A stretch of DNA of 64,000 bases from an uncultured Hyphomicrobiales bacterium. Its GTDB lineage: Bacteria > Pseudomonadota > Alphaproteobacteria > Rhizobiales > Beijerinckiaceae. Below, one piece after another: positions 1-64,000 of this stretch. The notes below the pieces were generated by a model that was given only the letters and a program-made list of their open reading frames with translations, was not told the DNA's origin and searched no databases. How positions within the stretch are numbered: position 1 is the first letter of the stretch; every line of letters begins with the position of its first letter. The position numbers and the translations under genes were made by a program. The DNA is taken from NCBI GenBank assembly GCA_903861645.1, contig CAIOVE010000066.1, positions 62,001 through 126,000 on the forward strand, read 5' to 3'.

Positions 1-27
1 CGCTTGCCGGCTCGGGCGCTTTGCGAC

Positions 28-59
28 ACATTCCCCGCGCTTTTGGCGGTGGGGAATGT
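28..59 (+). promoter_or_regulatory. Hairpin covering the ribosome binding site of the TctC gene
   Basis: ACATTCCCC (28-36) and GGGGAATGT (51-59) are perfect complements with a 14-base loop and end one base before the ATG at 61. The right arm holds the only Shine-Dalgarno-like stretch (GGGGA), so the stem would hide it. Whether it regulates translation is inference. Confidence 0.35.
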
Positions 60-60
60 C

Positions 61-1116
61 ATGCGGTCTTTCGGAACTGGCGTCGGTCGCGCCCTCGTGG
101 CGCTCGCCGTCCTGGGCGCCCTGGGCGGGTCGGCGCGCGCGCAGGATTCCGTCGCCGCGTTCTATCGCGGACGCACGGTCACGCTGGTGATCCCGTCGTC
201 GGTCGGCGGTGGCTATGATCTCTATGGACGTCTGGTGGCGCGTCACCTCGGGCGATTCATTCCCGGCAATCCCACTGTTAACCCCGCCAATATGTCGGGG
301 GCCGCGGGCGTCGTCGCGGCGCAGTACATCTACGCCGCCGGCGCCAAGGACGGGACCGCCATTGGCGAGCTTTACCCAAACGCCGTCATGGAGCCGCTGC
401 TGGGCGACAAGGGCCGCGTCAAATACGATTCCCTGCGCTTCAACTACATCGGCAGCCTGAACAGCGACGCCTTCATCTGCTTTGTCCGCGCGGGCGCCGA
501 GGTCAAATCGTTCAAGGACGCGCTGACGAAGGAGGTTGTGCTCGGCGCCACCGGCGTCGGCGGCCCCAGCACCGACTATCCCGCCATGTACAACAACCTG
601 CTCGGCGCCCAATTCAGGATCGTCAACGGCTATCCGGGGATCACCGAGGTCGGACTCGCGCTTGAAAAGGGCGAGATCGACGGCACCTGCGGATCGAGCT
701 GGTCGGTGATGACGACGGGCCATCCCGACTGGCTGCGCGACGGCAGGATGCGAGTCATCGCGCAAGAGAACAACAAGGCGAGCCCCGCCATCGCGGCGCT
801 CGGCGCGCCGCTCACCATCGAATTCGCGCCGACGCCCGAAAGCCGCGCCATCCTCGATTTCGTCTTCGCTCAATCCACCTTCGGACGGCCCTTCGTCATG
901 GCGCCGGAAACACCGCCCGAACGCGTCGCGGCCATGCGCGCGGCCTTCGCTGCGATGGTGGCGGACAAGGATTTTCTCGCCGAGGCCGACAGGTTGAAGC
1001 TCGAAATCATCGAGCCGATGGATGGCGCCCGCCTGACGCAAACCATCGAGCGGCTGATGGCCACCCCCGCGGACATTGTTGAAAAGACAAGGGCCGCGAT
1101 CGTCGTCAAACGCTGA
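61..1116 (+). CDS. TctC-family (tripartite tricarboxylate transporter) solute-binding protein
   Basis: Periplasmic receptor of the Bug/TctC family, which hands carboxylates or similar small organic anions to TctAB membrane partners. The 351-residue product has a Sec signal peptide of about 27 residues (hydrophobic core ALVALAVLGALGG, cleavage near ARAQ). The mature start carries the family pattern of a strand followed by a Gly-rich loop (VIPSSVGGGYDLYGR) and then NPANMSGAAGV. I chose ATG 61 because it begins the signal peptide; an in-frame TTG at 4 would add 19 non-signal residues. No TctA or TctB gene is nearby, so it is an orphan receptor. It lies just upstream of a PanB-like enzyme and a hydrolase on the same strand. 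The ligand cannot be read from sequence. Confidence 0.85.
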   Translation: MRSFGTGVGRALVALAVLGALGGSARAQDSVAAFYRGRTVTLVIPSSVGGGYDLYGRLVARHLGRFIPGNPTVNPANMSGAAGVVAAQYIYAAGAKDGTAIGELYPNAVMEPLLGDKGRVKYDSLRFNYIGSLNSDAFICFVRAGAEVKSFKDALTKEVVLGATGVGGPSTDYPAMYNNLLGAQFRIVNGYPGITEVGLALEKGEIDGTCGSSWSVMTTGHPDWLRDGRMRVIAQENNKASPAIAALGAPLTIEFAPTPESRAILDFVFAQSTFGRPFVMAPETPPERVAAMRAAFAAMVADKDFLAEADRLKLEIIEPMDGARLTQTIERLMATPADIVEKTRAAIVVKR

Positions 1117-1125
1117 CGCGGCGCG

Positions 1126-1153
1126 TTGACGCCCGGCCCGCGTCCGCTAAAAC
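1126..1153 (+). promoter_or_regulatory. Candidate sigma-70 promoter for the PanB-like/hydrolase pair
   Basis: TTGACG (1126-1131), a 16-base spacer and TAAAAC (1148-1153) stand 37 bases before the ATG at 1190. It would give the two enzyme genes their own start, separate from the binding-protein gene. It is a consensus match by eye only. Confidence 0.4.
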
Positions 1154-1189
1154 ACCGCCAAAGCCACGCGCCCGGAAACGAGGAACCCC

Positions 1190-1996
1190 ATGGAAACCGT
1201 CACCATACCCCTGCTTCAGCAGATGAAGCGCGAAGGCCGCAAAAGCATCGGCGTCGTCGCCTGGGACTACCCCACGACCCGCTTCGCCGAGCGCGCGGGC
1301 GTTGATTTCATCTCCATTGGCGACAGCGTCGGCGCGAACCTGTGGGGCCACGACAACCCCTTGCAGGTGACGCTCGATGAAATCCTCGTGTGCTGCAAGG
1401 CCGTGCGCCGCGCCGCCACCCGCGTGCTCGTTTCCTGCGACATGCCCTATGGCCCCCTGCAGGAAGGCGTCGACAGCGCGCTGAAAGCCGCCGTGCGTAT
1501 CGTCAAGGAAGGCGGCGCGGACATGATCAAGCTCGACGCCGCCGCCGACTTTCCCGAGGCCGTGCGCGCGCTGACCAAGGCGGGCATTCCCGTCTTCGCG
1601 CAGTTCGGCCTGACGCCGCAGACCGCCATGCGCCTCGGCATTCCCTACAGCGCGCAGAACTCCGCCGGCGCGCAGGCCACCGCCGAGGCCGCCGCCAAGC
1701 TGGTTGAAGAAGCCAGGATGCTCGAAGTCGCCGGCGCCGTCGCGCTCGACTTCACGAACTCTGGCCCCGTCGCCGGCAAGGCGGTCGTCGAGGCGGTGAA
1801 AATTCCGGTCATCGGCGGCTTTGGCGGCGGCCCCTGGCTCGACGGGCGCGTGCGCCTCGCCCAGACCGTCCTTGGCTATGGCGAGAAGTGGATCGACTCC
1901 AAGACCGACACTTATTTCAACACCGCGCGCGGCACGATCGAGGCCTTCGAGGCGCTGGTCGCCGACGCCCGCGCCGGCAAGCAGATCAAGGGCTGA
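1190..1996 (+). CDS. PanB-like ketopantoate hydroxymethyltransferase family protein
   Basis: A 268-residue TIM-barrel protein of the PEP mutase/ketopantoate hydroxymethyltransferase superfamily. True PanB adds a hydroxymethyl group from methylene-tetrahydrofolate to 3-methyl-2-oxobutanoate in pantothenate synthesis. Family landmarks are visible: GDSVGANLWGHDN for the first metal-binding loop and CDMPYGP for the second. The third motif, KLEGG in classical PanB, reads KLDAAADFPE here, so a glutamate is replaced by aspartate and the glycines are lost. No panC or panD is near; the next gene, 4 bases on, is a hydrolase. The product may therefore be a paralogue acting on another 2-oxo acid in a catabolic route. 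The family call is strong; the exact reaction is open. Confidence 0.75.
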   Translation: METVTIPLLQQMKREGRKSIGVVAWDYPTTRFAERAGVDFISIGDSVGANLWGHDNPLQVTLDEILVCCKAVRRAATRVLVSCDMPYGPLQEGVDSALKAAVRIVKEGGADMIKLDAAADFPEAVRALTKAGIPVFAQFGLTPQTAMRLGIPYSAQNSAGAQATAEAAAKLVEEARMLEVAGAVALDFTNSGPVAGKAVVEAVKIPVIGGFGGGPWLDGRVRLAQTVLGYGEKWIDSKTDTYFNTARGTIEAFEALVADARAGKQIKG

Positions 1997-2000
1997 CCCC

Positions 2001-2852
2001 ATGGCCTTCGCCGATATCGATGGTATCCGCACGCGCTACGAAATTCACGGCGAAGGCCCGGCGTTGCTGATGTACGCGCCCGCCGGTTTCGACGCGACCA
2101 TTGAAAAATGGACGACGCAGGGCGTCTACGCCAAGGTCAAGCCGCTCGAAAACCTGTCGAGGCACTTCAAGTGCATTGTCTTCGACCGGCGCGAATGCGG
2201 CCAGTCCGGCGGACGCATCGAACGCGTCACCTACGCCCATTACGTCGCTCAGGGGCGCGGCCTGCTCGATCATCTGGGCATCGAGCGCGCCCACCTGCTG
2301 GGCGGCTGCATGGGCGTTTCGCCCGTCGCCCTGTTCGGCGTCATGCATCCCGAGCGCGTCATCAGCATGGTGCTGTACTGGCCCGTCGGCGGCGCGCGCT
2401 ACCGCATGACCGCCCACCAGCGCTTTGCCGAACATCTCGCCTATGTGCAGCGCGAGGGCATGGCCGGCGTCGTCAAGCTGGCGCGCGAGGGCGGCAAGGC
2501 CTTTGGCGCCGACCCGCGCGGCGGCCCGTGGGCCTCGGTGTTGCAAACCGACGAGGCCTTCGCCGAGACATTCGCGGCCTTCAACGTCGAGCGTTACAAG
2601 CAGATCGTCGCCGGCTGGTCGCGCACCATGTTCGATCGCGACACCGCGCCCGGCGCCGAGCCCGAGGACATGATGGGTTGCGATATTCCCGCCCTCATCG
2701 TGCCCGGCCACGACGCCTCGCACGCGACCTCGTCGGCGCGCTTCTACGAGGAATGCCTGCCGAAGGCGGAATACTGGGACGTTCCGGTCGCCGCCCAGAC
2801 CGAGGAAGCGACCGCGCCGCGACTGGTGGAGTTCTTGAAGCGAAACGCCTGA
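2001..2852 (+). CDS. Alpha/beta hydrolase with a cysteine nucleophile
   Basis: A 283-residue alpha/beta hydrolase, probably cytoplasmic since there is no signal peptide. The nucleophile elbow reads LLGGCMG with Cys103 where most family members have serine; dienelactone hydrolases also use cysteine. An HG-type oxyanion region and the strand IVFDRREC (about 59-66) fit the fold. Near the C-terminus ALIVPGHDASH is present, but the usual catalytic histidine loop reads VPVAAQTEE, without a histidine. The start ATG 2001 lies 4 bases after the PanB-like gene, so the two are almost certainly co-transcribed. Substrate unknown; it could open a lactone or cleave a C-C bond in a 2-oxo acid route. Confidence 0.8.
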   Translation: MAFADIDGIRTRYEIHGEGPALLMYAPAGFDATIEKWTTQGVYAKVKPLENLSRHFKCIVFDRRECGQSGGRIERVTYAHYVAQGRGLLDHLGIERAHLLGGCMGVSPVALFGVMHPERVISMVLYWPVGGARYRMTAHQRFAEHLAYVQREGMAGVVKLAREGGKAFGADPRGGPWASVLQTDEAFAETFAAFNVERYKQIVAGWSRTMFDRDTAPGAEPEDMMGCDIPALIVPGHDASHATSSARFYEECLPKAEYWDVPVAAQTEEATAPRLVEFLKRNA

Positions 2853-2902
2853 GGCGCCGATCGCGCCTGTTCCAACGCGCTGGTATGTGGTAAAAGACGA
2901 AT

Positions 2903-3115
2903 ATGAGCGACACTGATATCGCGCTTTCGCCCGTCATGCCCTCCGCGACGCCCTCCGACGCGGACGTCGCGGCTTGGGCCTCCCTGCCACGGGATGAACA
3001 ACTGCGCCGCCTGCGGCAAAGCCTGACCGAAGGTGATTGTCGGATCGCAACGTCCGAATCCACGATGGAAATACTGGCCGAGGCGCGCCGCCGGGTCGAC
3101 GCCAAGCATGGCTGA
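2903..3115 (+). CDS. Putative antitoxin of a ParDE-type module
   Basis: A 70-residue acidic-to-mixed protein directly upstream of, and overlapping by 8 bases, a ParE-family toxin gene. The C-terminal half (EILAEARRRVDAKHG) is a charged helix typical of toxin-binding tails. I do not see a clear ribbon-helix-helix DNA-binding segment at the N-terminus, so it may not bind DNA as standard ParD does. The assignment rests mainly on size and position. It could also be a shortened ParD. Confidence 0.55.
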   Translation: MSDTDIALSPVMPSATPSDADVAAWASLPRDEQLRRLRQSLTEGDCRIATSESTMEILAEARRRVDAKHG

Positions 3116-3404
3116 ATTCCGTCTCTCGCAACGCGCGCGGGACGACCTGATCGACATCTATTTCGACGGCGCGGAAAAATTCGGTCGATATCAGGCAGAG
3201 GCCTATTTTTCGGGCCTCGAACGGTCGTTCGGCCTGATCGCCGACTTCCCCATGATTGGCGTGTCTGCGGACGAACTCGTCCCCGGACTTCGCCGGTTTC
3301 GATTTCAGTCGCATGTGATTTTCTACACGATGGAAGCCGGTCACGTTTTCATTCGAGCGATCGTTCATGGACGCCAGCAAGCGCGACCGGCGCTATTTGA
3401 GTGA
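3108..3404 (+). CDS. parE: ParE-family type II toxin (RelE/ParE fold)
   Basis: A 98-residue protein starting MAEFRLSQRARDDLIDIY, the typical N-terminus of ParE toxins, which poison DNA gyrase and are neutralised by a cognate antitoxin. The middle shows the usual GLIADFPMIG and RRFRFQSHVIFYT segments, and the end shows VFIRAIVHGRQ, the family's final strand and basic residues. ATG 3108 overlaps the preceding antitoxin gene by 8 bases, which suggests translational coupling. The length matches the family (about 95-100 residues). Whether it acts on gyrase or, as RelE does, on the ribosome is not decided by sequence. Confidence 0.85.
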   Translation: MAEFRLSQRARDDLIDIYFDGAEKFGRYQAEAYFSGLERSFGLIADFPMIGVSADELVPGLRRFRFQSHVIFYTMEAGHVFIRAIVHGRQQARPALFE

Positions 3405-3456
3405 CATAGCCACCGGCGGCGCCACGCCGCCACCGCGGCGCCACCTCGGCGCCCGA

Positions 3457-4404
3457 CTACCCCACCAAACCCCACGTTCCCCTGGCGAAGATGTCCTCGA
3501 CGGACACCTTCTTCGTGATGATGCCCTGCGACAACGCGTGGCCGATGAGCGTCTCGATGACCTTGCGATTGGGCTCGATCCCGTAAGGCAGGGGATCGGC
3601 GGCGCCGGCGGCCATCACCTTCAGGTGGATGTTGTCGGCGGCGTCCAGCGTCTCGATCTTGCCGGCCTTCAAGGCCTCGACATAAAGCCGCTTGGAGGCG
3701 GCGAAGGCGTTGAAGATATCGGCGGCGAGATCGGGGTGCTTTTCCAGCAACTCGTCCTTGATGACGACGAGGTGGTTGATGGGATAATGGCCGTCACGCT
3801 TGAACGCGGCGAGGCCCGCGTCGAGCGCGTTGGGGATCAGCGGCGCGACGTCGGGGTGCTTCACGTCGACGCCGATGGCGCCGGCGAGCTCGCCCGAGAT
3901 CAGCATGTCCTCCATCTTCTTGCCCGCCTCTATGGGCGTGACGTTCGACGGCGCGACATATTCGGCGACATGCTCGTCGCCCGACAGCACCCAGGTCACC
4001 TTGGAGAGATCGAGACCATATTCGCTCGCCATGATGCCGCGCGCCCAGACGCCCGTCGTCACCGTGTAGCCGCGGTTGACGCCGACGCGCTTGCCTTCGA
4101 GATCCTTGGGAACCTTCACGCCCGCGTTCTTGTTGACGAGGATCGCGCCGTGATGGAACTGGCGCACCAGCGGCACGGGAATCGCGGTCATTTTCTTGCC
4201 GTGCTCGCGGGCGCAAACATAGGTCGTGATCGCCATCTCGCAGATGTCGAACTCGCTTGCGCGCACCATGCGGCGGAACGCGGCGATCAGTGGATCGACC
4301 TCGACGAATTCAAGCTCGCAGGTGGCGGGCTTCACCACGCCTTCCTTGAGGGCGCGATTGTTGCCCTGCGTGCGGGTGACGGTCTTGAATTTCGGCAAGG
4401 ACAT
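3457..4404 (-). CDS. 4,5-dihydroxyphthalate decarboxylase-like protein
   Basis: A 315-residue protein resembling the 4,5-dihydroxyphthalate decarboxylase (Pht5) family, whose members share a periplasmic-binding-protein fold. Supporting segments are ASEFDICEMAITTY early, HHGAILVNKNAGV and LEGKRVGVNRGYTVTTGVWARG in the middle. There is no signal peptide, so a cytoplasmic enzyme is more likely than a transport receptor. No phthalate oxygenase or dehydrogenase is next to it; the nearest aromatic-ring oxygenase is about 33 kb away. It stands alone on the minus strand, facing ParE. Family confidence is good, substrate confidence low. Confidence 0.65.
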   Translation of the reverse strand: MSLPKFKTVTRTQGNNRALKEGVVKPATCELEFVEVDPLIAAFRRMVRASEFDICEMAITTYVCAREHGKKMTAIPVPLVRQFHHGAILVNKNAGVKVPKDLEGKRVGVNRGYTVTTGVWARGIMASEYGLDLSKVTWVLSGDEHVAEYVAPSNVTPIEAGKKMEDMLISGELAGAIGVDVKHPDVAPLIPNALDAGLAAFKRDGHYPINHLVVIKDELLEKHPDLAADIFNAFAASKRLYVEALKAGKIETLDAADNIHLKVMAAGAADPLPYGIEPNRKVIETLIGHALSQGIITKKVSVEDIFARGTWGLVG

Positions 4405-4482
4405 GGCGTTTCGCTCCTGATCTCGGCTGGATCGCTTCGGGACGCTCTCTAGAACAAATCCCGCGGGCCGGAAAGGCGCCGG

Positions 4483-5511
4483 TCAGGGCTTGAACGAGAT
4501 GACCTCGCCCTTGTTGGCGCCGGCGCCGGATACACAGATCGGCGAGCGGTAAAGCGGCGCGAGGAATTTCGTGTCCGGCATTTTCTCGCGAATGCGATCG
4601 AACAGGGGTTCGACGCCAAGGTCGAGCCAGGCCGGCGGCGCCGCGTCGTGGTGGGCCGGCAGGAACAGCTTCGGCTTGAACAGCTCGATGAAGGGCATCG
4701 TGTATTCGATCTGCGTGTCGGCGACCGCGTGCACCTGGTAGGCGACGATGGCGACATCGACCGGTCCCAGCTTTTCCGCCAGCGCGCGAACGCCCGGCGT
4801 GATCGGCCCGGAGCTGCCGATCAGCACGGCCTTGAAGCCCGAGGGGAAGGTGATGGCGAAGGCCAGCGTGCCCTCGGTGATGATTTTCGGATCGAAGTTC
4901 CCGAGTGTGCGCACGTAGGCGGCGAGGTTCTTTTCCTCGCCGGTATAGGGGGCCGAATCGTTGGCGTAGAGACTCGCGTAGATGTCGGTCAGGCCCGGCT
5001 GGATGGTCGAGTGCTGCGCCAGCGCGACCTCGACGGTCGCGTCGCCATATTTGAGGCTTTCGCCGCCCTTGGCGAGCACGAGCTGGCTGTCGGCGACCCC
5101 AAGTTTTTTCGCGGTGTCGATGGTGATCGGCGCGCCGATGACGGGCGCTCCGGTCTGGCGCGCGACGGGCGCGATATCGGAAATATGATCAAAGTGCGCG
5201 TGCGAGACGAAGATCGCCTCGGCCTTGTTCACCTCGGCCGCCTTGAAGCCGACCCTGTGGCTGCGCGGCACGCGGTCGAAATACGCGTCGAACAGATAGA
5301 CCTTGCCCTTGTAGGCGAATTCGTAATTGGCGTTGGCCAGCCAGCGGATGACGACCGTGTCGGAATCGGCCGGCGGCAGGGGTCCGCCGATGACCGCGGG
5401 CACATGGGAATCGCAGGCGACGGGCTCGGCCGCGCGCGCCGCGCCCGAAACGCAAAGCGACAAGGCGAGCAGGGCCGCCGCGGATGGAACGAGGGAATTG
5501 AACGCGCGCAT
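4483..5511 (-). CDS. Exported metallo-beta-lactamase-fold hydrolase
   Basis: A 342-residue protein with a Sec signal peptide of about 27 residues (AALLALSLCVSGAARAA) followed by a metallo-beta-lactamase fold. The metal motif HAHFDHISD (HxHxDH) is intact, further histidines occur in VALAQHS and PAHHDAAP, and the DAYFDR strand precedes the motif. It probably acts in the periplasm on an ester, lactone or phosphate bond. It is monocistronic between convergent or divergent single genes. The substrate is not recognisable. Confidence 0.8.
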   Translation of the reverse strand: MRAFNSLVPSAAALLALSLCVSGAARAAEPVACDSHVPAVIGGPLPPADSDTVVIRWLANANYEFAYKGKVYLFDAYFDRVPRSHRVGFKAAEVNKAEAIFVSHAHFDHISDIAPVARQTGAPVIGAPITIDTAKKLGVADSQLVLAKGGESLKYGDATVEVALAQHSTIQPGLTDIYASLYANDSAPYTGEEKNLAAYVRTLGNFDPKIITEGTLAFAITFPSGFKAVLIGSSGPITPGVRALAEKLGPVDVAIVAYQVHAVADTQIEYTMPFIELFKPKLFLPAHHDAAPPAWLDLGVEPLFDRIREKMPDTKFLAPLYRSPICVSGAGANKGEVISFKP

Positions 5512-5592
5512 GGTGCCTCCCGTCGCGCGGGCGTGATCAGCCGCGCTTGAGGTCCATCATGGCCGCGCGACGGATCGCCGGCAAGCGCCGTT

Positions 5593-5973
5593 TCAGGCGG
5601 CCAGCAACCGCTGCACCTCGTTGACGAGGTCGCGCAGATGGAAGGGCTTCGACAGGATTTTGGCGTCCTTTGGGGCGTTGTTGTCAGGGTTCAGCGCCAC
5701 GGCGGCAAAGCCCGTGATGAACATCACCTTGATGTCGGGATCGAGTTCGGTGGCCCGGCGGGCCAATTCGATGCCATCCATCTCCGGCATGACGATATCG
5801 GTCAGGAGCAGTTCGAAGGGCTCCTCGCGCAGGCGGTTATACGCCGACAGGCCGTTGTCGAAGGAGGCGACGTCATAACCGGCGTTCTGCAAAGCCTTCA
5901 CCAGAAAGCGGCGCATGTCGTTATCGTCTTCCGCCAGAAGGATTTTGGATGACAATGGGGACTCTTCGGTCAT
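5593..5973 (-). CDS. cpdR: Single-domain response regulator CpdR
   Basis: A 126-residue receiver-only response regulator. CpdR in Caulobacter and Sinorhizobium is phosphorylated through the CckA-ChpT relay and, unphosphorylated, directs ClpXP to degrade cell-cycle proteins. Seen here are the acidic pair in LLAEDDND, the phospho-acceptor aspartate in LLTDIVMPEMDG, the T in MFITGF and the invariant lysine in ILSKPF; there is no output domain. I chose ATG 5973 (MTEESPLSS), preceded by a GAGGCGG ribosome site; an in-frame start at 6075 would add 34 residues atypical of the family. It is divergent from the amidohydrolase gene, the usual rhizobial arrangement. Confidence 0.9.
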   Translation of the reverse strand: MTEESPLSSKILLAEDDNDMRRFLVKALQNAGYDVASFDNGLSAYNRLREEPFELLLTDIVMPEMDGIELARRATELDPDIKVMFITGFAAVALNPDNNAPKDAKILSKPFHLRDLVNEVQRLLAA

Positions 5974-6140
5974 TTCCGCCTCGATTCGAGCATACCACGC
6001 CATATGGCTCCGGCGATGGTAAACAACCCGTGAAAATCGGGCTGGAATCGCCGCGCTGTTCATCATTTTCCACAAGTGTGTTCGGTATGGACAGACGCGC
6101 GCGGCAAGGGCACATTGACGCGTCGATTGTTGGAGACCTC

Positions 6141-7079
6141 ATGCGCCTGACCGACGTCTCGTTCAATGCGCCAGCGCCATACGGCGGCGCGACGGGCGTG
6201 CTTGGTTTCACGCCGCCCTTCGAGACGCTCGAACCCGCCGCCCTGACCTCGGCGCTGGTGTTTTCATCGCCACATTCCGGCAGCCAGTATCCGCAAAGCT
6301 TCCTCGATGCGACGCGCCTCGACGCGCTGACCCTGCGACGCTCCGAGGACGCGCATGTCGACGACCTGTTCGCGAGCGCGAGCGATGTCGGCGCCCCGCT
6401 GTTGCGAGCCTGCTTTCCCCGCGCCTATCTCGATCTCAACCGCGAGCCCTACGAACTCGATCCCCGCATGTTCGAGGGGCGGCTCCCGCCTCATGCCAAC
6501 ACGCGTTCCATTCGCGTGGCCGGCGGGCTGGGCACCATCGCCCGCGTCGTCGGCGAGGCGCAGGAGATCTACGCGGCGCGCATGCCCGTCGCCGAGGCGC
6601 TGGAGCGGATCGAACTGCTCTACAAGCCCTATCACGCGATGCTCGGCGGCCTGATGCACCGCGCCGCCGGTCTGTTTGGCCACGCCGTGCTGATTGATTG
6701 CCATTCCATGCCCTCACAGGCCGCGCGCGGCGCCCGGACGGAGGATTACCCCCGCGCCGACATGGTGCTGGGCGACCGCTACGGCGCGAGTTGCGATCCT
6801 TTGCTTGTCTCTGTCGCCGAAAGCGAGTTGCGCCGTCTCGGCTATGCCGTGTTGCGCAACAAGCCCTACGCGGGCGGCTACATCACCGAACACTACGGCT
6901 CGCCATCGTCCGGCTGGCACGCGATCCAGATCGAGATCAATCGCGGGCTCTACATGAATGAAAAAACGCTGGAGCGAGGCCCCGGCTACCAGAAGCTGAA
7001 GGACGATCTCGCCACGCTGGCCAGGTCGCTCGCGTCGGCGGTGGAGATGATTTCGGCCCATCGGGCGGCGGCGGAATAA
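6141..7079 (+). CDS. N-formylglutamate amidohydrolase family protein
   Basis: A 312-residue zinc amidohydrolase of the N-formylglutamate amidohydrolase (HutG-type) family, which releases formate from N-formylglutamate or related N-formyl amino acids. Visible landmarks are VFSSPHSGSQYP near the start, RAYLDLNREPYELD, and LIDCHSMPS with candidate metal ligands. ATG 6141 has TGGAGA upstream; an ATG at 6088 in frame is possible. No histidine-degradation genes are nearby, so a general deformylating role is as likely as a hut role. It sits divergent to cpdR, and the sRNA locus follows, a neighbourhood I recall from Sinorhizobium. Confidence 0.85.
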   Translation: MRLTDVSFNAPAPYGGATGVLGFTPPFETLEPAALTSALVFSSPHSGSQYPQSFLDATRLDALTLRRSEDAHVDDLFASASDVGAPLLRACFPRAYLDLNREPYELDPRMFEGRLPPHANTRSIRVAGGLGTIARVVGEAQEIYAARMPVAEALERIELLYKPYHAMLGGLMHRAAGLFGHAVLIDCHSMPSQAARGARTEDYPRADMVLGDRYGASCDPLLVSVAESELRRLGYAVLRNKPYAGGYITEHYGSPSSGWHAIQIEINRGLYMNEKTLERGPGYQKLKDDLATLARSLASAVEMISAHRAAAE

Positions 7080-7099
7080 ACCGTCGCGAACACGCTCCC

Positions 7100-7192
7100 A
7101 AAAAGAAAGGAGGCCGCTCGTTTGCACAAGCGGCCCCAAGTCAAGGGAGGAAACGCCCTGGAAGGGCGATGCGACCGGCAAAGCCAGTCAGC
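7100..7192 (-). ncRNA. mmgR: MmgR-like (suhB motif, alpha-r8) small RNA, promoter-distal copy
   Basis: Minus-strand sRNA of about 93 nt. Its promoter is TTGCCT (7227-7222), 17-base spacer and CATATA (7204-7199). The 5' part can fold GACTGGC-TTT-GCCGGTC and CGCCC-TTCCA-GGGCG. Then comes the single-stranded segment TTTCCTCCCTTGAC, which I recall as the ultraconserved anti-Shine-Dalgarno element of MmgR RNAs. It ends in a terminator hairpin GGCCGCT/AGCGGCC followed by CCTCCTTTCTTTTT. MmgR controls polyhydroxybutyrate accumulation in Sinorhizobium. The 3' 59 bases are identical to the neighbouring copy. Ends are predicted, not mapped. Confidence 0.78.
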
Positions 7193-7198
7193 GGTTCG

Positions 7199-7227
7199 TA
7201 TATGGACGATCATGCCGGATAAGGCAA
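7199..7227 (-). promoter_or_regulatory. Promoter of the distal MmgR-like sRNA
   Basis: On the minus strand the -35 box is TTGCCT (7227-7222) and the -10 box CATATA (7204-7199), separated by 17 bases. Transcription would begin near 7192. Confidence 0.6.
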
Positions 7228-7305
7228 GGCCGCTGACCGAACATTTTCGTGATATTGGGGTTTTTCTGGCGTCATTCGCGGACGCCACGTTGCTTCCAGG
7301 CCCGG

Positions 7306-7392
7306 AAAAAGAAAGGAGGCCGCTCGTTTGCACAAGCGGCCCCAAGTCAAGGGAGGAAACGCCCAAGGAGGGCATGTGCAGCAGCGCTGCAC
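7306..7392 (-). ncRNA. mmgR: MmgR-like (suhB motif, alpha-r8) small RNA, promoter-proximal copy
   Basis: Minus-strand sRNA of about 87 nt with a strong promoter, TTGACA (7428-7423), 18-base spacer, CATATT (7404-7399). The 5' end folds into GTGCAGC-GCT-GCTGCAC and then GCCC-TCCTT-GGGC. It carries the same unpaired TTTCCTCCCTTGAC segment and the same GGCCGCT/AGCGGCC terminator with a T tract ending at 7306. The 59 bases 7306-7364 repeat 7100-7158 exactly, whereas the 5' hairpins differ in sequence. The gene is in the converging intergenic region between the amidohydrolase and MFS genes. Confidence 0.8.
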
Positions 7393-7398
7393 CGCAAC

Positions 7399-7428
7399 AA
7401 TATGCTACCGCACCGCACAAAATGTCAA
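7399..7428 (-). promoter_or_regulatory. Promoter of the proximal MmgR-like sRNA
   Basis: Perfect -35 TTGACA (7428-7423) and -10 CATATT (7404-7399) on the minus strand, spacer 18 bases, predicted start near 7392. Confidence 0.7.
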
Positions 7429-7494
7429 GCGGGTTTGTGAATTATTTTCGCGCGCCGCGTCAGGATTGACCGCGCTTCCACGAACCATCTGAAA

Positions 7495-8757
7495 TCAAAT
7501 GTTTTTCAATGGATGCGGGTCAACGGCCCGCATGTAGAGCAAGGCCGCGATCGCCATCTCGATGGCCAGCACCGCGAAAACAGCCTGATAGCCGGTGGCT
7601 GAATAGACGCGCGCGCCATCCTGGATTCGCACGCCAAACGCCTCGATCACCAGACCGGTCAGGGTCTGCTGGAAAAAGACGCCGCCCATGTTGCCGATGT
7701 TGAGCAGGGTAAGCCCGCGACCCATTAGCTCGGGCGGGAACAGCGACCGCCCATGGGCGGTCAGCACGGGCGTTACGGCGAAAAACAGGGCGTAAACGAC
7801 CAGAAAGGGCGTCAGCCACGGGCCCGATGGCGGCGCCAGCGCGGCGATGGCCAGCATGCCAACGCCACCGCACACGCCGATCAGACCGGGAATCCGATAG
7901 CCCCGGAACAGGCGATCCGCGCCGCCCCAGATGAACAGCCCGATGACCTGGGCCAGAACCATGGCGAAAAGCACGCCGCCACGCTGGTCGAGCCCCATGC
8001 CATGGATTTGAGCAAGCCACGGGCCGCCCCACAGGCCGACGACGGTGACGAAGCCGGAATAGGTCGTCGCCTGCATCAGGAACACCGGCCAGAACGAGCG
8101 CACCCGCGCCGCGGCCGCGACCCCGCGGACGAGATCGCCCAGCGTTTCGCGCCGTTCGGCCCGGACCCGACGGGAATCGGCGTCCTCGCGCACCAGCAGG
8201 ACGACCAGTAGCGTCAACAGGGCGCACAACGCGCCAACCGCCATGAACGAGGCGCGCCAGCCAAAGCGCGCGCTCGCCGCCGCCAGCGGCGCCGTCGCGG
8301 CGAGCGAGCCCAACGTGCCCGCCCCCATCTGCACGCCGGTCATGGTGGCGAATGTCTCGGGCGGGAATCGTCGCGCGTAGATCGCCAGCGCGCCCATGAA
8401 GAAACTCGAACATCCCGCGCCGATGAGCAGTCGCGCCCCGACCAGCGTCGCGAAATCCCGCGCCAGTCCGAAGAGAACGGCGCCCGCCACCACCAGAACA
8501 GCCGTGCCCACGATCGCCGCCTTGGGGCCAAGCCGGTCAATGGCCATGCCGACGGGAATCTGCATCAGGGCGAAGGACAAATAGAAAATCGCGCCCAGCA
8601 AGCCGAGCGCCGAGGCGTCGAGATCGAATTCCCGCGCGATATCCGGTCCGATCACGCCAATCGCGTTGCGGAAAAACTGGCTGACCGAATAGATCGCCAC
8701 CAGCGCGGCCACCAGCGCGACGCCCGCGAACGCGCCCTTGCCGCCTTCCTGCCTCAA
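7495..8757 (-). CDS. MFS transporter
   Basis: A 420-residue integral inner-membrane protein with about twelve hydrophobic segments. The first has SQFFRNAIGVIGPDI, and the loop between segments 2 and 3 shows the MFS signature in the form PVGMAIDRLGPK (G-x-x-x-D-R-x-G). A cytoplasmic loop with many charged residues (LVREDADSRRVRAERRETLGD) lies in the middle. The substrate is unknown. The gene ends towards the sRNA locus and starts divergently from hisN. In Sinorhizobium, as I recall, the sRNA lies directly between the amidohydrolase and monophosphatase genes, so this carrier may be an addition here. Confidence 0.85.
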   Translation of the reverse strand: MRQEGGKGAFAGVALVAALVAIYSVSQFFRNAIGVIGPDIAREFDLDASALGLLGAIFYLSFALMQIPVGMAIDRLGPKAAIVGTAVLVVAGAVLFGLARDFATLVGARLLIGAGCSSFFMGALAIYARRFPPETFATMTGVQMGAGTLGSLAATAPLAAASARFGWRASFMAVGALCALLTLLVVLLVREDADSRRVRAERRETLGDLVRGVAAAARVRSFWPVFLMQATTYSGFVTVVGLWGGPWLAQIHGMGLDQRGGVLFAMVLAQVIGLFIWGGADRLFRGYRIPGLIGVCGGVGMLAIAALAPPSGPWLTPFLVVYALFFAVTPVLTAHGRSLFPPELMGRGLTLLNIGNMGGVFFQQTLTGLVIEAFGVRIQDGARVYSATGYQAVFAVLAIEMAIAALLYMRAVDPHPLKNI

Positions 8758-8848
8758 GCGCCCTCGCCTCCGCCTCGCGGCTCATGTATCAAACGATCCA
8801 CGACCTCCTAACAGGGAGGCGACAGGGACAACAGGGGCGCCGCGCGGC

Positions 8849-9646
8849 ATGAAGCCAGTTGAATTCGGGGATTTCGTCGAGCGTCTCGCCGCGGCGTCCG
8901 GCGAGGCCATCCTGCCCTTCTTCCGCACCTCCATCGGCGCGGAGGACAAGTCGCGCGGCGGCGTGTTCGATCCGGTGACGGAGGCCGACCGCGGCGCGGA
9001 AAGCGTCATGCGCCATCTCATCAAGGCGCAGTTCCCCGATCATGGAATCATCGGCGAGGAATTCGGCGAGGACAAAGCCGACGCCGACTACGTCTGGATT
9101 CTCGACCCCATCGACGGCACCAAGAGCTTTATTTCCGGCATGCCCGTCTGGGGCACGTTGATCGGCCTCCAGCATCGCGGCCAGCCGGTTTACGGCATGA
9201 TGCACCAGCCCTTCACGCGCGAGCATTTCCTTGGCGACGGCGCGAGCGCCACGTGGCGCGGCGTCGGCCCCAACGGCAAGCCCGCCGAGCGGCGCCTGCG
9301 TACACGGCCCTGCGCCGACCTCGCCCACGCCACGTTGATGACGACCCATCCCGCCCTGCTCGCCGAGGGCACGCTCGACGCCTATCGCCGCGTCGAGGAA
9401 AAAGTCCGCCTGTCGCGCTATGGCGGCGATTGCTACGCCTATTGCATGCTGGCCGCGGGACACGTCGATCTCGTCATCGAGAGCGGCCTCAAGGCCTACG
9501 ACATCGCGGCGCTGATCCCCATAGTGCAAGGCGCGGGCGGCGTGATCACCACATGGAACGGCGGCGACGCGGCGAAAGGCGGCGCCATCATCGCCGCGGG
9601 CGACAAGCGCGCGCACGAACAGGCGCTGGCCTTGCTTGCGGGGTGA
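8849..9646 (+). CDS. hisN: Histidinol-phosphatase / inositol monophosphatase family protein
   Basis: A 265-residue magnesium-dependent phosphatase of the inositol monophosphatase superfamily. Metal-binding motifs are GEEFGED, DPIDGTKSFISG and, near the C-terminus, ESGLKAYDIAALIPIV. In actinobacteria and rhizobia such proteins often serve as histidinol-phosphatase (HisN), the penultimate step of histidine synthesis; the GGDCYAYC segment agrees with that subgroup. ATG 8849 is preferred over an upstream in-frame GTG (8738) because the family begins with the helix KPVEFGDFVERL. The gene converges with proB, 3 bases apart. A SuhB-like or other monophosphatase role is not excluded. Confidence 0.8.
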   Translation: MKPVEFGDFVERLAAASGEAILPFFRTSIGAEDKSRGGVFDPVTEADRGAESVMRHLIKAQFPDHGIIGEEFGEDKADADYVWILDPIDGTKSFISGMPVWGTLIGLQHRGQPVYGMMHQPFTREHFLGDGASATWRGVGPNGKPAERRLRTRPCADLAHATLMTTHPALLAEGTLDAYRRVEEKVRLSRYGGDCYAYCMLAAGHVDLVIESGLKAYDIAALIPIVQGAGGVITTWNGGDAAKGGAIIAAGDKRAHEQALALLAG

Positions 9647-9649
9647 GAA

Positions 9650-10777
9650 TTACTCCCCGCTCAGCGCCATGTCGTCGCGATGCATCATCTCCGCGACGCC
9701 GGGAACGCCCAGAATACCCTCGATGTCGCGCGAGTTTCGGCCGATGATCTGGCCCGCGTCGCCGGAATCATAGGCGATGAGACCGCGACCGATTTCCGCG
9801 CCCGTGGGATCGCGCAGGACCACGCAATCGCCACGCTCGAACGAGCCCTCGACTCGCGTGACGCCCGCCGGCAACAGGCTCTTGCCCGAGAACAGCGCGC
9901 GCGCCGCGCCCGCGTCGACGTGCAGCGCGCCGCGCGGCTCGAGCGAGCCCGCCAGCCATTTCTTGCGGGCGCTCAGCGGCGTCGACGGCGTCAGGAACCA
10001 CGTGCAATTGCCGCCATCCGCCACGCGGCGGATCGGATGATCGACGCGCCCGTCGGCGATGATCATGTGCGCGCCGCCGGTAATGGCGATCTTCGCCGCC
10101 TCGATCTTGGTGCGCATGCCGCCACGCGACAATTCAGACGCCGCGCCGCCAGCCATCCGTTCGATCTCGAAGGAGATACGCGGCACGACGGGAATGAGTT
10201 GCGCGGCGGGATCGAGATGCGGCGGCGCCGTGTAGAGCCCGTCGACATCCGACAGCAGCACAAGCAAGTCCGCGCTCGCCATGGTGGCGACGCGCGCGGC
10301 GAGGCGGTCATTGTCGCCGTAGCGGATTTCCGTCGTCGCGACCGTGTCGTTCTCGTTGATGACGGGCACGGCGCGCATGTCGAGCAGGCGCCCCAGCGTC
10401 TCGCGCGCGTTGAGGTAGCGCTGGCGCTCCTCGGTGTCGTGCAGCGTGACGAGAATTTGCCCGGCCGTCATGCCGCGCGCGCCGAGCGCCCGCGCCCAGG
10501 CGCCGGCGAGCGCGATCTGTCCCACCGCGGCGGCGGCCTGACTGTCCTCCAGCCGCAGCGCGCCGCGGGGCATACCGAGCACGGTGCGACCCAGCGCGAT
10601 GGAGCCCGACGACACCACCAGCACGTCGGCGCCGCGCGCGTGCAGATCGGCGAGATCGTCGGCGAGCGCCTCCAGCCACGCGGCCTTCAACTCGCCCTTC
10701 GCCTGATCGACGAGCAGCGACGAGCCAACCTTGACGACGATGCGACGGAACGAGGCGAGGGCGGGAGCTGTTGTCAT
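9650..10777 (-). CDS. proB: Glutamate 5-kinase
   Basis: A 375-residue enzyme that phosphorylates glutamate with ATP, the first step of proline synthesis. The amino-acid kinase domain (about 1-260) shows [46 protein letters not shown] and [11 protein letters not shown]-terminal PUA domain follows (about 285-365, [14 protein letters not shown]). Full length for the family. It follows obg by 13 bases on the minus strand, so the two form an operon. proA, usually next in relatives, is not downstream; hisN converges from the other side. Confidence 0.96.
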
Positions 10778-10790
10778 GCCGATCGTCCGC

Positions 10791-11861
10791 TCAGGGCTCC
10801 CATGCCGCGGTCTTTTGCGCGCCGGCCTCTACCGCGCGCGCGGCGGCGATATTGTCGGCGAGGCCACGCAGCGCCTCGGTGACGCCGCGATTGGTGGCCG
10901 CCGACAGCATCAGCAGCGGCCGGCGCTTCTCGCCCTCGGGAAGCGGCGGGCCGTAGGAGCGCACCGCGCGCTTCAACCGTTCGGTCTGAACCTTCAGCGT
11001 TTCCTCGTCGACGGAATCAACCTTCGACAGGGCGACGATTTCCGGCTTCAACTCGATCTCGTGACCATAGGCCGCGAGTTCCTGCCGCACGATGCGATAG
11101 GCCGTGCCCGCGTGCTCGCCCGCCGCGTCGACGAGATGCAGCAGCACGCGGCAACGCTCGACATGGCCGAGAAACCGGTCGCCGAGGCCGTGGCCCTCGT
11201 GCGCGCCCTCGATCAGGCCGGGAATGTCGGCCAGCACGAATTCGCGATCGTCGATCTTGGTGACGCCAAGGCCCGGATGCAGCGTGGTGAAGGGATAATC
11301 CGCGATCTTCGGCCGCGCGGCGCTGACGGTCGCCAGAAACGTCGATTTGCCCGCGTTGGGCAGACCGACGAGACCGGCGTCGGCGATCAGCTTGAGCCGT
11401 AGCCAGATCGTGCGCTCGATGCCCACCTGACCGGGATTGGCGCGCCGCGGCGAGCGATTGGTCGAGGTGGCGAAGTGCAGGTTGCCGAACCCGCCATTGC
11501 CGCCCTTGGCGATGACGTAGCGCTGGCCGACCTCGGTCAGGTCGAACAGCAGCGTCTCGTTGTCCTCGTCGAAAATCTGCGTGCCCACGGGCACTTTCAG
11601 CACGATGTCGGGGCCGCGGCCACCGGCGCGGTTGCGCCCCATGCCGTGCATGCCGGTCTTGGCCTTGAAATGCTGCTGGTAGCGATAGTCGATCAGCGTG
11701 TTGAGGCCATCGACGCACACGGCCACGACATCGCCGCCGCGCCCGCCGTCGCCGCCGTCGGGCCCGCCGAATTCGATGAACTTTTCGCGCCGGAACGACA
11801 CGGCGCCCGCGCCGCCATCGCCCGAGCGCACGTATATCTTGGCCTGATCGAGGAATTTCAT
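10791..11861 (-). CDS. obgE: GTPase Obg (CgtA), ribosome assembly and stress
   Basis: A 356-residue essential GTPase that binds the 50S subunit and couples ribosome maturation to nucleotide levels. The glycine-rich Obg fold occupies about 1-158 ([19 protein letters not shown]). The G domain has G1 [10 protein letters not shown]3 [12 protein letters not shown] and G4 in the variant LSKVDS. There is no long C-terminal extension. It lies in an operon with proB. In many Hyphomicrobiales the upstream neighbours would be rplU-rpmA-GNAT; here those genes lie over 4 kb away, beyond an opposite-strand block. Confidence 0.96.
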
Positions 11862-11940
11862 GGGCCTGCCTTACCCCGAAGGGCGCGGGGGAGCAATCGC
11901 GGGCGTGATTTCAACGCCGCCGCTCATGCGGCGTCCAAGC

Positions 11941-11998
11941 GCGCTGCCTTCTCCCCGCGGGCGGTGAAAAGGTGGACGAAGGCCGGATGAGGGGCGTA
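11941..11998. repeat. Degenerate rhizobial-type intergenic repeat
   Basis: The stretch with CTTCTCCCCGCGGGCGGTGA, then AAGGTGGACGAAGGCCGGAT and GAGGGG resembles the intergenic mosaic element common in rhizobial genomes (core AAGGTGGnCGAAGGnCGGATGAGGG, from memory). Only one copy is in the window. It is in the 238-bp gap between obg and vapB. Confidence 0.4.
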
Positions 11999-12032
11999 GC
12001 CATCCAATGGAAGACCGGGGGCCAGACAAGCG

Positions 12033-12048
12033 AAGGCGAGCTCGCCTT
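12033..12048. promoter_or_regulatory. 16-bp perfect palindrome upstream of vapBC
   Basis: AAGGCGAGCTCGCCTT is a perfect inverted repeat 51 bases before vapB. Antitoxins of this class bind such palindromes at their own promoter, so it is a candidate VapB operator. Confidence 0.45.
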
Positions 12049-12099
12049 GTAATCATTCCCCGTCGCGCGTAGAGTGATGCCTTGATGCGGAGATGTTTG

Positions 12100-12327
12100 A
12101 TGCGCACCACAATCGATATTGCCGATGACGTTTTGGCGGCCACGCGCGCCATCGCCCGGGCGCGTGGCAAGAGCATGGGCGAGGTCGTGTCCGAACTGGC
12201 CCGCGAGGCCTTGCGCAAACCGGTCTCCGGCGAGACGCGCGCGGGCGTGCCCCTGCTGCCCCGCCGCGCTCCGCTGGGCGCGATCACGATTGATCTCGTC
12301 AACGAGTTGCGCGACGAGTCGCCATGA
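12100..12327 (+). CDS. vapB: VapB-type antitoxin (ribbon-helix-helix)
   Basis: A 75-residue antitoxin beginning MRTTIDIADDVLAATRAIAR, a clear ribbon-helix-helix DNA-binding N-terminus followed by GKSMGEVVSELAREAL. The C-terminal part (LLPRRAPLGAITIDLVNELRD) would wrap the toxin. I chose ATG 12100 because it starts the DNA-binding strand; the open frame extends 18 bases upstream to a TTG. The ATGA overlap with vapC (12324-12327) indicates translational coupling. It probably represses its own operon through the palindrome upstream. Confidence 0.88.
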   Translation: MRTTIDIADDVLAATRAIARARGKSMGEVVSELAREALRKPVSGETRAGVPLLPRRAPLGAITIDLVNELRDESP

Positions 12328-12755
12328 CGTTCCTGCTTGACGTCAATGTGTTGATCGCGCTCGTCGATCCCGCGCATGTTGGCCATGATCTCGCGCACGA
12401 CTGGTTCGCGCGCGAGGGGCGGACAAGTTGGGCCACGTGCCCCCTCACCGAGAACGGCTTGATTCGAATTGTTGGCCATCCCCGCTACCCCAACTCGCTG
12501 GGCTCGCCAGCGGCCGCGATGGAGCTGCTGAACCGGTTATGCGCCTTGCCTGGCCACGTCTTTTGGGGGGACGCCATCAGCTTGCGCGACGCGCCGAATC
12601 TCGACGCCTCGAAAATCCTCGCCCCCGCGCAGGTGACCGATGTTTACTTGCTGGCGCTCGCCGCCGCCAACGCAGGTGTCCTGGCGACGCTCGACAAGCG
12701 CCTGCCAACGAACGCCGTTGCCCGCGGACGGGAATATTTGCGCATCATCGGCTGA
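12324..12755 (+). CDS. vapC: VapC-type PIN-domain toxin
   Basis: A 143-residue PIN-domain ribonuclease, the toxin of a VapBC pair; such toxins cleave tRNA or rRNA. The acidic metal-binding residues are seen in FLLDVNVLIALVD, in TENGLIRIV (polar TxNG motif), in VTDVYLLALAA and in LATLDKRL. It overlaps the antitoxin by 4 bases. The module lies at the left edge of the plus-strand block that separates obg from the rpmA-rplU genes. Target RNA unknown. Confidence 0.92.
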   Translation: MTFLLDVNVLIALVDPAHVGHDLAHDWFAREGRTSWATCPLTENGLIRIVGHPRYPNSLGSPAAAMELLNRLCALPGHVFWGDAISLRDAPNLDASKILAPAQVTDVYLLALAAANAGVLATLDKRLPTNAVARGREYLRIIG

Positions 12756-12838
12756 AGTCGCCGCCCTTGGCCTCGCCATGGATTTAGGTGTATTCAACAG
12801 ATGAAAACTGGAATTGTCGGGGCGTGGGGCGGCGGAGC

Positions 12839-14109
12839 GTGAAAAATTCCATTTCCCGGACCCTCGCCGACAAGCGAATTCTGCTGATCGTCGGCGGCGG
12901 CATCGCCGCCTACAAATCCCTCGACCTCGTCCGGCGATTGAAGGAACGCGGCGCCAGCGTCCACGCGGTGCTGACGCGCGCCGGCGCGAAATTCGTCACG
13001 CCCCTGTCGCTCGCCGCGCTGACCGGCGAACCCGTGCGAGAAGACCTGTTTTCGCTCACCGACGACGCGCGCATGGGGCACATCGAACTGTCGCGCGACG
13101 CGGACCTCATCGTCGTCGCGCCCACGACGGCGGATTTGCTGGCCAAGGCCGCCCATGGCCTCGCCGACGACCTCGCCTCGACCCTGCTGCTGGCGACGGA
13201 CAAGCGCGCCGTCGTGGCGCCCGCCATGAATCTGCGCATGTGGTTGCATCCGGCGACGGCGCGCAACGTCGCCACGCTCAAGGGCGATGGCCTGACCTTC
13301 GTCGGCCCGGACGATGGCGAAATGGCCTGCGGCGAATACGGGCCAGGCCGCATGGCCGAGCCGCTGGCCATCGTCGCCGCCGTTGAACGCGCGCTGGAAA
13401 CACCCACCGCGATTCCCCTGCCGCCCGGCGTGGGCGAAAGGCCCTTGGCCGGGCCGCTCGCCGGCAAGCGCGTGGTCATTACGTCGGGCCCGACGCATGA
13501 GCCCATCGACCCCGTGCGCTACATCGCCAACCGGTCCTCCGGCAAACAGGGCCACGCCATCGCGCGCGCGGCCGCCGACGCCGGCGCCGAGGTTGTCCTG
13601 ATCAGCGGTCCGGTCGCGATCCCCGATCCCTCGGGCGTAACGACCCATCACGTCGAAAGCGCGCGCGAGATGCTCGCCGCCGTGGAGGCCGCCCTGCCCG
13701 CCGACATTTTCATCGCGACAGCCGCCGTCGCCGACTGGCGCGTCGACGCGCCCGGCGCGGGCAAGATGAAGAAGGGCGCGGATGGTCCGCCCGCGCTGCG
13801 TCTGGTTGAAAACCCCGATATTCTCGCGACCATCGCCGGACGCGCCGCGGCGCGACCGCGACTGGTCGTCGGCTTCGCGGCGGAAACCGATCGCGTGCTT
13901 GAATACGCGCGTGGAAAGCTGGCGAAAAAGCGCTGCGATCTGATCGTCGCGAATGATGTCAGCCCGGCGAGCGGCGTGATGGGCGGCGACGAAAACACGG
14001 TGCATCTGGTCGACGCGGCTGGCGTCGTCTCGTGGCCGAAGTTGCGCAAGGACGAAGTGGCGAGACGTCTGGTGGACGCGCTCGCCAAACGGTTGACGGG
14101 GGCGGGCGG

Positions 14110-14113
<4 letters not shown>
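12839..14113 (+). CDS. coaBC: Bifunctional phosphopantothenoylcysteine decarboxylase / phosphopantothenate-cysteine ligase
   Basis: A 424-residue enzyme for two steps of coenzyme A synthesis: CoaB joins cysteine to 4'-phosphopantothenate and CoaC decarboxylates the product. The N-terminal flavoprotein half shows [42 protein letters not shown] and [11 protein letters not shown] with the active cysteine. The CoaB half shows [19 protein letters not shown] and SSGKQG. I propose GTG 12839, close behind GGCGGAG; GTG 12788 in frame would add 17 residues. The stop overlaps the dut start, so the genes are coupled. Confidence 0.93.
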
Positions 14114-14570
<457 letters not shown>

Positions 14571-14574
<4 letters not shown>

Positions 14575-15014
14575 TGCTTCTGCCGCGCCGCGCCCTTCTC
14601 GCCATAGCCGCGGTCGTCGACGTCGCCGTCCACGCGCGGCCCACGCCCGTCGCCGCCAAGGCGCTGGCGGCCCGGCATGAACTGCCGCCCCGCCATCTCG
14701 AAACCCTGCTCCAGCAACTGGTCCGCGCCAAGATCCTCAAGGGCGTGCGCGGCCCGCGTGGCGGTTATGAGCTGGCGCGCGAACGTCGCCGCATCAGCGT
14801 CGGCGACATCGTGCGCGCCGCCCACGCCGACCCGGAGGCGGGCATGGATGGCGCCTCCCGCCTGATTGACGACGTCATCGCCCCCGTGGTGAGCGAGGCG
14901 GGCGCCGGCTTTCTGGCCGCGCTCGACAAGATCTGCGTGGACGATCTGTGCAATCGGGCGCAATCTGGCGCCGTATTCGAAAAGCTGGATACCGGCTCCG
15001 ATTTCACAATATAA
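14571..15014 (+). CDS. Rrf2-family transcriptional regulator
   Basis: A 147-residue winged-helix regulator of the Rrf2 family (IscR, RirA, CymR relatives). The N-terminal half has the recognition region [20 protein letters not shown] and the wing [23 protein letters not shown]. Only two cysteines lie in the second half (KICVDDLC), too few for an IscR/RirA-type cluster within one chain. It overlaps dut by ATGA and precedes cysK by 78 bases, so a CymR-like role in cysteine regulation is the simplest idea. The perfect palindrome just downstream could be its site. Confidence 0.88.
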
Positions 15015-15020
15015 AAAAGT

Positions 15021-15035
15021 TATATAAATTATATA
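15021..15035. promoter_or_regulatory. Perfect AT-rich palindrome before cysK, candidate Rrf2 operator
   Basis: TATATAA-A-TTATATA is a perfect inverted repeat around one central base, 57 bases before the cysK start, in a strikingly AT-rich island. A tentative promoter TCGACA (15036-15041) with TAGCAT (15058-15063) abuts it. A regulator bound here would touch the -35 region. Confidence 0.55.
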
Positions 15036-15092
15036 TCGACAAAATTATGGAATAAGCTAGCATCCGAAGCCTGCAACGAGGGAGATCGCGCG

Positions 15093-16055
15093 ATGTCCAC
15101 CATCAAGACGAACGGCCGCGGCCGCATCTACGACAGCATCACCGACACGATCGGCGACACGCCGCTAGTGCGCCTGAACCGAATCGCCAAGGAAAAGGGC
15201 GTCAAGGCCAACCTTCTGGCGAAGCTGGAGTTTTTCAACCCGATTTCCAGCGTCAAGGACCGTATCGGCGTCGCCATGATCGACGCGCTGGAAAAGGCGG
15301 GCAAGATCGTCCCCGGCAAGACCGTTCTGGTCGAACCGACCTCCGGCAACACCGGCATCGCGCTGGCCTTCGTGGCCGCCGCGCGCGGCTACAAGCTGAA
15401 ACTCGTCATGCCCGAGACCATGTCGGTCGAGCGCCGCAAGATGCTCGCCCTGCTCGGCGCCGAACTGGTGCTCACCCCCGGCCCCGCCGGCATGAAGGGC
15501 GCCATCGCCAAGGCCAATGAGATCGTCGCCGAAACGCCCGGCGCCATCATTCCCCAGCAATTCGAAAATCCGGCGAACCCGGAAATCCACCGCAACACCA
15601 CCGCCATCGAAATCTGGAACGACACCAACGGCGGCGTCGATTTCCTGATCTCGGGCGTCGGCACGGGCGGCACGATCACCGGCGTCGGTCAGGTGCTGAA
15701 GGAAAAGAAGCCCGGCGTGAAAATCGTCGCGGTCGAGCCCGAGGATTCGCCGGTTCTGTCGGGCGGCCAGCCCGGCCCGCACAAGATTCAGGGCATCGGC
15801 GCCGGCTTCGTGCCCGGCGTTCTCGACCGATCCGTCATCGACGAAGTGGTGACCGTCGGCAACCAGACGGCCTTCGACACGGCCCGCCTGCTGGCGCGCA
15901 CCGAGGGCGTGCCCGTGGGCATTTCCTCCGGCGCCGCCGTCGCCGCCGCCATCGAGATCGGCTCGCGGCCCGGCATGGAGGGCAAGAACATCGTCATCAT
16001 CATCCCCTCCTTCGCCGAGCGTTATCTCTCGACGGCGCTGTTCGAGGGGCTGTGA
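15093..16055 (+). CDS. cysK: Cysteine synthase A (O-acetylserine sulfhydrylase)
   Basis: A 320-residue PLP enzyme that makes cysteine from O-acetylserine and sulfide. The PLP lysine lies in the [13 protein letters not shown] motif, and [15 protein letters not shown] and [13 protein letters not shown] are the substrate and phosphate loops. Family length is normal. The ribosome site is GAGGGAGA, about 8 bases before ATG 15093. It follows the Rrf2 gene behind its own AT-rich promoter region, so it is probably separately regulated from coaBC-dut-rrf2. CoaBC in the same block consumes its product. Confidence 0.96.
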
Positions 16056-16061
16056 GACAAA

Positions 16062-16087
16062 GCCCCCTCCCCTTGCGGGGAGGGGGC
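16062..16087. terminator. Hairpin between convergent cysK and GNAT genes
   Basis: GCCCCCTCCCC-TTGC-GGGGAGGGGGC is a perfect 11-bp stem. Read on the minus strand it is followed by TTTGTCTC, a weak U tract, so it most likely ends the GNAT transcript; on the plus strand there is no T run. Confidence 0.55.
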
Positions 16088-16093
16088 GACGCG

Positions 16094-16696
16094 TCACGCG
16101 CAGCGCCGCGCCTGCTCGTCAAACCGCCCGGCGGGAAGCCGTGACGCTTCCCGCGACAGGACCATGCGCCGGACGGCCCGATCGCCGCCGCGGGCCGGCG
16201 CGAAGACAACGCCCTCGCCCATGTCGACGAACCCGCAACGCGCCAGTACACCGCGCGACGCGGCGTTGCCCGGCAGGCTCGTCGCCTTGATGGCGTCGAC
16301 GTCGCAGACATCCATGACAAGGCGGGTCAGGCCGCGAACGGCCTCGCTCATCAAGCCCTGGCGATGCCACGACTTGCCAAGCCAGTAACCGAGTTCCAGC
16401 TCGCCCTCGCCGACGCGCCACAATCCGATGCATCCGATGGCGTCGTTGGGGCGCCCCTTGGGCGCGAGAACGAGCGTCAGCGCCTCGCCGCCGAGATTGG
16501 CCGCGCGCGAGCGCAGGACGAACTCGGCCGCCGCGCCGGGCGGATAGGGGTGGGGGATATGCGCCGTCTGTTCGGCGACCTCGCGATCGCCCGCGAGCGT
16601 GGCGATGGCTTCCGCGTCCGAGGCGCGCGGCCAGCGCAGCCACAGCCGCCGGGTTTCAAGCCTGAAAACGTCGTCTCGCAGCAAATCCGGAAACAT
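16094..16696 (-). CDS. GNAT-family N-acetyltransferase (RimJ-like)
   Basis: A 200-residue GNAT acetyltransferase of the RimJ/RimL type, which acetylates protein N-termini or other amines using acetyl-CoA. Segments seen are LETRRLWLRWPRASDAEAIA, IGCIGLWRVGEGELELGYWL and the acetyl-CoA loop SWHRQGLMSEAV, then NAASRGVLARCGF. I chose ATG 16696 (MFPDLLRD); the frame is open to 16789 but crosses a terminator hairpin. It is downstream of rpmA on the same strand, its usual position in rhizobia, but a terminator intervenes. Confidence 0.85.
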   Translation of the reverse strand: MFPDLLRDDVFRLETRRLWLRWPRASDAEAIATLAGDREVAEQTAHIPHPYPPGAAAEFVLRSRAANLGGEALTLVLAPKGRPNDAIGCIGLWRVGEGELELGYWLGKSWHRQGLMSEAVRGLTRLVMDVCDVDAIKATSLPGNAASRGVLARCGFVDMGEGVVFAPARGGDRAVRRMVLSREASRLPAGRFDEQARRCA

Positions 16697-16731
16697 GACC
16701 TGGCTCCGTCGCTCAGCCCGCGTGGGGCGTG

Positions 16732-16762
16732 AAAAGGAAAGGGGGAGGCTGCTGCCTCCCCC
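16732..16762 (-). terminator. Rho-independent terminator after rplU-rpmA
   Basis: On the minus strand GGGGGAGGC-AGCA-GCCTCCCCC (16762-16741) is followed by TTTCCTTTT (16740-16732). It lies 90 bases after the rpmA stop and 36 before the GNAT start, so it would reduce read-through. A second stem, GGTGGAGG/CCTCCACC (16830-16852), directly follows the rpmA stop. Confidence 0.8.
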
Positions 16763-16852
16763 CGGACCCTTTTCGGGCGTTCGGACCATCAGGTCTGGAA
16801 GAGACCCTGTCCACCGGAGCTTGGCAGCCGGTGGAGGGCCTTGTCCTCCACC

Positions 16853-17122
16853 TTATTCAGCGGCCGCCTTGGCGGCCGGGGTAACCGAAATGTAGTTGCG
16901 GTTGCTTTTTTGTTTGAAGGATACGACGCCCTCGGCCGTGGCGAAGAGCGTATGGTCGACGCCCATGCCTACGTTCACGCCGGCATGAAACTTCGTGCCG
17001 CGCTGACGCACGAGAATGTTGCCCGAACGGACAACCTCGCCGCCGAACTTCTTGACGCCAAGGCGCCGACCGTCGGAATCGCGACCGTTGCGCGAGGAAC
17101 CGCCTGCCTTTTTGTGAGCCAT
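16853..17122 (-). CDS. rpmA: 50S ribosomal protein L27
   Basis: An 89-residue ribosomal protein L27, whose N-terminal tail reaches the peptidyl transferase centre. It begins [16 protein letters not shown] and shows GVKKFGGE and [13 protein letters not shown], the family signature. It has the classical short N-terminus, without the cleaved extension of firmicutes. It follows rplU by 113 bases on the minus strand. Confidence 0.97.
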
Positions 17123-17235
17123 CTGTCCGCTCCGAAACCTCTATGCGACCGCGCGAGGCGCTGGCCGCCGTCAAAACCGTTGAAACCTTGTACCTGATTT
17201 TCCGCCGCGATGGAATTCGCCAGCGGAAAAAAGGT

Positions 17236-17553
17236 TCAGGCGCCTGCCGAAATGCCCGTGATCTTGACGATCGTCAGATCCTGGCGATGACCTCGCTTGC
17301 GCTTGGAGTGCTTGCGGCGACGCTTCTTGAAGGCGATGACCTTGGGGCCACGCGAGTGCTCGACGATCTCGGCCGAGACGGACGCGCCCGCGACCAGCGG
17401 AGCGCCGGTGGTGGCCTTGTCGCCATCGACGATCATCAGAACGTCGTTGAACGTCACCTTCTCGCCGGCTTCCCCGGCAAGGGTCATGATTGTAATCGTA
17501 TCCTCGGCGGCGACCTTGTATTGCTTGCCGCCGGTTTTAATGACTGCGAACAT
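17236..17553 (-). CDS. rplU: 50S ribosomal protein L21
   Basis: A 105-residue ribosomal protein L21, which binds 23S rRNA. It begins [14 protein letters not shown] and carries the basic [15 protein letters not shown] segment near the C-terminus. It is the first gene of the rplU-rpmA operon, transcribed from the promoter at 17697-17726 through a leader of about 140 bases that contains a terminator-like hairpin. Confidence 0.97.
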
Positions 17554-17660
17554 CGTTCGTCCTCGTGTTCAACCCGACTCTGACCGAGTGGCCGGTCGGC
17601 TTTTTGGCAGTTAAACCAGCTAACCCGGGCTCGCGCGACCCACCGGAAGCGGGGCAAACG

Positions 17661-17680
17661 AAAAAAGCGGCTCGCGCCGC
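17661..17680 (-). terminator. Terminator-like hairpin in the rplU leader
   Basis: On the minus strand GCGGC-GCGA-GCCGC (17680-17667) is followed by TTTTTT (17666-17661). It lies only about 10-30 bases after the predicted transcription start and about 110 before rplU, with no other minus-strand gene upstream. It therefore looks like an attenuator rather than an end-of-gene terminator. Confidence 0.6.
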
Positions 17681-17696
17681 CTCCCGAAGCGGGGTC

Positions 17697-17726
17697 TCTA
17701 TAGGCGCCGGGGGGCGTTTATGTCAA
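17697..17726 (-). promoter_or_regulatory. rplU operon promoter
   Basis: Minus-strand TTGACA (17726-17721), 18-base spacer, TATAGA (17702-17697). It is a near-consensus sigma-70 promoter, as expected for ribosomal protein genes. Confidence 0.7.
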
Positions 17727-17793
17727 CCGCGCGACCGATTGCGCCGGCCCGCGGCCCGGCCCTATCATGGGGCCAATAACGAGGGAGGAACCC

Positions 17794-18663
17794 ATGGAGC
17801 TTCGCGCGCGCTCGCTGCATCCCGTGTTCGCGGCGGAAATCTCCGGCGCGGACGCCAGCCGCCCCTCTCCCGACCTGCGCGACGCCATCGAGGCGATGAT
17901 GGACCGGCACGCCGTCTGCGTGCTGCCCGGCCAGACCATCGACGCCCACCAGCAGGTCGCCTTCGCGAAAACCTTCGGCGCGCTGGAAAGCCCGCCCCGC
18001 GTGCGCGGCAGCCGGGGCGCGCGCACCGAGAAATTCCCGCCGGAAATCTTCCCCATCACCAACCTGACCGAGGATGGCGACATCCAGTCCGAGGACAACG
18101 CCGCCCGCCAGTACCGGCTGGCCAACGCCCTGTGGCACACCGACAGCACGTTCCGCCAGACCGGCGCGACCTATTCCATGCTGCACGCCTGTGTCATCCC
18201 GCCCGCGGGCGCGGACACCGAGTTCATCGACACGCGGGCCGCCTACGACGCCCTGCCAGAGACGACGAAGCGCCGGATCGACGGGCTGGAGGCAGAACAT
18301 TCGATCTGGGAATCGCGCGGCAAGCTCGGCGGCTACACGCCGACGCCCGAGGAACTGATCGCCCGCCCGCCAGCGCGCCATCCCCTGGTCAAGGTCAACC
18401 CCAACACCGGGCGGCGATCCCTGCTGATCGCCTCGCACGTGTCGCACGTCGTCGGCTGGCCGCGCGACGAGGGCCGCGCGCTGATCGACGAATTGATGGC
18501 CTTCGCGCAACGGCCCGAATGGATCTACGCCCACCGCTGGCGGGTTGGCGATCTCGTCATCTGGGACAACCGCTGCACCATGCACCGCGCCACGCCCTTC
18601 GAGGATTCGAAATACGTGCGCGATCTCCGGCGCGTGACCGTGCGGGAATTCGCGGCGGCGTGA
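17794..18663 (+). CDS. TauD/TfdA-family 2-oxoglutarate dioxygenase
   Basis: A 289-residue non-haem iron, 2-oxoglutarate-dependent dioxygenase similar to TfdA (2,4-dichlorophenoxyacetate) and TauD (taurine). The facial triad is visible: His115 and Asp117 in LWHTDSTF and His264 in CTMHRATPF, with the 2-oxoglutarate arginine in LRRVTVRE. ATG 17794 follows a strong GAGGGAGGAA ribosome site. It is a single gene between the rplU promoter and maeB, with no transporter or regulator beside it. The substrate is not decidable by eye. Confidence 0.88.
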   Translation: MELRARSLHPVFAAEISGADASRPSPDLRDAIEAMMDRHAVCVLPGQTIDAHQQVAFAKTFGALESPPRVRGSRGARTEKFPPEIFPITNLTEDGDIQSEDNAARQYRLANALWHTDSTFRQTGATYSMLHACVIPPAGADTEFIDTRAAYDALPETTKRRIDGLEAEHSIWESRGKLGGYTPTPEELIARPPARHPLVKVNPNTGRRSLLIASHVSHVVGWPRDEGRALIDELMAFAQRPEWIYAHRWRVGDLVIWDNRCTMHRATPFEDSKYVRDLRRVTVREFAAA

Positions 18664-18687
18664 TCGCCGCCGCCCCCGGATTCCCGC

Positions 18688-20970
18688 TCACCCACCAATA
18701 TTGAACGCCGCCAGCGCGGCCATGTTGACGATATCGGAATCGCGCGCGCCGAGCGGCACGATCTGCACCGCCTTGTCGAGCCCGACGATCAGCGGCCCGA
18801 TGACGGTGGCGCCGCCCAGTTCCTGCAACATCTTGGTCGAGATGGACGCGGAGTGGAACGCCGGCATCACCAGCACGTTGGCGGCGTCTGACAGGCGACA
18901 GAACGGATAGGCCGCCATCAGCTCGCGGTTGAGCGCCACGTCGGCGGACATTTCGCCATCGTATTCGAAATCGACCCGCTGCGCGTCGAGAATGCGCACG
19001 GCTTCCTGCACATGCGCCGTGCGCTCGCCCTTGGGATGGCCGAAGGTGGCGAAGGCGAGCAACGCGACGCGCGGCTCGTAGCCCATGCGCCGGGCGACGC
19101 CCGCCGCCTCGATGGCGATCTGCGCGAGCTCGTGGGCGGTCGGCATTTCCGTGATCGCCGTGTCGGCGACAAGGACCGGACGCGCGCGCGCCAGCACCAG
19201 CGAGGCGCCGATGAGCCGATGCCCCGGCCGCGTGTCGATGACGCGACGCACCTCCTCCAGCGCGATGGAGAAATTGCGCGTCACGCCCGTCACCATCGCG
19301 TCGGCGTCGCCGCGCGCCACCATGGCCGCGGCGAAGGTGTTACGGTCGTTGTTGATGAGGCGCTGGCAGTCGCGCATCAGATAACCCTGACGTTGCAGTC
19401 GCTCGTAGAGGAACTGTCCGTAAACATCGTTGCGCGCCGACAGCCGCGCGTTATGAATTTCGATGTTCTTGTCCGACAGATCGAGGCCGGCGGCCTGCGC
19501 GTTGGCGCGCACGCGTTCCTCGCGCCCGACGAGCACCGCCTCGCCCAAGCCCAGATTGACGAAGGACACGGCGGCGCGCAGCACCTGCTCCTCCTCGCCC
19601 TCGGCGAAGACGACGCGCTTGGGATAGCGCCGCACGCTTTCGAACACGCGCTGCAACGCGCCGGCGACCGGATCGCGCCGCGCCGACAATTGCGCCTTGT
19701 AGGTCTTTTCATCCGCGATGGGCTTGCGCGCCACGCCCGTCTCCATCGCCGCCCTGGCGACGGCGGCGGGCACGACGCTGATCAGCCGCGGATCGAAGGG
19801 CACGGGAATGATGTAGTCGCGCCCGAATTTCGGCCGCGCGCCCTGATAGGCGGCGGCGACCTCGTCGGGCACGTCCTCGCGCGCGAGTTCGGCGAGCGCG
19901 TGGGCCGCGGCGATCTTCATTTCCATGTTGATGGTGGTGGCGCGCACGTCGAGCGCGCCGCGGAAGATGTAGGGAAAGCCAAGAACGTTGTTGACCTGAT
20001 TGGGATAGTCCGAGCGTCCCGTCGCCATGATCGCGTCGTCGCGCACGGCGGCGACTTCCTCCGGCGTGATTTCTGGATCGGGATTGGCCATGGCGAAGAT
20101 GATCGGATTTTTCGCCATCGACGCGACCATGGCCGGCGTGATCGCGCCCTTCACCGACAGGCCATAGAAGACGTCCGCGCCTTCCATCGCCTCGGCCAGC
20201 GTGCGCCGGTCGGTCTTGACGGCGTGCGTCGACTTCCACTGGTTCATGCCCTCGGTGCGCCCTTCGTAAATGACGCCCTTGGTGTCGCAGAGAATGACGT
20301 TCTCCGGCGCGAAGCCGATCGCCTTGATGATGTCGAGACAGGCGATGCCCGCCGCGCCCGCGCCATTGCAGACCAGTTTCGTCTTCTTGATGTCGCGACC
20401 CGTCAACGCGAGCGCGTTGATGAGGCCCGCGCTCGAGATGATGGCCGTGCCGTGCTGATCGTCATGGAAGACGGGTATGTCCATCAACTCGCGCAGGCGC
20501 TGCTCGATGATGAAACACTCGGGCGCCTTGATGTCCTCGAGATTGATGCCGCCGAAACCCGCCAGATATTTCACCGCGTTGATGAACTCGTCGGCATCCT
20601 CGGTGGCGATTTCGAGATCGATGGAATCGATGTCGGCGAAGCGCTTGAACAGCACCGACTTGCCTTCCATCACGGGCTTCGACGCCAGCGCGCCGAGATT
20701 GCCGAGCCCGAGAATGGCCGTGCCGTTCGAGATGACGGCGACCAGGTTGCCCTTGGTCGTGTAATCGAAGGCGAGCGCTGGGTCGCGCGCGATGGCGAGC
20801 ACCGGCACGGCGACGCCCGGCGAATAGGCCAGCGACAGATCGCGCTGCGTCGCCATCGGCTTGGTGGCGACGATCTCGAGCTTGCCGGGGCGCCCGCGCG
20901 AATGGAATTGCAGGGCTTCCTGATCCGTGATCGTCGGACGCTTGGGCGTGTGGGTGCTGTCGTCGGCCAT
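18688..20970 (-). CDS. maeB: NADP-dependent malic enzyme with phosphotransacetylase-like domain
   Basis: A 760-residue enzyme that converts malate to pyruvate, CO2 and NADPH. The malic enzyme part (about 1-430) shows SLAYSPGVAVPVLAI, FDYTTKGNLVAVISNGTAIL (split: FDYTTKGNLVAV, SNGTAILGLG), DDQHGTAIISSAG and VCNGAGAAGIA. The C-terminal part (about 435-755) is a phosphotransacetylase-like domain typical of proteobacterial MaeB, thought to be regulatory (acetyl-CoA). Length matches the family. It is monocistronic and divergent from the binding protein at 21141. Confidence 0.95.
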   Translation of the reverse strand: MADDSTHTPKRPTITDQEALQFHSRGRPGKLEIVATKPMATQRDLSLAYSPGVAVPVLAIARDPALAFDYTTKGNLVAVISNGTAILGLGNLGALASKPVMEGKSVLFKRFADIDSIDLEIATEDADEFINAVKYLAGFGGINLEDIKAPECFIIEQRLRELMDIPVFHDDQHGTAIISSAGLINALALTGRDIKKTKLVCNGAGAAGIACLDIIKAIGFAPENVILCDTKGVIYEGRTEGMNQWKSTHAVKTDRRTLAEAMEGADVFYGLSVKGAITPAMVASMAKNPIIFAMANPDPEITPEEVAAVRDDAIMATGRSDYPNQVNNVLGFPYIFRGALDVRATTINMEMKIAAAHALAELAREDVPDEVAAAYQGARPKFGRDYIIPVPFDPRLISVVPAAVARAAMETGVARKPIADEKTYKAQLSARRDPVAGALQRVFESVRRYPKRVVFAEGEEEQVLRAAVSFVNLGLGEAVLVGREERVRANAQAAGLDLSDKNIEIHNARLSARNDVYGQFLYERLQRQGYLMRDCQRLINNDRNTFAAAMVARGDADAMVTGVTRNFSIALEEVRRVIDTRPGHRLIGASLVLARARPVLVADTAITEMPTAHELAQIAIEAAGVARRMGYEPRVALLAFATFGHPKGERTAHVQEAVRILDAQRVDFEYDGEMSADVALNRELMAAYPFCRLSDAANVLVMPAFHSASISTKMLQELGGATVIGPLIVGLDKAVQIVPLGARDSDIVNMAALAAFNIGG

Positions 20971-21140
20971 GAAGGGCGCTCGCTCCTCGGTGGCTTCCCG
21001 ACGTTGGGCGCGGGAAGCAATCCCGCGACCTTACAGGCGCGGGACGTCGAACAAAAGCCGCCATTGGTTTGACAGGCGCCCGACGCGGGGCGACCATGCG
21101 CGTAAAGGGCGGCGCGCGCCCGACACGCGGAGGAATCGCC

Positions 21141-22157
21141 ATGAAGCACGCGGTCGCGGCGCTGGTCGCCCTGCTCGCCTCGCCATGCGTGGCCCGCGCG
21201 CAGGCGCCTTCATGGATCATTCCCGAAATACTGGCGGCGGCGAAGGCCGAGGGCACGCTGACGGTCTATTCCTCGACCAACGAGCAGGAAGGCCTGCCGT
21301 TGTGGAAGCTCTACGAGGACGCGACCGGCATCAAGGTCAACTACGTGCGCAACGCGGAGGGACCGATGCTGTCGAAGATCGCGCTGGAGGCGCGCACGGG
21401 ACAACAATCATGGGACGTCCAGAACGCCGGCTCCGTCAATCAGATCCCGCCCGCCCTCGTGCTGGAATGGGCTCCGCCGCTCGCCAGCGAGATCATGCCC
21501 GAGGCGCGCGACCCCAACAAACGCTGGCATGGCGTTTACGCCGGCTACAACGCGCCGCAATACAACACCAATCTCGTCAAGCCCGACGACCTGCCCAAAA
21601 GCTACGAGGACTTTTCGCGGCATCGCGAATGGGCCGGCAAGGTCGTCATCGAGGGCACCGACCGCGAATGGATGGAATCGATCTTCATCCATTACGGTCG
21701 CGACAGGGGCCGCAAGCTGCTTGAGGACATCGTCGCGACGCTCAACCCGATCGTGCTCGACGGGCATTTCGCCATGGCGCGCCAGATCGCGTCGGGCGAA
21801 TACCCGATCATGTTGACCAATTACACGATGTTGACGACCAATCTGAAGCAGCAGGGCGCGCCGACCGATTATCTGCCGCTTGATCCCGTGTCGGTATGGT
21901 TCGGCATGGTCGGCGTCAACAAGAACGCCCCGCACCCGAACGCGGCGAAACTGGCGGCGAATTTCCTGCTCAGCCGCGAGGCGCAGGCGTTGTCTTCCAC
22001 CCTCGGCGGGCGCATCCCCACGCGACCCGACGTGGCCTCGAACCCGCCCGACGTGCGCGCCCGCCTTGGCCAGAAAAAGCTGATCTTCCTGCAACTGTCG
22101 GCCGATCAGGCGAAGGCCTCGCAAAAGACCTTCGACGAGATATTCAGAAAGCGCTGA
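21141..22157 (+). CDS. Fe3+-type (FbpA-like) ABC solute-binding protein
   Basis: A 338-residue periplasmic receptor with a Sec signal peptide (AVAALVALLASPCVARAQA). The mature part starts IIPEILAAAKAEGTLTVYSS, the usual opening of FbpA-like extracellular solute-binding family 1/6 proteins. ATG 21141 follows GGAGGAAT. No permease or ATPase gene is adjacent: maeB is divergent and acuI converges 3 bases downstream. Despite the family label, many such orphan receptors bind small organic ligands rather than iron. Confidence 0.82.
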   Translation: MKHAVAALVALLASPCVARAQAPSWIIPEILAAAKAEGTLTVYSSTNEQEGLPLWKLYEDATGIKVNYVRNAEGPMLSKIALEARTGQQSWDVQNAGSVNQIPPALVLEWAPPLASEIMPEARDPNKRWHGVYAGYNAPQYNTNLVKPDDLPKSYEDFSRHREWAGKVVIEGTDREWMESIFIHYGRDRGRKLLEDIVATLNPIVLDGHFAMARQIASGEYPIMLTNYTMLTTNLKQQGAPTDYLPLDPVSVWFGMVGVNKNAPHPNAAKLAANFLLSREAQALSSTLGGRIPTRPDVASNPPDVRARLGQKKLIFLQLSADQAKASQKTFDEIFRKR

Positions 22158-22160
22158 GAC

Positions 22161-23147
22161 TCAACCGACCTCGACGACGACGCGCCCGCGCACCTTGCCG
22201 TCGAGAATGTCGCGGGCGGTGTCAATGACGCGGTCGAAGGGAATCGTGGTCGTCATCGCGGCGAGGCGCGCGCCATCGAGATCGCGCGCCAGGCGCGCCC
22301 ACGCCTCGATGCGGCGGGCCATCGGACACATGACGCTGTCGACGCCCAGCAGCGACACGCCGCGCAGGATGAACGGCGCGACGGTCGCCGGCAGGTCCAT
22401 GCCCTGCGCGAGGCCGCAGGCCGCGACGGCGCCCGCGTATTTCGTCTGCGCCAGCAGGTTGGCGAGCGTGTGCGAACCAACGCTGTCGACGCCCGCCGCC
22501 CAGCGCTCCTTGCCGAGCGGGCGGCTCTTCTCCGACAGTTCCTTGCGCTCGATGATTTCGGCGGCGCCAAGGCCCCTCAGGTAATCGGCTTCCTCGGGAC
22601 GCCCCGTGGAGGCGATCACCGACCAGCCCGCCTGGGCCAGTAACGCGACCGCGACCGAGCCGACGCCGCCCGCGGCGCCCGTGACGACGGCCGGACCATC
22701 GGCGGGCTTCAATCCATGCCGTTCGAGCGCGAGCACGCACAGCGCCGCCGTCAGGCCCGCCGTGCCGATGGACATGGCTTGCGCCGCGGACAGCCCCGCC
22801 GGCAGCGGCGCGAGCCAGTCGCCGCGCACCCGCGCGCGTTGCGCGTAGCCGCCGAGATGCGTTTCGCCAACGCCCCATCCCGTCAGCACGACCGCGTCGC
22901 CCGGCTTGAAGCCGGCGTGGGCGGAGCTTTCGACCACGCCGGAAAAATCAATGCCGGGGATCATGGGAAAGCGTCGCACGACGGGCGACTTGCCGGTGAT
23001 CGCGAGTCCATCCTTGTAGTTGACCGTCGAATGGGTGACGCGCACGGTCACGTCGCCGTCCATCAGGTCGGCGTCGTCGAAATCCACGTAAGACGCCGCC
23101 GTGCCGGTCTCGGTCTTGTCGATGCGGATGGATTTGAACGTCGCCAT
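22161..23147 (-). CDS. acuI: Acrylyl-CoA reductase AcuI / YhdH-type quinone oxidoreductase
   Basis: A 328-residue medium-chain dehydrogenase/reductase without the structural zinc site. AcuI reduces acryloyl-CoA to propionyl-CoA with NADPH, detoxifying acrylate and serving 3-hydroxypropionate routes. Landmarks are [40 protein letters not shown] and the nucleotide loop [12 protein letters not shown]. Length agrees with YhdH/AcuI. It is monocistronic, converging with the binding-protein gene. Confidence 0.85.
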
Positions 23148-23246
23148 TTCGTGCCTCCGGCCAGATGTCGGCGGCGACTTTTGGCTTGGGAACGCGACGC
23201 GTCAATAGCCGCGTCGCCCGGTCCGGCGCGTCTTTGGTCTAATCCG

Positions 23247-24497
23247 TCAGGCGGCGGCGAGCGCCTCGCCGCGCGCGACCGGCTTCTCGACGATCGGCAG
23301 ATTGACGAGGGCGGAAAACACGCCAAAGCCGATGGAAAGCCACCAGATCGGCATGTAGGAGCCCAGCGACTCGCGCGCCCAGCCGGCGATCATCAGGCCG
23401 GAGAATCCGCCGATCTGATGCGACAGAAAGGCGAAACCGTAAAGCGTGGAGAAGTAGCGCGTGCCAAACATGACACCGATCAGCGACGACGTCGGCGGCA
23501 CCGTCGACAGCCACAACAGGCCGGACAGCGCGCCGAACAGATAGGCCGACCACGCCGTCGGCGGCAGCATAATGAACATCAGCGTCACCAGCGCGCGCGA
23601 CAGATAGATTCCCGACAGCACCCAGCGCTTGGGGAAGCGCCCCGACAGCCAGCCCGACGACAGCGATCCGAAAATATTGAAGATTCCGACGAGCGCGAAG
23701 GCCCAGTAACCGACCTGCGGTGGAATGCCCGCCTCGACGACGTATTTTTGGAAATGCACGGTGACGAAGGCGAGCTGAAACCCGCAGGTGAAGAAGCCGA
23801 GCACCAGCAGCACGTAGGAGCGGTGGTGGAAGGCCTCCACGAGGGCCTCCCGGAACGATTGTTGCGGCCCGACGGCGATTTTCGGCTGCGACTTCATCGG
23901 CGTGGACGCCACGAACTGGCACAGGGGAATGACGAAAAGCATCAGCGCGCCGAAGGCGATCGTCGTTGTCTGCCAGCCGAGGTTTCCGACCATGCCGCCC
24001 GCGATCGGCGAGAACAGAAACTGCCCGAAAGAGCCCGCCGCCGTGCCCGCGCCAAAGGCGAAGGAGCGCATGTGCTCCGGCACCAGCTTGGCGAGCGCGC
24101 CGATCACGAGGTTGAACGAACAGCCCGACAGGCCAAAGCCCATGAGCAGGCCGGCTGTCAGGGTGAAACTCAGCGGCGTCGACGCATAGGCCATCAACGC
24201 GAGCCCGGACCCGTAAAGAATAAGTCCGATCGTCAGCACGCGGGCCGAACCGTAACGGTCCGCCATCGCGCCGGCGAAGGGCTGGCCCAGACCCCAGAAC
24301 AGATATTGCAAGGCCATCGCATACGAGAAGACATCGCTGCCCCAGCCGCGATCCTTGAGGATCGGCAACTGGAACACGCCCACCGCCGAGCGCGGCCCGA
24401 ACGTGAGAATGGCGATGACACAACCGAACATGATGATCATTTCGGGCGGCAGACGCCGTTGCGCCGGCGGCGCCCGTTCGGTTGTCGATGTCGACAT
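23247..24497 (-). CDS. MFS transporter (OFA/monocarboxylate type)
   Basis: A 416-residue inner-membrane carrier with about twelve hydrophobic segments. The first membrane segment contains FGPRSAVGVFQLPIL, and FAGAMADRYGSARVLTIG is the MFS signature loop. The pattern with SLSSGWLSGRFPKRW in the second half resembles oxalate/formate antiporter and monocarboxylate carriers. I chose ATG 24497 (MSTSTTERAPPAQRR); an upstream start at 24587 would add 30 residues with no family likeness. Substrate unknown; it is 100 bases upstream of acuI on the same strand, so shared transcription is possible. Confidence 0.83.
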   Translation of the reverse strand: MSTSTTERAPPAQRRLPPEMIIMFGCVIAILTFGPRSAVGVFQLPILKDRGWGSDVFSYAMALQYLFWGLGQPFAGAMADRYGSARVLTIGLILYGSGLALMAYASTPLSFTLTAGLLMGFGLSGCSFNLVIGALAKLVPEHMRSFAFGAGTAAGSFGQFLFSPIAGGMVGNLGWQTTTIAFGALMLFVIPLCQFVASTPMKSQPKIAVGPQQSFREALVEAFHHRSYVLLVLGFFTCGFQLAFVTVHFQKYVVEAGIPPQVGYWAFALVGIFNIFGSLSSGWLSGRFPKRWVLSGIYLSRALVTLMFIMLPPTAWSAYLFGALSGLLWLSTVPPTSSLIGVMFGTRYFSTLYGFAFLSHQIGGFSGLMIAGWARESLGSYMPIWWLSIGFGVFSALVNLPIVEKPVARGEALAAA

Positions 24498-24676
24498 TTG
24501 CTGTCCTGGAGTTCTTGTTAATTGGGACTTTCGCCCCTCCCTCCACCTTTTTGAAGGATAGGGGGGCCAATGGCAACCTTGAGCCATGTCGCTCGCGCGG
24601 ACGTGAATTGGCGGGATCGCATGGCTCGGGTACCAATATCAATGGTCGCCGGGGAGCGACTTTTGGGGGGAAAGCC

Positions 24677-25345
24677 ATGCTTCGTAAATCCTATTTGATC
24701 GCCGCCGGCCTGCTGGTCACCGCCACGTGGAGCCTCGAGGCCCGCGCGCAGGCGGCGAAGGAGCCGATGACGTTTTTCGTTTCGAGCGTCGGCTCGGGCA
24801 AGGGCGCGGACCTCGGCGGCCTCGCGGGCGCGGACGCCATCTGCCAGAAGCTGGCGACGGACGCCGGCGCGGGCTCGTTGACCTGGCATGCCTATCTGAG
24901 CACGTCGAGCTACAAGGGCGGAACAATCGTCAACGCCCGCGACCGCATCGGCAATGGCCCATGGCACAACGCCAAGGGCGAGCTGATCGCGCATAACATC
25001 GACGAGTTGCATGGCAAGAACAGCATCGTCTCGAAGCAGACGGCGCTGACCGAAAAAGGCGCCGTCGTGAATGGCCGCGGCGACACGCCCAACCAGCACG
25101 ACATTCTCACGGGTTCGCGGCCCGACGGCACCGCGTTGCTCGGCGCGACGGACTCGACCTGCTCGAACTGGACGAGCGGCGCGGACGACGGCTCGGCGAT
25201 GCTGGGCCACCATGACCGCACCGGCCTGAGCCTCGATCCGCCCATGCTGTCGTGGAACTCGGCGCACCCGTCGGCCGGGTGCAGCCAGCCGAAACTGGTG
25301 CAGACCGGCGGCGCGGGCCAGCTCTATTGTTTCGCGGTTCGCTGA
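24677..25345 (+). CDS. Secreted lectin-like (C-type lectin-fold) protein
   Basis: A 222-residue exported protein with a signal peptide of about 25 residues (YLIAAGLLVTATWSLEARAQA). The mature part starts FFVSSVGSGKGADLGGLAGADAIC and continues with LTWHAYLSTS, a pattern found in proteins called lectin in rhizobial genomes, with four cysteines that could form two disulfides. Ends GGAGQLYCFAVR. ATG 24677 follows GGGGGGAAAG. It stands alone between a divergent MFS gene and comF. The sugar-binding role is by family name only. Confidence 0.65.
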   Translation: MLRKSYLIAAGLLVTATWSLEARAQAAKEPMTFFVSSVGSGKGADLGGLAGADAICQKLATDAGAGSLTWHAYLSTSSYKGGTIVNARDRIGNGPWHNAKGELIAHNIDELHGKNSIVSKQTALTEKGAVVNGRGDTPNQHDILTGSRPDGTALLGATDSTCSNWTSGADDGSAMLGHHDRTGLSLDPPMLSWNSAHPSAGCSQPKLVQTGGAGQLYCFAVR

Positions 25346-25351
25346 GCCAGA

Positions 25352-26182
25352 ATGGGGGCCATGAACGAGTGGCTCCCCGTCGGCGTTGAATCATCCAGCG
25401 CCCCCGAACGTCCCGCGTCGCGACCTCGAATCGCGGCGCGGCTGGGCGGCGTCGCCAGCCGCCTTGGCAAATACGCCCTCGATCTGGTCTATCCGCCTTC
25501 CTGCCTGTCGTGCCGGGCGGCGGTGGAGGCGCCGGGCACGCTCTGCCCGACCTGCTGGAACGCGGTGCGCTTCATCGACCGCCCCTATTGCGAACGTCTT
25601 GGCACGCCCTTCGCGCAGGATCTGGGGCCTGGCCTGCTATCGCCCGAGGCGATCGCCGATCCGCCGGTCTGGGCGCGCGCGCGCGCCGTGGCGATCTACG
25701 ACGACGGCCCGGCCCGCGCCCTGATCCAGCGTCTCAAATATTATGACCGAATGGAAATCGCCCGCCCGCTCGGCCGTTGGATGACGCGCGCCGGCGCGGA
25801 TATTCTGGAGGGCGCCGACCTGCTCGTCCCCGCGCCATTGCACCGGTTGCGGCTCGCGGGGCGCCGTTTCAATCAGGCCATGGCGCTGGCCGCCGAGGTG
25901 TCGCGCCAGACCGGCGTACCCGCCGATCCCCTCGCGCTCGAACGCGTCAAACCGACGCCACCACAGGTGGGCCTGTCGAAGATACAGCGCGCCGCCAACG
26001 TGCAGGGCGCATTTCGCGCGCCCGACGAGGCCCGCCCCCGACTGGAGGGCCGCCGGGTCGTTTTCGTCGACGACGTCCTGACCTCGGGAGCGACAAGCAA
26101 CGCCGCGGCGCGCGCCCTGCTGCGGGCCGGCGCCGCCAGCGTCGATGTGCTGGTCTTCGCCCGCGTCGTGGTCGCGGGATGA
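25352..26182 (+). CDS. comF: ComF-family phosphoribosyltransferase-like protein
   Basis: A 276-residue ComF protein. The N-terminal zinc ribbon is complete, with CLSC, CPTC and a further C in PYCERLG, and the phosphoribosyltransferase domain carries VVFVDDVLTSGATSNAAARAL, the PRPP-binding loop. ComF is needed for DNA uptake in naturally competent bacteria; its molecular reaction is unsettled. Either ATG 25352 or ATG 25361 could be the start. It is followed by grxC and a DUF1178 gene on the same strand, an order conserved in Hyphomicrobiales. Confidence 0.88.
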   Translation: MGAMNEWLPVGVESSSAPERPASRPRIAARLGGVASRLGKYALDLVYPPSCLSCRAAVEAPGTLCPTCWNAVRFIDRPYCERLGTPFAQDLGPGLLSPEAIADPPVWARARAVAIYDDGPARALIQRLKYYDRMEIARPLGRWMTRAGADILEGADLLVPAPLHRLRLAGRRFNQAMALAAEVSRQTGVPADPLALERVKPTPPQVGLSKIQRAANVQGAFRAPDEARPRLEGRRVVFVDDVLTSGATSNAAARALLRAGAASVDVLVFARVVVAG

Positions 26183-26187
26183 AGATA

Positions 26188-26215
26188 TTGTGACGGGGCG
26201 ACGACTTCCCATATA
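26188..26215 (+). promoter_or_regulatory. Candidate grxC promoter
   Basis: TTGTGA (26188-26193), 16-base spacer, CATATA (26210-26215), 21 bases before the grxC ATG. It would give grxC a start independent of comF. Confidence 0.4.
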
Positions 26216-26236
26216 AGGGGCTCGAAGGAAGCCGAC

Positions 26237-26494
26237 ATGCCCAGCGTCACCATCTACACCAAAATGTACTGCCCTTATTGCGACGCCGCCAAGGAGCTGC
26301 TGCGCAAGAAGAGCGTCGCCTTTGACGAGGTGTCCGTCGATGGCGACCGCGTCGCCCAGCAGGCCATGGCGGCGCGCGCCAACGGGCGATCGACCGTGCC
26401 CCAGATTTTCATCGGCGAGACCCATGTCGGCGGCTGCGACGATCTTTACGGTCTCGAACAGGCGGGTCGTCTCGACGCCCTGCTGTCGGCCTGA
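26237..26494 (+). CDS. grxC: Glutaredoxin 3
   Basis: An 85-residue dithiol glutaredoxin, which reduces disulfides and mixed glutathione disulfides with GSH. The active site is CPYC in IYTKMYCPYCDAAK; the glutathione-binding cis-proline region is RSTVPQIFIG, followed by HVGGCDDLYGLE. Family length. ATG 26237 follows AAGGAAG. It lies between comF and the DUF1178 gene, 9 bases before the latter. Confidence 0.95.
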   Translation: MPSVTIYTKMYCPYCDAAKELLRKKSVAFDEVSVDGDRVAQQAMAARANGRSTVPQIFIGETHVGGCDDLYGLEQAGRLDALLSA

Positions 26495-26503
26495 CGCGCG
26501 CCC

Positions 26504-27016
26504 ATGATCAAGTATTCGCTGATTTGCGAGAACGACCACGAGTTCGAGAGCTGGTTCGCCGGCGCGGATTCTTTCGACACGCAGGTCAAGCGCGGCTTTG
26601 TCGAATGTCCCGAGTGCCAGTCGCGGCTGGTAACGAAGGCGCTCATGGCGCCGGCGGTCTCCACCTCCAAGCGCAAGAACGCGACGCGCGCCATGGCCGC
26701 CATGGAGAGCGCGGCCGCGGCGGCCGCCGCCGCCTCGCCAACGCCCGCGACGCCCGCCCCGGCGGCGGCGCCCATGGCGCTCGTCGACGAGAAACAGCGC
26801 GAGATGCGCGCGATGATCCGCGAGCTGCACCAGAAGCTGACGGAAAATTCCACCGACGTCGGCGAGAACTTTTCGAAGGAGGCGCGCGCCATGCACGATG
26901 GCGAGACGCCGCAACGCTCGATCCATGGCAAGGCGACCTTCGAGGAGGCCCGCGCGCTCGCCGAGGAGGGCATTCCGGTCCTGCCTCTGCCCGCCCTGCC
27001 CGACGACCGGAACTGA
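26504..27016 (+). CDS. DUF1178 family protein
   Basis: A 170-residue protein of unknown function. It begins MIKYSLICENDHEFESWF, followed by CPEC, giving a likely zinc-ribbon-like start, and ends VLPLPALPDDRN, as in DUF1178 proteins. The centre is a low-complexity Ala/Pro linker (about 68-85) and then a charged helix. It follows grxC by 9 bases and converges with lrgB. I cannot suggest a reaction. Confidence 0.85.
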   Translation: MIKYSLICENDHEFESWFAGADSFDTQVKRGFVECPECQSRLVTKALMAPAVSTSKRKNATRAMAAMESAAAAAAAASPTPATPAPAAAPMALVDEKQREMRAMIRELHQKLTENSTDVGENFSKEARAMHDGETPQRSIHGKATFEEARALAEEGIPVLPLPALPDDRN

Positions 27017-27021
27017 CCGGC

Positions 27022-27744
27022 CTACCGGCCAATCCATGAAATCAGGATCGGCGCGACAATCGACGTCAGCAGGGCGTTGAGGCCAATGGCGACGCCCGCG
27101 AAAGTCCCGGCCACCGGATCGACCTGAAAGGCGCGGGCCGTTCCGATGCCGTGCGAGGCGAGGCCCACGGCGAAGCCCCGCGCGCGAAAATCCCTGATCC
27201 CCAGCGCGTTCATCATCGGCGTCACGATGATGGCGCCGAGAATGCCCGTCGAGATCACCAGCACGGCGGTCAACGCGGGGTCGCCGCCCAACTGTTCGGA
27301 AATCGCCATCGCGACACCCGCCGTCACCGACTTCGGCGCGAGCGAAATCAGCGTGCCACGCGGCGCGCCAAGCCAACTCGCGATCAGGATGGCCGAACCG
27401 CAGGCGACGACAGAGCCGACGACGAGCGCCGCCATCATCGGCGCAAGCGCGCGCGCGACCACGTCGCGGTTTTCATAGAGCGGCACCGCGAGCGCGACGG
27501 TCGCCGGCCCGAGCAGGAAATGGATGAATTGCGCGCCCTCGAAATAGGTCGCGTAATCGGTGCGGGTCGCCGCCAGCAAGACGCCGATGATCCACACCGA
27601 GTGCAGCACCGGATTGGTCAGCGGCCGCCGCTGAAGCGCGCGGGAAACCGCGTCGACGGCGGCGTAAACAATGACCGTCACCGTCAGCCACAACAGCGGC
27701 GGGCGCGACAGATAGACCCACAGCGCGAAATCGCCCGACGCCAT
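27022..27744 (-). CDS. lrgB: LrgB-family membrane protein
   Basis: A 240-residue integral membrane protein of the LrgB/CidB family. LrgAB was first described as a holin-antiholin-like pair and in Bacillus acts as a pyruvate carrier (PftAB). Family segments are LLGPATVALAVPLYENR, LAPKSVTAGVAMAISEQLGG and ASHGIGTARAFQ. ATG 27744 shares one base with the end of lrgA, so the two are coupled. It is last in the pyrE-lrgA-lrgB operon. Confidence 0.92.
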   Translation of the reverse strand: MASGDFALWVYLSRPPLLWLTVTVIVYAAVDAVSRALQRRPLTNPVLHSVWIIGVLLAATRTDYATYFEGAQFIHFLLGPATVALAVPLYENRDVVARALAPMMAALVVGSVVACGSAILIASWLGAPRGTLISLAPKSVTAGVAMAISEQLGGDPALTAVLVISTGILGAIIVTPMMNALGIRDFRARGFAVGLASHGIGTARAFQVDPVAGTFAGVAIGLNALLTSIVAPILISWIGR

Positions 27745-28130
27745 CAGCCGCCTCCCGTGAGGCGCGACACAAGACGGAACGTCGCGACCGACGCCAGCAA
27801 GGCCAACACGGTCGAGACGACGAGCGCGGCGGCCAGCGCCACGCCGTTGGCGGCGAGAACGTCGAGGTTTCGCACCACGCCGACGCCGGCGGGAATGAAC
27901 AGCAGCGACAGATGGGCGAGCAGGCTCTTGCCCGTCGTCTCGACCTCGCCCGACGTCAGGAATGCGGGCGCCCATGGGCGCGCGCGGTCGCGCGCGACGA
28001 GAACAACGAACAGCAGCGCCATGCCGAGAACCGGGCCCGGCACGGGCAACGCGAGGCTCCGCGCGATCGCCTCGCCGACCAGCTGGCAGAACAGGATGAG
28101 GCCGAGACTCGCGATCATGCCGGCGATCAA
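27744..28130 (-). CDS. lrgA: LrgA/CidA-family membrane protein
   Basis: A 128-residue protein with four hydrophobic segments, typical of LrgA/CidA. The family region LALPVPGPVLGMALLF is present, followed by LLFIPAGVGVV. It overlaps pyrE by 4 bases (ATGA) and touches lrgB at one base, so all three are co-translated. With LrgB it may move pyruvate or a similar small acid, or modulate murein hydrolases. Confidence 0.9.
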   Translation of the reverse strand: MIAGMIASLGLILFCQLVGEAIARSLALPVPGPVLGMALLFVVLVARDRARPWAPAFLTSGEVETTGKSLLAHLSLLFIPAGVGVVRNLDVLAANGVALAAALVVSTVLALLASVATFRLVSRLTGGG

Positions 28131-28696
28131 TCCTTGCGGGAGCGGAACTCCATCGCCTTGAACAGCGAGTCGAACGGCACGCCCAGCCCCGCGAAGAATT
28201 CGGCGGCGCCCTCCTCGCGGTCGACGATCGAAACGACGAGCGCGACCTCGGCGCCCGCCTCGCGGCAGACCTCGATCGCCTGCGCCGCAGATCCGCCGGT
28301 GGTGGTGACGTCCTCGAGAATGGCGACCTTCTTGCCGGCGAGGCTTTCGCCGCGCGCGAGGCCCTCGACCAGCTTGCGCGCGCCGTGGCCCTTGGCCTGC
28401 TTGCGCACGACGAAACCGCTGACCGGCTTGCCGTCGGCGACCGACACCGCGACGACCGAGCCGGTGATCGGCACCGCGCCAAGCTCGAGGCCGCCGACAT
28501 GCGTCGCGCCGGAAGCCGCGACCTTCTCCAGCAGCATGTGCGCGATGGTCGCCGCGCCCTCGGGATGCAGCATCGAGGGCTTCATGTCGAAATAGTAATC
28601 GCTCTTGACGCCCGAGGCCAAGGTGATCTCCCCGCGCCCGAAGGAGCGGCGATAGATGATGTCGGCGAGCCGCGCGCGCGCATCGGCAGTGGTCAT
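28127..28696 (-). CDS. pyrE: Orotate phosphoribosyltransferase
   Basis: A 189-residue enzyme that joins orotate and PRPP to give OMP in pyrimidine synthesis. The PRPP loop is VAILEDVTTTGGSAAQAI; other marks are ASGVKSDYYFDMKPS, LELGAVPITGSV and FVVRKQAKGHG. I chose ATG 28696 (MTTADARARLADI) over an upstream start at 28753. Overlap with lrgA is 4 bases. Its pairing with lrgAB, not with other pyr genes, is unusual. Confidence 0.94.
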   Translation of the reverse strand: MTTADARARLADIIYRRSFGRGEITLASGVKSDYYFDMKPSMLHPEGAATIAHMLLEKVAASGATHVGGLELGAVPITGSVVAVSVADGKPVSGFVVRKQAKGHGARKLVEGLARGESLAGKKVAILEDVTTTGGSAAQAIEVCREAGAEVALVVSIVDREEGAAEFFAGLGVPFDSLFKAMEFRSRKD

Positions 28697-28804
28697 GGTC
28701 TTGCCCCCGGTTTCATGCGGGGCGACACAATCAGCCGTCCGCCCGTCGGTCAACTCGCGGCGTGGCGGAACGGCGGCTTATTCACCGTTCCCTCGCCGCC
28801 TCCC

Positions 28805-31800
28805 CTATTCCGCCGCCAGCCGGGCAGGCGCGGCGCCGCCCGCGCGAAAAGCCGCCAGCAGGGCGGCGCGCTCGGGCGCCGTCGCCGCGGCCGACGCGAC
28901 GCGCACGTGACCGAAGCCGCGGATTTTTTCCGGCAGGGCCGCGAGCGCGACGGCGGCGGCGTGGCGATCCGCCGTCAGCCCCGCGATCACCTCGTCGAGC
29001 AGGGCCTCGTAGTCGGCCAGCGCGCGCCGCTCCGCCTTGCGTTCGGCGAGATAGCCGAAGGGATCGAATGGCGTGCCGCGCAACCCCTTCAGCGCGGCGA
29101 GCAAGCGAAACGCAGGAATCATCCAGGGGCCGAAGGACGTCTTGACCGGGCGACCCTTCGTGTCGCGACGCCCGAGGATTGGCGGCGCGAGGTGGAATTC
29201 GAGACGCAGGTCGCCCTCGAAGGCGGCGGCGAGCTGACGCGCGAAGGAACCATCCGTGTAGAGCCGCGCGACCTCGTATTCATCCTTGATCGCCATCAGG
29301 CGGAAGAGCTGGCGCGCGACCGCCTCGGCGAGGCCGGCGGAGCCCGGCGTCCGCGACTTTTCGGCCTCGGCGACGGCGCGAACACGCGTGGCGTAACGCG
29401 CCGCGTAGGCGGCGTTCTGGTATCGCGTCAGAAAATCGACGCGCCGCGCGACAATGTCGTCCAGCGATTCCGAAATGTCGCGCGCGGGCGCGGATGGACG
29501 CGCGGCGGCCGCCAGCGCCGCGACGCCATCCGGATCGACGCAGGCGCGGCGACCCCACGCGAAGGCGTTCTTGTTCATCTCGACGGCCTCGCCGTTGAGT
29601 TCGAGCGCGCGCAGGATCGAGGCTTCCGCCAGCGGCACGAGCCCGGCCTGCCACGCGTGGCCGAGCATGAACATGTTGGCGCCGATGGAGTTGCCAAGCA
29701 GCGCCGCCGCGATGCCAGTCGCGTCGATGAAACGCGCGTTGTCGCCAGCCGCCTCGCGGATCGTCTTGCGAATGCGCGCCGTCGGCAGGCGAAAATCCGC
29801 GTCGCGCGCGAATTCGCCCGGATAGACCTCCGCCGTGTTGACGATGAAGCCGGTGCGGTCGAGCTTCGCCGCCGCGAGCACGTTCTTTTGACCGGCGACG
29901 ACGAGATCGCAGCCGAGCACCAGATCGGCCTCGCCCGCCGCGACGCGAATGGCGTGAATATCCTCCGGCGCGCGAGCGATTTTCACATGGCTGAAAACGG
30001 CGCCGCCCTTCTGCGCGATGCCGGACATATCGATCGCGCCGCAGCCCTTGCCCTCGATATGCGCGGCCATGGTGAGCACCGCGCCGATGGTGATGACGCC
30101 CGTGCCGCCAACGCCCGCGACGAGGATTTCAAAGGGATGCGGACCAAGCTCGGGAACCGCCGGAGCCGGAAGGGTGGAGACGTCGACGCGCGCGCTGGCG
30201 CCGACGGGCGCGAGTTTCCTCGGGCGCGCGCCATGCACGGTGACGAAGGACGGACAGAATCCATTGACGCAGGAAAAATCCTTGTTGCAGTTCGACTGGT
30301 CGATGACACGCTTGCGGCCGAACTCCGTTTCGAGCGGCTGCACGGACACGCAATTCGACGCGACGCCGCAATCGCCGCAGCCCTCGCAGACCAGTTCGTT
30401 GATGATGACGCGCTTGTCGGGATCGGGAAAGGCGCCGCGCTTGCGGCGACGGCGCTTCTCCGCCGCGCAGGTCTGGTCGTAGATCATCACGCTCACGCCA
30501 TCGACCGCGGCGAGTTCGCGCTGCACGTCGTCGAGATCATCGCGATGATGAATGGTGAGACCGGCGGGCCACGCCATGCCCGGCGGATATTTGTCGGGTT
30601 CGTCGGTGACGAGCGCGATGCGCTGAACGCCTTCGGCGGCGACCTGTCGCGCGACGCGATCGACCGTCAACCCGCCCTCGTGGGCCTGCCCGCCCGTCAT
30701 GGCGACGGCGTCATTGAACAGGATTTTGTAGGTGATGTTGACGCCCGAGGCGACGGCGAAGCGGATCGCCAGAACGCCGGAATGATTGTAGGTGCCGTCG
30801 CCGATATTCTGGAAAATATGCTTGCGCTTGGAGAAGCGCGCCTCGCCCACCCAGTTGGCGCCCTCGCCGCCCATCTGCGTCAGGCCCTCGGTGTTGCGGT
30901 TCATCCACAAGGCCATCGTGTGACAGCCGATGCCCGCGCCCGCGCGCATGCCCTCGGGCACTTTCGTCGAGGTATTGTGCGGGCAACCCGAACAGAAGGT
31001 GGGATTGCGCCGCGCCGCCTCGCTCGCCTGCGCGAGCATGGTTTGCGCCTGCCGCAGGCGCGACAGATTGTCGGCGATATCGGCGTCATCGGGATGAAAA
31101 CGCTGGACGCGCTCGCCGATCGCGATGGCGATATCGTTGGTGTCGAGCGACGCCTTGACGGGGAACAGCCAGTCGCCGGCCTCGTCGCGCTTGCCGACGA
31201 TGACCGGCGGATTGGCCGCGCCATAAAGTTCCTCGCGCAGTTGAACCTCGACCAGCGAGCGCTTTTCCTCGACGACGATGATGAGTTCGAGCCCGCGCGC
31301 GAACTCCCTCAGTCCCTCGGGCTCGATGGGCCACGCGCAGCCGAGCTTGTAGAGGCGCACGCCGAGATCGTTGGCGCGGGTCTCGTCGACTCCAAGATCG
31401 TCGAACGCCTGACGGACATCGAGGTAGGACTTGCCGAGCGTGATGACGCCGATGCGCGCGTTGGGTCCGCCGGACATGACGATCCGGTTGAGCTTGTTGG
31501 CGCGCACATAGGCAACGATCGCGTCGCGCTTGTGGTCCTGAAGGCGCGCTTCCTGCGCGAGGAAGGGATCGCCGGGGCGGATGTTGAGCCCACCCGGCGG
31601 CGGCGTGTAATCGGTGGGCGCGACGGGCGAAACACGATCGATCGAGCCATCGACGGAGGCCGTCGATTCGACGACCTCCTTCACGCATTTGAGCCCTACC
31701 CAGACGCCCGCGTGGCGCGACAGGGCCCAGCCGTGCTGACCGTAATCCAATAATTCCTGCACCCCGGCGGGGTTGAGGATGGGAATCATGATGTCGAGGA

Positions 31801-32329
31801 GATGAAATTCCGATTGATGCGCGGTGGTCGAAGATTCCGCCGTGTGATCGTCGCCCATCAGCAGCAGCGCGCCGCCATGTTTCGACGTGCCGGCGAGATT
31901 GGCGTGACGGAAGGCGTCGCCCGAGCGGTCGACGCCCGGCCCCTTGCCGTACCAGATGGCGAAGACGCCATCGAACTTGCCCTCGCCGCGCATTTCCGCC
32001 TGTTGCGTTCCCCACACGGCGGTCGCGGCGAGTTCCTCGTTCAGGCCGGGCTGGAAGACGATGTCATTTGCGTCGAACTGCCGGCGCGCGCGCATGAATT
32101 GCTGGTCAAGACCGCCCACCGGAGAGCCGCGATAGCCGGAGACGAAGCCCGCCGTGTTCAGACCGGCGCGACGGTCGCGCTCCTTCTGCAACATCAGGAG
32201 GCGCACGATCGCCTGCGCGCCCGAGAGAAACACCCGGCGCTTCGACAGGTCGTATTTATCGTCGAGGGAAACCGCCGCCGGCTCCGGCCGCCGTGTCGCG
32301 GCTTCCTGGCTTCCCGCCTCGATGGTCAT
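28805..32329 (-). CDS. Fused indolepyruvate:ferredoxin oxidoreductase (IorA-IorB type)
   Basis: A 1174-residue single-chain 2-oxoacid:ferredoxin oxidoreductase that oxidatively decarboxylates aryl pyruvates to acyl-CoA. In order: pyruvate-binding domain I (about 20-440), TPP domain with CSGCPHN (about 448) and IGDGTYNHSG, a ferredoxin-like segment with CEGCGDCG (about 646) and further cysteines, and the gamma domain with VAGVGGTGVITIG (about 740). ATG 32329 (MTIEAGSQEA) was chosen over 32365. Such fused forms are aerobic-tolerant and occur in many alphaproteobacteria. It is monocistronic. Confidence 0.92.
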   Translation of the reverse strand: MTIEAGSQEAATRRPEPAAVSLDDKYDLSKRRVFLSGAQAIVRLLMLQKERDRRAGLNTAGFVSGYRGSPVGGLDQQFMRARRQFDANDIVFQPGLNEELAATAVWGTQQAEMRGEGKFDGVFAIWYGKGPGVDRSGDAFRHANLAGTSKHGGALLLMGDDHTAESSTTAHQSEFHLLDIMIPILNPAGVQELLDYGQHGWALSRHAGVWVGLKCVKEVVESTASVDGSIDRVSPVAPTDYTPPPGGLNIRPGDPFLAQEARLQDHKRDAIVAYVRANKLNRIVMSGGPNARIGVITLGKSYLDVRQAFDDLGVDETRANDLGVRLYKLGCAWPIEPEGLREFARGLELIIVVEEKRSLVEVQLREELYGAANPPVIVGKRDEAGDWLFPVKASLDTNDIAIAIGERVQRFHPDDADIADNLSRLRQAQTMLAQASEAARRNPTFCSGCPHNTSTKVPEGMRAGAGIGCHTMALWMNRNTEGLTQMGGEGANWVGEARFSKRKHIFQNIGDGTYNHSGVLAIRFAVASGVNITYKILFNDAVAMTGGQAHEGGLTVDRVARQVAAEGVQRIALVTDEPDKYPPGMAWPAGLTIHHRDDLDDVQRELAAVDGVSVMIYDQTCAAEKRRRRKRGAFPDPDKRVIINELVCEGCGDCGVASNCVSVQPLETEFGRKRVIDQSNCNKDFSCVNGFCPSFVTVHGARPRKLAPVGASARVDVSTLPAPAVPELGPHPFEILVAGVGGTGVITIGAVLTMAAHIEGKGCGAIDMSGIAQKGGAVFSHVKIARAPEDIHAIRVAAGEADLVLGCDLVVAGQKNVLAAAKLDRTGFIVNTAEVYPGEFARDADFRLPTARIRKTIREAAGDNARFIDATGIAAALLGNSIGANMFMLGHAWQAGLVPLAEASILRALELNGEAVEMNKNAFAWGRRACVDPDGVAALAAAARPSAPARDISESLDDIVARRVDFLTRYQNAAYAARYATRVRAVAEAEKSRTPGSAGLAEAVARQLFRLMAIKDEYEVARLYTDGSFARQLAAAFEGDLRLEFHLAPPILGRRDTKGRPVKTSFGPWMIPAFRLLAALKGLRGTPFDPFGYLAERKAERRALADYEALLDEVIAGLTADRHAAAVALAALPEKIRGFGHVRVASAAATAPERAALLAAFRAGGAAPARLAAE

Positions 32330-32382
32330 CGACTGCTCTCCCGCGCCCGCGACTCCGCGGGTCAATTCATGGCGTCGGCACT

Positions 32383-32402
32383 ATGGCGCCAAATGGCGCC
32401 AA
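32383..32402. promoter_or_regulatory. Tandem decamer in the iorAB/creatininase intergenic region
   Basis: ATGGCGCCAA occurs twice in direct succession (32383-32392 and 32393-32402). Each unit contains the 8-bp palindrome TGGCGCCA, and the 10-bp period puts both on one helix face. It lies 54 bases upstream of iorAB and 83 upstream of the plus-strand gene, so it could control either. Confidence 0.5.
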
Positions 32403-32484
32403 TTCAAGGACGCGGGCCGCGGCGCGCGATGGCCGCGCGACCAACGCGCTTGCCTCGCGCGCGGCGCGCTTCTAGCCTCGCGCC

Positions 32485-33291
32485 ATGGGAACGACGCGCC
32501 GCTGGATGGAACTGACCTGGCCCGACTTTCAGGCGGCCGACATGGAGCGCGCCGTCGCCGTGCTGCCCGTGGCCGCCATCGAGCAACATGGGCCGCATCT
32601 GCCTGTTGGCGTCGACGCGCTCATCATGGAGGGCTATCTCGACCGCGTGATGGAGCGCCTGCCCGAGGAGTCCGGCGCCCTGTTCCTGCCAATCCAGTCC
32701 ATCGGAACCTCGCGCGAACACGTGGCGTTTCCCGGCACGCTGACGCTGACGCCCGAAACGGCCCTGCGCGCGTGGATCGAGATCGGCGAAAGCGTCGCGC
32801 GCGCCGGGTGCCGCAAGCTCGTCATCGCCAATTCGCACGGCGGCAACAACGCGCTGATCGACATCGTCGCGCGCGAGTTGCGCGTGCGTCGGAACATGCT
32901 GGTCGTGCCCGCCTTCTGGCATCGCTTCGGCTATCCCGACGGCCTGTTCGGCGGCCACGAGCGCCAGCATGGCATCCACGCCGGCGACATCGAGACGTCG
33001 CTCATGCTGGCCTTCCGCCCGGAGCTCGTGCGGACCGACGAGATCGACCATTTTCGACCCGCGAGCGTCGAAATGGCGCGCGACTTTCAATGGCTGCGCG
33101 CCACGGGCCCGCAGGGCTTTGGCTGGATGGCGCAGGATCTGTCGCCTTCGGGCGCGATGGGAGACGCCACGGCCGCGCGCGTCGACAAGGGCGAATCGGC
33201 GGCGGATTACGGCGTCACCGCCTTCATCGAGTTGCTGGCCGACGTCGAGGCCTTCGATCTGTCGCGCCTCGCGGAAGGACCGCTCGATTAG
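32485..33291 (+). CDS. Creatininase-family amidohydrolase
   Basis: A 268-residue metal-dependent amidohydrolase of the creatininase family, which opens cyclic amides or acts in cofactor (MftE, ArfB-like) routes. Metal ligands are visible in IEQHGPHLPVGVDALI, NSHGGNNALID and HAGDIETSLMLA. There is no signal peptide, so it is cytoplasmic. Start ATG 32485. Its end overlaps the end of the convergent OpgG/OpgD-like gene by 4 bases. The substrate is unknown. Confidence 0.87.
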   Translation: MGTTRRWMELTWPDFQAADMERAVAVLPVAAIEQHGPHLPVGVDALIMEGYLDRVMERLPEESGALFLPIQSIGTSREHVAFPGTLTLTPETALRAWIEIGESVARAGCRKLVIANSHGGNNALIDIVARELRVRRNMLVVPAFWHRFGYPDGLFGGHERQHGIHAGDIETSLMLAFRPELVRTDEIDHFRPASVEMARDFQWLRATGPQGFGWMAQDLSPSGAMGDATAARVDKGESAADYGVTAFIELLADVEAFDLSRLAEGPLD

Positions 33292-34838
33292 CCCGTTAAG
33301 GGCAGCGTCCAGGTCTCGCTGACTGCGCGCGATCCCGACCGCAGGGCGACGCGAACATCCGCCGTGACGCCAGGGGGAACCTCGACATCGACGCTCGCGC
33401 GGAACCCCTCGATGTGGGGATTGACGTCCAGCGCCGAGGCGGCGACGCGTCCCGCGCTAACCGTCGCGACGATTTCGACCGACGCGGGGTCGCCGGTGAA
33501 ATAACCGAGATCGCCGCCGGAAAAGTCGATCATGAAACGACGGGCGCCCGCGCCCGCCATCTCGCCGCCGGAAGCCGGCGACGTCTGGAACGTATTCACC
33601 ACGCGGCCAAATCCGCTCGCGCCGCGCGGCTCGAGCGTCGCGTGAACGCGATAGGCGACATTGATCGGCTTGCCCGGCTCGCGCGCGTCCGCGCCCACCC
33701 AGGAAACAAAAACGTTCTGCCCGCTCGCGTCCGTGGCCGGCGTTTCCAGCAGTTCGACGCGGCCATCGCCCCAATCGCCAACCGGCTCGACCCAGTAGCC
33801 GGGCCGCCGCTCATAGACCTGCTTCAAATCCTGATAGTGATCGAAGGCGCGATCCCGCTGGATCAGGCCGTAACCGCGTGGATTTTTGTCCATGAAGGAA
33901 AAGCGGCCGCTCGCGGATGGATTGCGCAGCGGCCGCCAGACCCGCTCGCCGGCGCCGGTGAACAGGGCAAGGCCATCGGAATCGTGAATTTCAGGCCGGA
34001 AGTCGCCCGCGAGGCGGCGATCATTCTCGCCGCTCAGGAACATGGAGGCGATGGGCGCCAACCCGAGCTGGCCGCCCAGGCGGCGGGGGAAAATCGTCGC
34101 CGAAATATCAAGCTTGGCCGCGCCATCCGGCGACACGTCGAACCGGAACGCGCCCGTGACCGATTCGCCATCCAGCAACGCGAGGATCGTGACGCGCGTG
34201 GCGTTGGGTTCCGGAGCCTGAATCCAGAATTCGCGAAAGAACGGAAACTCCTCGTTCCCCAGCCCCGCGTTGACCGTCAGCGCCCGCAGCAGAGCGCCGG
34301 CCCTCTGGCCCCGCCCGAGAAACGTGAACGAACTGGCGCTGGTGAAGGTCAGCGTGTCGTCGAAGGCGCGCGGATCGTTCAGCGGAAACCGCAACCGGAA
34401 GCCGGCGAACCCGAGATTGAGGGGCAGCGGCTTGTCGAATTTGACGCGGCCGTAGTCGAAGAGACTGGCGGCGTAAGGTATCGGCGTGGCGATGCCGTCG
34501 CGGATGAGATTGACCGTCACGGGCCGGGCGGAACGCCCGTCCAGATGCATGGTCTCAAGGCGGAACTGACTGCCCTCGCCCGCGAGGAAGGCGCGCTCGG
34601 GCCGAAACCTGATCTCGCGCGCCAGCGCCGGGTCGAGACGCGCCAGCGGTTCGGGCAAGGCGGGCGCCGGCGCGAGCGGCGCGGTCGACAGGTCGCGGGC
34701 GCGCCGGACGACATCCTCGAAGGAAAAGCGCGGCGGCCCCGCCGGCGGTGCCGCCGACGTCGTCTGGGCGCGCGCCATGGGCGCCAGTCCCGCGAGCGCC
34801 AGCGAGGCGATAAAACCGCGTCGGTTTGCCATGCCCAT
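33288..34838 (-). CDS. OpgG/OpgD-family periplasmic glucan biosynthesis protein
   Basis: A 516-residue exported protein of the MdoG/OpgG family, which shapes osmoregulated periplasmic glucans. The signal region, MANRRGFIASLALAG then LAPMARAQ, has paired arginines like the Tat-exported OpgD. The mature part shows FSFEDVVRRARDLS, FRLRFPLND, LDISATIFPRR and GYWVEPVGDWGDG. ATG 34838 or 34832 may be the start; the frame upstream to 35030 is not family-like. There is no opgH glycosyltransferase in the window. Confidence 0.88.
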   Translation of the reverse strand: MGMANRRGFIASLALAGLAPMARAQTTSAAPPAGPPRFSFEDVVRRARDLSTAPLAPAPALPEPLARLDPALAREIRFRPERAFLAGEGSQFRLETMHLDGRSARPVTVNLIRDGIATPIPYAASLFDYGRVKFDKPLPLNLGFAGFRLRFPLNDPRAFDDTLTFTSASSFTFLGRGQRAGALLRALTVNAGLGNEEFPFFREFWIQAPEPNATRVTILALLDGESVTGAFRFDVSPDGAAKLDISATIFPRRLGGQLGLAPIASMFLSGENDRRLAGDFRPEIHDSDGLALFTGAGERVWRPLRNPSASGRFSFMDKNPRGYGLIQRDRAFDHYQDLKQVYERRPGYWVEPVGDWGDGRVELLETPATDASGQNVFVSWVGADAREPGKPINVAYRVHATLEPRGASGFGRVVNTFQTSPASGGEMAGAGARRFMIDFSGGDLGYFTGDPASVEIVATVSAGRVAASALDVNPHIEGFRASVDVEVPPGVTADVRVALRSGSRAVSETWTLPLTG

Positions 34839-35040
34839 GATTGAATCCAGCCCCGCGAGCCATCCCGCCGGCACTGTCACTAAAACGCTGGCGTGGCGCC
34901 CGCAAGGCGCGAAAACGGCGGCGCGGCGGCGGCGACGGCCAAGCCACGCCCGGCGCGTGGGGAAAAGTAAGTCGGGGTTCAAAAAACGCTTGCGCGAATC
35001 CAAATTCGGCGTATTGAACGGCCTGCCCAAATCGCACGTG
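34839..35040. other. Intergenic DNA upstream of the odc leader
   Basis: First part of the 635-bp gap between the OpgG/OpgD-like gene and odc. I see no gene. A possible odc promoter is TTGCGC (34990-34995), 16-base spacer, TATTGA (35012-35017). Confidence 0.45.
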
Positions 35041-35473
35041 CCTGTGGTCGTGTGTCGGTTGGCGGGGATCCGGACAAGAGGCCGGTTAACCGTCAGAAAA
35101 AACCGGCAGCCGGAGCGAACCGGCGAACCCCGCCAAACGGGGGACGCGACTTAAAGCAACGACGGACCGGGCTTTTTCGTCTCTGTTGGCCTCCAAAGCC
35201 AACGTACCGAAGAGGCTAGTCTATCTTGCCGGGCGTGCGGACGGGACCTCATCCCTTCCAAACGATGGCCACGACATCCTTGGTCGATGCGTTCACGCAT
35301 CTTCCGGGGCGGACGTGTCCGACGGCGCATCACCCGGTTGGCCTTGCGGCCAGCCATGGATGGCGTTGAAGCCAGCGGATCGCGTCTCCATCGCGCGTTC
35401 GCGGGCCCGACTCCTCCTCCGAAGCCATTTGCTCTGGCGCGGTGAACCCCGCGCCCTTCGAAGGGATGCCGCG
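35041..35473 (+). ncRNA. Long structured leader of ornithine decarboxylase (speF-motif type)
   Basis: A leader of up to about 450 nt with many strong local stems: CCCCG-CCAAA-CGGGG (near 35128), TTGGC/GCCAA (35186-35202), GGGA/TCCC (near 35243) and a perfect GATGCG-TTCA-CGCATC (35286-35301). Alphaproteobacterial ornithine decarboxylases are preceded by the conserved speF RNA motif (Rfam RF00518, from memory), and position and size fit. Exact limits are not determined. It presumably senses polyamine or ornithine state; that is inference. Confidence 0.6.
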
Positions 35474-36616
35474 ATGACCGATCGTATCCAACAATTCCTG
35501 CGCGACCGCCGTCGTGACGGGCTCGACGATGGACCGTGCATGGTCCTCGACCTCGATGTCGTGCGCGACAATTTCACGTCCTTCGCGAAGGCGCTTCCCG
35601 ACACGCGCGTGTTCTACGCCGTCAAGGCGAACCCCGCGCCGGAGGTGCTCGACCTGCTCGCCCGCCTCGGCTCCTGCTTCGACACGGCCTCGCTCGTCGA
35701 AATCCAGCAGGTTCTCGCGACCGGCTGCGCGCCCGACCGCGTGAGCTTCGGCAACACCATCAAGAAGGAGCGCGACATCGCGCGCGCCTACGAGCTGGGC
35801 ATTCGCCTGTTCGCGGTCGACTGCGAGGCCGAGGTCGAGAAGATCGCGCGCGTGGCGCCGGGCTCGAAGGTGTTCTGCCGCATCCTCTGCGATGGCGACG
35901 GCGCCGAATGGCCCCTGTCGCGCAAGTTCGGCTGCGCGCCCGAGATGGCCACGCGCGTGCTTGAGCACGCCTTTCGTCTGGGCCTGCACGCCTATGGCGT
36001 GTCGTTCCACGTCGGCTCGCAGCAGCGCAACCCGCGCATGTGGGACGGCGCGCTGAAGTCCGCCTCGGGCATCTTCAAGGAACTCGCCGAACGCGGCATC
36101 CATCTGTCGATGGTGAACCTCGGCGGCGGTTTCCCGACGAAGTACCTGAAGGACGTGCCGGCGGTGCGCGCCTATGGTCAGGCGATCTTCCGCTCGCTGC
36201 GCAAGCACTTCGGCAACCGCATCCCGGAGACGATCATCGAGCCGGGCCGCGGCATGGTCGGCAACGCGGGCGTCATCGAGGCGGAAGTCGTCCTGATCTC
36301 GAAGAAGGCCGACACCGACGCGGTGAAGTGGGTGTTTCTCGACATCGGCAAGTTCAACGGACTGGCCGAGACCATGGACGAGATGATCCGCTATCCGATC
36401 CGCACCGAGTTCGACGGCGATGACGTCGAACCCTGCGTGCTCGCCGGTCCGACCTGCGATTCGGTCGATGTGCTCTACGAGAAGGACCCCTATTTCCTTC
36501 CCGTCAGCCTCGAGATCGGCGCCAAGGTGCTGATCGAGGGAACCGGCGCCTACACGACGACCTACTCGGCCGTCGGCTTTAATGGCTTTCCGCCGCTGAA
36601 GTCCTACGTCATCTGA
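35474..36616 (+). CDS. odc: Ornithine/lysine decarboxylase (fold III PLP enzyme)
   Basis: A 380-residue fold-III PLP decarboxylase of the eukaryotic-ODC type that makes putrescine from ornithine. The PLP lysine is in FYAVKANPAPEVLDLL; other motifs are SFHVGSQQ, VNLGGGFPTKYL, EPGRGMVGNAG, and the C-terminal cysteine loop AGPTCDSVDVLYE with YTTTYSAVGFNGF. ATG 35474 is preceded by AAGGGA. The long leader suggests RNA-level control. Its product feeds homospermidine synthase, encoded 3.3 kb downstream. Confidence 0.94.
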   Translation: MTDRIQQFLRDRRRDGLDDGPCMVLDLDVVRDNFTSFAKALPDTRVFYAVKANPAPEVLDLLARLGSCFDTASLVEIQQVLATGCAPDRVSFGNTIKKERDIARAYELGIRLFAVDCEAEVEKIARVAPGSKVFCRILCDGDGAEWPLSRKFGCAPEMATRVLEHAFRLGLHAYGVSFHVGSQQRNPRMWDGALKSASGIFKELAERGIHLSMVNLGGGFPTKYLKDVPAVRAYGQAIFRSLRKHFGNRIPETIIEPGRGMVGNAGVIEAEVVLISKKADTDAVKWVFLDIGKFNGLAETMDEMIRYPIRTEFDGDDVEPCVLAGPTCDSVDVLYEKDPYFLPVSLEIGAKVLIEGTGAYTTTYSAVGFNGFPPLKSYVI

Positions 36617-36622
36617 CGTTCC

Positions 36623-36645
36623 GGTTCGCGGCCAGCCCGCGAACC
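36623..36645 (+). terminator. Hairpin after odc
   Basis: GGTTCGCGG-CCAGC-CCGCGAACC is a perfect 9-bp stem 7 bases after the odc stop, without a T run. It may be a weak or Rho-assisted end, or an mRNA-stabilising stem between odc and the acetyltransferase gene. Confidence 0.4.
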
Positions 36646-36725
36646 TCCAACGGTTATTCACCCTTGTTCCGATCGGCGCCGCGCGAGCGGTGGCGCGAGG
36701 ATTGTCTTGCCCGACGGAGGCAACG

Positions 36726-37292
36726 ATGACCTTGATGACGCACGACCATGCCCTGACCGACGCCGCCGCGATCATGATCCGCGACGAGCGCGCGACAGAC
36801 GTCGCCGCGCGCGAGCGATTGCTCGACGCCGCCTTCGGCCCCGGCCGCCGTCGCAAGACCAGCGAGCGGCTGCGCGAGGGCCGCGCCCCCGCGCGCGGAT
36901 TGTCGCTTGTCGCGATGGATGGCGACCGCCTCGTTGGCACGATTCGCCTTTGGCATGTCGACGCTGGCGGCGCGCCCGCGCTGTTGCTCGGTCCGCTCGC
37001 GGTCGACGCGTCCCATCGCTCGCTCGGCCTTGGCGCGCGGCTGATCGGCGAGGCGTTGTTTCGCGCCGCGCGCGATGGCCATCGCGCCGTGCTGCTCGTC
37101 GGCGACGCGGCCTATTACGAGCGCTTCGGCTTCAGCCGCCACGGCGCGCGCGACCTCGCCCTGCCCGGCCCGGTCGACATTGAGCGCTTCCTCGCGCTTG
37201 AATTCGTGGCGGGCGCGCTCGACGGCGCGCGCGGCAGGGTCGTCGCGACCGGAACGCCGCTCGCCGCGCGGGATCGCAAGCGCGCGGCGTGA
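36726..37292 (+). CDS. GNAT-family N-acetyltransferase (YhbS-like)
   Basis: A 188-residue GNAT acetyltransferase. The acetyl-CoA loop is SHRSLGLGARLIGEAL, preceded by GPLAVDA and followed by DAAYYERFGFSRHGA, the pattern of YhbS-type proteins. ATG 36726 follows GGAGG. It sits 109 bases after odc on the same strand, an association common in Hyphomicrobiales. A polyamine acetylation role is attractive by position but unproven. Confidence 0.85.
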   Translation: MTLMTHDHALTDAAAIMIRDERATDVAARERLLDAAFGPGRRRKTSERLREGRAPARGLSLVAMDGDRLVGTIRLWHVDAGGAPALLLGPLAVDASHRSLGLGARLIGEALFRAARDGHRAVLLVGDAAYYERFGFSRHGARDLALPGPVDIERFLALEFVAGALDGARGRVVATGTPLAARDRKRAA

Positions 37293-37307
37293 ATGCCGAA
37301 ATGGCGG

Positions 37308-38579
37308 CTACTCGGCCGCCTGTTCGCGGAAGGTTTCGACCGCGTTGAGCTCGGTCCAGTTCATCGCGGTCGGGATCGTCGTCGCGATGGCGCGGATATT
37401 GGGATATTGCTCGCGCGCGATATTCCACGGCGCGGGCTTGCCGGCCTCGAAATCCCTGACCGCGTCGAGCAACATGCGACGCACCTGCACGAGGATGACA
37501 TCGGCGCGCCCGAGTTGCTCGCCCGAGCGATCGACCAACGCGCCCATCGATTCCTGAATGATGAAATCCTCGAAGGGCACCGAACGCGGAAAGCCGCTGA
37601 AATGGCGATCCATCGATCCGCGGTCCTGATGCCAGAGGTTTTCAGGCCCGCCGAGATTGGACGCGAAGTTATCGGGGTCGCCGCTGCTGCCCGCGAACAA
37701 GAGCTCGATCGTTTCCGGCGTCAGGGGCTTTTGCGTGTCGTACATGATGTACCATTCGGCGTCCCATTCATCGTCGACGGGCACCGTCGCGCGGCCCGAG
37801 CAGGGCTCGTCGACCGCGTGCGGAATAAAGGTGAAGAACGGCAGCACGAGTTCGCGAATGCGTGCGTAGGTCTTGCCATCGCCGAGATCGCGCAGCGCGC
37901 CCTCGCGCAGGCCATAGTTGGTGACATGCATTTCCGTGCGCGGCGCCTTGTGCGCGGCGGCGAGGCCGAGATCGCGCGCGCTGATGGCGGTCGGCTTGCC
38001 CGCGTTCAGGAACCCGCTGTGCAGGATGCCGACATGCGACGCGTCGATATGCGCCTCGAGGCCTTGCAGCCAGTTGTAATGCACGAGCGCGCGCCGCGCG
38101 CACACATGACTGTCGGGCAGGTTGTTGAATTCGAATTCGGGGAACGGCGGCGGCTCGGCTTGCTTGCCGAGATACACCCACACCATGCCGCCCGCCTCGC
38201 GCGCGGGAAAATGACCGACCTTCAGCCGCGCGGCGAAGGCGTCGCGGGTATCGGCGGGCTCGGCCGGACATTCGACGACCTTGCCATCGACGCTCAGTTT
38301 CCATCCATGGAAAATGCAGCGAAGGCCGTTGTGTTCATTGCGCGCCAGCGCCATCGACGCGCCACGATGCGGGCAGGCCTCGTAAATAAAACCGACGCGG
38401 CCATCCGTGCCGCGCCAGGCGACGAAGTTCTCGCCGACGAGACGCACGCGTTGCGGCGCGCCATCCGCGACGAGCGAGGCGGAGCGGCACGCCGGCATCC
38501 AGTATTCCCTGAGCATGCGCCCCATGGGCGCGCGCGGTCCGACGCGGGTGAGAAGTTCGTTGTCCTCGACCTTCAGCAT
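37308..38579 (-). CDS. Rieske aromatic-ring-hydroxylating oxygenase, alpha subunit
   Basis: A 423-residue oxygenase like phthalate 4,5-dioxygenase and other alpha3-type Rieske oxygenases. The [2Fe-2S] ligands are CPHRGA and CIFHGW (about 70-95). The mononuclear iron site is in HIDASHVGILHSG. It needs an electron-transfer reductase, but none is encoded nearby. ATG 38579 (MLKVEDNELLTRVG); the frame upstream crosses a divergent promoter. It is opposite to a binding-protein gene, suggesting uptake and hydroxylation of one aromatic compound. Confidence 0.9.
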   Translation of the reverse strand: MLKVEDNELLTRVGPRAPMGRMLREYWMPACRSASLVADGAPQRVRLVGENFVAWRGTDGRVGFIYEACPHRGASMALARNEHNGLRCIFHGWKLSVDGKVVECPAEPADTRDAFAARLKVGHFPAREAGGMVWVYLGKQAEPPPFPEFEFNNLPDSHVCARRALVHYNWLQGLEAHIDASHVGILHSGFLNAGKPTAISARDLGLAAAHKAPRTEMHVTNYGLREGALRDLGDGKTYARIRELVLPFFTFIPHAVDEPCSGRATVPVDDEWDAEWYIMYDTQKPLTPETIELLFAGSSGDPDNFASNLGGPENLWHQDRGSMDRHFSGFPRSVPFEDFIIQESMGALVDRSGEQLGRADVILVQVRRMLLDAVRDFEAGKPAPWNIAREQYPNIRAIATTIPTAMNWTELNAVETFREQAAE

Positions 38580-38615
38580 GGTTTCCTCCGGGTGCGCGGC
38601 CGGCGTTGCCCCGGC

Positions 38616-38639
38616 TCGCGATCTCGCGATCTCGCGATC
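38616..38639. repeat. Three tandem TCGCGATC octamers
   Basis: TCGCGATC occurs three times without spacing between the divergent Rieske oxygenase and binding-protein genes. Each unit contains the palindrome TCGCGA. It may be an operator or a simple-sequence expansion. Confidence 0.8.
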
Positions 38640-38754
38640 ACGATAATCAACTTCGCGCCGGTTTGCATCTGGATTTCCCCCGCGCGGGGACGCTTGTCGC
38701 GCCCGGCGGGCTCGCCTAGTCTCGCCGCAACAAAACGATGGGGAGGAACGCGCG

Positions 38755-39792
38755 ATGGTTCTCACGCGGAGAAACTTGCTGACCGGCGCGACAGGCGCTG
38801 TCGCGACGGCGGCGATGGGCGGCGGGGTTCGCGCGGCAGATGGGCCGGAATGGACTCCGGTGATCGAGGCCGCGCGCAAGGAGGGCGCGCTCGTGCTTTC
38901 CACCGGACTGGAAAGCCCGGTCATGCGCGTGATCTTCAGGAATTTCGAGGCGAAATACGGCGTTCGCGTCGACTCGCTGGTCGGAAGGCCGTCGGAGGTG
39001 CGCGAACGCATCCGCGTGGCGAAGGTGGCCGGTCGCCAGCAGGTCGACGTCGTCTTCGGGTCGGAGGCGCTGACGAACATTCGCTACAACGAGGACAAGA
39101 CAGTCGCCGAAATTGATCCGATCCTGCAAGCCGATCTCGCCCGCACGACGCTCAAAAGCGCGACGCCCTTCCTGCCGCAGATCACGATCACCTATGGCCT
39201 GCTGGTGAACACCGCGATGGTGAAGCCGGAGGACATGCCGCGCGGCTTTTTCGATCTGCTCGACCCCAAATGGAAGGGGCGCATCCTCATCGACGACCCG
39301 CGCACCAATGGTCCCGGCCACATCTTCTTCATCGGCACGCGCGTGCTGGGCGAGGCGCGTCACGCCGAGCTGCACAAGGGTCTAGCGGCGCAAAATCCTA
39401 CCTTCGTCGTCGGCACGCAGGAAGCCGCGCGCAAGGTGGTGCGCGGCGAATATCCGGTGCTCGTCGCCTTCACCCTGCCCGACATCACCGCCCTGCCCGG
39501 CCTGCCGGTCAAGCCCATCGCGCCCGTCGAGGGCTGCCCCTACGTGCCCTATGGCAGTTCGGTCGTCATGGACGCGCCGCATCCCAACGCCGCGCGGCTG
39601 TTCTGCCATTACAACTCGTCGGACGAGGCCCTGCTGGAATATGCAAAGGCTGGCTTTGGCGTCGGCGTTCATTCGGTGGTCGAGGCGACCCCACCCGCCG
39701 TCCGGCCATTGATCGAGGTGAAGCTGCTGGGCACGACCGACCCCAAGGGGCAGGACGAGGCGCTGCGCGCCGCGCGGACAATCTACGGCTGA
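38755..39792 (+). CDS. Tat-type FbpA-like ABC solute-binding protein
   Basis: A 345-residue periplasmic receptor with a twin-arginine signal (LTRRNLLTGATGAVATAAM). The mature part, WTPVIEAARKEGALVLSTG, is of the same extracellular solute-binding class as the protein at 21141. GRILIDDPRTNGPG and YGSSVVMDAPHPNAARLF are further family marks. ATG 38755 follows GGGGAGGAAC. No permease or ATPase is adjacent. It is divergent from the Rieske oxygenase, which may share its ligand. Confidence 0.83.
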   Translation: MVLTRRNLLTGATGAVATAAMGGGVRAADGPEWTPVIEAARKEGALVLSTGLESPVMRVIFRNFEAKYGVRVDSLVGRPSEVRERIRVAKVAGRQQVDVVFGSEALTNIRYNEDKTVAEIDPILQADLARTTLKSATPFLPQITITYGLLVNTAMVKPEDMPRGFFDLLDPKWKGRILIDDPRTNGPGHIFFIGTRVLGEARHAELHKGLAAQNPTFVVGTQEAARKVVRGEYPVLVAFTLPDITALPGLPVKPIAPVEGCPYVPYGSSVVMDAPHPNAARLFCHYNSSDEALLEYAKAGFGVGVHSVVEATPPAVRPLIEVKLLGTTDPKGQDEALRAARTIYG

Positions 39793-39880
39793 GACCGCGC
39801 GACGCCTCGGCGTATGACGCCACGATGACGACGATGATCGGGAAAACGCGGCCGGCGCGGGGGTTTTCGCGCCGCGAAGG

Positions 39881-39909
39881 TTGACCGGAGGGGCGCGCTT
39901 TCCCATAAG
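39881..39909 (+). promoter_or_regulatory. hss promoter
   Basis: TTGACC (39881-39886), 17-base spacer, CATAAG (39904-39909), 51 bases before the homospermidine synthase ATG. Confidence 0.6.
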
Positions 39910-39959
39910 ACGCGCAACCTTTTGGCCCCTCGGGGCGCAGTTGTCGCGGAGTAGCCGAC

Positions 39960-41393
39960 ATGACCACCTGGCCCGTTCACGCCGAAATCACCGGCCCGAT
40001 CGTGATGATCGGCTTTGGCTCCATCGGCAAGGGCACGCTGCCGCTCATCGAGCGTCATTTCAAGTTCGACAAGTCGCGTTTCGTCATCATCGATCCCAAC
40101 GACTCCGGCCGCGAGATCGCCGATCGCCACGGCGTTTCCTTCCTGCCGATGGCGATCACCCGCGAGAACTATCGCGAAATCCTGCGCCCGCATCTCACGC
40201 GCGGCGGCGGGCAGGGATTCTGCGTCAACCTGTCGGTCGACACGTCGTCGCTGGCGATCATGGAATTCTGCCGCGAGATCGGCGCGCTTTACATCGACAC
40301 CGTGGTCGAACCCTGGCCCGGCTTCTACTTCGACAAGTCGGCGGGACCGGAAGCGCGCACCAACTACGCGTTGCGCGAAACCGTGCTCGAGGCGCGCCGC
40401 AAAAACCCCGGCGGCTCGACCGCCGTGTCCTGCTGCGGCGCCAATCCCGGCATGGTCTCGTGGTTCGTCAAGCAAGGCCTTCTCAACCTCGCCGCCGACA
40501 TGGGCGACAAGGGCGCCGAGCCCAAATCGCGCGCCGAATGGGGCGCGCTTGCCCAGCGTCTCGGCGTCAAGGGCGTCCACATCGCCGAACGCGACACGCA
40601 ACGGGCCAAACACCCCAAGCCGCAAGGTGTGTTCGTCAATACATGGTCGGTCGAGGGTTTCGTTTCCGAGGGCATGCAGCCGGCGGAACTCGGCTGGGGC
40701 ACGCACGAGAAGTGGCTGCCCGCCAACGCCAGCCAGCACAAGGCGGGCTGCGGCGCGGCGATCTTCCTCCAGCAGCCAGGCGCCAACACGCGCGTGCGCT
40801 CGTGGACGCCGACGGCGCAAGCGCAATACGGCTTTCTGGTGACGCACAACGAGTCGATCTCGATCGCCGATTACTTCACCGTGCGCGACGCCGACGGCAA
40901 GGCCGTCTATCGCCCGACCTGTCACTACGCCTATCACCCCGCCAACGACGCCGTGTTGTCGCTGCACGAAATGTTTGGTCAGGGCGGCCGCGTGCAGGAC
41001 AAGCACCACATCCTCGACGAACATGAAATCGTCGACGGCATCGACGAGCTCGGCGTGCTGCTCTACGGCCATGGCAAGAACGCCTACTGGTACGGCTCGC
41101 AACTGTCGGTGGAGGAAACCCGCCGCATCGCGCCCTATCAGAACGCCACCGGCATGCAGGTGACGTCGGCCGTTCTCGCCGGCATGGTCTGGGCGCTGGA
41201 AAACCCGAAGGCCGGCATCGTCGAGGCGGATGAGCTCGACTTCCGCCGCTGCCTCGAGGTGCAGACGCCCTATCTCGGCCCCGTCGTCGGCGTTTACACC
41301 GACTGGACGCCGTTGACCGACCGTCCCGGTTTCTTCCCCGAGGACATCGACGAGAGCGACCCCTGGCAATTCCGCAACGTGCTGGTGAGGTAG
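39960..41393 (+). CDS. hss: Homospermidine synthase
   Basis: A 477-residue NAD-dependent enzyme that joins two putrescine (or putrescine and spermidine) units to make homospermidine, the major long polyamine of many alphaproteobacteria. Marks are the nucleotide loop IVMIGFGSIGKGTLPLIERH, FCVNLSVDTSSLAIMEFC (about 85-102), CCGANPGMVSWFVKQGLL and ENPKAGIVEADELDF near the end. Length fits the family. It works with odc at 35474, but a Rieske/binding-protein pair separates them. Its own promoter is visible. Confidence 0.96.
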   Translation: MTTWPVHAEITGPIVMIGFGSIGKGTLPLIERHFKFDKSRFVIIDPNDSGREIADRHGVSFLPMAITRENYREILRPHLTRGGGQGFCVNLSVDTSSLAIMEFCREIGALYIDTVVEPWPGFYFDKSAGPEARTNYALRETVLEARRKNPGGSTAVSCCGANPGMVSWFVKQGLLNLAADMGDKGAEPKSRAEWGALAQRLGVKGVHIAERDTQRAKHPKPQGVFVNTWSVEGFVSEGMQPAELGWGTHEKWLPANASQHKAGCGAAIFLQQPGANTRVRSWTPTAQAQYGFLVTHNESISIADYFTVRDADGKAVYRPTCHYAYHPANDAVLSLHEMFGQGGRVQDKHHILDEHEIVDGIDELGVLLYGHGKNAYWYGSQLSVEETRRIAPYQNATGMQVTSAVLAGMVWALENPKAGIVEADELDFRRCLEVQTPYLGPVVGVYTDWTPLTDRPGFFPEDIDESDPWQFRNVLVR

Positions 41394-41463
41394 ACTTCCC
41401 GGCGCTTGCCCGCGGCCGCGGAACGCGACATCATGCCCCAAATAAACGATGGGGGAGGATGCC

Positions 41464-42579
41464 ATGCTTCTGAACAGCCGGGATTGCGTCTGTTGTCCGC
41501 CTTTGTCGCCCGCGGGATCGGCGCGCGCCTCGCGCCGTTCGTTCATCGCCGGCGCCATGGCCTGCGCCGCGGCGACGCCGACGAAGGTCTTTGCGCAAGC
41601 CAGGGCGCCCGCGCCGGGCGCCGGCAAGGTGAAGCCGCGCCGCATCGACCTGCATCATCATTTCCTGCCGCCGAAATACATGGCGGAGGAACACGAACGC
41701 CTCAACATGACGCATGGCAACCTGTCGTCGAACGCGCTTCTGTCGTGGTCGCCGCAACAGACGCTTGAAGTCATGGACGAAGCCGGCATCGAAGTCGGCA
41801 TGGCCTCGATCTCGACGCCGGGCGTGTGGTTCGGCGACGTCGCCGCCGGCCGACGCCTCGCGCGCTACTGGAATGATTACGCCGCCGAGCAGATCAAGAC
41901 ATACCCCGGCCGTTTCGGCCTGTTCGCCACCCTGCCGCTGCCCGATATCGAAGGCTCGCTGAAGGAGATCGAATACGCGCTCGACGTGCTGAAGGCCGAC
42001 GGCATTGGCCTTCTGACGACGTACGACGGCAAATATCCCGGCGACCCGGCGTTCAGGCCCGTGTTCGAGGAACTGAACCGCCGCAAGGCCGTGGTGTTTT
42101 TTCATCCCACGGTTGCGGCCTGCTGCGGCTCCATCCTGCCCGGCATCATCCCGCAGGCGGTGGAATATCCCTTCGACTCCACGCGCGCCATCGTCAGCCT
42201 GCTGTCGAGCGGCACGATTTCGCGGCTCACGGACATCAAATGGGTGTTCTCGCATGGCGGCGGCGCGACGCCGATGCTGGCGGGGCGCATGGCCGAAACG
42301 CTCGGCACGAACAAGACCTTCGCGCCGCTGTTCCCCAATGGCGTCGCCGCCGAGCTGCGCAAGTTCCACTACGACACCGCGAGCGCGGTTTCCAAGGGAT
42401 CGCTGACCGCGCTTCTTGAAATGGTTCCCGCCAGTCAGGTGATGTTCGGCTCCGACGCGCCCTTCGTGAAGGCGCATGAAGGCGTCGAGGGCCTCAATCG
42501 CTTCGCGCTGAGCGAGGCGGACCGCGACGCCATCGAACGCGGCAACGCCCTCAAGCTGCTGCCGCGCCTGAGCGCCTGA
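41464..42579 (+). CDS. Tat-exported ACMSD-like amidohydrolase
   Basis: A 371-residue amidohydrolase of the aminocarboxymuconate-semialdehyde decarboxylase (ACMSD/amidohydrolase 2) family. Metal ligands are visible in [28 protein letters not shown] and MFGSDAPFV. The N-terminus contains [15 protein letters not shown], a Tat-type signal after an unusual Cys-rich start (DCVCC). ATG 41464 follows GGGGAGG. It is followed 26 bases on by a binding protein that also has a Tat signal. Periplasmic export is unusual for this mostly cytoplasmic family; substrate unknown. Confidence 0.85.
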
Positions 42580-42605
42580 ACGAGCATCGATCGGGGAGAT
42601 TCGCC

Positions 42606-43619
42606 ATGCAGCCTTTATCCCGCCGGGCCTTTCTGTCGGCGACGGGCGCCGTCGCCCTTTCCGCGCCCGCGCGCGCGCAGGCGACGCGTTGGCGCGCCCG
42701 CATCGGCGTGCTGCAAACAACCGGCGCGGGGCCGATGTATATCGCCGCGGTCAAGGGACACTTCGCGCGCGAGGGCATCGACGCTGAGATTGTCGCCTTC
42801 GACACGGCGCAGCCGCTCGCCGTGTCCATCGCCGCCGGCGATCTTGATTTCGGCGCGACGAGCTTCTCGTCCGGCTTCTTCAATCTGGCGTCGCAGGACG
42901 TCGTTCGCATCATCGCCGCGCAGGGCCGCGATCAGGCGGGTTTTCCCAACAACGGCCTCGTCGTCACCAACACGGCCTGGGAAAAGGGCCTGCGCGATTT
43001 CCGCGACATCAAGGGCCGCTCGGTCGGCGTTCCCACGCTGGGCTCGGCGCCGCATTACTGCGTTGGATTGCTCGCGCAAAAATACGGCTACAAGCTCGCC
43101 GATCTCGACGTGCAATTCCTCAAGGGCACCCCGAACATCCTTGCGGCTATTTCCTCCGACCGGCTCGACTCCGCCATCATGCCCTCGACCTACGCCCTGT
43201 CGCTGGTGCGCGAGAACCGCGCGCGGCTGATCGGATGGATTGGCGACGTCACGCCCTGGCAACTCGGCGCGGCCTACACCTCGAAGGAACACGCCGACGC
43301 CCGGCCCGATCTCGTCAACGGGTTCCTGCGCGGTTACCGGGCCGGCATGCGCGAGTACGCGGACGCCTTCATCTCGCCGGAGGGCAAACGCGTGGATGGC
43401 GCGACGGCCGAGTCCACGCTCGCGCTCATGTCGAAATCCCTCGACCAGCCCGCCGCCCTTCTGCGGCAGGGGATCACCTATGTCGACCGGGAAGCGCGGC
43501 TCGACGGGCCCGACGTGCGCCGGCAGGTCGCCTGGCACCGGGCGCAGGGGCTGATCGAGCGGGACGTCGACGTCGACGCCCTCCTCGACCAGCGTTATGT
43601 GAAGCTGTTGCCCGTTTAG
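42606..43619 (+). CDS. NitT/TauT-family solute-binding protein with Tat signal
   Basis: A 337-residue SsuA/ThiY-like periplasmic receptor. The signal PLSRRAFLSATGAVALSAPA is Tat-type. The mature part shows IGVLQTTGAGPMYIAAVKGHF, AAGDLDFGATSFSSGFF and IKGRSVGVPTLGSAPHY, typical of nitrate/taurine/thiamine-precursor receptors. ATG 42606. No permease or ATPase follows; rplS is next. It likely forms an operon with the exported amidohydrolase. Confidence 0.85.
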   Translation: MQPLSRRAFLSATGAVALSAPARAQATRWRARIGVLQTTGAGPMYIAAVKGHFAREGIDAEIVAFDTAQPLAVSIAAGDLDFGATSFSSGFFNLASQDVVRIIAAQGRDQAGFPNNGLVVTNTAWEKGLRDFRDIKGRSVGVPTLGSAPHYCVGLLAQKYGYKLADLDVQFLKGTPNILAAISSDRLDSAIMPSTYALSLVRENRARLIGWIGDVTPWQLGAAYTSKEHADARPDLVNGFLRGYRAGMREYADAFISPEGKRVDGATAESTLALMSKSLDQPAALLRQGITYVDREARLDGPDVRRQVAWHRAQGLIERDVDVDALLDQRYVKLLPV

Positions 43620-43633
43620 GCGGTCGGGGGGCC

Positions 43634-43662
43634 TCGACATCCCCGCCCACTTGGTCTATTAG
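43634..43662 (+). promoter_or_regulatory. rplS promoter
   Basis: TCGACA (43634-43639), 17-base spacer, TATTAG (43657-43662). It gives rplS a start of its own, separate from the binding-protein gene. Confidence 0.55.
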
Positions 43663-43730
43663 CCGCGCCTCAACTGAAAACAGCGTCGCGAAACGCTCGC
43701 CCGATGGGCGAAACAGCAAGGATTGAGACA

Positions 43731-44153
43731 GTGGTTGATATTATCAAGGAAATCGACGAAGCGCAGATGAAGGCGCTGAATCCGACGATCCCGACCTTCG
43801 CCCCCGGCGACACGGTGATCGTCAACGTCAAGGTCAAGGAAGGCGATCGTTCGCGCGTCCAGGCCTATGAAGGCGTCTGCATCGCCCGCAACGGCGGCGG
43901 CATCAACGAGAACTTCACGGTCCGCAAGATTTCCTACGGCGAAGGCGTCGAGCGCGTTTTCCCGATCTTCTCCCCCATGATCGACTCGATCAAGGTCGTC
44001 CGTCGCGGCAAGGTGCGGCGCGCCAAGCTCTATTATCTGCGCGATCGTCGCGGCAAGTCGGCCCGCATCGCCGAGAAGCAGGACACCGCCGCCGAGCGCG
44101 CCGAGAAGCAGGCGGCCAAGGCGAGCGCCAAGGCCGCCGCCAAGAAGGCCTGA
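43731..44153 (+). CDS. rplS: 50S ribosomal protein L19
   Basis: A 140-residue ribosomal protein L19 at the 30S/50S interface. Marks are [51 protein letters not shown] and [16 protein letters not shown] propose GTG 43731 ([12 protein letters not shown]) because AAGGA lies 9 bases upstream and it matches the usual N-terminus; ATG 43704 would add nine residues. The Lys/Ala-rich tail is a lineage extension. In relatives rplS follows rimM-trmD; here a binding protein precedes it. Confidence 0.96.
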
Positions 44154-44170
44154 GCCAAAGGAATTCATCA

Positions 44171-44198
44171 ACGCCTCCCTCGGGAGGCGTTTTTGTTT
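44171..44198 (+). terminator. Rho-independent terminator after rplS
   Basis: ACGCCTCC-CTCG-GGAGGCGT (44171-44190) followed by TTTTGTTT. Canonical. Confidence 0.88.
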
Positions 44199-44211
44199 GG
44201 AGCGGGCGCCC

Positions 44212-44529
44212 ATGTCGACCGGCTTCTCCCTCATCCTGACAACGGCCGCGTCGGACGCGACCGTCGCGGCGATCACAGATCGCCTGCTTGGCGACCGTCT
44301 CGCCGCCTGCGTTCAGACCATGCCGATTTCCAGCGCCTACGTCTGGAAGGGCGTGATCGCCCGCGACAACGAAAAGCTACTGCTGATCAAGGCGAAGTCC
44401 GCCGACTGGCCCGCCATAGAGGCCGCCATCCGCGCGACGCACGATTACGAAACGCCGGAAATCATTCGTCTCGACATGGCCGACGCCTCGCGCGCCTATC
44501 TCGACTGGATCGTCGATTCCACCCGCTGA
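44212..44529 (+). CDS. cutA: CutA-family divalent-cation tolerance protein
   Basis: A 105-residue CutA1-like trimeric protein, linked to copper and divalent-ion tolerance in Escherichia coli; its true role is uncertain. Marks are LGDRLAACVQTMPISSAYVWKG (in parts: LAACVQTMPI and SAYVWKG) and KAKSADWPAIEAAI, then YETPEIIRLDMADAS. ATG 44212 lies just after the rplS terminator, so it needs its own start. Family length. Confidence 0.92.
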   Translation: MSTGFSLILTTAASDATVAAITDRLLGDRLAACVQTMPISSAYVWKGVIARDNEKLLLIKAKSADWPAIEAAIRATHDYETPEIIRLDMADASRAYLDWIVDSTR

Positions 44530-44632
44530 TCGATGAACCGATCCAGATCAAGGCGATGCTTCGTCCGGCGCGACATGATGATCGTGGAGGGCGTCGTGGT
44601 TGGCGACGTCAAGCAAGCAAGAAGGAAGCATC

Positions 44633-45031
44633 ATGAGCGAGCATTTTCACGCCGTCGTCTGGATCGACCATCGCGAGGCGCGCGTGTTCCACTTCAACGC
44701 CGAGGACGTCGCCAAGCTGGTGATTCACCCCGACAACAAGCACGTCCACCTGCACCACAAGGCAAACGCCATTGGCGCGGGTCACGCGGCCGAGGATCAC
44801 AAGTTCCTGGCCGCCGTCGCCGAGGCGATCGGCGCCGCGCATGAAGTTCTCGTCACCGGCCCCGGCGGCGCGAAGACCGAATTGGTCAAGTATATCTCCA
44901 AGCACGAGCCCAGGCGGCTGGACACGATCAAGGGCGTTGAATCCTCGGATCATCCAACCGATGGCCAGATCGTCGCGCACGCCCGCAAGTATTTCGGCGC
45001 GATCGATCTCACCACGCCTCAGAAGGCCTGA
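44633..45031 (+). CDS. eRF1-domain-like protein (translational machinery protein family)
   Basis: A 132-residue protein beginning MSEHFHAVVWIDHREARVF and containing EVLVTGPGGAKTELVKYISKH. Such proteins in rhizobia are labelled translational machinery protein and resemble a domain of archaeal-type release factor eRF1. Histidine-rich stretch HVHLHHKA in the middle. ATG 44633 follows AGAAGGAAG. It is 5 bases before a cytochrome c gene. No function is established. Confidence 0.65.
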   Translation: MSEHFHAVVWIDHREARVFHFNAEDVAKLVIHPDNKHVHLHHKANAIGAGHAAEDHKFLAAVAEAIGAAHEVLVTGPGGAKTELVKYISKHEPRRLDTIKGVESSDHPTDGQIVAHARKYFGAIDLTTPQKA

Positions 45032-45036
45032 TCGCC

Positions 45037-45375
45037 GTGGGCCCGCTTGGCGTCGCCCGACGCATTGCGATCATGCTCGCGCTGCTCTGCGGCGCGGCGC
45101 CGGCGGCTCTGGCCCAATCGACCGACGCGGGCGACGGACGCAAGCTCGCGCAAACATTCTGTTCGGCTTGCCATCAGGTCGAGCCGGACACGACCATGCC
45201 GAGTCCCAACGCGAATGCGCCGGCCTTCGCGGCCATCGCCGCGACGCCCGGCATGACGGACCTGGCCATCCGCGTGTTTCTGCGCTCGCCGCATCCGACC
45301 ATGCCGAATTTCCTGCTGTCGGAAGCGGAGATCGATGGGGTCATCGCCTATATCGGACGCTTCCGCGCGAAATAA
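45037..45375 (+). CDS. Periplasmic class I cytochrome c
   Basis: A 112-residue small c-type cytochrome. A signal peptide (about 1-26, ARRIAIMLALLCGAAPAALAQ) precedes the haem motif CSACHQ, with a likely axial methionine in HPTMPNF. GTG 45037 is the start, 5 bases after the eRF1-like gene, so they are probably co-transcribed. The partner oxidase or reductase is unknown. Confidence 0.86.
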   Translation: MGPLGVARRIAIMLALLCGAAPAALAQSTDAGDGRKLAQTFCSACHQVEPDTTMPSPNANAPAFAAIAATPGMTDLAIRVFLRSPHPTMPNFLLSEAEIDGVIAYIGRFRAK

Positions 45376-45387
45376 CGATGCGCCGCC

Positions 45388-45792
45388 TCACAACGGCGCG
45401 TTCAACATCCAGCGATGACCAAAGGGATCGCGAAAGACCGCGAAGCGCGTGCCCCAGAAGGAGTTCGTGGGCTGGGATTCGCCCTTGGCGCCCAGCGCGG
45501 TCGCGCGAGCGAAGGCGTCGTCGACCTCGGTGGCGGCGGCGAATTCGAGGCTGACCGACATGGTGACGGGTTCGCCCGGAATGGGCGAGCGTATCGCGCC
45601 GAATTCGGGGAAAGCGTCGGAAATCATCACCGCGCCGCCGTTGATCTCAAGCTCGCAGTGCAGGATGCGCATGCCGTCGAGGGCGGGCATCAGGGCCTTT
45701 TGCCGCGCGCCGAGCGCGCCCACGTAAAAGGCGATGGCGGCGGCCGCGGGCGAGGCGGTTAGATAAGGCGCCACTTTCGGTCGTTCGCTCAT
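45388..45792 (-). CDS. VOC-family (glyoxalase/PhnB-like) protein
   Basis: A 134-residue vicinal-oxygen-chelate protein of the PhnB-like type. It starts MSERPKVAPYLTASPAAAAIAFYV, has HCELEINGGAVMISD in the middle and ends FAVFRDPFGHRWMLN, the repeated beta-alpha-beta fold. ATG 45792 was chosen; the much longer frame upstream is antisense to leuC. It converges with the cytochrome gene and is divergent from leuC. Ligand unknown. Confidence 0.85.
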   Translation of the reverse strand: MSERPKVAPYLTASPAAAAIAFYVGALGARQKALMPALDGMRILHCELEINGGAVMISDAFPEFGAIRSPIPGEPVTMSVSLEFAAATEVDDAFARATALGAKGESQPTNSFWGTRFAVFRDPFGHRWMLNAPL

Positions 45793-45951
45793 GCGGGCAA
45801 GATTCCGGGACGCTTTGCGCCTTGAAAAGACACCGAAATCCAGCGCTTGGCAATGGCCGGCGCATATCGTGCTTTCATCTTGCGCGCGATGCCTGTAAAG
45901 ACAGCGCGGAATCCATCGGAAAGCCGCGCAAGCGGCAAGGGAGCCCCCGAA

Positions 45952-47364
45952 ATGGCGCCGACCAAAGCCCGCACGCTCTATGACAAGATCTGGGACGACC
46001 ACGTCGTCGAGGCGGACGCCGACGGCACGACCCTGCTCTACATTGATCGCCACCTCGTTCACGAAGTGACCAGCCCGCAGGCCTTCGAGGGCCTGCGCCT
46101 CTCCGGCCGCAAGATCCGCGCGCCCGAGAAGACCCTGCTCGTCGTCGACCACAATATCCCCACGACCGACCGCACCCAGCCGATCGAGGATCCCGAGAGC
46201 AAGGCGCAGATCGAATATCTGGCCGAGAACGCCAAGATTTTCGGCCTCGAATATTATGACGGTCGCGACATCCGTCAGGGCGTCGTGCACATCATCGGTC
46301 CCGAACAGGGCTTCACCCTGCCCGGCACGACGATCGTCTGCGGCGACAGCCACACGGCGACCCACGGCGCCTTTGGCGCGCTGGCGCATGGCATCGGCAC
46401 GTCCGAGGTCGAGCACGTGCTCGCCACGCAGACGCTGATTCAGAAAAAGTCGAAGAACGTGCGCGTGACCGTCAACGGGAAAATCCCCGCCGGCGTCACC
46501 GCCAAGGACATCATCCTCGCCATCATCGGCGAGATCGGCACGGGCGGCGGCACCGGCAGCGTCATCGAATACGCCGGCGAGGCAATTACCGCCCTGTCGA
46601 TGGAAGGCCGGATGACCGTCTGCAACATGTCGATCGAGGCGGGCGCCCGCGCCGGCCTGATCGCGCCGGACGAAAAGACCTTCGAATACCTCAAGGGTCG
46701 CCCCAAGGCGCCGAAGGGCGCGGCCTGGGAGCAGGCGGTCGCCTTCTGGCGGACGCTCAAGACCGACGAGGGCGCGCATTTCGATCGCGAGATCGTGCTC
46801 GACGCGGCCAACCTGCCGCCGTTGGTCACCTGGGGCACGAGCCCGGAAAACGTCATGTCGATCAACGGCACGGTGCCGCGCGTCGAGGACGGCGAGACCG
46901 AGGGCAAGCGCAACTCCATCGCCCGCGCGCTCGACTACATGGGCCTGAAGGGCGGCGAAAAGATCGCGGACATCTCGATCCAGCGCGCCTTCATCGGCTC
47001 CTGCACCAACGGGCGCATCGAGGATCTGCGCGCCGCGGCCGCCGTCGCGCAGGGCAAAAAAGTGCATCCGACCGTCAACGCCCTCGTCGTGCCGGGCTCC
47101 GGCCTCGTCAAGGCGCAGGCCGAGGCCGAAGGTCTCGACAAGATCTTCATCGAGGCGGGCTTTGAGTGGCGCGAGCCCGGCTGCTCGATGTGTCTGGCGA
47201 TGAACCCCGACCGGCTCGCGCCGGGCGAGCGTTGCGCCTCCACCTCGAACCGCAACTTCGAGGGCCGTCAGGGCTTCAAGGGCCGCACCCACCTCGTGTC
47301 GCCCGCCATGGCCGCCGCCGCAGCCATCGCCGGCCACTTCGTGGACATCAGGACGTTTTCCTGA
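45952..47364 (+). CDS. leuC: 3-isopropylmalate dehydratase, large subunit
   Basis: A 470-residue [4Fe-4S] aconitase-family enzyme that with LeuD isomerises 2- to 3-isopropylmalate in leucine synthesis. Cluster cysteines lie in FIGSCTNGR and [11 protein letters not shown]; also [14 protein letters not shown] and [14 protein letters not shown] 45952 ([15 protein letters not shown]). It ends at a strong terminator, so leuD, 1.3 kb on, is transcribed separately. Confidence 0.97.
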
Positions 47365-47394
47365 TCCGACGCGGAAGGCATCCAAAGTTGCAAT

Positions 47395-47424
47395 GGCCCG
47401 GCGCGCCCCGCCGGGCCTTTTTTT
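47395..47424 (+). terminator. Rho-independent terminator after leuC
   Basis: GGCCCGGC-GCGCCCC-GCCGGGCC (47395-47417) followed by seven T (47418-47424). Canonical. Confidence 0.92.
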
Positions 47425-47489
47425 GACGTTTCGGGGCGCGCCATGAAATTAGGCCATCATGCCGGCGCCAATCCGTGCTTGTATGAAGG

Positions 47490-47912
47490 ATGACACATTC
47501 AAATCCCCGCGCGCTTTTCCCGTTGAAGTCCCCATCCCTTGCCGACATCGAGGCCATGGCGGACGCCGCCTACGCGGCGCTGCCCGAGGCGTTCCAGCGT
47601 CTGTGCGAGGGCCTCGTGATCCAGGTAGAGGATTTTCCCGACGAGGAGACGCTCGACGAGATGGATTGCGAGACCGAATTCGACCTGCTTGGTCTGTTTC
47701 GCGGACGCGGCATGCCACATCGCGGCGCGGTCCCCGAAACCGGCGAGTTTCCCAACATGGTCTGGCTTTACCGCCGCCCGATCCTCGATTTCTGGGCGGA
47801 AAACGACGAAACCCTCGGCGCCATCGTCAACCATGTGCTGATCCACGAAATTGGCCACCACTTCGGCTTGTCGGACGCCGACATGGAGGATCTCGAACAG
47901 GGCGTGAAATAG
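47490..47912 (+). CDS. Zincin-like metallopeptidase (minimal gluzincin family)
   Basis: A 140-residue small metallopeptidase of the DUF1025/minimal zincin type. The zinc motif is VLIHEIGHHFGLSDADMEDLE (HExxH plus a downstream acidic residue; given in parts HEIGHHFGLSD and DMEDLE). It starts MTHSNPRALFP and has no signal peptide, so it is cytoplasmic. It is a single gene between the leuC terminator and the convergent MarR gene. The function of the family is unknown. Confidence 0.85.
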   Translation: MTHSNPRALFPLKSPSLADIEAMADAAYAALPEAFQRLCEGLVIQVEDFPDEETLDEMDCETEFDLLGLFRGRGMPHRGAVPETGEFPNMVWLYRRPILDFWAENDETLGAIVNHVLIHEIGHHFGLSDADMEDLEQGVK

Positions 47913-47920
47913 CCGATACC

Positions 47921-47931
47921 AGCGAGTCGCT
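47921..47931. promoter_or_regulatory. AGCGAGTCGCT palindrome, copy 1 (end of the MarR gene)
   Basis: AGCGA-G-TCGCT is a perfect inverted repeat overlapping the MarR stop codon. It is one of three related sites around this gene (others 48501-48511 and 48585-48595). Confidence 0.55.
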
Positions 47932-48490
47932 ATGATGCTTCGTGTAAAGCGCAGGGGAACGTGACCTCCTCGGCGTCGAGCGCCGCGTCGAAACGACCGC
48001 AATGACCGCCTCCCTCGGCCGCCGAGGCGAAATATCGGCATCCGGCGCAGGGGAAAAATCCCGCGCCGGCGCCGCCCGCCAGATCATCGGTGATATGCGC
48101 GAGGGCCTGTCCCAGCGCGATGGCGTGCAGTGGCTGCAGGCGCCCGATCGCCGAAACGACGCTCTTCATCGGATCTGCCTCCAGCCTTGCGACGCCTTCC
48201 CGTGTCAGATCGAGTCGCACGGCGCGGCGGTCGCGCGGGTCGGGCGCGCGCGCCACCAGCCCCTTGCGCTCCAGCGCGATCACCGTTTGCGACGCTGTTC
48301 CCCGCGTCGTGGCGAGCCACAGCGCCACGCCGCTGGGCGAGCGCGAAAAACGGTTGACGCTCGCCAGACACCGCAGCGCATCCCATTGCGCGGGGTTCAG
48401 ACCCGCCTCGTTTTCGCGTTCACGCAGGAGACGACCAATGCGTTCAAGGGCGCGGCTGGCCCGAATGGCCGTGGAAGGAGGCGAGGACAT
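47930..48490 (-). CDS. MarR-family regulator with C-terminal cysteine/histidine domain
   Basis: A 186-residue winged-helix regulator. The MarR part (about 1-130) has LNPAQWDALRCLA, GTASQTVIALERKGL and RRAVRLDLTREGV. A tail of about 45 residues carries Cys148-x2-Cys151, His163-Cys164 and Cys180-x2-His183, a likely metal- or Fe-S-binding set. I recall similar tails in uncharacterised rhizobial MarR proteins. ATG 48490. It lies between leuC and leuD, and the same palindromic motif stands at both gene ends and upstream of leuD. Confidence 0.85.
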   Translation of the reverse strand: MSSPPSTAIRASRALERIGRLLRERENEAGLNPAQWDALRCLASVNRFSRSPSGVALWLATTRGTASQTVIALERKGLVARAPDPRDRRAVRLDLTREGVARLEADPMKSVVSAIGRLQPLHAIALGQALAHITDDLAGGAGAGFFPCAGCRYFASAAEGGGHCGRFDAALDAEEVTFPCALHEAS

Positions 48491-48500
48491 AAGCAATGCT

Positions 48501-48511
48501 AGCGACTCGTT
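48501..48511. promoter_or_regulatory. AGCGACTCGTT palindrome, copy 2 (MarR promoter)
   Basis: AGCGA-C-TCGTT differs from the perfect palindrome by one base and is 11 bases upstream of the MarR start, followed by TAATTAA. Candidate autoregulatory operator. Confidence 0.6.
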
Positions 48512-48584
48512 AATTAACGGTTTGATAATTTCATGCGCTGAATTGGTTTAAAATGCGGGAGACACGCCTTTCGGAAGAGATATT

Positions 48585-48595
48585 AGCGAGTCGCG
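48585..48595. promoter_or_regulatory. AGCGAGTCGCG palindrome, copy 3 (MarR-leuD intergenic region)
   Basis: AGCGA-G-TCGCG stands 84 bases after copy 2 and 108 bases before leuD, so the regulator may act on leuD as well as on itself. Confidence 0.5.
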
Positions 48596-48702
48596 TTCTT
48601 TTTCGGCGATCGATCGAAGGTCAGAAGCGACTTCCCTCGCCGCCGTCGCCTTGCTAGAAGCCTCCCATAACGGCTTTCCCGCCTCGAAGGACACGACCGG
48701 CC

Positions 48703-49308
48703 ATGGACAAATTCACGACACTCGAAGGCGTCGCGGCGCCGATGAAAATCCGCAACATCGACACGGACATGATCGTGCCGAAGCAGTACCTCAAGACCAT
48801 CAAGCGCACGGGTCTGGGCAAGGGCCTGTTCTCGGAGATGCGCTACAAGGAGGATGGCTCGGAGAACCCCGATTTCATTCTCAACAAGCCGGCTTATCGC
48901 AACGCCAAGATCATCGTCGCCGAGGATAATTTCGGCTGCGGCTCGTCGCGCGAGCACGCGCCGTGGGCGCTGCTGGACTACGGCATCCGCTGCGTCATCT
49001 CGACCAGCTTCGCCGACATCTTCTTCAACAACTGCTTCCAGAACGGCGTGCTGCCGATCAAGGTCTCGCGCGAAGACCTCGACAAGCTGATGGACGACGC
49101 CGAGCGCGGCTCGAACGCCACCCTGTCGATCGACCTGGAAAAGCAGGAAATCCGTGGCCCGGACGGCGGCGTCGTGAAATTCGACATCGACCCCTTCCGC
49201 AAGCATTGCATGCTCAACGGCCTCGACGACATCGGCCTGACCATGACGAAGGCCAAGGCGCTCGATGGCTACGAAAGCCAGCGGAAGGCCGAACGCCCCT
49301 GGATGTGA
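48703..49308 (+). CDS. leuD: 3-isopropylmalate dehydratase, small subunit
   Basis: A 201-residue small subunit that completes the LeuCD isomerase. It begins [31 protein letters not shown] (parts: [25 protein letters not shown]) and carries the [17 protein letters not shown] swivel motif. Full length. leuB does not follow; a phosphoesterase gene converges from the other strand. Confidence 0.97.
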
Positions 49309-49325
49309 GCGCCTCGCGCGCGGAC

Positions 49326-50210
49326 TCAGAGTTCGAGAGCGCCTAGATCGACAACGTCGCGCCCGGTGGGCGTGACGCCCCGCGCCCGCGCCTCGATCCG
49401 CCAGCCCCGAGCCGTCCTGTCGACGCGATAAAGATGATAGCCGGCCAGATGCCTCGCGGTGCCCGGCACCGCCGAGGCGGAGCGCACGCCAACCACGGGC
49501 GCGGGACCGGACGGTCCCGGCAGATGCGCGACATGACCGCGATGATTGTGGCCATGCGCGATCAGTTCCGCGCCGTGCCGCGCGATGACCTCTTCAAACG
49601 CGCGCGCGTCGCGCAGACCCCTCCCCGGCGTGGCCCCGCCCCGCCACGGTGGATGGTGGATCATCACCACCCGCGCGAGGCCGCGCGCCCGGCAGTCGTC
49701 GAGGATGAGCGCGAGACGCCGGAGTTGCGGAGCGCCCACGCGACCCGACGCGAGAAATGGCGCCGTCGGCACGCCGGAACTGACGCCGATGAACGCCACC
49801 CCCGCCCTTTCCCTCACGTAGGGAAACGCATGCGCCCCGCCATGATCGCCCGCCATCCAAGGCGCGAAGGTGGACCCGAGCAAGGGCAATGCGCTGGCGA
49901 CATAGGCGTCGTGGTTGCCCGGCACGAAACTGACGGCGCCCGGATCGCCCAGCATCGCCATCCACGCGGCGGCGGGCGCGAATTCGCCGGGCAAGGCGAT
50001 ATTCAGGGCGTCGCCCGTCATCATCACATGATCCGGCCGCTGGGCGCGCAAGTCATCGACCACGCGCGCGAGCATATCCATGTCGTGGATGGTCCGGCGA
50101 CCGCGCCAGTTGAGAAAGCCGGTCAGGCGCTTGCCGATCAGTTCGCGCGCCCGGGGCCTCGGCAGCGGACCGAGATGGGGATCGGAGAGATGGGCGATCA
50201 GCAGGCTCAC
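49326..50210 (-). CDS. Calcineurin-like metallophosphoesterase
   Basis: A 294-residue two-metal phosphoesterase. All five blocks are present: LSDPHLG, TGDALN, VPGNHD, MIHHPPW and AHGHNHRGH. Such proteins of the CpdA/YfcE-like type cleave phosphodiesters or phosphomonoesters. No signal peptide. It converges with leuD and is followed upstream by DoxX on the same strand. Substrate unknown. Confidence 0.9.
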   Translation of the reverse strand: MSLLIAHLSDPHLGPLPRPRARELIGKRLTGFLNWRGRRTIHDMDMLARVVDDLRAQRPDHVMMTGDALNIALPGEFAPAAAWMAMLGDPGAVSFVPGNHDAYVASALPLLGSTFAPWMAGDHGGAHAFPYVRERAGVAFIGVSSGVPTAPFLASGRVGAPQLRRLALILDDCRARGLARVVMIHHPPWRGGATPGRGLRDARAFEEVIARHGAELIAHGHNHRGHVAHLPGPSGPAPVVGVRSASAVPGTARHLAGYHLYRVDRTARGWRIEARARGVTPTGRDVVDLGALEL

Positions 50211-50244
50211 GGGCGCTCTGTCGCCGCTCCGGCGCCACAGGTCA

Positions 50245-50281
50245 AGAAAATAGGAGGGGACGGGCCACGCCCATCCCCTCC
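50245..50281 (-). terminator. Rho-independent terminator after doxX
   Basis: On the minus strand GGAGGGGA pairs with TCCCCTCC around an inner GGGC/GCCC stem, then TATTTTC. It lies between the doxX stop and the phosphoesterase start, separating their transcripts. Confidence 0.75.
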
Positions 50282-50294
50282 GGTCGTGTCGAAA

Positions 50295-50792
50295 TCAGGC
50301 GACCAGCGGGCGCAAGGGCGAGCCGGGCTTGAACATCGAGAAATTCTCGGCGACCGCGTCGAGGCCCCAGACATGGCCGGCGCGCTTGACGAACAGGAAG
50401 ATCAGCACCGTCGAATAGACGATATGATAGTCGACGATGAAGTTATTGGTGTTCTCGATGTAGGGCCATTCCATGTGAGCGGTCCAATACATCAGCAACA
50501 GGGCCACGCCGCAGAGCGAACTGACGCGCACCATGAAGCCGACGAGCAACGACAGACCAATCAGCAGATGGCCGTAACTGACCAGAAACGTCAGCACCGG
50601 ATCGATCGATGGCGCGGTGAACACGGCGTAGACGTCGTGAAACGTCTTTGTTTGCTTGAGGAAGGCGGCCGCGCTGAATTTCGGATTGAAGACCTGATGC
50701 GACGCTGCGTAGAGGAAGGTCCACGCCATCAACATGCGGAAGATGAAGGCGAACGAACGGTCCGAGGCGCTCGTGGGAACGGTGTCTGACAT
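50295..50792 (-). CDS. DoxX-family membrane protein
   Basis: A 165-residue inner-membrane protein with four hydrophobic segments, of the DoxX/DoxD (thiosulfate:quinone oxidoreductase subunit-like) type. It has FRMLMAWTFLYAASHQVF, SYGHLLIGLSLLVGFMVR and HMEWPYIENTNNFIVDYHIVY (parts: HMEWPYIENTNNFI, DYHIVY). ATG 50792 was taken rather than 50885. It is monocistronic with its own terminator. Role unknown. Confidence 0.82.
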   Translation of the reverse strand: MSDTVPTSASDRSFAFIFRMLMAWTFLYAASHQVFNPKFSAAAFLKQTKTFHDVYAVFTAPSIDPVLTFLVSYGHLLIGLSLLVGFMVRVSSLCGVALLLMYWTAHMEWPYIENTNNFIVDYHIVYSTVLIFLFVKRAGHVWGLDAVAENFSMFKPGSPLRPLVA

Positions 50793-51006
50793 GGGGTCGA
50801 TGCTCCTGAATGAGACTGCGACCAAAGTAGCGCCCACCCGAACCATCGCCTTGATTCCGCGCAAACATATTGTCGTCATGTCCACGGTCGGCGGCTTTCG
50901 GGGCGATCAATCGATCACTGGCGTCGGCCGCCGAGCCGGGCTAGCTTGGTTTCGGCATGAACATTGCTGACCAATATCCGTTCATTCGACCGACGAGGAC
51001 TCCATC

Positions 51007-51795
51007 ATGAAGCCCGCTTTCGCCTCACTGTTTGCCCTGATGCTCGGCGCGGCCGCCATCGCCAACGCGAGTTCCGCGCGCGCCGAGGCGCTCGATGACA
51101 TTCTCGCCGCCAAGGTCATCAAGATCGCCGTGCCAACCGATTATCCGCCTTTCGGCGCCATCGGCTCGGACATGCAGCCGCAAGGCCTCGACATCGACAT
51201 GGCCAAGCTGATCGGCAAGGAATTGGGCGTCAAAACCGAACTCGTCGCGGTTTCCAGCGCCAACCGCATTCCCTATCTCCAGTCGAAGAAGGTCGATCTG
51301 GTCATTTCCACCCTCGGCAAGAACCCGGACCGTGAAAAGGTCATCGACTTCTCCGCCGCCTACGCGCCGTTCTTCATGGGCGTGTTCGGCGCCAGGGACG
51401 TGGCGGTGACCAAGCCCGACGAACTCATGGGCAAAACCGTCGGCGCGACGCGCGGCGCGCTGGAGGAGCAGGAGTTGTCGAAGCTCGCGCCCGCCTCGAC
51501 CACCATCAAGCGCTACGAGGACAACAACGCGACCGTCGCCGCCTACGTTTCGGGACAGGTCGATATCTTCGCCTCGGGCAACGCGGTCGCCGCCGTCATC
51601 GCCGACCGCAGCGCCGCTCGCGCGCCGACGCTTAAATTCGTCATCAAGGACAGCCCCTGCTTCATCGGCCTCAACAAGGACGAGCCAAAACTGCTCGCGA
51701 AGGTCAACGAAATCATCGCCAAGGCCCGCGCGAGCGGCGAAACCGAGCGCATGTCGCAAGCCTGGCTGAAAGCGCCCTTGCCGCCGGGATTCTGA
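51007..51795 (+). CDS. Polar amino-acid ABC transporter, solute-binding protein
   Basis: A 262-residue periplasmic receptor of the family 3 (amino acid) type. The signal peptide ends near SSARAEA. The mature part shows IKIAVPTDYPPFGAIGSDM, GLDIDMAKLIGKELG, DLVISTLGKNPDREKVIDFS and VGATRGALEEQEL. It is the first gene of a complete four-gene importer operon. The specific amino acid cannot be read from sequence. Confidence 0.93.
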   Translation: MKPAFASLFALMLGAAAIANASSARAEALDDILAAKVIKIAVPTDYPPFGAIGSDMQPQGLDIDMAKLIGKELGVKTELVAVSSANRIPYLQSKKVDLVISTLGKNPDREKVIDFSAAYAPFFMGVFGARDVAVTKPDELMGKTVGATRGALEEQELSKLAPASTTIKRYEDNNATVAAYVSGQVDIFASGNAVAAVIADRSAARAPTLKFVIKDSPCFIGLNKDEPKLLAKVNEIIAKARASGETERMSQAWLKAPLPPGF

Positions 51796-51826
51796 TCCGT
51801 CTCGCGGCGTTGGGGGCGTCGGCGAC

Positions 51827-52495
51827 ATGATCTACAAACTGCAATTCGTCGATTTGCTGCCCTATTGGGACGTGCTGGCGCGCGGCCTCGTGTTCACGAT
51901 CGTGCTCACCTGCGTATCGACGGCCGCGGGCGTGGCCGTCGGCACGTGCGGCGCGTCGGCGCGCGCCTTCGGTCCGCGCTGGCTCGCCGGCGTTGTCGCG
52001 GCTTACGTCGAGATCATTCGCAACACGCCCTTCATCGTTCAACTGTTCTTCGTCTATTTCGGCCTGCCCACGCTAGGTCTCAAGTTGACCGAGGCCGAGG
52101 CGGCGTTTCTCGCCATGACGATCAATCTGGGCGCCTATTCGACGGAAATCATCCGCGCGGGCATCGAGGCGACGCCCAAGGGATTGATCGAGGCGGGCGT
52201 CAGCCTCGCCATGACGCGCATGCAGGTCTTGCGGCATGTCGTGCTCAAGCCAGCCTTTCAGAAGACCTGGCCCGCGCTCGCCTCGCAGATCATCATCGTC
52301 ATGCTGGGCTCGTCCGTCGTCTCGCAGATCTCCGCCGAGGATCTGACCTACGCGGCCAACTTCATCCAGTCGCGCAACTTCCGCGCCTTCGAGGCCTATT
52401 TCGTCGTGGCGCTCGCCTATCTCCTGCTCGCGATCACCGCGCGCGCGTTGCTGCGCGGGCTTGGCGCGCGGCTGTTTCCGGGCGCGCGATCATGA
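51827..52495 (+). CDS. Amino-acid ABC transporter permease 1
   Basis: A 222-residue HisM/HisQ-type permease with about five membrane segments. AYVEIIRNTPFIVQLFFVYFG (parts: EIIRNTPFIVQLFF) is the family start, and the EAA loop reads EAGVSLAMTRMQVLRHVVLKPA. It begins 31 bases after the receptor gene and overlaps the next permease by ATGA. Confidence 0.95.
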   Translation: MIYKLQFVDLLPYWDVLARGLVFTIVLTCVSTAAGVAVGTCGASARAFGPRWLAGVVAAYVEIIRNTPFIVQLFFVYFGLPTLGLKLTEAEAAFLAMTINLGAYSTEIIRAGIEATPKGLIEAGVSLAMTRMQVLRHVVLKPAFQKTWPALASQIIIVMLGSSVVSQISAEDLTYAANFIQSRNFRAFEAYFVVALAYLLLAITARALLRGLGARLFPGARS

Positions 52496-53142
52496 CCGAT
52501 TTCAGCGTCTGGGTGATCTTTTCCAATTTGCTTCTGGCCACGCGCTGGACCATCGCCCTGTCGCTCATCGCCTTTGTCGCGGGCGGCGTCGTGGGGCTCG
52601 CGCTCCTGTTCGCGCGCATGTCGAAATTCCGGCCGCTGGCGAAATTCGTCGCGCTCTATATCGAGTTCTTTCAGGGCACGCCGTTGCTGATGCAACTGTT
52701 CATGCTGTTCTTCGGCGTCGCCCTGTTTGGCGTCGAAATCAGCCCGTGGACGGCGGCCTCCCTCGCGCTGACCTTCTGGACGAGCGCGTTTCTCGCTGAA
52801 ATCTGGCGCGGCTGCGTGGAGTCGGTGCCCAGAGGGCAATGGGAAGCCGGCTCCAGCGTCGCGCTGAGCTACATGGAGCAGATGCGTTACGTCATCCTGC
52901 CGCAAGCCATGCGCATCGCCGTGCCGCCAACCGTCGGCTTCTCGGTGCAGGTCATCAAGGGCACCGCGCTCGCCTCGATCATCGGCTTCGTGGAACTGAC
53001 GCGCGCCGGCACGATGCTGAACAACGCGACGTTCCGGCCCTTTCTCGTCTACTCGCTCGTGGGTCTGATTTATTTCTGCCTCTGCTATCCCTTGTCGTTC
53101 GCCGCCAAACGGCTGGAAAGGCGCCTCAATGCCGCTCGTTAG
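52492..53142 (+). CDS. Amino-acid ABC transporter permease 2
   Basis: A 216-residue second permease of the same type. YIEFFQGTPLLMQLFMLFFG is the typical segment and QWEAGSSVALSYMEQMRYVILPQ (parts: EAGSSVALSYMEQM, RYVILPQAMRI) the ATPase-contact loop. ATG 52492 overlaps the first permease by 4 bases; its end overlaps the ATPase gene by 14 bases. Confidence 0.95.
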   Translation: MTDFSVWVIFSNLLLATRWTIALSLIAFVAGGVVGLALLFARMSKFRPLAKFVALYIEFFQGTPLLMQLFMLFFGVALFGVEISPWTAASLALTFWTSAFLAEIWRGCVESVPRGQWEAGSSVALSYMEQMRYVILPQAMRIAVPPTVGFSVQVIKGTALASIIGFVELTRAGTMLNNATFRPFLVYSLVGLIYFCLCYPLSFAAKRLERRLNAAR

Positions 53143-53857
53143 CATCCGCGACGTCCGCAAGCGCTTCGGCGAAAACGAAGTGTTGAAGGGCGTTTCCGTC
53201 TCGGTTGAAAAAGGCGACGTCGTCGCCATCATCGGCCGTTCGGGATCCGGCAAGAGCACGTTGCTTCGTTGCGTCAACGGGCTCGAAACCCACGACTCCG
53301 GCTCGATCGTGGTGGACGAGACCCCCGTTGATAACGCGCGCACGGACATGCGCGAATTGCGCAAGCACGTCGGCATGGTGTTTCAGCAATTCAACCTGTT
53401 TCCGCATCTGACGGCCGCCGGCAACGTCATGCTCGCGCCGCGCGTCGTCAATGGCGTGAGCGAGAAGGAGGCGCGCGATCTCGCGGCCGCGATGCTCGCC
53501 AAGGTTGGCCTGTCGGAAAAGATGGACGCGTGGCCAAGCCAGCTTTCCGGCGGTCAGCAGCAGCGCGTCGCCATCGCCCGCGCGCTGGCGATGAATCCGA
53601 AGGTACTGCTCTGCGACGAGATCACCTCGGCGCTCGATCCCGAGCTCGTCAACGAGGTCTTGCGCGTGGTCGAGAAACTCGCGGCGGAGGGCATGACGCT
53701 CATTCTCGTCACGCATGAAATGCGCTTCGCGCGAGACGTCGGCACCAAGCTCGTGTTCATGCATCAAGGCATGGTGCACGAGGAAGGCCCGCCGAAGGAA
53801 CTGATGGCCGCGCCGCGAACCCCGGAACTCCGGCAGTTCATCGGCGCGATCGCCTGA
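53129..53857 (+). CDS. Amino-acid ABC transporter ATP-binding protein
   Basis: A 242-residue GlnQ-type ATPase. Walker A is GRSGSGKST, the Q loop MVFQQFNLFPH, the signature LSGGQQQR, and Walker B LLCDEITSALD, where the usual proline after DE is isoleucine. The switch histidine is in LVTHEM. It completes the importer operon and converges with mbfA. Confidence 0.96.
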   Translation: MPLVSIRDVRKRFGENEVLKGVSVSVEKGDVVAIIGRSGSGKSTLLRCVNGLETHDSGSIVVDETPVDNARTDMRELRKHVGMVFQQFNLFPHLTAAGNVMLAPRVVNGVSEKEARDLAAAMLAKVGLSEKMDAWPSQLSGGQQQRVAIARALAMNPKVLLCDEITSALDPELVNEVLRVVEKLAAEGMTLILVTHEMRFARDVGTKLVFMHQGMVHEEGPPKELMAAPRTPELRQFIGAIA

Positions 53858-53861
53858 CCCG

Positions 53862-54833
53862 CTAGGCCCCGCCGATCAGGATGCCGACGGCGAGCACCAC
53901 GACGCCGCCCAGCACGATCTGGAACACCGCCTGAAGGAACGGCGTGTCCATGTAGCGCGCGCGCACCCACGCGATCGCCCAGAGCTCGATGAAGACGACG
54001 ACGCCCGCGATGCCCGTCGCGTACCAGAAGGCGTTCGGCCAGGAATCCGGCACGAGGTAGGGCAGCGTGTGGCCGAGACCGCCCAGCGTCGTCATCAGGC
54101 CGCAGATGCCGCCGCGCAACCACGGCGACCCGCGTCCCGTCAACGAGCCGTCGTCGGACAGCGCCTCGGCGAAACCCATGCTGATGCCCGCGCCGATCGA
54201 CGCGGCGAGGCCCACGAGAAAGGTCTCCCAGTTATGATGCGTGGCGAAGGCAGCCGCGAACAAGGGGGCCAGCGTCGAAACCGAGCCATCCATGAGGCCG
54301 GCGAGGCCCGGCTGCACATATTGCAGCACGAACATGCGATGCCGGGTCTTGTCCTCTTCCTCGCGGACATTTTCCGTAAGCACGGACTTTTCGAGTTCAT
54401 GCGCGTGGGTCTCGTGACCCTGTTCGACCTCGGCGAGATCGCCGAGCAGCTTGCGCACCTCGACATCCGTCGTCAGCGTCGCCGCCTTCTGGTAGAAGCG
54501 CGCCGCCTGAAATTCCATCGCCTCCGCTTCCTTGCGGATGGTGTCGAGCGGCAGGTTCGACGTGAGCCAGATCGGGCGACGCTTGAGGAAGCCCTTCACG
54601 TCCTCGCGACGGATGGGCGGCAGCTTCGGCCCGAAACGCGACTCGTACATTTCGAGCAACTGGCGGCGGTGGTTGGTCTCCTCCTCCGCCATTTCGTCGA
54701 AAACCTTGGCGGAGCCGGGATAGCGTTCGCGAAGATCGTCCGCGAATGTCATATAGATGCGGGCGTCCTCCTCCTCCGAGGCAATCGCGACCGCGAGAAT
54801 CTCGCGCGGCGAGAGTTCGGAAAAGGCTTTCAT
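53862..54833 (-). CDS. mbfA: Membrane-bound ferritin MbfA (iron exporter)
   Basis: A 323-residue protein combining an N-terminal ferritin-like four-helix domain (about 1-165; iron ligands in [31 protein letters not shown] and [10 protein letters not shown]) with a C-terminal VIT1/CCC1-type membrane domain ([19 protein letters not shown] onwards). MbfA exports iron and protects against peroxide in Bradyrhizobium and Agrobacterium. A 17-bp Irr box lies 18 bases upstream, so repression by Irr under low iron is expected. Confidence 0.95.
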
Positions 54834-54850
54834 GGGAGGCTCCGAAACAG

Positions 54851-54867
54851 TTTGGAATCGTTCTAAA
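54851..54867. promoter_or_regulatory. Irr box (iron control element) of mbfA
   Basis: TTTGGAATCGTTCTAAA matches the ICE consensus for the haem-dependent regulator Irr (TTTAGAA-N3-TTCTAAA type), with a single arm mismatch. It lies 18-34 bases upstream of mbfA, where bound Irr would block transcription. Confidence 0.85.
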
Positions 54868-54918
54868 CACTTAGGCGGCGCGGTTCAATACGCGTCGAGG
54901 GGAACTCCGGATCACGCC

Positions 54919-55401
54919 ATGCCCGCCAGATCGCCCAGGCGCCTCTTGTCCTATCTCGCCTATCGCGTGCGCCACGTACTGCATCGCCTGACGCGCCCGC
55001 TCACAATGGGCGTCCGCGCCGTGGTCATTGACGCGCGGGATAACGTGCTGCTGGTGCGACACACCTATGTGGCGGGCTGGCATTTCCCCGGTGGCGGCAT
55101 CGAGCCCGGAGAAACGGCGCTGGCCGCCCTCGCCCACGAGTTGGCGGAGGAAGCCAACATCGAGATGACCGGGGCTCCCGCGCTGCATGGCGTCTTTTTC
55201 AATGATTACGCCACCGAGCGCGATCACGTGCTGGTCTATGTCGTCAGGGCGTTCCGCCAGACCGCGCCGCGCGCGGCCGACATGGAAATCGTCGAGGCGA
55301 AATTCTTTCCGCGCGACGCTTTGCCCGAGGGAGCGACGGGGGCGACGCGCGCGCGACTGTCGGAAATCCTCGATGGCGCGCCCGTTCCCGAGAAATGGTG
55401 A
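54919..55401 (+). CDS. NUDIX hydrolase
   Basis: A 160-residue NUDIX protein. The box reads GGGIEPGETALAALAHELAEEANI (parts: GGGIEPGETALAA, LAHELAEEANI): the catalytic glutamates are kept, but the usual arginine before the first E is histidine and the glycine near the end is asparagine. A basic N-terminal region (SPRRLLSYLAYRVRHVLHRL) precedes it. ATG 54919. It is divergent from mbfA across the Irr-box region. Substrate unknown. Confidence 0.82.
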   Translation: MPARSPRRLLSYLAYRVRHVLHRLTRPLTMGVRAVVIDARDNVLLVRHTYVAGWHFPGGGIEPGETALAALAHELAEEANIEMTGAPALHGVFFNDYATERDHVLVYVVRAFRQTAPRAADMEIVEAKFFPRDALPEGATGATRARLSEILDGAPVPEKW

Positions 55402-55410
55402 TGACGGAAC

Positions 55411-56409
55411 TCAGACGCCGCGGAACAGCTTGAAGCGGCGCGCGATCTCCGCGGCGATAACGGATGTCGCGTCGAGCGGCGCGTGGCGCCAGAGGTCGAT
55501 CCTTCCATCCCAGCGTCGCAGATAACCGCCAGCGATCAGCCCGTCGAGATAGCGGCGCATTTTCGGATGGCCGCCCGTCGGCTCGATGACATAGGCGGGC
55601 GCGTCCGTGGCGAGCGCCTCCGACACCATGTTGACGCTATCGCCCGTGACGATGATCGCATCGGCGTTGGCGATCATGTGCGCGTAGGGATTGTCGCCGT
55701 CGCCATCCCAGAAAAAGCCCCGCCCGCCAGCTTCCGCGACCGCCGCGCGCACGGCGGCGCGCGTCGCCTTGCCTGTGCGCCGCGAGGGCGTCGCCATCAC
55801 GCTGAAGCCTAGGGCGACCAGCGCGCGGATGGCGTCAACGAGGCGCGCGTCATCATCCGCGGAAAAACGGTAATGCGCGCTGGGTCCGCCAATGATCACC
55901 GCGGCGCGCGGCGCCGGCAGCGCGGCGATGCGCGGATCGGGGCGCGCGCGCGCCGCCGCCAGCAGGCCCGGACCCAGCGGATGCGGCGTCGTCGGCGTCA
56001 CGATCACGTTTTCGCCACGCAGGCGATCATGTTCAGGCGCCCAGATCAGATCGGCGAGCGACGCGCCGACGACAGGGTCTTCCATGAACACGGTGAAGGT
56101 CTTGCCGCGCGCCGCCGCGCGCAACCGGCGCAGATAGGGAACGGTCTTGCGGCCCGAGGCGATGGCGATGTCGGGAAACGGCGGCGCGATGGGGCTTGCC
56201 GAACGGGCGGGGGCGTCGCGAGGATCGATGGGGCCGAACGGCGACAGGGCGCTGAACAGGCCCGAGGTCCGCACGGGCCGGATCTCTGGTTCAAGCCCGA
56301 GGGCGCGCGCCACGCCAAGGCAGTGGGATTGGTGGCCGGCGCGGCCCGAACCCAGCACCCAGGCCGTCACGCCGGCCGGCAGAAGCGCCTCCGGCGCCGG
56401 CGCGCTCAT
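55411..56409 (-). CDS. ELM1/GtrOC1-like protein (mitochondrial fission ELM1 family)
   Basis: A 332-residue protein of the family named after plant ELM1, widespread in alphaproteobacteria. Marks are WVLGSGRAGHQSHCLGVARAL near the start (parts: VLGSGRAGHQSHCLG), AVIIGGPSAHYRF, and IVTGDSVNMVSEALATDAPAYV. A glycosyltransferase-like fold is suspected for this family. ATG 56409. It directly follows greA (2 bases). Bacterial function unknown. Confidence 0.85.
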   Translation of the reverse strand: MSAPAPEALLPAGVTAWVLGSGRAGHQSHCLGVARALGLEPEIRPVRTSGLFSALSPFGPIDPRDAPARSASPIAPPFPDIAIASGRKTVPYLRRLRAAARGKTFTVFMEDPVVGASLADLIWAPEHDRLRGENVIVTPTTPHPLGPGLLAAARARPDPRIAALPAPRAAVIIGGPSAHYRFSADDDARLVDAIRALVALGFSVMATPSRRTGKATRAAVRAAVAEAGGRGFFWDGDGDNPYAHMIANADAIIVTGDSVNMVSEALATDAPAYVIEPTGGHPKMRRYLDGLIAGGYLRRWDGRIDLWRHAPLDATSVIAAEIARRFKLFRGV

Positions 56410-56411
56410 GC

Positions 56412-56885
56412 TCAGATGAAAACGACCTGCATGATTTCGTAGCTCTTGCCGCCGCCGGGCGCGATCACCTCGACGGAATCGCCCACCTTCTTGCCGATGA
56501 GCGCGCGGGCGATGGGCGAGGAGATCGAGACCTTGCCGCTTTTGACGTCGGCCTCGCTGTCGCCGACGATCTGGTACTTCTTCTTTTCCTCGGTGTCCTC
56601 GTCGATGAGGGTCACGGTGGCGCCGAACTTGACCGTGTTGCCGGTGAGCTTGCCGACGTCGATGACCTCGGCGCGCGACAGCTTGTCCTCGAGTTCCGCG
56701 ATGCGGCCCTCGTTCAGCGACTGCGCTTCCTTGGCGGCGTGATATTCGGCGTTTTCCGACAGATCGCCATGACCGCGGGCTTCCGAAATGGCCGCGATGA
56801 TCTTTTGCCGGTCTTCCTGCTGGCGACGCTTCAACTCTGCTTCCAGAGCGGCGTAACCGCCGGCGGTCATCGGAATCTTTTCCAT
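56412..56885 (-). CDS. greA: Transcription elongation factor GreA
   Basis: A 157-residue factor that rescues backtracked RNA polymerase by stimulating transcript cleavage. The N-terminal coiled coil contains [21 protein letters not shown] (acidic tip DLSENAEY). The C-terminal FKBP-like domain has [10 protein letters not shown] and [16 protein letters not shown]. It lies downstream of carB, the usual alphaproteobacterial order. In the 128-base gap there are two hairpins (GCGCCG-CGAG-CGGCGC among them), which may attenuate read-through from carB. Confidence 0.97.
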
Positions 56886-57013
56886 AATCCTGTCTTTCCA
56901 TGTCTGGCTTTCCCCACCGGTCCATCCGGCCGGGAAAAGCGCGCCGCTCGCGGCGCATGGCCCCGCGAACGCTATCGTTCAAAATGGGAAAATCCCGGCC
57001 CGACCCTCCGGGG

Positions 57014-60000
57014 TCAGGCGAAATAATCCTGCAATGCGCGCACCTGAAGGTCGCCGCCCTTGTAGGCCTTGACCCCCCGCGCCGCCGCGATGGCTCCCGC
57101 TAGAGTGGTGTAGTAGGGCACCTTATGCAAGAGGGCCGCGCGCCGGAGCGAACGGCTGTCGGAGAGCGCCTGCGAGCCTTCCGTCGTGTTGAACACAAGC
57201 TGGACGCCGCCGTTCTTGATGGCGTCGACCACGTGCGGCCGTCCCTCGGACACCTTGTTGATCTTCTGCGCGGGAATGCCCTGCGATTGCAGGAAGCGCG
57301 CGGTGCCGCCCGTGGCGACCACCTTGAAGCCGAGGTCGGACAACATGCGCATGGCGTCGACCACGCGCGACTTGTCGTCGTCGCGCACGGAGACGAACAC
57401 GGTTCCACCCGTCGGCACCTTTGTGCCGCCGCCGAGCTGGCTCTTGGCGAAGGCGACGTCGAAGTCGCGATCGAGACCAATGACCTCGCCCGTCGAGCGC
57501 ATTTCCGGCCCGAGCACCGTATCGACGCCGGGGAACCGCGCGAAAGGAAACACCGCTTCCTTGACGCCCACGTGCCCCAGCTCGCGCTGAACGAGATTGA
57601 AGGACGCCAGCGTCTCGCCCGACATGATCCGCGACGCGATCTTGGCGATCGGCAGGCCAACGACCTTGGCGACGAAGGGCACCGTGCGCGACGCGCGCGG
57701 GTTGACCTCGAGCACGTAGATGTCGCCGTCCTTGAGCGCGTATTGCACGTTCATCAGGCCGCCGACCTGAAGGCTGCGGGCCATTTGCGCGGTCTGCGTC
57801 TCCAGCCGCGCGATTGTCTCGGGCGACAGCGAGCGCGGCGGCAGCGAACAGGCGGAGTCGCCCGAATGGATGCCCGCTTCCTCGATGTGCTCCATCACGC
57901 CGGCGATGAACACGTCCTTGCCGTCGCACAGACAATCCACGTCGACCTCGATGGCGTCGGCGAGATAGCGGTCGAACAGCAGCGGATTCTTGCCGAGCAC
58001 CGTGTTGATCTGGCCGGTCTTGTCGTTGGGATACCGCGCCTTGACCTCGGAGGGGATCAGGCTGGGCAACGTGCCGAGCAAGTAATCCTCGAAGGCCGCC
58101 TGATCGCGAATGATCGCCATCGCCCGCCCGCCGAGCACGTAGGAGGGACGCACCACCAGCGGCAGCCCGAGTTCCGCGCAGATCAGCCGCGCCTGTTCGA
58201 CGGAATAGGCGATGCCGTTCTTCGGCTGTTTCAGGCCAAGCCGGTCGAGCAGGCGCTTGAAGCGGTCGCGATCCTCGGCGAGGTCGATGGAATCCACCGA
58301 CGTGCCGAGAATGGGAATGCCGGCCTGCTCCAGCGCGTGCGCCAGCTTCAGCGGCGTCTGGCCGCCGAACTGCACGATGACGCCCTTCAACGTTCCGTTC
58401 TCTTTTTCCTTCGCGAGGATTTCGAGAACGTCCTCCGCCGTCAGCGGCTCGAAATACAACCGGTCGGACGTGTCGTAATCGGTCGACACGGTCTCGGGGT
58501 TGCAGTTGATCATGATCGTTTCGAAGCCGGCTTCCGACAGCGCGAAACAGGCGTGGCAGCAGCAATAGTCGAATTCGATGCCCTGCCCGATGCGGTTGGG
58601 TCCGCCGCCGAGGATGACGATCTTGTTGGCCGCGGACGGACGGGATTCGCACGCCGGCGCTCCCGCGAACGAGGACTCGTATGTCGAATACATATAAGCC
58701 GTCGGCGAGGCGAATTCCGCCGCGCACGTGTCGATGCGCTTGAACACCGGCCGCACGCCGAGCGCGTGCCGCGCCTCGCGCACGCGCGCCTCGGTCTCGC
58801 CCGTCAGACCAGCGAGCTGCGCGTCGGAGAAGCCCGCCGCCTTCAGCATCCGCAGATTATCGGCGTCGCCGGGCAAGCCATGCGCCTTGACGCGCTTCTC
58901 AAGCTCGACGATTTCGGCGAGCCGCGCGATGAACCAGGGATCGAACTTGCACGCCTCGTGAATTTCGCGCGGGTCCATGCCGAGACGCAGCGCCTGCGCG
59001 ACGACGAGCAGGCGATCGGGCGTCGGGCGGCCCAGCGCCGCGCGGACCTTGTTCATGTCGTCGCCAAGACCGAGCCCCTCGATCTCGACGGGGTCGAGGC
59101 CGGTGAGGCCGGTTTCCAACGAGCGCAGGGCCTTCTGCAGGGATTCCGCGAAGGTGCGGCCGATCGCCATCGACTCGCCAACCGACTTCATCGCGGTCGT
59201 CAGCAGCGGTTCGGCGCCGGGGAACTTCTCGAAGGCGAAACGCGGCACCTTGGTGACCACGTAATCGATGGTCGGCTCGAAGGAGGCCGGCGTCGCGCCA
59301 CCGGTGATGTCGTTGGCGATCTCGTCGAGCGTGTAGCCGACGGCGAGCTTCGCCGCGACGCGCGCGATGGGAAAACCCGTCGCCTTCGACGCCAGCGCCG
59401 ACGAGCGTGACACGCGCGGATTCATTTCGATCACGACCATGCGGCCGTTGGCCGGATTGATCGCGAACTGCACGTTCGATCCGCCGGTCTCCACGCCGAT
59501 CTCGCGCAGCACCGCGATCGAGGCGTCGCGCATGATCTGGTATTCCTTGTCCGTCAGCGTCAGCGCCGGCGCGACGGTGATGGAATCGCCCGTATGGACG
59601 CCCATCGGATCGACGTTCTCGATGGAGCACACGATGATGCAGTTGTCCGCCTTGTCGCGGACGACCTCCATCTCGAATTCCTTCCAGCCGAGCACGCTCT
59701 CCTCGATGAGCACCTCGGTGGTGGGCGAGGCGTCGAGACCGCTCTGCACGATGTCGATGAATTCGACCTTGTCATAGGCGATGCCGCCGCCCGTGCCGCC
59801 GAGCGTGAACGATGGGCGGATGATCGCCGGCAGGCCGATGTCGTCGATGGCTTCGAGGCCTTCCTGCAGGCCCTTGGAAATATAGCGACGCTTGCGCTCG
59901 GCCTCGTTGGAGTCCCAGTCGCGCCGATAGGCTTCCAGCGCGCGGGCGCGCTCCTGCGGATCGGCATGCGCGGCGGAAACCTTTTCCAGGCCACGATTGA

Positions 60001-60499
60001 ATTCGTCCTTGTCGGCCTTCTTCAGGTCCGAGGCGTTGGCGAGGCGCGAGCGCGGCGTGGCGAGGCCAATCTTGGTCATCGCCTGCCGGAACAGTTCGCG
60101 ATCCTCGGCCTTGTCGATGGCCTTGGCGTCGGCGCCGATCATTTCGACGTCGAAGCGCTCCAGCACGCCGGCCCGCTCCAGCGACAGCGCGCAGTTGAGC
60201 GCGGTCTGGCCGCCCATGGTCGGCAGCAGGGCAAAGCCCTTGGAACGGTCGCCCCGCTCCTTCTCAATGATCTTGGCGACGATCTCCGGCGTGATCGGCT
60301 CGACATAGGTGCGGTCGGCCAGATCGGGGTCGGTCATGATCGTGGCGGGATTCGAGTTGACGAGGACGATCCGGTAGCCCTCCTCGCGCAACGCCTTGCA
60401 GGCTTGCGTTCCCGAATAATCGAACTCACAGGCCTGGCCGATGATGATCGGCCCCGCGCCGATGATCATGATGGTGGAGATGTCCGTGCGTTTCGGCAT
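57014..60499 (-). CDS. carB: Carbamoyl-phosphate synthase, large subunit
   Basis: A 1161-residue enzyme that makes carbamoyl phosphate for arginine and pyrimidine synthesis. It has two ATP-grasp halves (starting [21 protein letters not shown] and [20 protein letters not shown], in parts) and a C-terminal MGS-like allosteric domain ([12 protein letters not shown]). An extra segment of about 70-80 residues after [20 protein letters not shown] makes it longer than the 1073 residues of Escherichia coli, as in other rhizobia. ATG 60499. carA is not in the window. Confidence 0.97.
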
Positions 60500-60773
60500 G
60501 AGCGTCCATTTCGCGCGCGCAAAAAAAGGCCGCGCCCTCAACCCTGAACGGGCGCCGGCGCGTCCTTGCGAAAACCCTCGCGGGTGGGAACCCAGATCGG
60601 GCGATCGAGCGGGAAGCGCCCCGGCCCGAAGTTGCGGTCATTTAGACGAGATTTGCCGCCGGGGGAACCCCCTCCAGCCGGTTATGCCCACGAGATTGGC
60701 GCCAGGGGCGTCATTGCCGGTCCGCGACCGATTGGCAATCGACAAGCGCGACGGCCCTCGCTAGACCCCTTTC

Positions 60774-61160
60774 ATGCCCCTGATCAAACAGTTCATCACT
60801 TTTTTCGGCGTTGGCGTTGCCGCCACGATCACCGACTGGAGCACGTTTTTCGTGCTGGGCCAGTTCGTCGGCGTTTCCAATGTCTATGCGGCGCTGATCG
60901 CCTATTGCTGTGGCGGACTGATTTCCTACACCCTTAACCGGATGCATACCTTCAACAGCGACCGCACCCATCTGGAAGCGGGCTGGCGCTTCGCCGCGGT
61001 CATGGCGATCGGCTTTTCCCTGACGGGCGTCTTTGTCTGGCTGTTCGCAGACCGCCTGGGCCTGCCGCCCATGGTCGCCCGCATGTTGTCGACGGGCATT
61101 GTCTTTTTCTGGAACTACCTCGCCCACAAGATGTGGACCTTCGCCGAAAAGCGCGCCTGA
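60774..61160 (+). CDS. GtrA-family membrane protein
   Basis: A 128-residue four-segment membrane protein of the GtrA family, which helps flip undecaprenyl-linked sugars in surface polysaccharide routes. Segments include FFGVGVAATITDWSTFFVLG and GGLISYTLNRMHTF. No glycosyltransferase partner is adjacent. ATG 60774. It converges with the DUF2158 gene at a strong hairpin. Confidence 0.88.
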   Translation: MPLIKQFITFFGVGVAATITDWSTFFVLGQFVGVSNVYAALIAYCCGGLISYTLNRMHTFNSDRTHLEAGWRFAAVMAIGFSLTGVFVWLFADRLGLPPMVARMLSTGIVFFWNYLAHKMWTFAEKRA

Positions 61161-61177
61161 CGGCGGCCAGCGGAGAA

Positions 61178-61204
61178 GAGCGGGGCCAAACAATGGCCCC
61201 GCTC
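61178..61204. terminator. Hairpin between convergent GtrA and DUF2158 genes
   Basis: GAGCGGGGCCA-AACAA-TGGCCCCGCTC is a perfect 11-bp stem 17 bases after gtrA and 10 before the end of the minus-strand gene. It lacks a long T run on either side, so it is probably a shared weak terminator. Confidence 0.5.
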
Positions 61205-61214
61205 CGCCTGATCA

Positions 61215-61430
61215 TCAATCCTCGCGCTTGTGCTCGTGTTCGTCCTCCTCATCGTCTTCCGCGATGATCTGGACCGGCTCGAGCGCCACGGCGGCGATGA
61301 CGCCGGCGCGGATTTCGTCGTTGGTCTCGCCGTACCAGACACAATGAACGCCCGTGTCGTCGACGCCCACGACCGTCATGGCCGGTCCGCCCGACTTCAG
61401 TTGAACCACTTCGCCCGCATGAAATTCCAT
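61215..61430 (-). CDS. DUF2158 (YodC-like) small protein
   Basis: A 71-residue protein beginning MEFHAGEVVQLKSGGPAMTV, the DUF2158 pattern of a small beta-barrel, with VHCVWYG in the middle. The C-terminus is a run of acidic and histidine residues (EDDEEDEHEHKRED). ATG 61430. Function unknown. Confidence 0.82.
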   Translation of the reverse strand: MEFHAGEVVQLKSGGPAMTVVGVDDTGVHCVWYGETNDEIRAGVIAAVALEPVQIIAEDDEEDEHEHKRED

Positions 61431-61511
61431 GGTGATATTCCCTGTTCGAGGTCGCCGAGCCATTCTGGCGAGGGTCGGTAACGGGAATGTCTCGGTTTCA
61501 ATACGGTCGCG

Positions 61512-61994
61512 TCATCCAGCCGACGCGCCGCCGTCATGAAGCGGCGCCGTCTGCCGCAACGCCTCGCCCAGAACCATGGCGGCGGCGACCGCCACGTTGA
61601 GCGACCGCAGACCCGCGCGCACGGGGATGATGAGACGGGCGTCCGCCGCCGCGTGAACCTCGGGCGGCGCGCCAGCCGATTCGCGACCGACCATCAGCAC
61701 ATCGTCCGGTCGAAAGGCGAAGGCGGTGTAGGCGGTTTCACCCGTCGTGGTCAGCAGCACGAGCCGACGACCGGTTTCCGCTCGCCACGCCTCGAAGGCG
61801 CTCCACGAGGCGTGGCGCGCGATGTCCACGTGGTCGAGATAATCCATGCCGGAGCGGCGAAAGTGCCTGTCGGAGACCGGAAACCCGGCCGGCTCGACGA
61901 TCGCGGCCGACACGCCAAGGCAGGCGCAGGCGCGCAGCATGGTGCCGGCGTTCTGCGGGATGTCCGGCTGGAACAGGGCGAGCGTGAGAGCCAT
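61512..61994 (-). CDS. trmL: tRNA (cytidine(34)-2'-O)-methyltransferase
   Basis: A 160-residue SPOUT methyltransferase that 2'-O-methylates the wobble base of tRNA-Leu isoacceptors. Marks are ALFQPDIPQNAGTMLRACACLG (parts: ALFQPDIPQNAGTMLR), the loop VLMVGRESAGAPPEV and the knot IPVRAGLRSLNVAVAAAMVLGE (parts: IPVRAGLRSLNVA). ATG 61994. It lies divergent from petA, as in many rhizobia. Confidence 0.92.
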   Translation of the reverse strand: MALTLALFQPDIPQNAGTMLRACACLGVSAAIVEPAGFPVSDRHFRRSGMDYLDHVDIARHASWSAFEAWRAETGRRLVLLTTTGETAYTAFAFRPDDVLMVGRESAGAPPEVHAAADARLIIPVRAGLRSLNVAVAAAMVLGEALRQTAPLHDGGASAG

Positions 61995-62285
61995 GCCCCC
62001 GACTAGCATCGCGCCCGGCGCGCGTCATCCACGACCGCGTGGCGGGCGGGGTCCGCCCGCTATGGACAAGCCCGGCGAACGGTGCGAAATACCGCCCGAT
62101 TATGGGCATCGGGCGCGACCTCGCGCTCGCGCGAATGTTAGCGCGAGCGGCGAAGAGTCGCATTGCGGCGCCTTATCGCTCCGAATACGCACGGACGGCT
62201 TGTCTGGAGCGCGGTTCGCGCAACGAAGAACCGCCCAGCGCGCATCAACATCGCGCGCCGGCCAAAGGAATGAGAGGGATTTCTC

Positions 62286-62810
62286 GTGGCAAACGCATCG
62301 ACTGTGGATGAACCAACACGCCGGGACATGCTGTTCATAGCCACGGGCGCGGCCGCCGCCGTTGGCGCCGGCGCCGTCGCCTGGCCGTTGATCAACCAGA
62401 TGAACCCCGACGCGTCCTCCATCGCCGCCGGCGCGGCCGTCGAGGTCGACCTGTCGGCCATCAAGGAAGGCCAGATCGTCACGATCAAATGGCGCGGCAA
62501 CCCGATCTTCGTCCGTCACCGCACGAAGAAGGAAATCGAGGACGCCCAGAACGCCAATCTCGGCGAGATGCGCGATCCGCAGACCGACGCCGCCCGCGTG
62601 AAGAAGCCCGAATGGCTGGTCCTGATCGGCGTCTGCACCCACCTCGGCTGCATCCCGCAGGGTCATGACGGCCAGTATGACGGCTGGCTCTGCCACTGCC
62701 ATGGCTCGGTTTATGACACGTCCGGCCGCATCCGGCAGGGGCCCGCCCCCCGCAATCTCGAGGTGCCCGCCTACACGTTCCTGTCGGACACCAAGCTCTC
62801 GGTCGGCTGA
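62286..62810 (+). CDS. petA: Ubiquinol-cytochrome c reductase iron-sulfur (Rieske) subunit
   Basis: A 174-residue Rieske subunit of the bc1 complex, which passes electrons from ubiquinol to cytochrome c1. The N-terminal TRRDMLFIATGAAAAVGAG is a Tat signal/membrane anchor. Cluster ligands are in CTHLGC and CHCHGS, followed by the Pro loop GPAPRNLEVP. Start ATG-type at 62286 (GTG). It is 71 bases upstream of petB. Confidence 0.97.
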   Translation: MANASTVDEPTRRDMLFIATGAAAAVGAGAVAWPLINQMNPDASSIAAGAAVEVDLSAIKEGQIVTIKWRGNPIFVRHRTKKEIEDAQNANLGEMRDPQTDAARVKKPEWLVLIGVCTHLGCIPQGHDGQYDGWLCHCHGSVYDTSGRIRQGPAPRNLEVPAYTFLSDTKLSVG

Positions 62811-62881
62811 CCGGTTCGCCCCGCCGGCCTCCCCGCGAGGCCGCCCGTTTCCCGCCATAGCCCGATGCAAGAGACACTTAC

Positions 62882-64000
62882 ATGAGCGGACCCTCCACAT
62901 TCGTCCCCAAGAGCGCCCTCGGCCGGTGGTTTGAAAGCCGCCTGCCCGTCATGGGCCTCGTTCATTCCTCCTTCGTGGCCTATCCGACGCCGCGCAACCT
63001 CAACTACTGGTGGACGTTCGGCGCCATCCTGAGCTTCATGCTCGGCGCGCAGATCATCACCGGCGTCGTGCTGGCGATGCACTACACCCCGCACGTCGAC
63101 ATGGCGTTCAACTCCGTTGAATCAATCATGCGCGACGTGAACTGGGGCTGGTTCCTGCGCTACGCGCACGCCAACGGCGCCTCGATGTTCTTCATCGCCG
63201 TCTACGTGCACATGCTGCGCGGCCTCTACTACGGCTCCTACAAGGCGCCGCGCGAGGTGCTCTGGATCCTCGGCGTCATCATCTACCTGTTGATGATGGC
63301 CACGGGCTTCATGGGCTACGTGCTGCCGTGGGGCCAGATGAGCTTCTGGGGCGCCAAGGTCATCACCAACCTCTTCTCGGCGATCCCCTTCGTCGGCGAC
63401 ACGATCACCACCTGGCTCTGGGGCGGTTACTCGGTCGACAACCCCACGCTGAACCGCTTCTTCTCGCTGCACTATCTGCTGCCCTTCATGATCGCGGGCG
63501 TCGTGATCCTGCACGTGTGGGCGCTGCATGTCGTCGGCCAGAACAACCCCGACGGCGTGGAAGTGAAGAACGTCGAGAAGGACACCGTGCCCTTCACGCC
63601 CTACGCCACGATCAAGGACAGCTTCGCCGTCGTGGTGTTCCTGATCCTCTACGCCTGGTTCATCTTCTTCACGCCGAACTTCCTCGGCGAGGCGGATAAC
63701 TACATCATGGCGAACCCGCTGGTGACGCCGCCCCACATCGTGCCGGAGTGGTATTACCTGCCATTCTACGCGATCCTGCGCGCCGTCCCGAACAAGCTGC
63801 TCGGCGTCTGCGCGTTGTTCGGCGCCATCCTGATCCTCGCGTTCCTGCCCTGGCTCGACACGTCGCGGGTGCGCTCGGGCAAGTATCGCCCGGCGTTCAA
63901 GGTGTTCTTCTGGCTGTTCGTGCTCTGCGCGCTGGGCCTCGGCTACCTCGGCGCCCAGCCACCGGATGACGGCCCGGTTCTCGCCGCGCGCATCCTGTCG
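62882..64000 (+). CDS. petB: Cytochrome b of the bc1 complex (3' end outside the window)
   Basis: At least 373 residues, open to the window edge. Haem ligands and surroundings are in [19 protein letters not shown] and [20 protein letters not shown]; the quinol-site motif PEWY is in [11 protein letters not shown], and the PWG loop is in [17 protein letters not shown] 62882. As it reaches the edge, I cannot tell whether cytochrome c1 is fused (fbcH, as in Bradyrhizobium) or separate. Confidence 0.96.

What the first reader, a model, noticed from the sequence alone, without database searches (positions are those of the whole stretch)
7100..7392. Two tandem MmgR-like small RNAs at a conserved cpdR locus
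Seen: two minus-strand units, each with promoter, 5' hairpins, an unpaired TTTCCTCCCTTGAC core and an intrinsic terminator. Known, from memory: MmgR (Rfam RF00519, formerly suhB motif, alpha-r8) has an ultraconserved TTTCCTCCCT element, and in Sinorhizobium it lies near cpdR, an N-formylglutamate amidohydrolase and an inositol-monophosphatase gene. All these neighbours are here. A tandem duplication in one intergenic region suggests dosage or division of labour.
Basis: partly seen in the sequence, partly recalled or inferred. Interest (0 to 1): 0.75.

Follow-up and report, generated by a model that had tools for sequence, protein, structure and literature searches.

The report
Tandem MmgR small RNAs, split promoters
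The bacterium carries two neighbouring copies of MmgR, a known small regulatory RNA linked to carbon storage; the copies have almost the same RNA body but different promoters, only one of which carries a likely binding site for PhaR, the regulator that senses stored carbon.

Summary
Both minus-strand units match Rfam RF00519 (mmgR/suhB/alpha-r8) well above cut-off (66.9 and 59.9 bits; cut-off 41). They form an 86-nt direct repeat with 206-nt spacing between an N-formylglutamate amidohydrolase (FGase) gene and an MFS gene, with cpdR and an inositol-monophosphatase (IMPase) gene nearby. The family, its FGase linkage and adjacent copies in some genera are already in print, so the tandem itself is no discovery. 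Comparison adds something. Among same-genus tandem pairs, the copy distal to FGase has a PhaR (AniA) box in 14 of 15 promoters, the proximal copy in 0 of 16. FGase/IMPase-linked loci with one core have a box in 28 of 28. Terminators resemble each other within a genome more than between genomes; promoters of the two copies do not. In a GTDB scan exactly one copy is boxed in 28 of 33 tandem pairs; 22 of these, mostly Hyphomicrobium-type, have the boxed copy on the other side. Best reading: one antisense RNA fed by a PhaR/PHB-responsive promoter and a PhaR-independent one. Expression and binding are untested; target prediction was inconclusive.

The parts
7303..7391 (-). Distal (upstream) alpha-r8/MmgR sRNA gene, about 86 nt
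   Evidence: RF00519 66.9 bits; fold z -5.0; 5' end inferred from promoter position
7097..7186 (-). Proximal (downstream) alpha-r8/MmgR sRNA gene, about 87 nt
   Evidence: RF00519 59.9 bits; fold z -3.3; 5' end inferred
7346..7359 (-). Core TTTCCTCCCTTGAC (anti-Shine-Dalgarno seed), distal copy
7140..7153 (-). Core TTTCCTCCCTTGAC (anti-Shine-Dalgarno seed), proximal copy
7306..7343 (-). Intrinsic terminator, distal copy
7100..7137 (-). Intrinsic terminator, proximal copy
7399..7428 (-). Promoter of distal copy: TTGACA 7428-7423, CATATT 7404-7399
7409..7417 (-). PhaR (AniA) box TGCGGTGCG inside the -35/-10 spacer of the distal promoter; matches YGCRNYGCR
   Evidence: consensus from PMC12542648 (passages)
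7388..7396 (-). Second PhaR-like box TGCGGTGCA near the inferred start site of the distal copy
7199..7228 (-). Promoter of proximal copy: CTTGCC 7228-7223, CCATAT 7205-7200, no PhaR box (best match has 2 mismatches)
5949..7079 (+). N-formylglutamate amidohydrolase gene (open frame; the start may be further in), convergent with the sRNAs
   Evidence: PF05013 E 1.7e-74
5593..6075 (-). cpdR-like response regulator gene (open frame; the start may be further in)
   Evidence: PF00072; 93-99% identical to the corresponding protein in the 15 same-genus FGase-locus tandem stretches of relatives
7495..8757 (-). MFS transporter gene upstream of the sRNA pair; found in 4 of the 15 relatives' tandem stretches
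   Evidence: PF07690
8738..9646 (+). Inositol monophosphatase (suhB-like) gene
   Evidence: PF00459

Best explanation
Two tandem alpha-r8 (MmgR) small RNA genes with a common body and different inputs. Each is transcribed from its own promoter and ends at its own intrinsic terminator (promoters and terminators seen in sequence; transcription inferred). Both RNAs present the same UUUCCUCCCUUGAC seed, which pairs with Shine-Dalgarno regions and represses translation with Hfq (inferred from SisA and MmgR in other species; an hfq gene is present here). The distal copy carries a PhaR box between -35 and -10, much as Sinorhizobium mmgR does, so it should be repressed by free PhaR and released when PHB granules titrate PhaR (inferred). 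The proximal copy lacks the box and should supply the same RNA regardless of PHB state (inferred). The RNA bodies look homogenised within genomes (concerted evolution), while the promoters stay distinct.
For: RF00519 hits. Box in 14 of 15 distal and 0 of 16 proximal copies; shuffle means 0.15 and 0.22. Box in 28 of 28 FGase/IMPase-linked loci with a single core, so the boxed promoter is the common, probably ancestral state. Terminator identity of the two copies of a genome 0.924 against 0.829 (distal-distal) and 0.814 (proximal-proximal) between genomes, 0 of 10000 permutations as high; promoter identity 0.510 against 0.655 and 0.550, 9932 of 10000 permutations as high. The same homogenisation between linked and dispersed copies in 9 genomes: terminator 0.936 within against 0.848 between, 3 of 10000. 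The genome has phaR, three phasin genes, phaC and hfq, with TGC-N3-GCA dyads upstream of phaR, of the C56 phasin and of the first C75 phasin. In S. meliloti PhaR binds the mmgR promoter in EMSA at a site with TTGTGCACCGC, and mmgR is overproduced when PhaR is depleted (PMC12542648, passages). Exactly one copy boxed in 28 of 33 tandem pairs of a GTDB scan.
Against: No expression or binding data. The core PhaR consensus is loose: 111 matches in the 64-kb window, which by density would give about 0.07 per promoter scanned, about 1 in 15, a harder control than the shuffles; the case rests on conserved position. With one mismatch allowed 4 of 16 proximal copies match, near the shuffle mean of 3.2. 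One distal copy (G021) has no exact box. In 4 of 33 GTDB pairs both copies are boxed. Of 14 unlinked copies 8 are boxed. Regulation of the proximal promoter by something else is not excluded. Predicted pairing with PHB genes is not conserved for phaA and only modestly above background for phaB; phasins are unremarkable. Homogenisation could partly reflect recent duplication rather than gene conversion; the 5' arm shows no excess between the two tandem copies (4894 of 10000).
Confidence: 0.68

Rival explanations
1. Simple dosage: the second copy only raises the amount of MmgR, and the promoter differences are neutral drift after duplication.
For: Bodies are identical over 59 nt in the window. 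Tandem against single needs at least 5 changes across 32 same-genus rows of the gene tree, so the second copy is readily gained or lost.
Against: Boxes stay at one position (-58 to -65 from the core) in 14 of 15 distal copies and are absent from all 16 proximal ones; a CTTG...CATAT-like element persists in 13 of 16 proximal promoters.
Confidence: 0.2
2. The proximal copy is not an independent gene but part of a longer transcript from the distal or MFS promoter, processed or partially terminated.
For: Both units lie on the MFS strand, downstream of it; the strict promoter scan finds no proximal promoter.
Against: A terminator ends the distal unit; a sigma-70-like element precedes 13 of 16 proximal copies; MFS was found in only 4 of the 15 relatives' tandem stretches, some of which are cut by contig ends.
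Confidence: 0.08
3. The two siblings differ in target choice through their different 5' ends rather than in regulation.
For: The 5' arms differ (0.65 identity in the window) while core and terminator agree.
Against: The pairing region shown for the family is the shared 10-mer (PMC12559287, section 7); no target was traced to the 5' arm here.
Confidence: 0.1

Closest known systems
MmgR of Sinorhizobium meliloti (alpha-r8, RF00519)
   Same: Rfam family with core, terminator and 5' hairpin; PhaR-type site in the promoter, as in the distal copy here (PMC12542648, passages).
   Different: Single copy in S. meliloti (PMC12559287); here two in tandem, one without the box
SisA-SisD of Caulobacter crescentus (alpha-R8 siblings, sponged by CrfA)
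   Same: Same family; siblings with a shared 10-mer and unrelated promoters; sisA lies downstream of FGase (PMC12559287, sections)
   Different: Dispersed loci there, tandem here; no CrfA-like sponge was identified here (only a pattern search was tried)
AbcR1/AbcR2 (alpha-r15)
   Same: Tandem sRNAs in one intergenic region with anti-SD motifs, partial homology to suhB (PMC7143759, passages)
   Different: Another family and locus; 114-120 nt
OmrA/OmrB of E. coli
   Same: Tandem siblings sharing the pairing region (as described in PMC12559287)
   Different: Unrelated RNA; both under OmpR, whereas here the promoters differ

Membership tests
RF00519 mmgR/suhB (alpha-r8) | Covariance-model score above gathering cut-off | tested here: met
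   66.9 and 59.9 bits against 41
RF00519 mmgR/suhB (alpha-r8) | Single-stranded 10-mer UUUCCUCCCU after a weak hairpin | tested here: met
   Sequence and predicted fold: unpaired but for its first U in the distal centroid; in the proximal centroid touched by a weak 2-pair helix
RF00519 mmgR/suhB (alpha-r8) | Rho-independent terminator | tested here: met
   12-pair stem plus U-rich tail, both copies
RF00519 mmgR/suhB (alpha-r8) | Linkage to FGase gene | tested here: met
   FGase (PF05013) ends at 7079, 17 bases before the proximal RF00519 match; FGase and CpdR found beside 15 of 15 same-genus FGase-locus tandem pairs of relatives
RF00519 mmgR/suhB (alpha-r8) | Transcription as a roughly 77-nt Hfq-bound RNA | not testable with these tools
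   hfq gene present; no transcript data
PhaR-controlled promoter | YGCRNYGCR palindrome in the promoter | tested here: met
   Met by the distal copy; not met by the proximal copy
PhaR-controlled promoter | PhaR binding and repression | not testable with these tools
   Shown for mmgR in S. meliloti (PMC12542648, passages)
Direct repressor of PHB genes | Conserved seed pairing at start sites | tested here: inconclusive
   In the window's genome 4 and 5 of 57 window genes pair as well as or better than phaA and phaB; across relatives the mean longest match is 5.3 for phaA (n 27) and 6.5 for phaB (n 29) against 5.0 background; for the three phasins 23, 14 and 47 of 57 window genes do as well or better

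The most novel reading that the evidence does not exclude
Tandem alpha-r8 pairs are a recurrent two-input device: one RNA product, kept uniform by gene conversion, fed by one PhaR/PHB-sensing promoter and one PhaR-blind promoter. It would have arisen at least twice, with the boxed copy distal to FGase in the window's group and proximal to it in the Hyphomicrobium-type loci.
Probability: 0.4. Interest if true: 0.55.

Novelty: new member of a known kind. Interest (0 to 1): 0.34.

Why it matters
Why bacteria keep several near-identical sibling small RNAs is an open question. A tandem pair in which the RNA stays the same and mainly the promoter differs makes it directly testable: delete or swap one promoter and measure PHB and the RNA. 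It also would link the PHB sensor PhaR to only one of two siblings. The family and the tandem habit are already known, so the step is modest.

Tried and rejected
Target search: strong seed matches just before an ATG (17 in the genome against 1 in the reversed-pattern control) mostly look like strong Shine-Dalgarno sites. phaA and phaB looked promising in the window's genome, but phaA complementarity is not conserved (27 loci, the window's included: mean longest match 5.3, at least 7 in 4) and phaB only modestly raised (29 loci: mean 6.5, at least 7 in 12; background mean 5.0, at least 7 in 8 of 57); not claimed. The 57 background genes were called by a rough script that favours start sites with strong SD sequences, and the window's own core was used for all genomes.

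Sponge search: a perfect complement of a 16-base core stretch occurs only opposite the two sRNA genes; the next best have 2 mismatches. No CrfA-like RNA was identified, but an imperfect sponge would escape this search.

RNAalifold on 31 bodies aligned the variable terminators poorly; the 9 pairs it gave show no double change, so no covariation is claimed beyond the Rfam model.

Third copy: C80:8755-8824, 30.1 bits, below cut-off and, by eye, without the 5' hairpin; left as a lead.

Papers not held: Lagares 2016 on alpha-r8 phylogeny, Lagares 2017 and Ceizel Borella 2018 are known only through citing papers. So the statement that the PhaR-box split is not in print rests only on search listings 6, 12, 13, 35, 57, 58 of open papers and the passages read.

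Rows dropped: the G015 distal copy (cut by the contig end) and the other-genus pairs G037 and G054 are outside the distal/proximal counts; in those two the box is on the proximal copy. One search leaves G015 out of the identity test. G059's unlinked pair (L058) has no exact core and was not used. In one search only the first of two dispersed copies of G029 was used. The 28 'single-core' loci were picked by exact core within the stretch; where a contig ends nearby (for example L059, L070) a second copy could be hidden.

Full report
What is there. The intergenic region 7080-7494 holds two minus-strand units. Both match RF00519 over the whole 77-position model, at 66.9 and 59.9 bits against a gathering score of 41. 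They are copies of each other: an 86-nt direct repeat, 87% identical, 206 nt apart, with 59 identical nt (7100-7158, 7306-7364). Each ends in a 12-pair terminator with a U-rich tail and contains TTTCCTCCCTTGAC. Both fold better than shuffles (z -5.0 and -3.3). In the window's genome these are the only two matches over the cut-off; a third candidate on contig C80 scores 30.1 bits.

Neighbourhood. Pfam identifies a response regulator (cpdR), FGase, MFS and inositol monophosphatase genes. Of 61 genomes (own included), 49 have an RF00519 match over the cut-off; of 14 control genomes 1 does. Counting matches within 500 nt on one contig in that table, 16 of 37 same-genus genomes (own included; G015 by a cut-off partial match) and 3 of 24 others of the order have tandem pairs. 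Sixty stretches, chosen from these matches, were fetched. In the 15 same-genus FGase-locus tandem pairs of relatives, FGase and CpdR lie beside the pair in 15 of 15, IMPase in 13 of 15 (the other two are cut by contig ends) and MFS in 4 of 15. The tool's 'same genus' label should be read loosely: in these 15 the FGase proteins are only 59-73% identical to the window's. Seven of these contigs match, by length and sequence, records titled Roseiarcaceae, Beijerinckiaceae, Rhizobiales or Hyphomicrobiales.

Promoters. I call the copy further from FGase 'distal' (7306-7391) and the other 'proximal'. The distal promoter has TTGACA, an 18-nt spacer and CATATT, with TGCGGTGCG in the spacer. This fits the core YGCRNYGCR of the PhaR motif of S. 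meliloti. There PhaR bound the mmgR promoter efficiently in EMSA; the listed site is CAATTGTGCACCGCAGCATTA (PMC12542648, passages). The B. diazoefficiens consensus is TGCRNYGCASMA (PMC6201568, passages); on the plus strand the window box reads CGCACCGCACAA, which differs from it in the first base. Scanning -80 to -38 from the core, exact boxes occur in 14 of 15 complete distal copies (each with one at -58 to -65) and 0 of 16 proximal copies; shuffles give 0.15 and 0.22. With one mismatch, 15 of 15 distal but 4 of 16 proximal match, the latter near the shuffle mean of 3.2. The core consensus is common: 111 in the window, or about 0.07 per promoter scanned, so about one chance box would be expected in either set of promoters. 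The longer form TTGTGCNNNGC(A/G) occurs 3 times in the window, one of them in the distal promoter. The 28 FGase- or IMPase-linked loci with a single core all have a box (16 of 16 same genus, 12 of 12 others); the scan range also takes in the position near the start site, and by eye some rows (G004, G035) have only that one. Of 14 unlinked copies 8 have a box. So the boxed promoter looks ancestral and the unboxed proximal copy derived (inference). In the window's genome, TGC-N3-GCA dyads precede phaR, the C56 phasin and the first C75 phasin.

Wider scan. One pattern scan of the GTDB species collection, limited to exact motifs and to spacings of about 175-235 nt, found 33 tandem stretches. Exactly one copy is boxed in 28, both in 4 (L142, L147, L160, L163), none in 1 (L136, whose upstream copy is cut by the contig end; it is G015). 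Seven of the 33 are contigs already in the set above, and they include all six pairs in which only the upstream (distal) copy is boxed. In the other 26, only the FGase-proximal copy is boxed in 22 and both in 4. Of these 22, 12 are titled Hyphomicrobium and 3 Filomicrobium or Hyphomicrobiaceae. The order is the reverse of the window's, which suggests at least two origins; the rows are related and are not independent events. Three of the 33 loci hold three copies.

Concerted bodies. For 15 genomes, terminator identity between the two copies of one genome is 0.924, against 0.829 distal-distal and 0.814 proximal-proximal between genomes (0 of 10000 permuted pairings as high). For promoters it is 0.510 against 0.655 and 0.550 (9932 of 10000 as high). 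The 5' arm shows no excess (4894 of 10000). By rank, a genome's own proximal terminator is closer to its distal one than any other distal one in 4 of 15 and tied in 7. Linked and dispersed copies of 9 genomes agree: terminator 0.936 within against 0.848 between (3 of 10000); 5' arm 0.715 against 0.673 (279 of 10000); promoter 0.534 against 0.514 (557 of 10000). Gene conversion is the simplest cause; repeated recent duplication is less likely because distal promoters resemble each other across genomes. On a gene tree of 38 loci, tandem against single needs at least 5 changes among the 32 same-genus rows, so the extra copy is gained and lost; 9 of 35 inner branches are open and only 14 are well supported.

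Function. The published model is post-transcriptional repression by the 10-mer through anti-SD pairing with Hfq (SisA, PMC12559287, sections 7, 9 and the first part of 12). In S. meliloti an mmgR mutant stores more PHB, and its phasin proteins rise without a change in their mRNAs (PMC8401924, passages). hfq, phaR, phaC and three phasin genes are present in the window's genome. My own target predictions were inconclusive.

Known versus new. Several copies per genome were noted in 2005, then as not tied to particular neighbouring genes (PMC1273637, passages). Linkage of the usual single copy to FGase, adjacent copies in some genera, and Caulobacter siblings with unrelated promoters are stated in 2025, citing earlier phylogeny (PMC12559287). 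The positional split of PhaR boxes within tandem pairs did not appear in my searches, but the 2016 phylogeny paper is not held.

Noticed in passing
window 35025-35319: Rfam ar45 sRNA (68.3 bits) directly followed by a speF leader (40.1 bits) on the plus strand, 7 nt apart.
   Followed up: no
L092 8755-8824 (own genome contig C80): A third, degenerate alpha-r8-like copy (30.1 bits, below cut-off) with TTTCCTCCCGCGACTTGG and a terminator-like hairpin but, by eye, no 5' hairpin.
   Followed up: partly
window 7079-7365: The simple scan found no plus-strand terminator after FGase, so read-through FGase mRNA would be perfectly antisense to both sRNAs and could act as a sponge.
   Followed up: no
window 4404 (start of 3457-4404, minus): The start region of the nearby substrate-binding-protein gene has the strongest predicted pairing with the sRNA core among 57 window genes, -28.0 kcal/mol.
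   Followed up: no
L142, L147, L165: Triple alpha-r8 arrays; in L142 two copies are boxed and the FGase-proximal third is not.
   Followed up: partly
dispersed copies in G005, G028, G033, G034, G002, G027, G032, G036: Dispersed alpha-r8 copies share 0.90 or more of the terminator with the linked copy of the same genome (G029, 0.75, is the exception among nine), which points to homogenisation across distant loci.
   Followed up: yes
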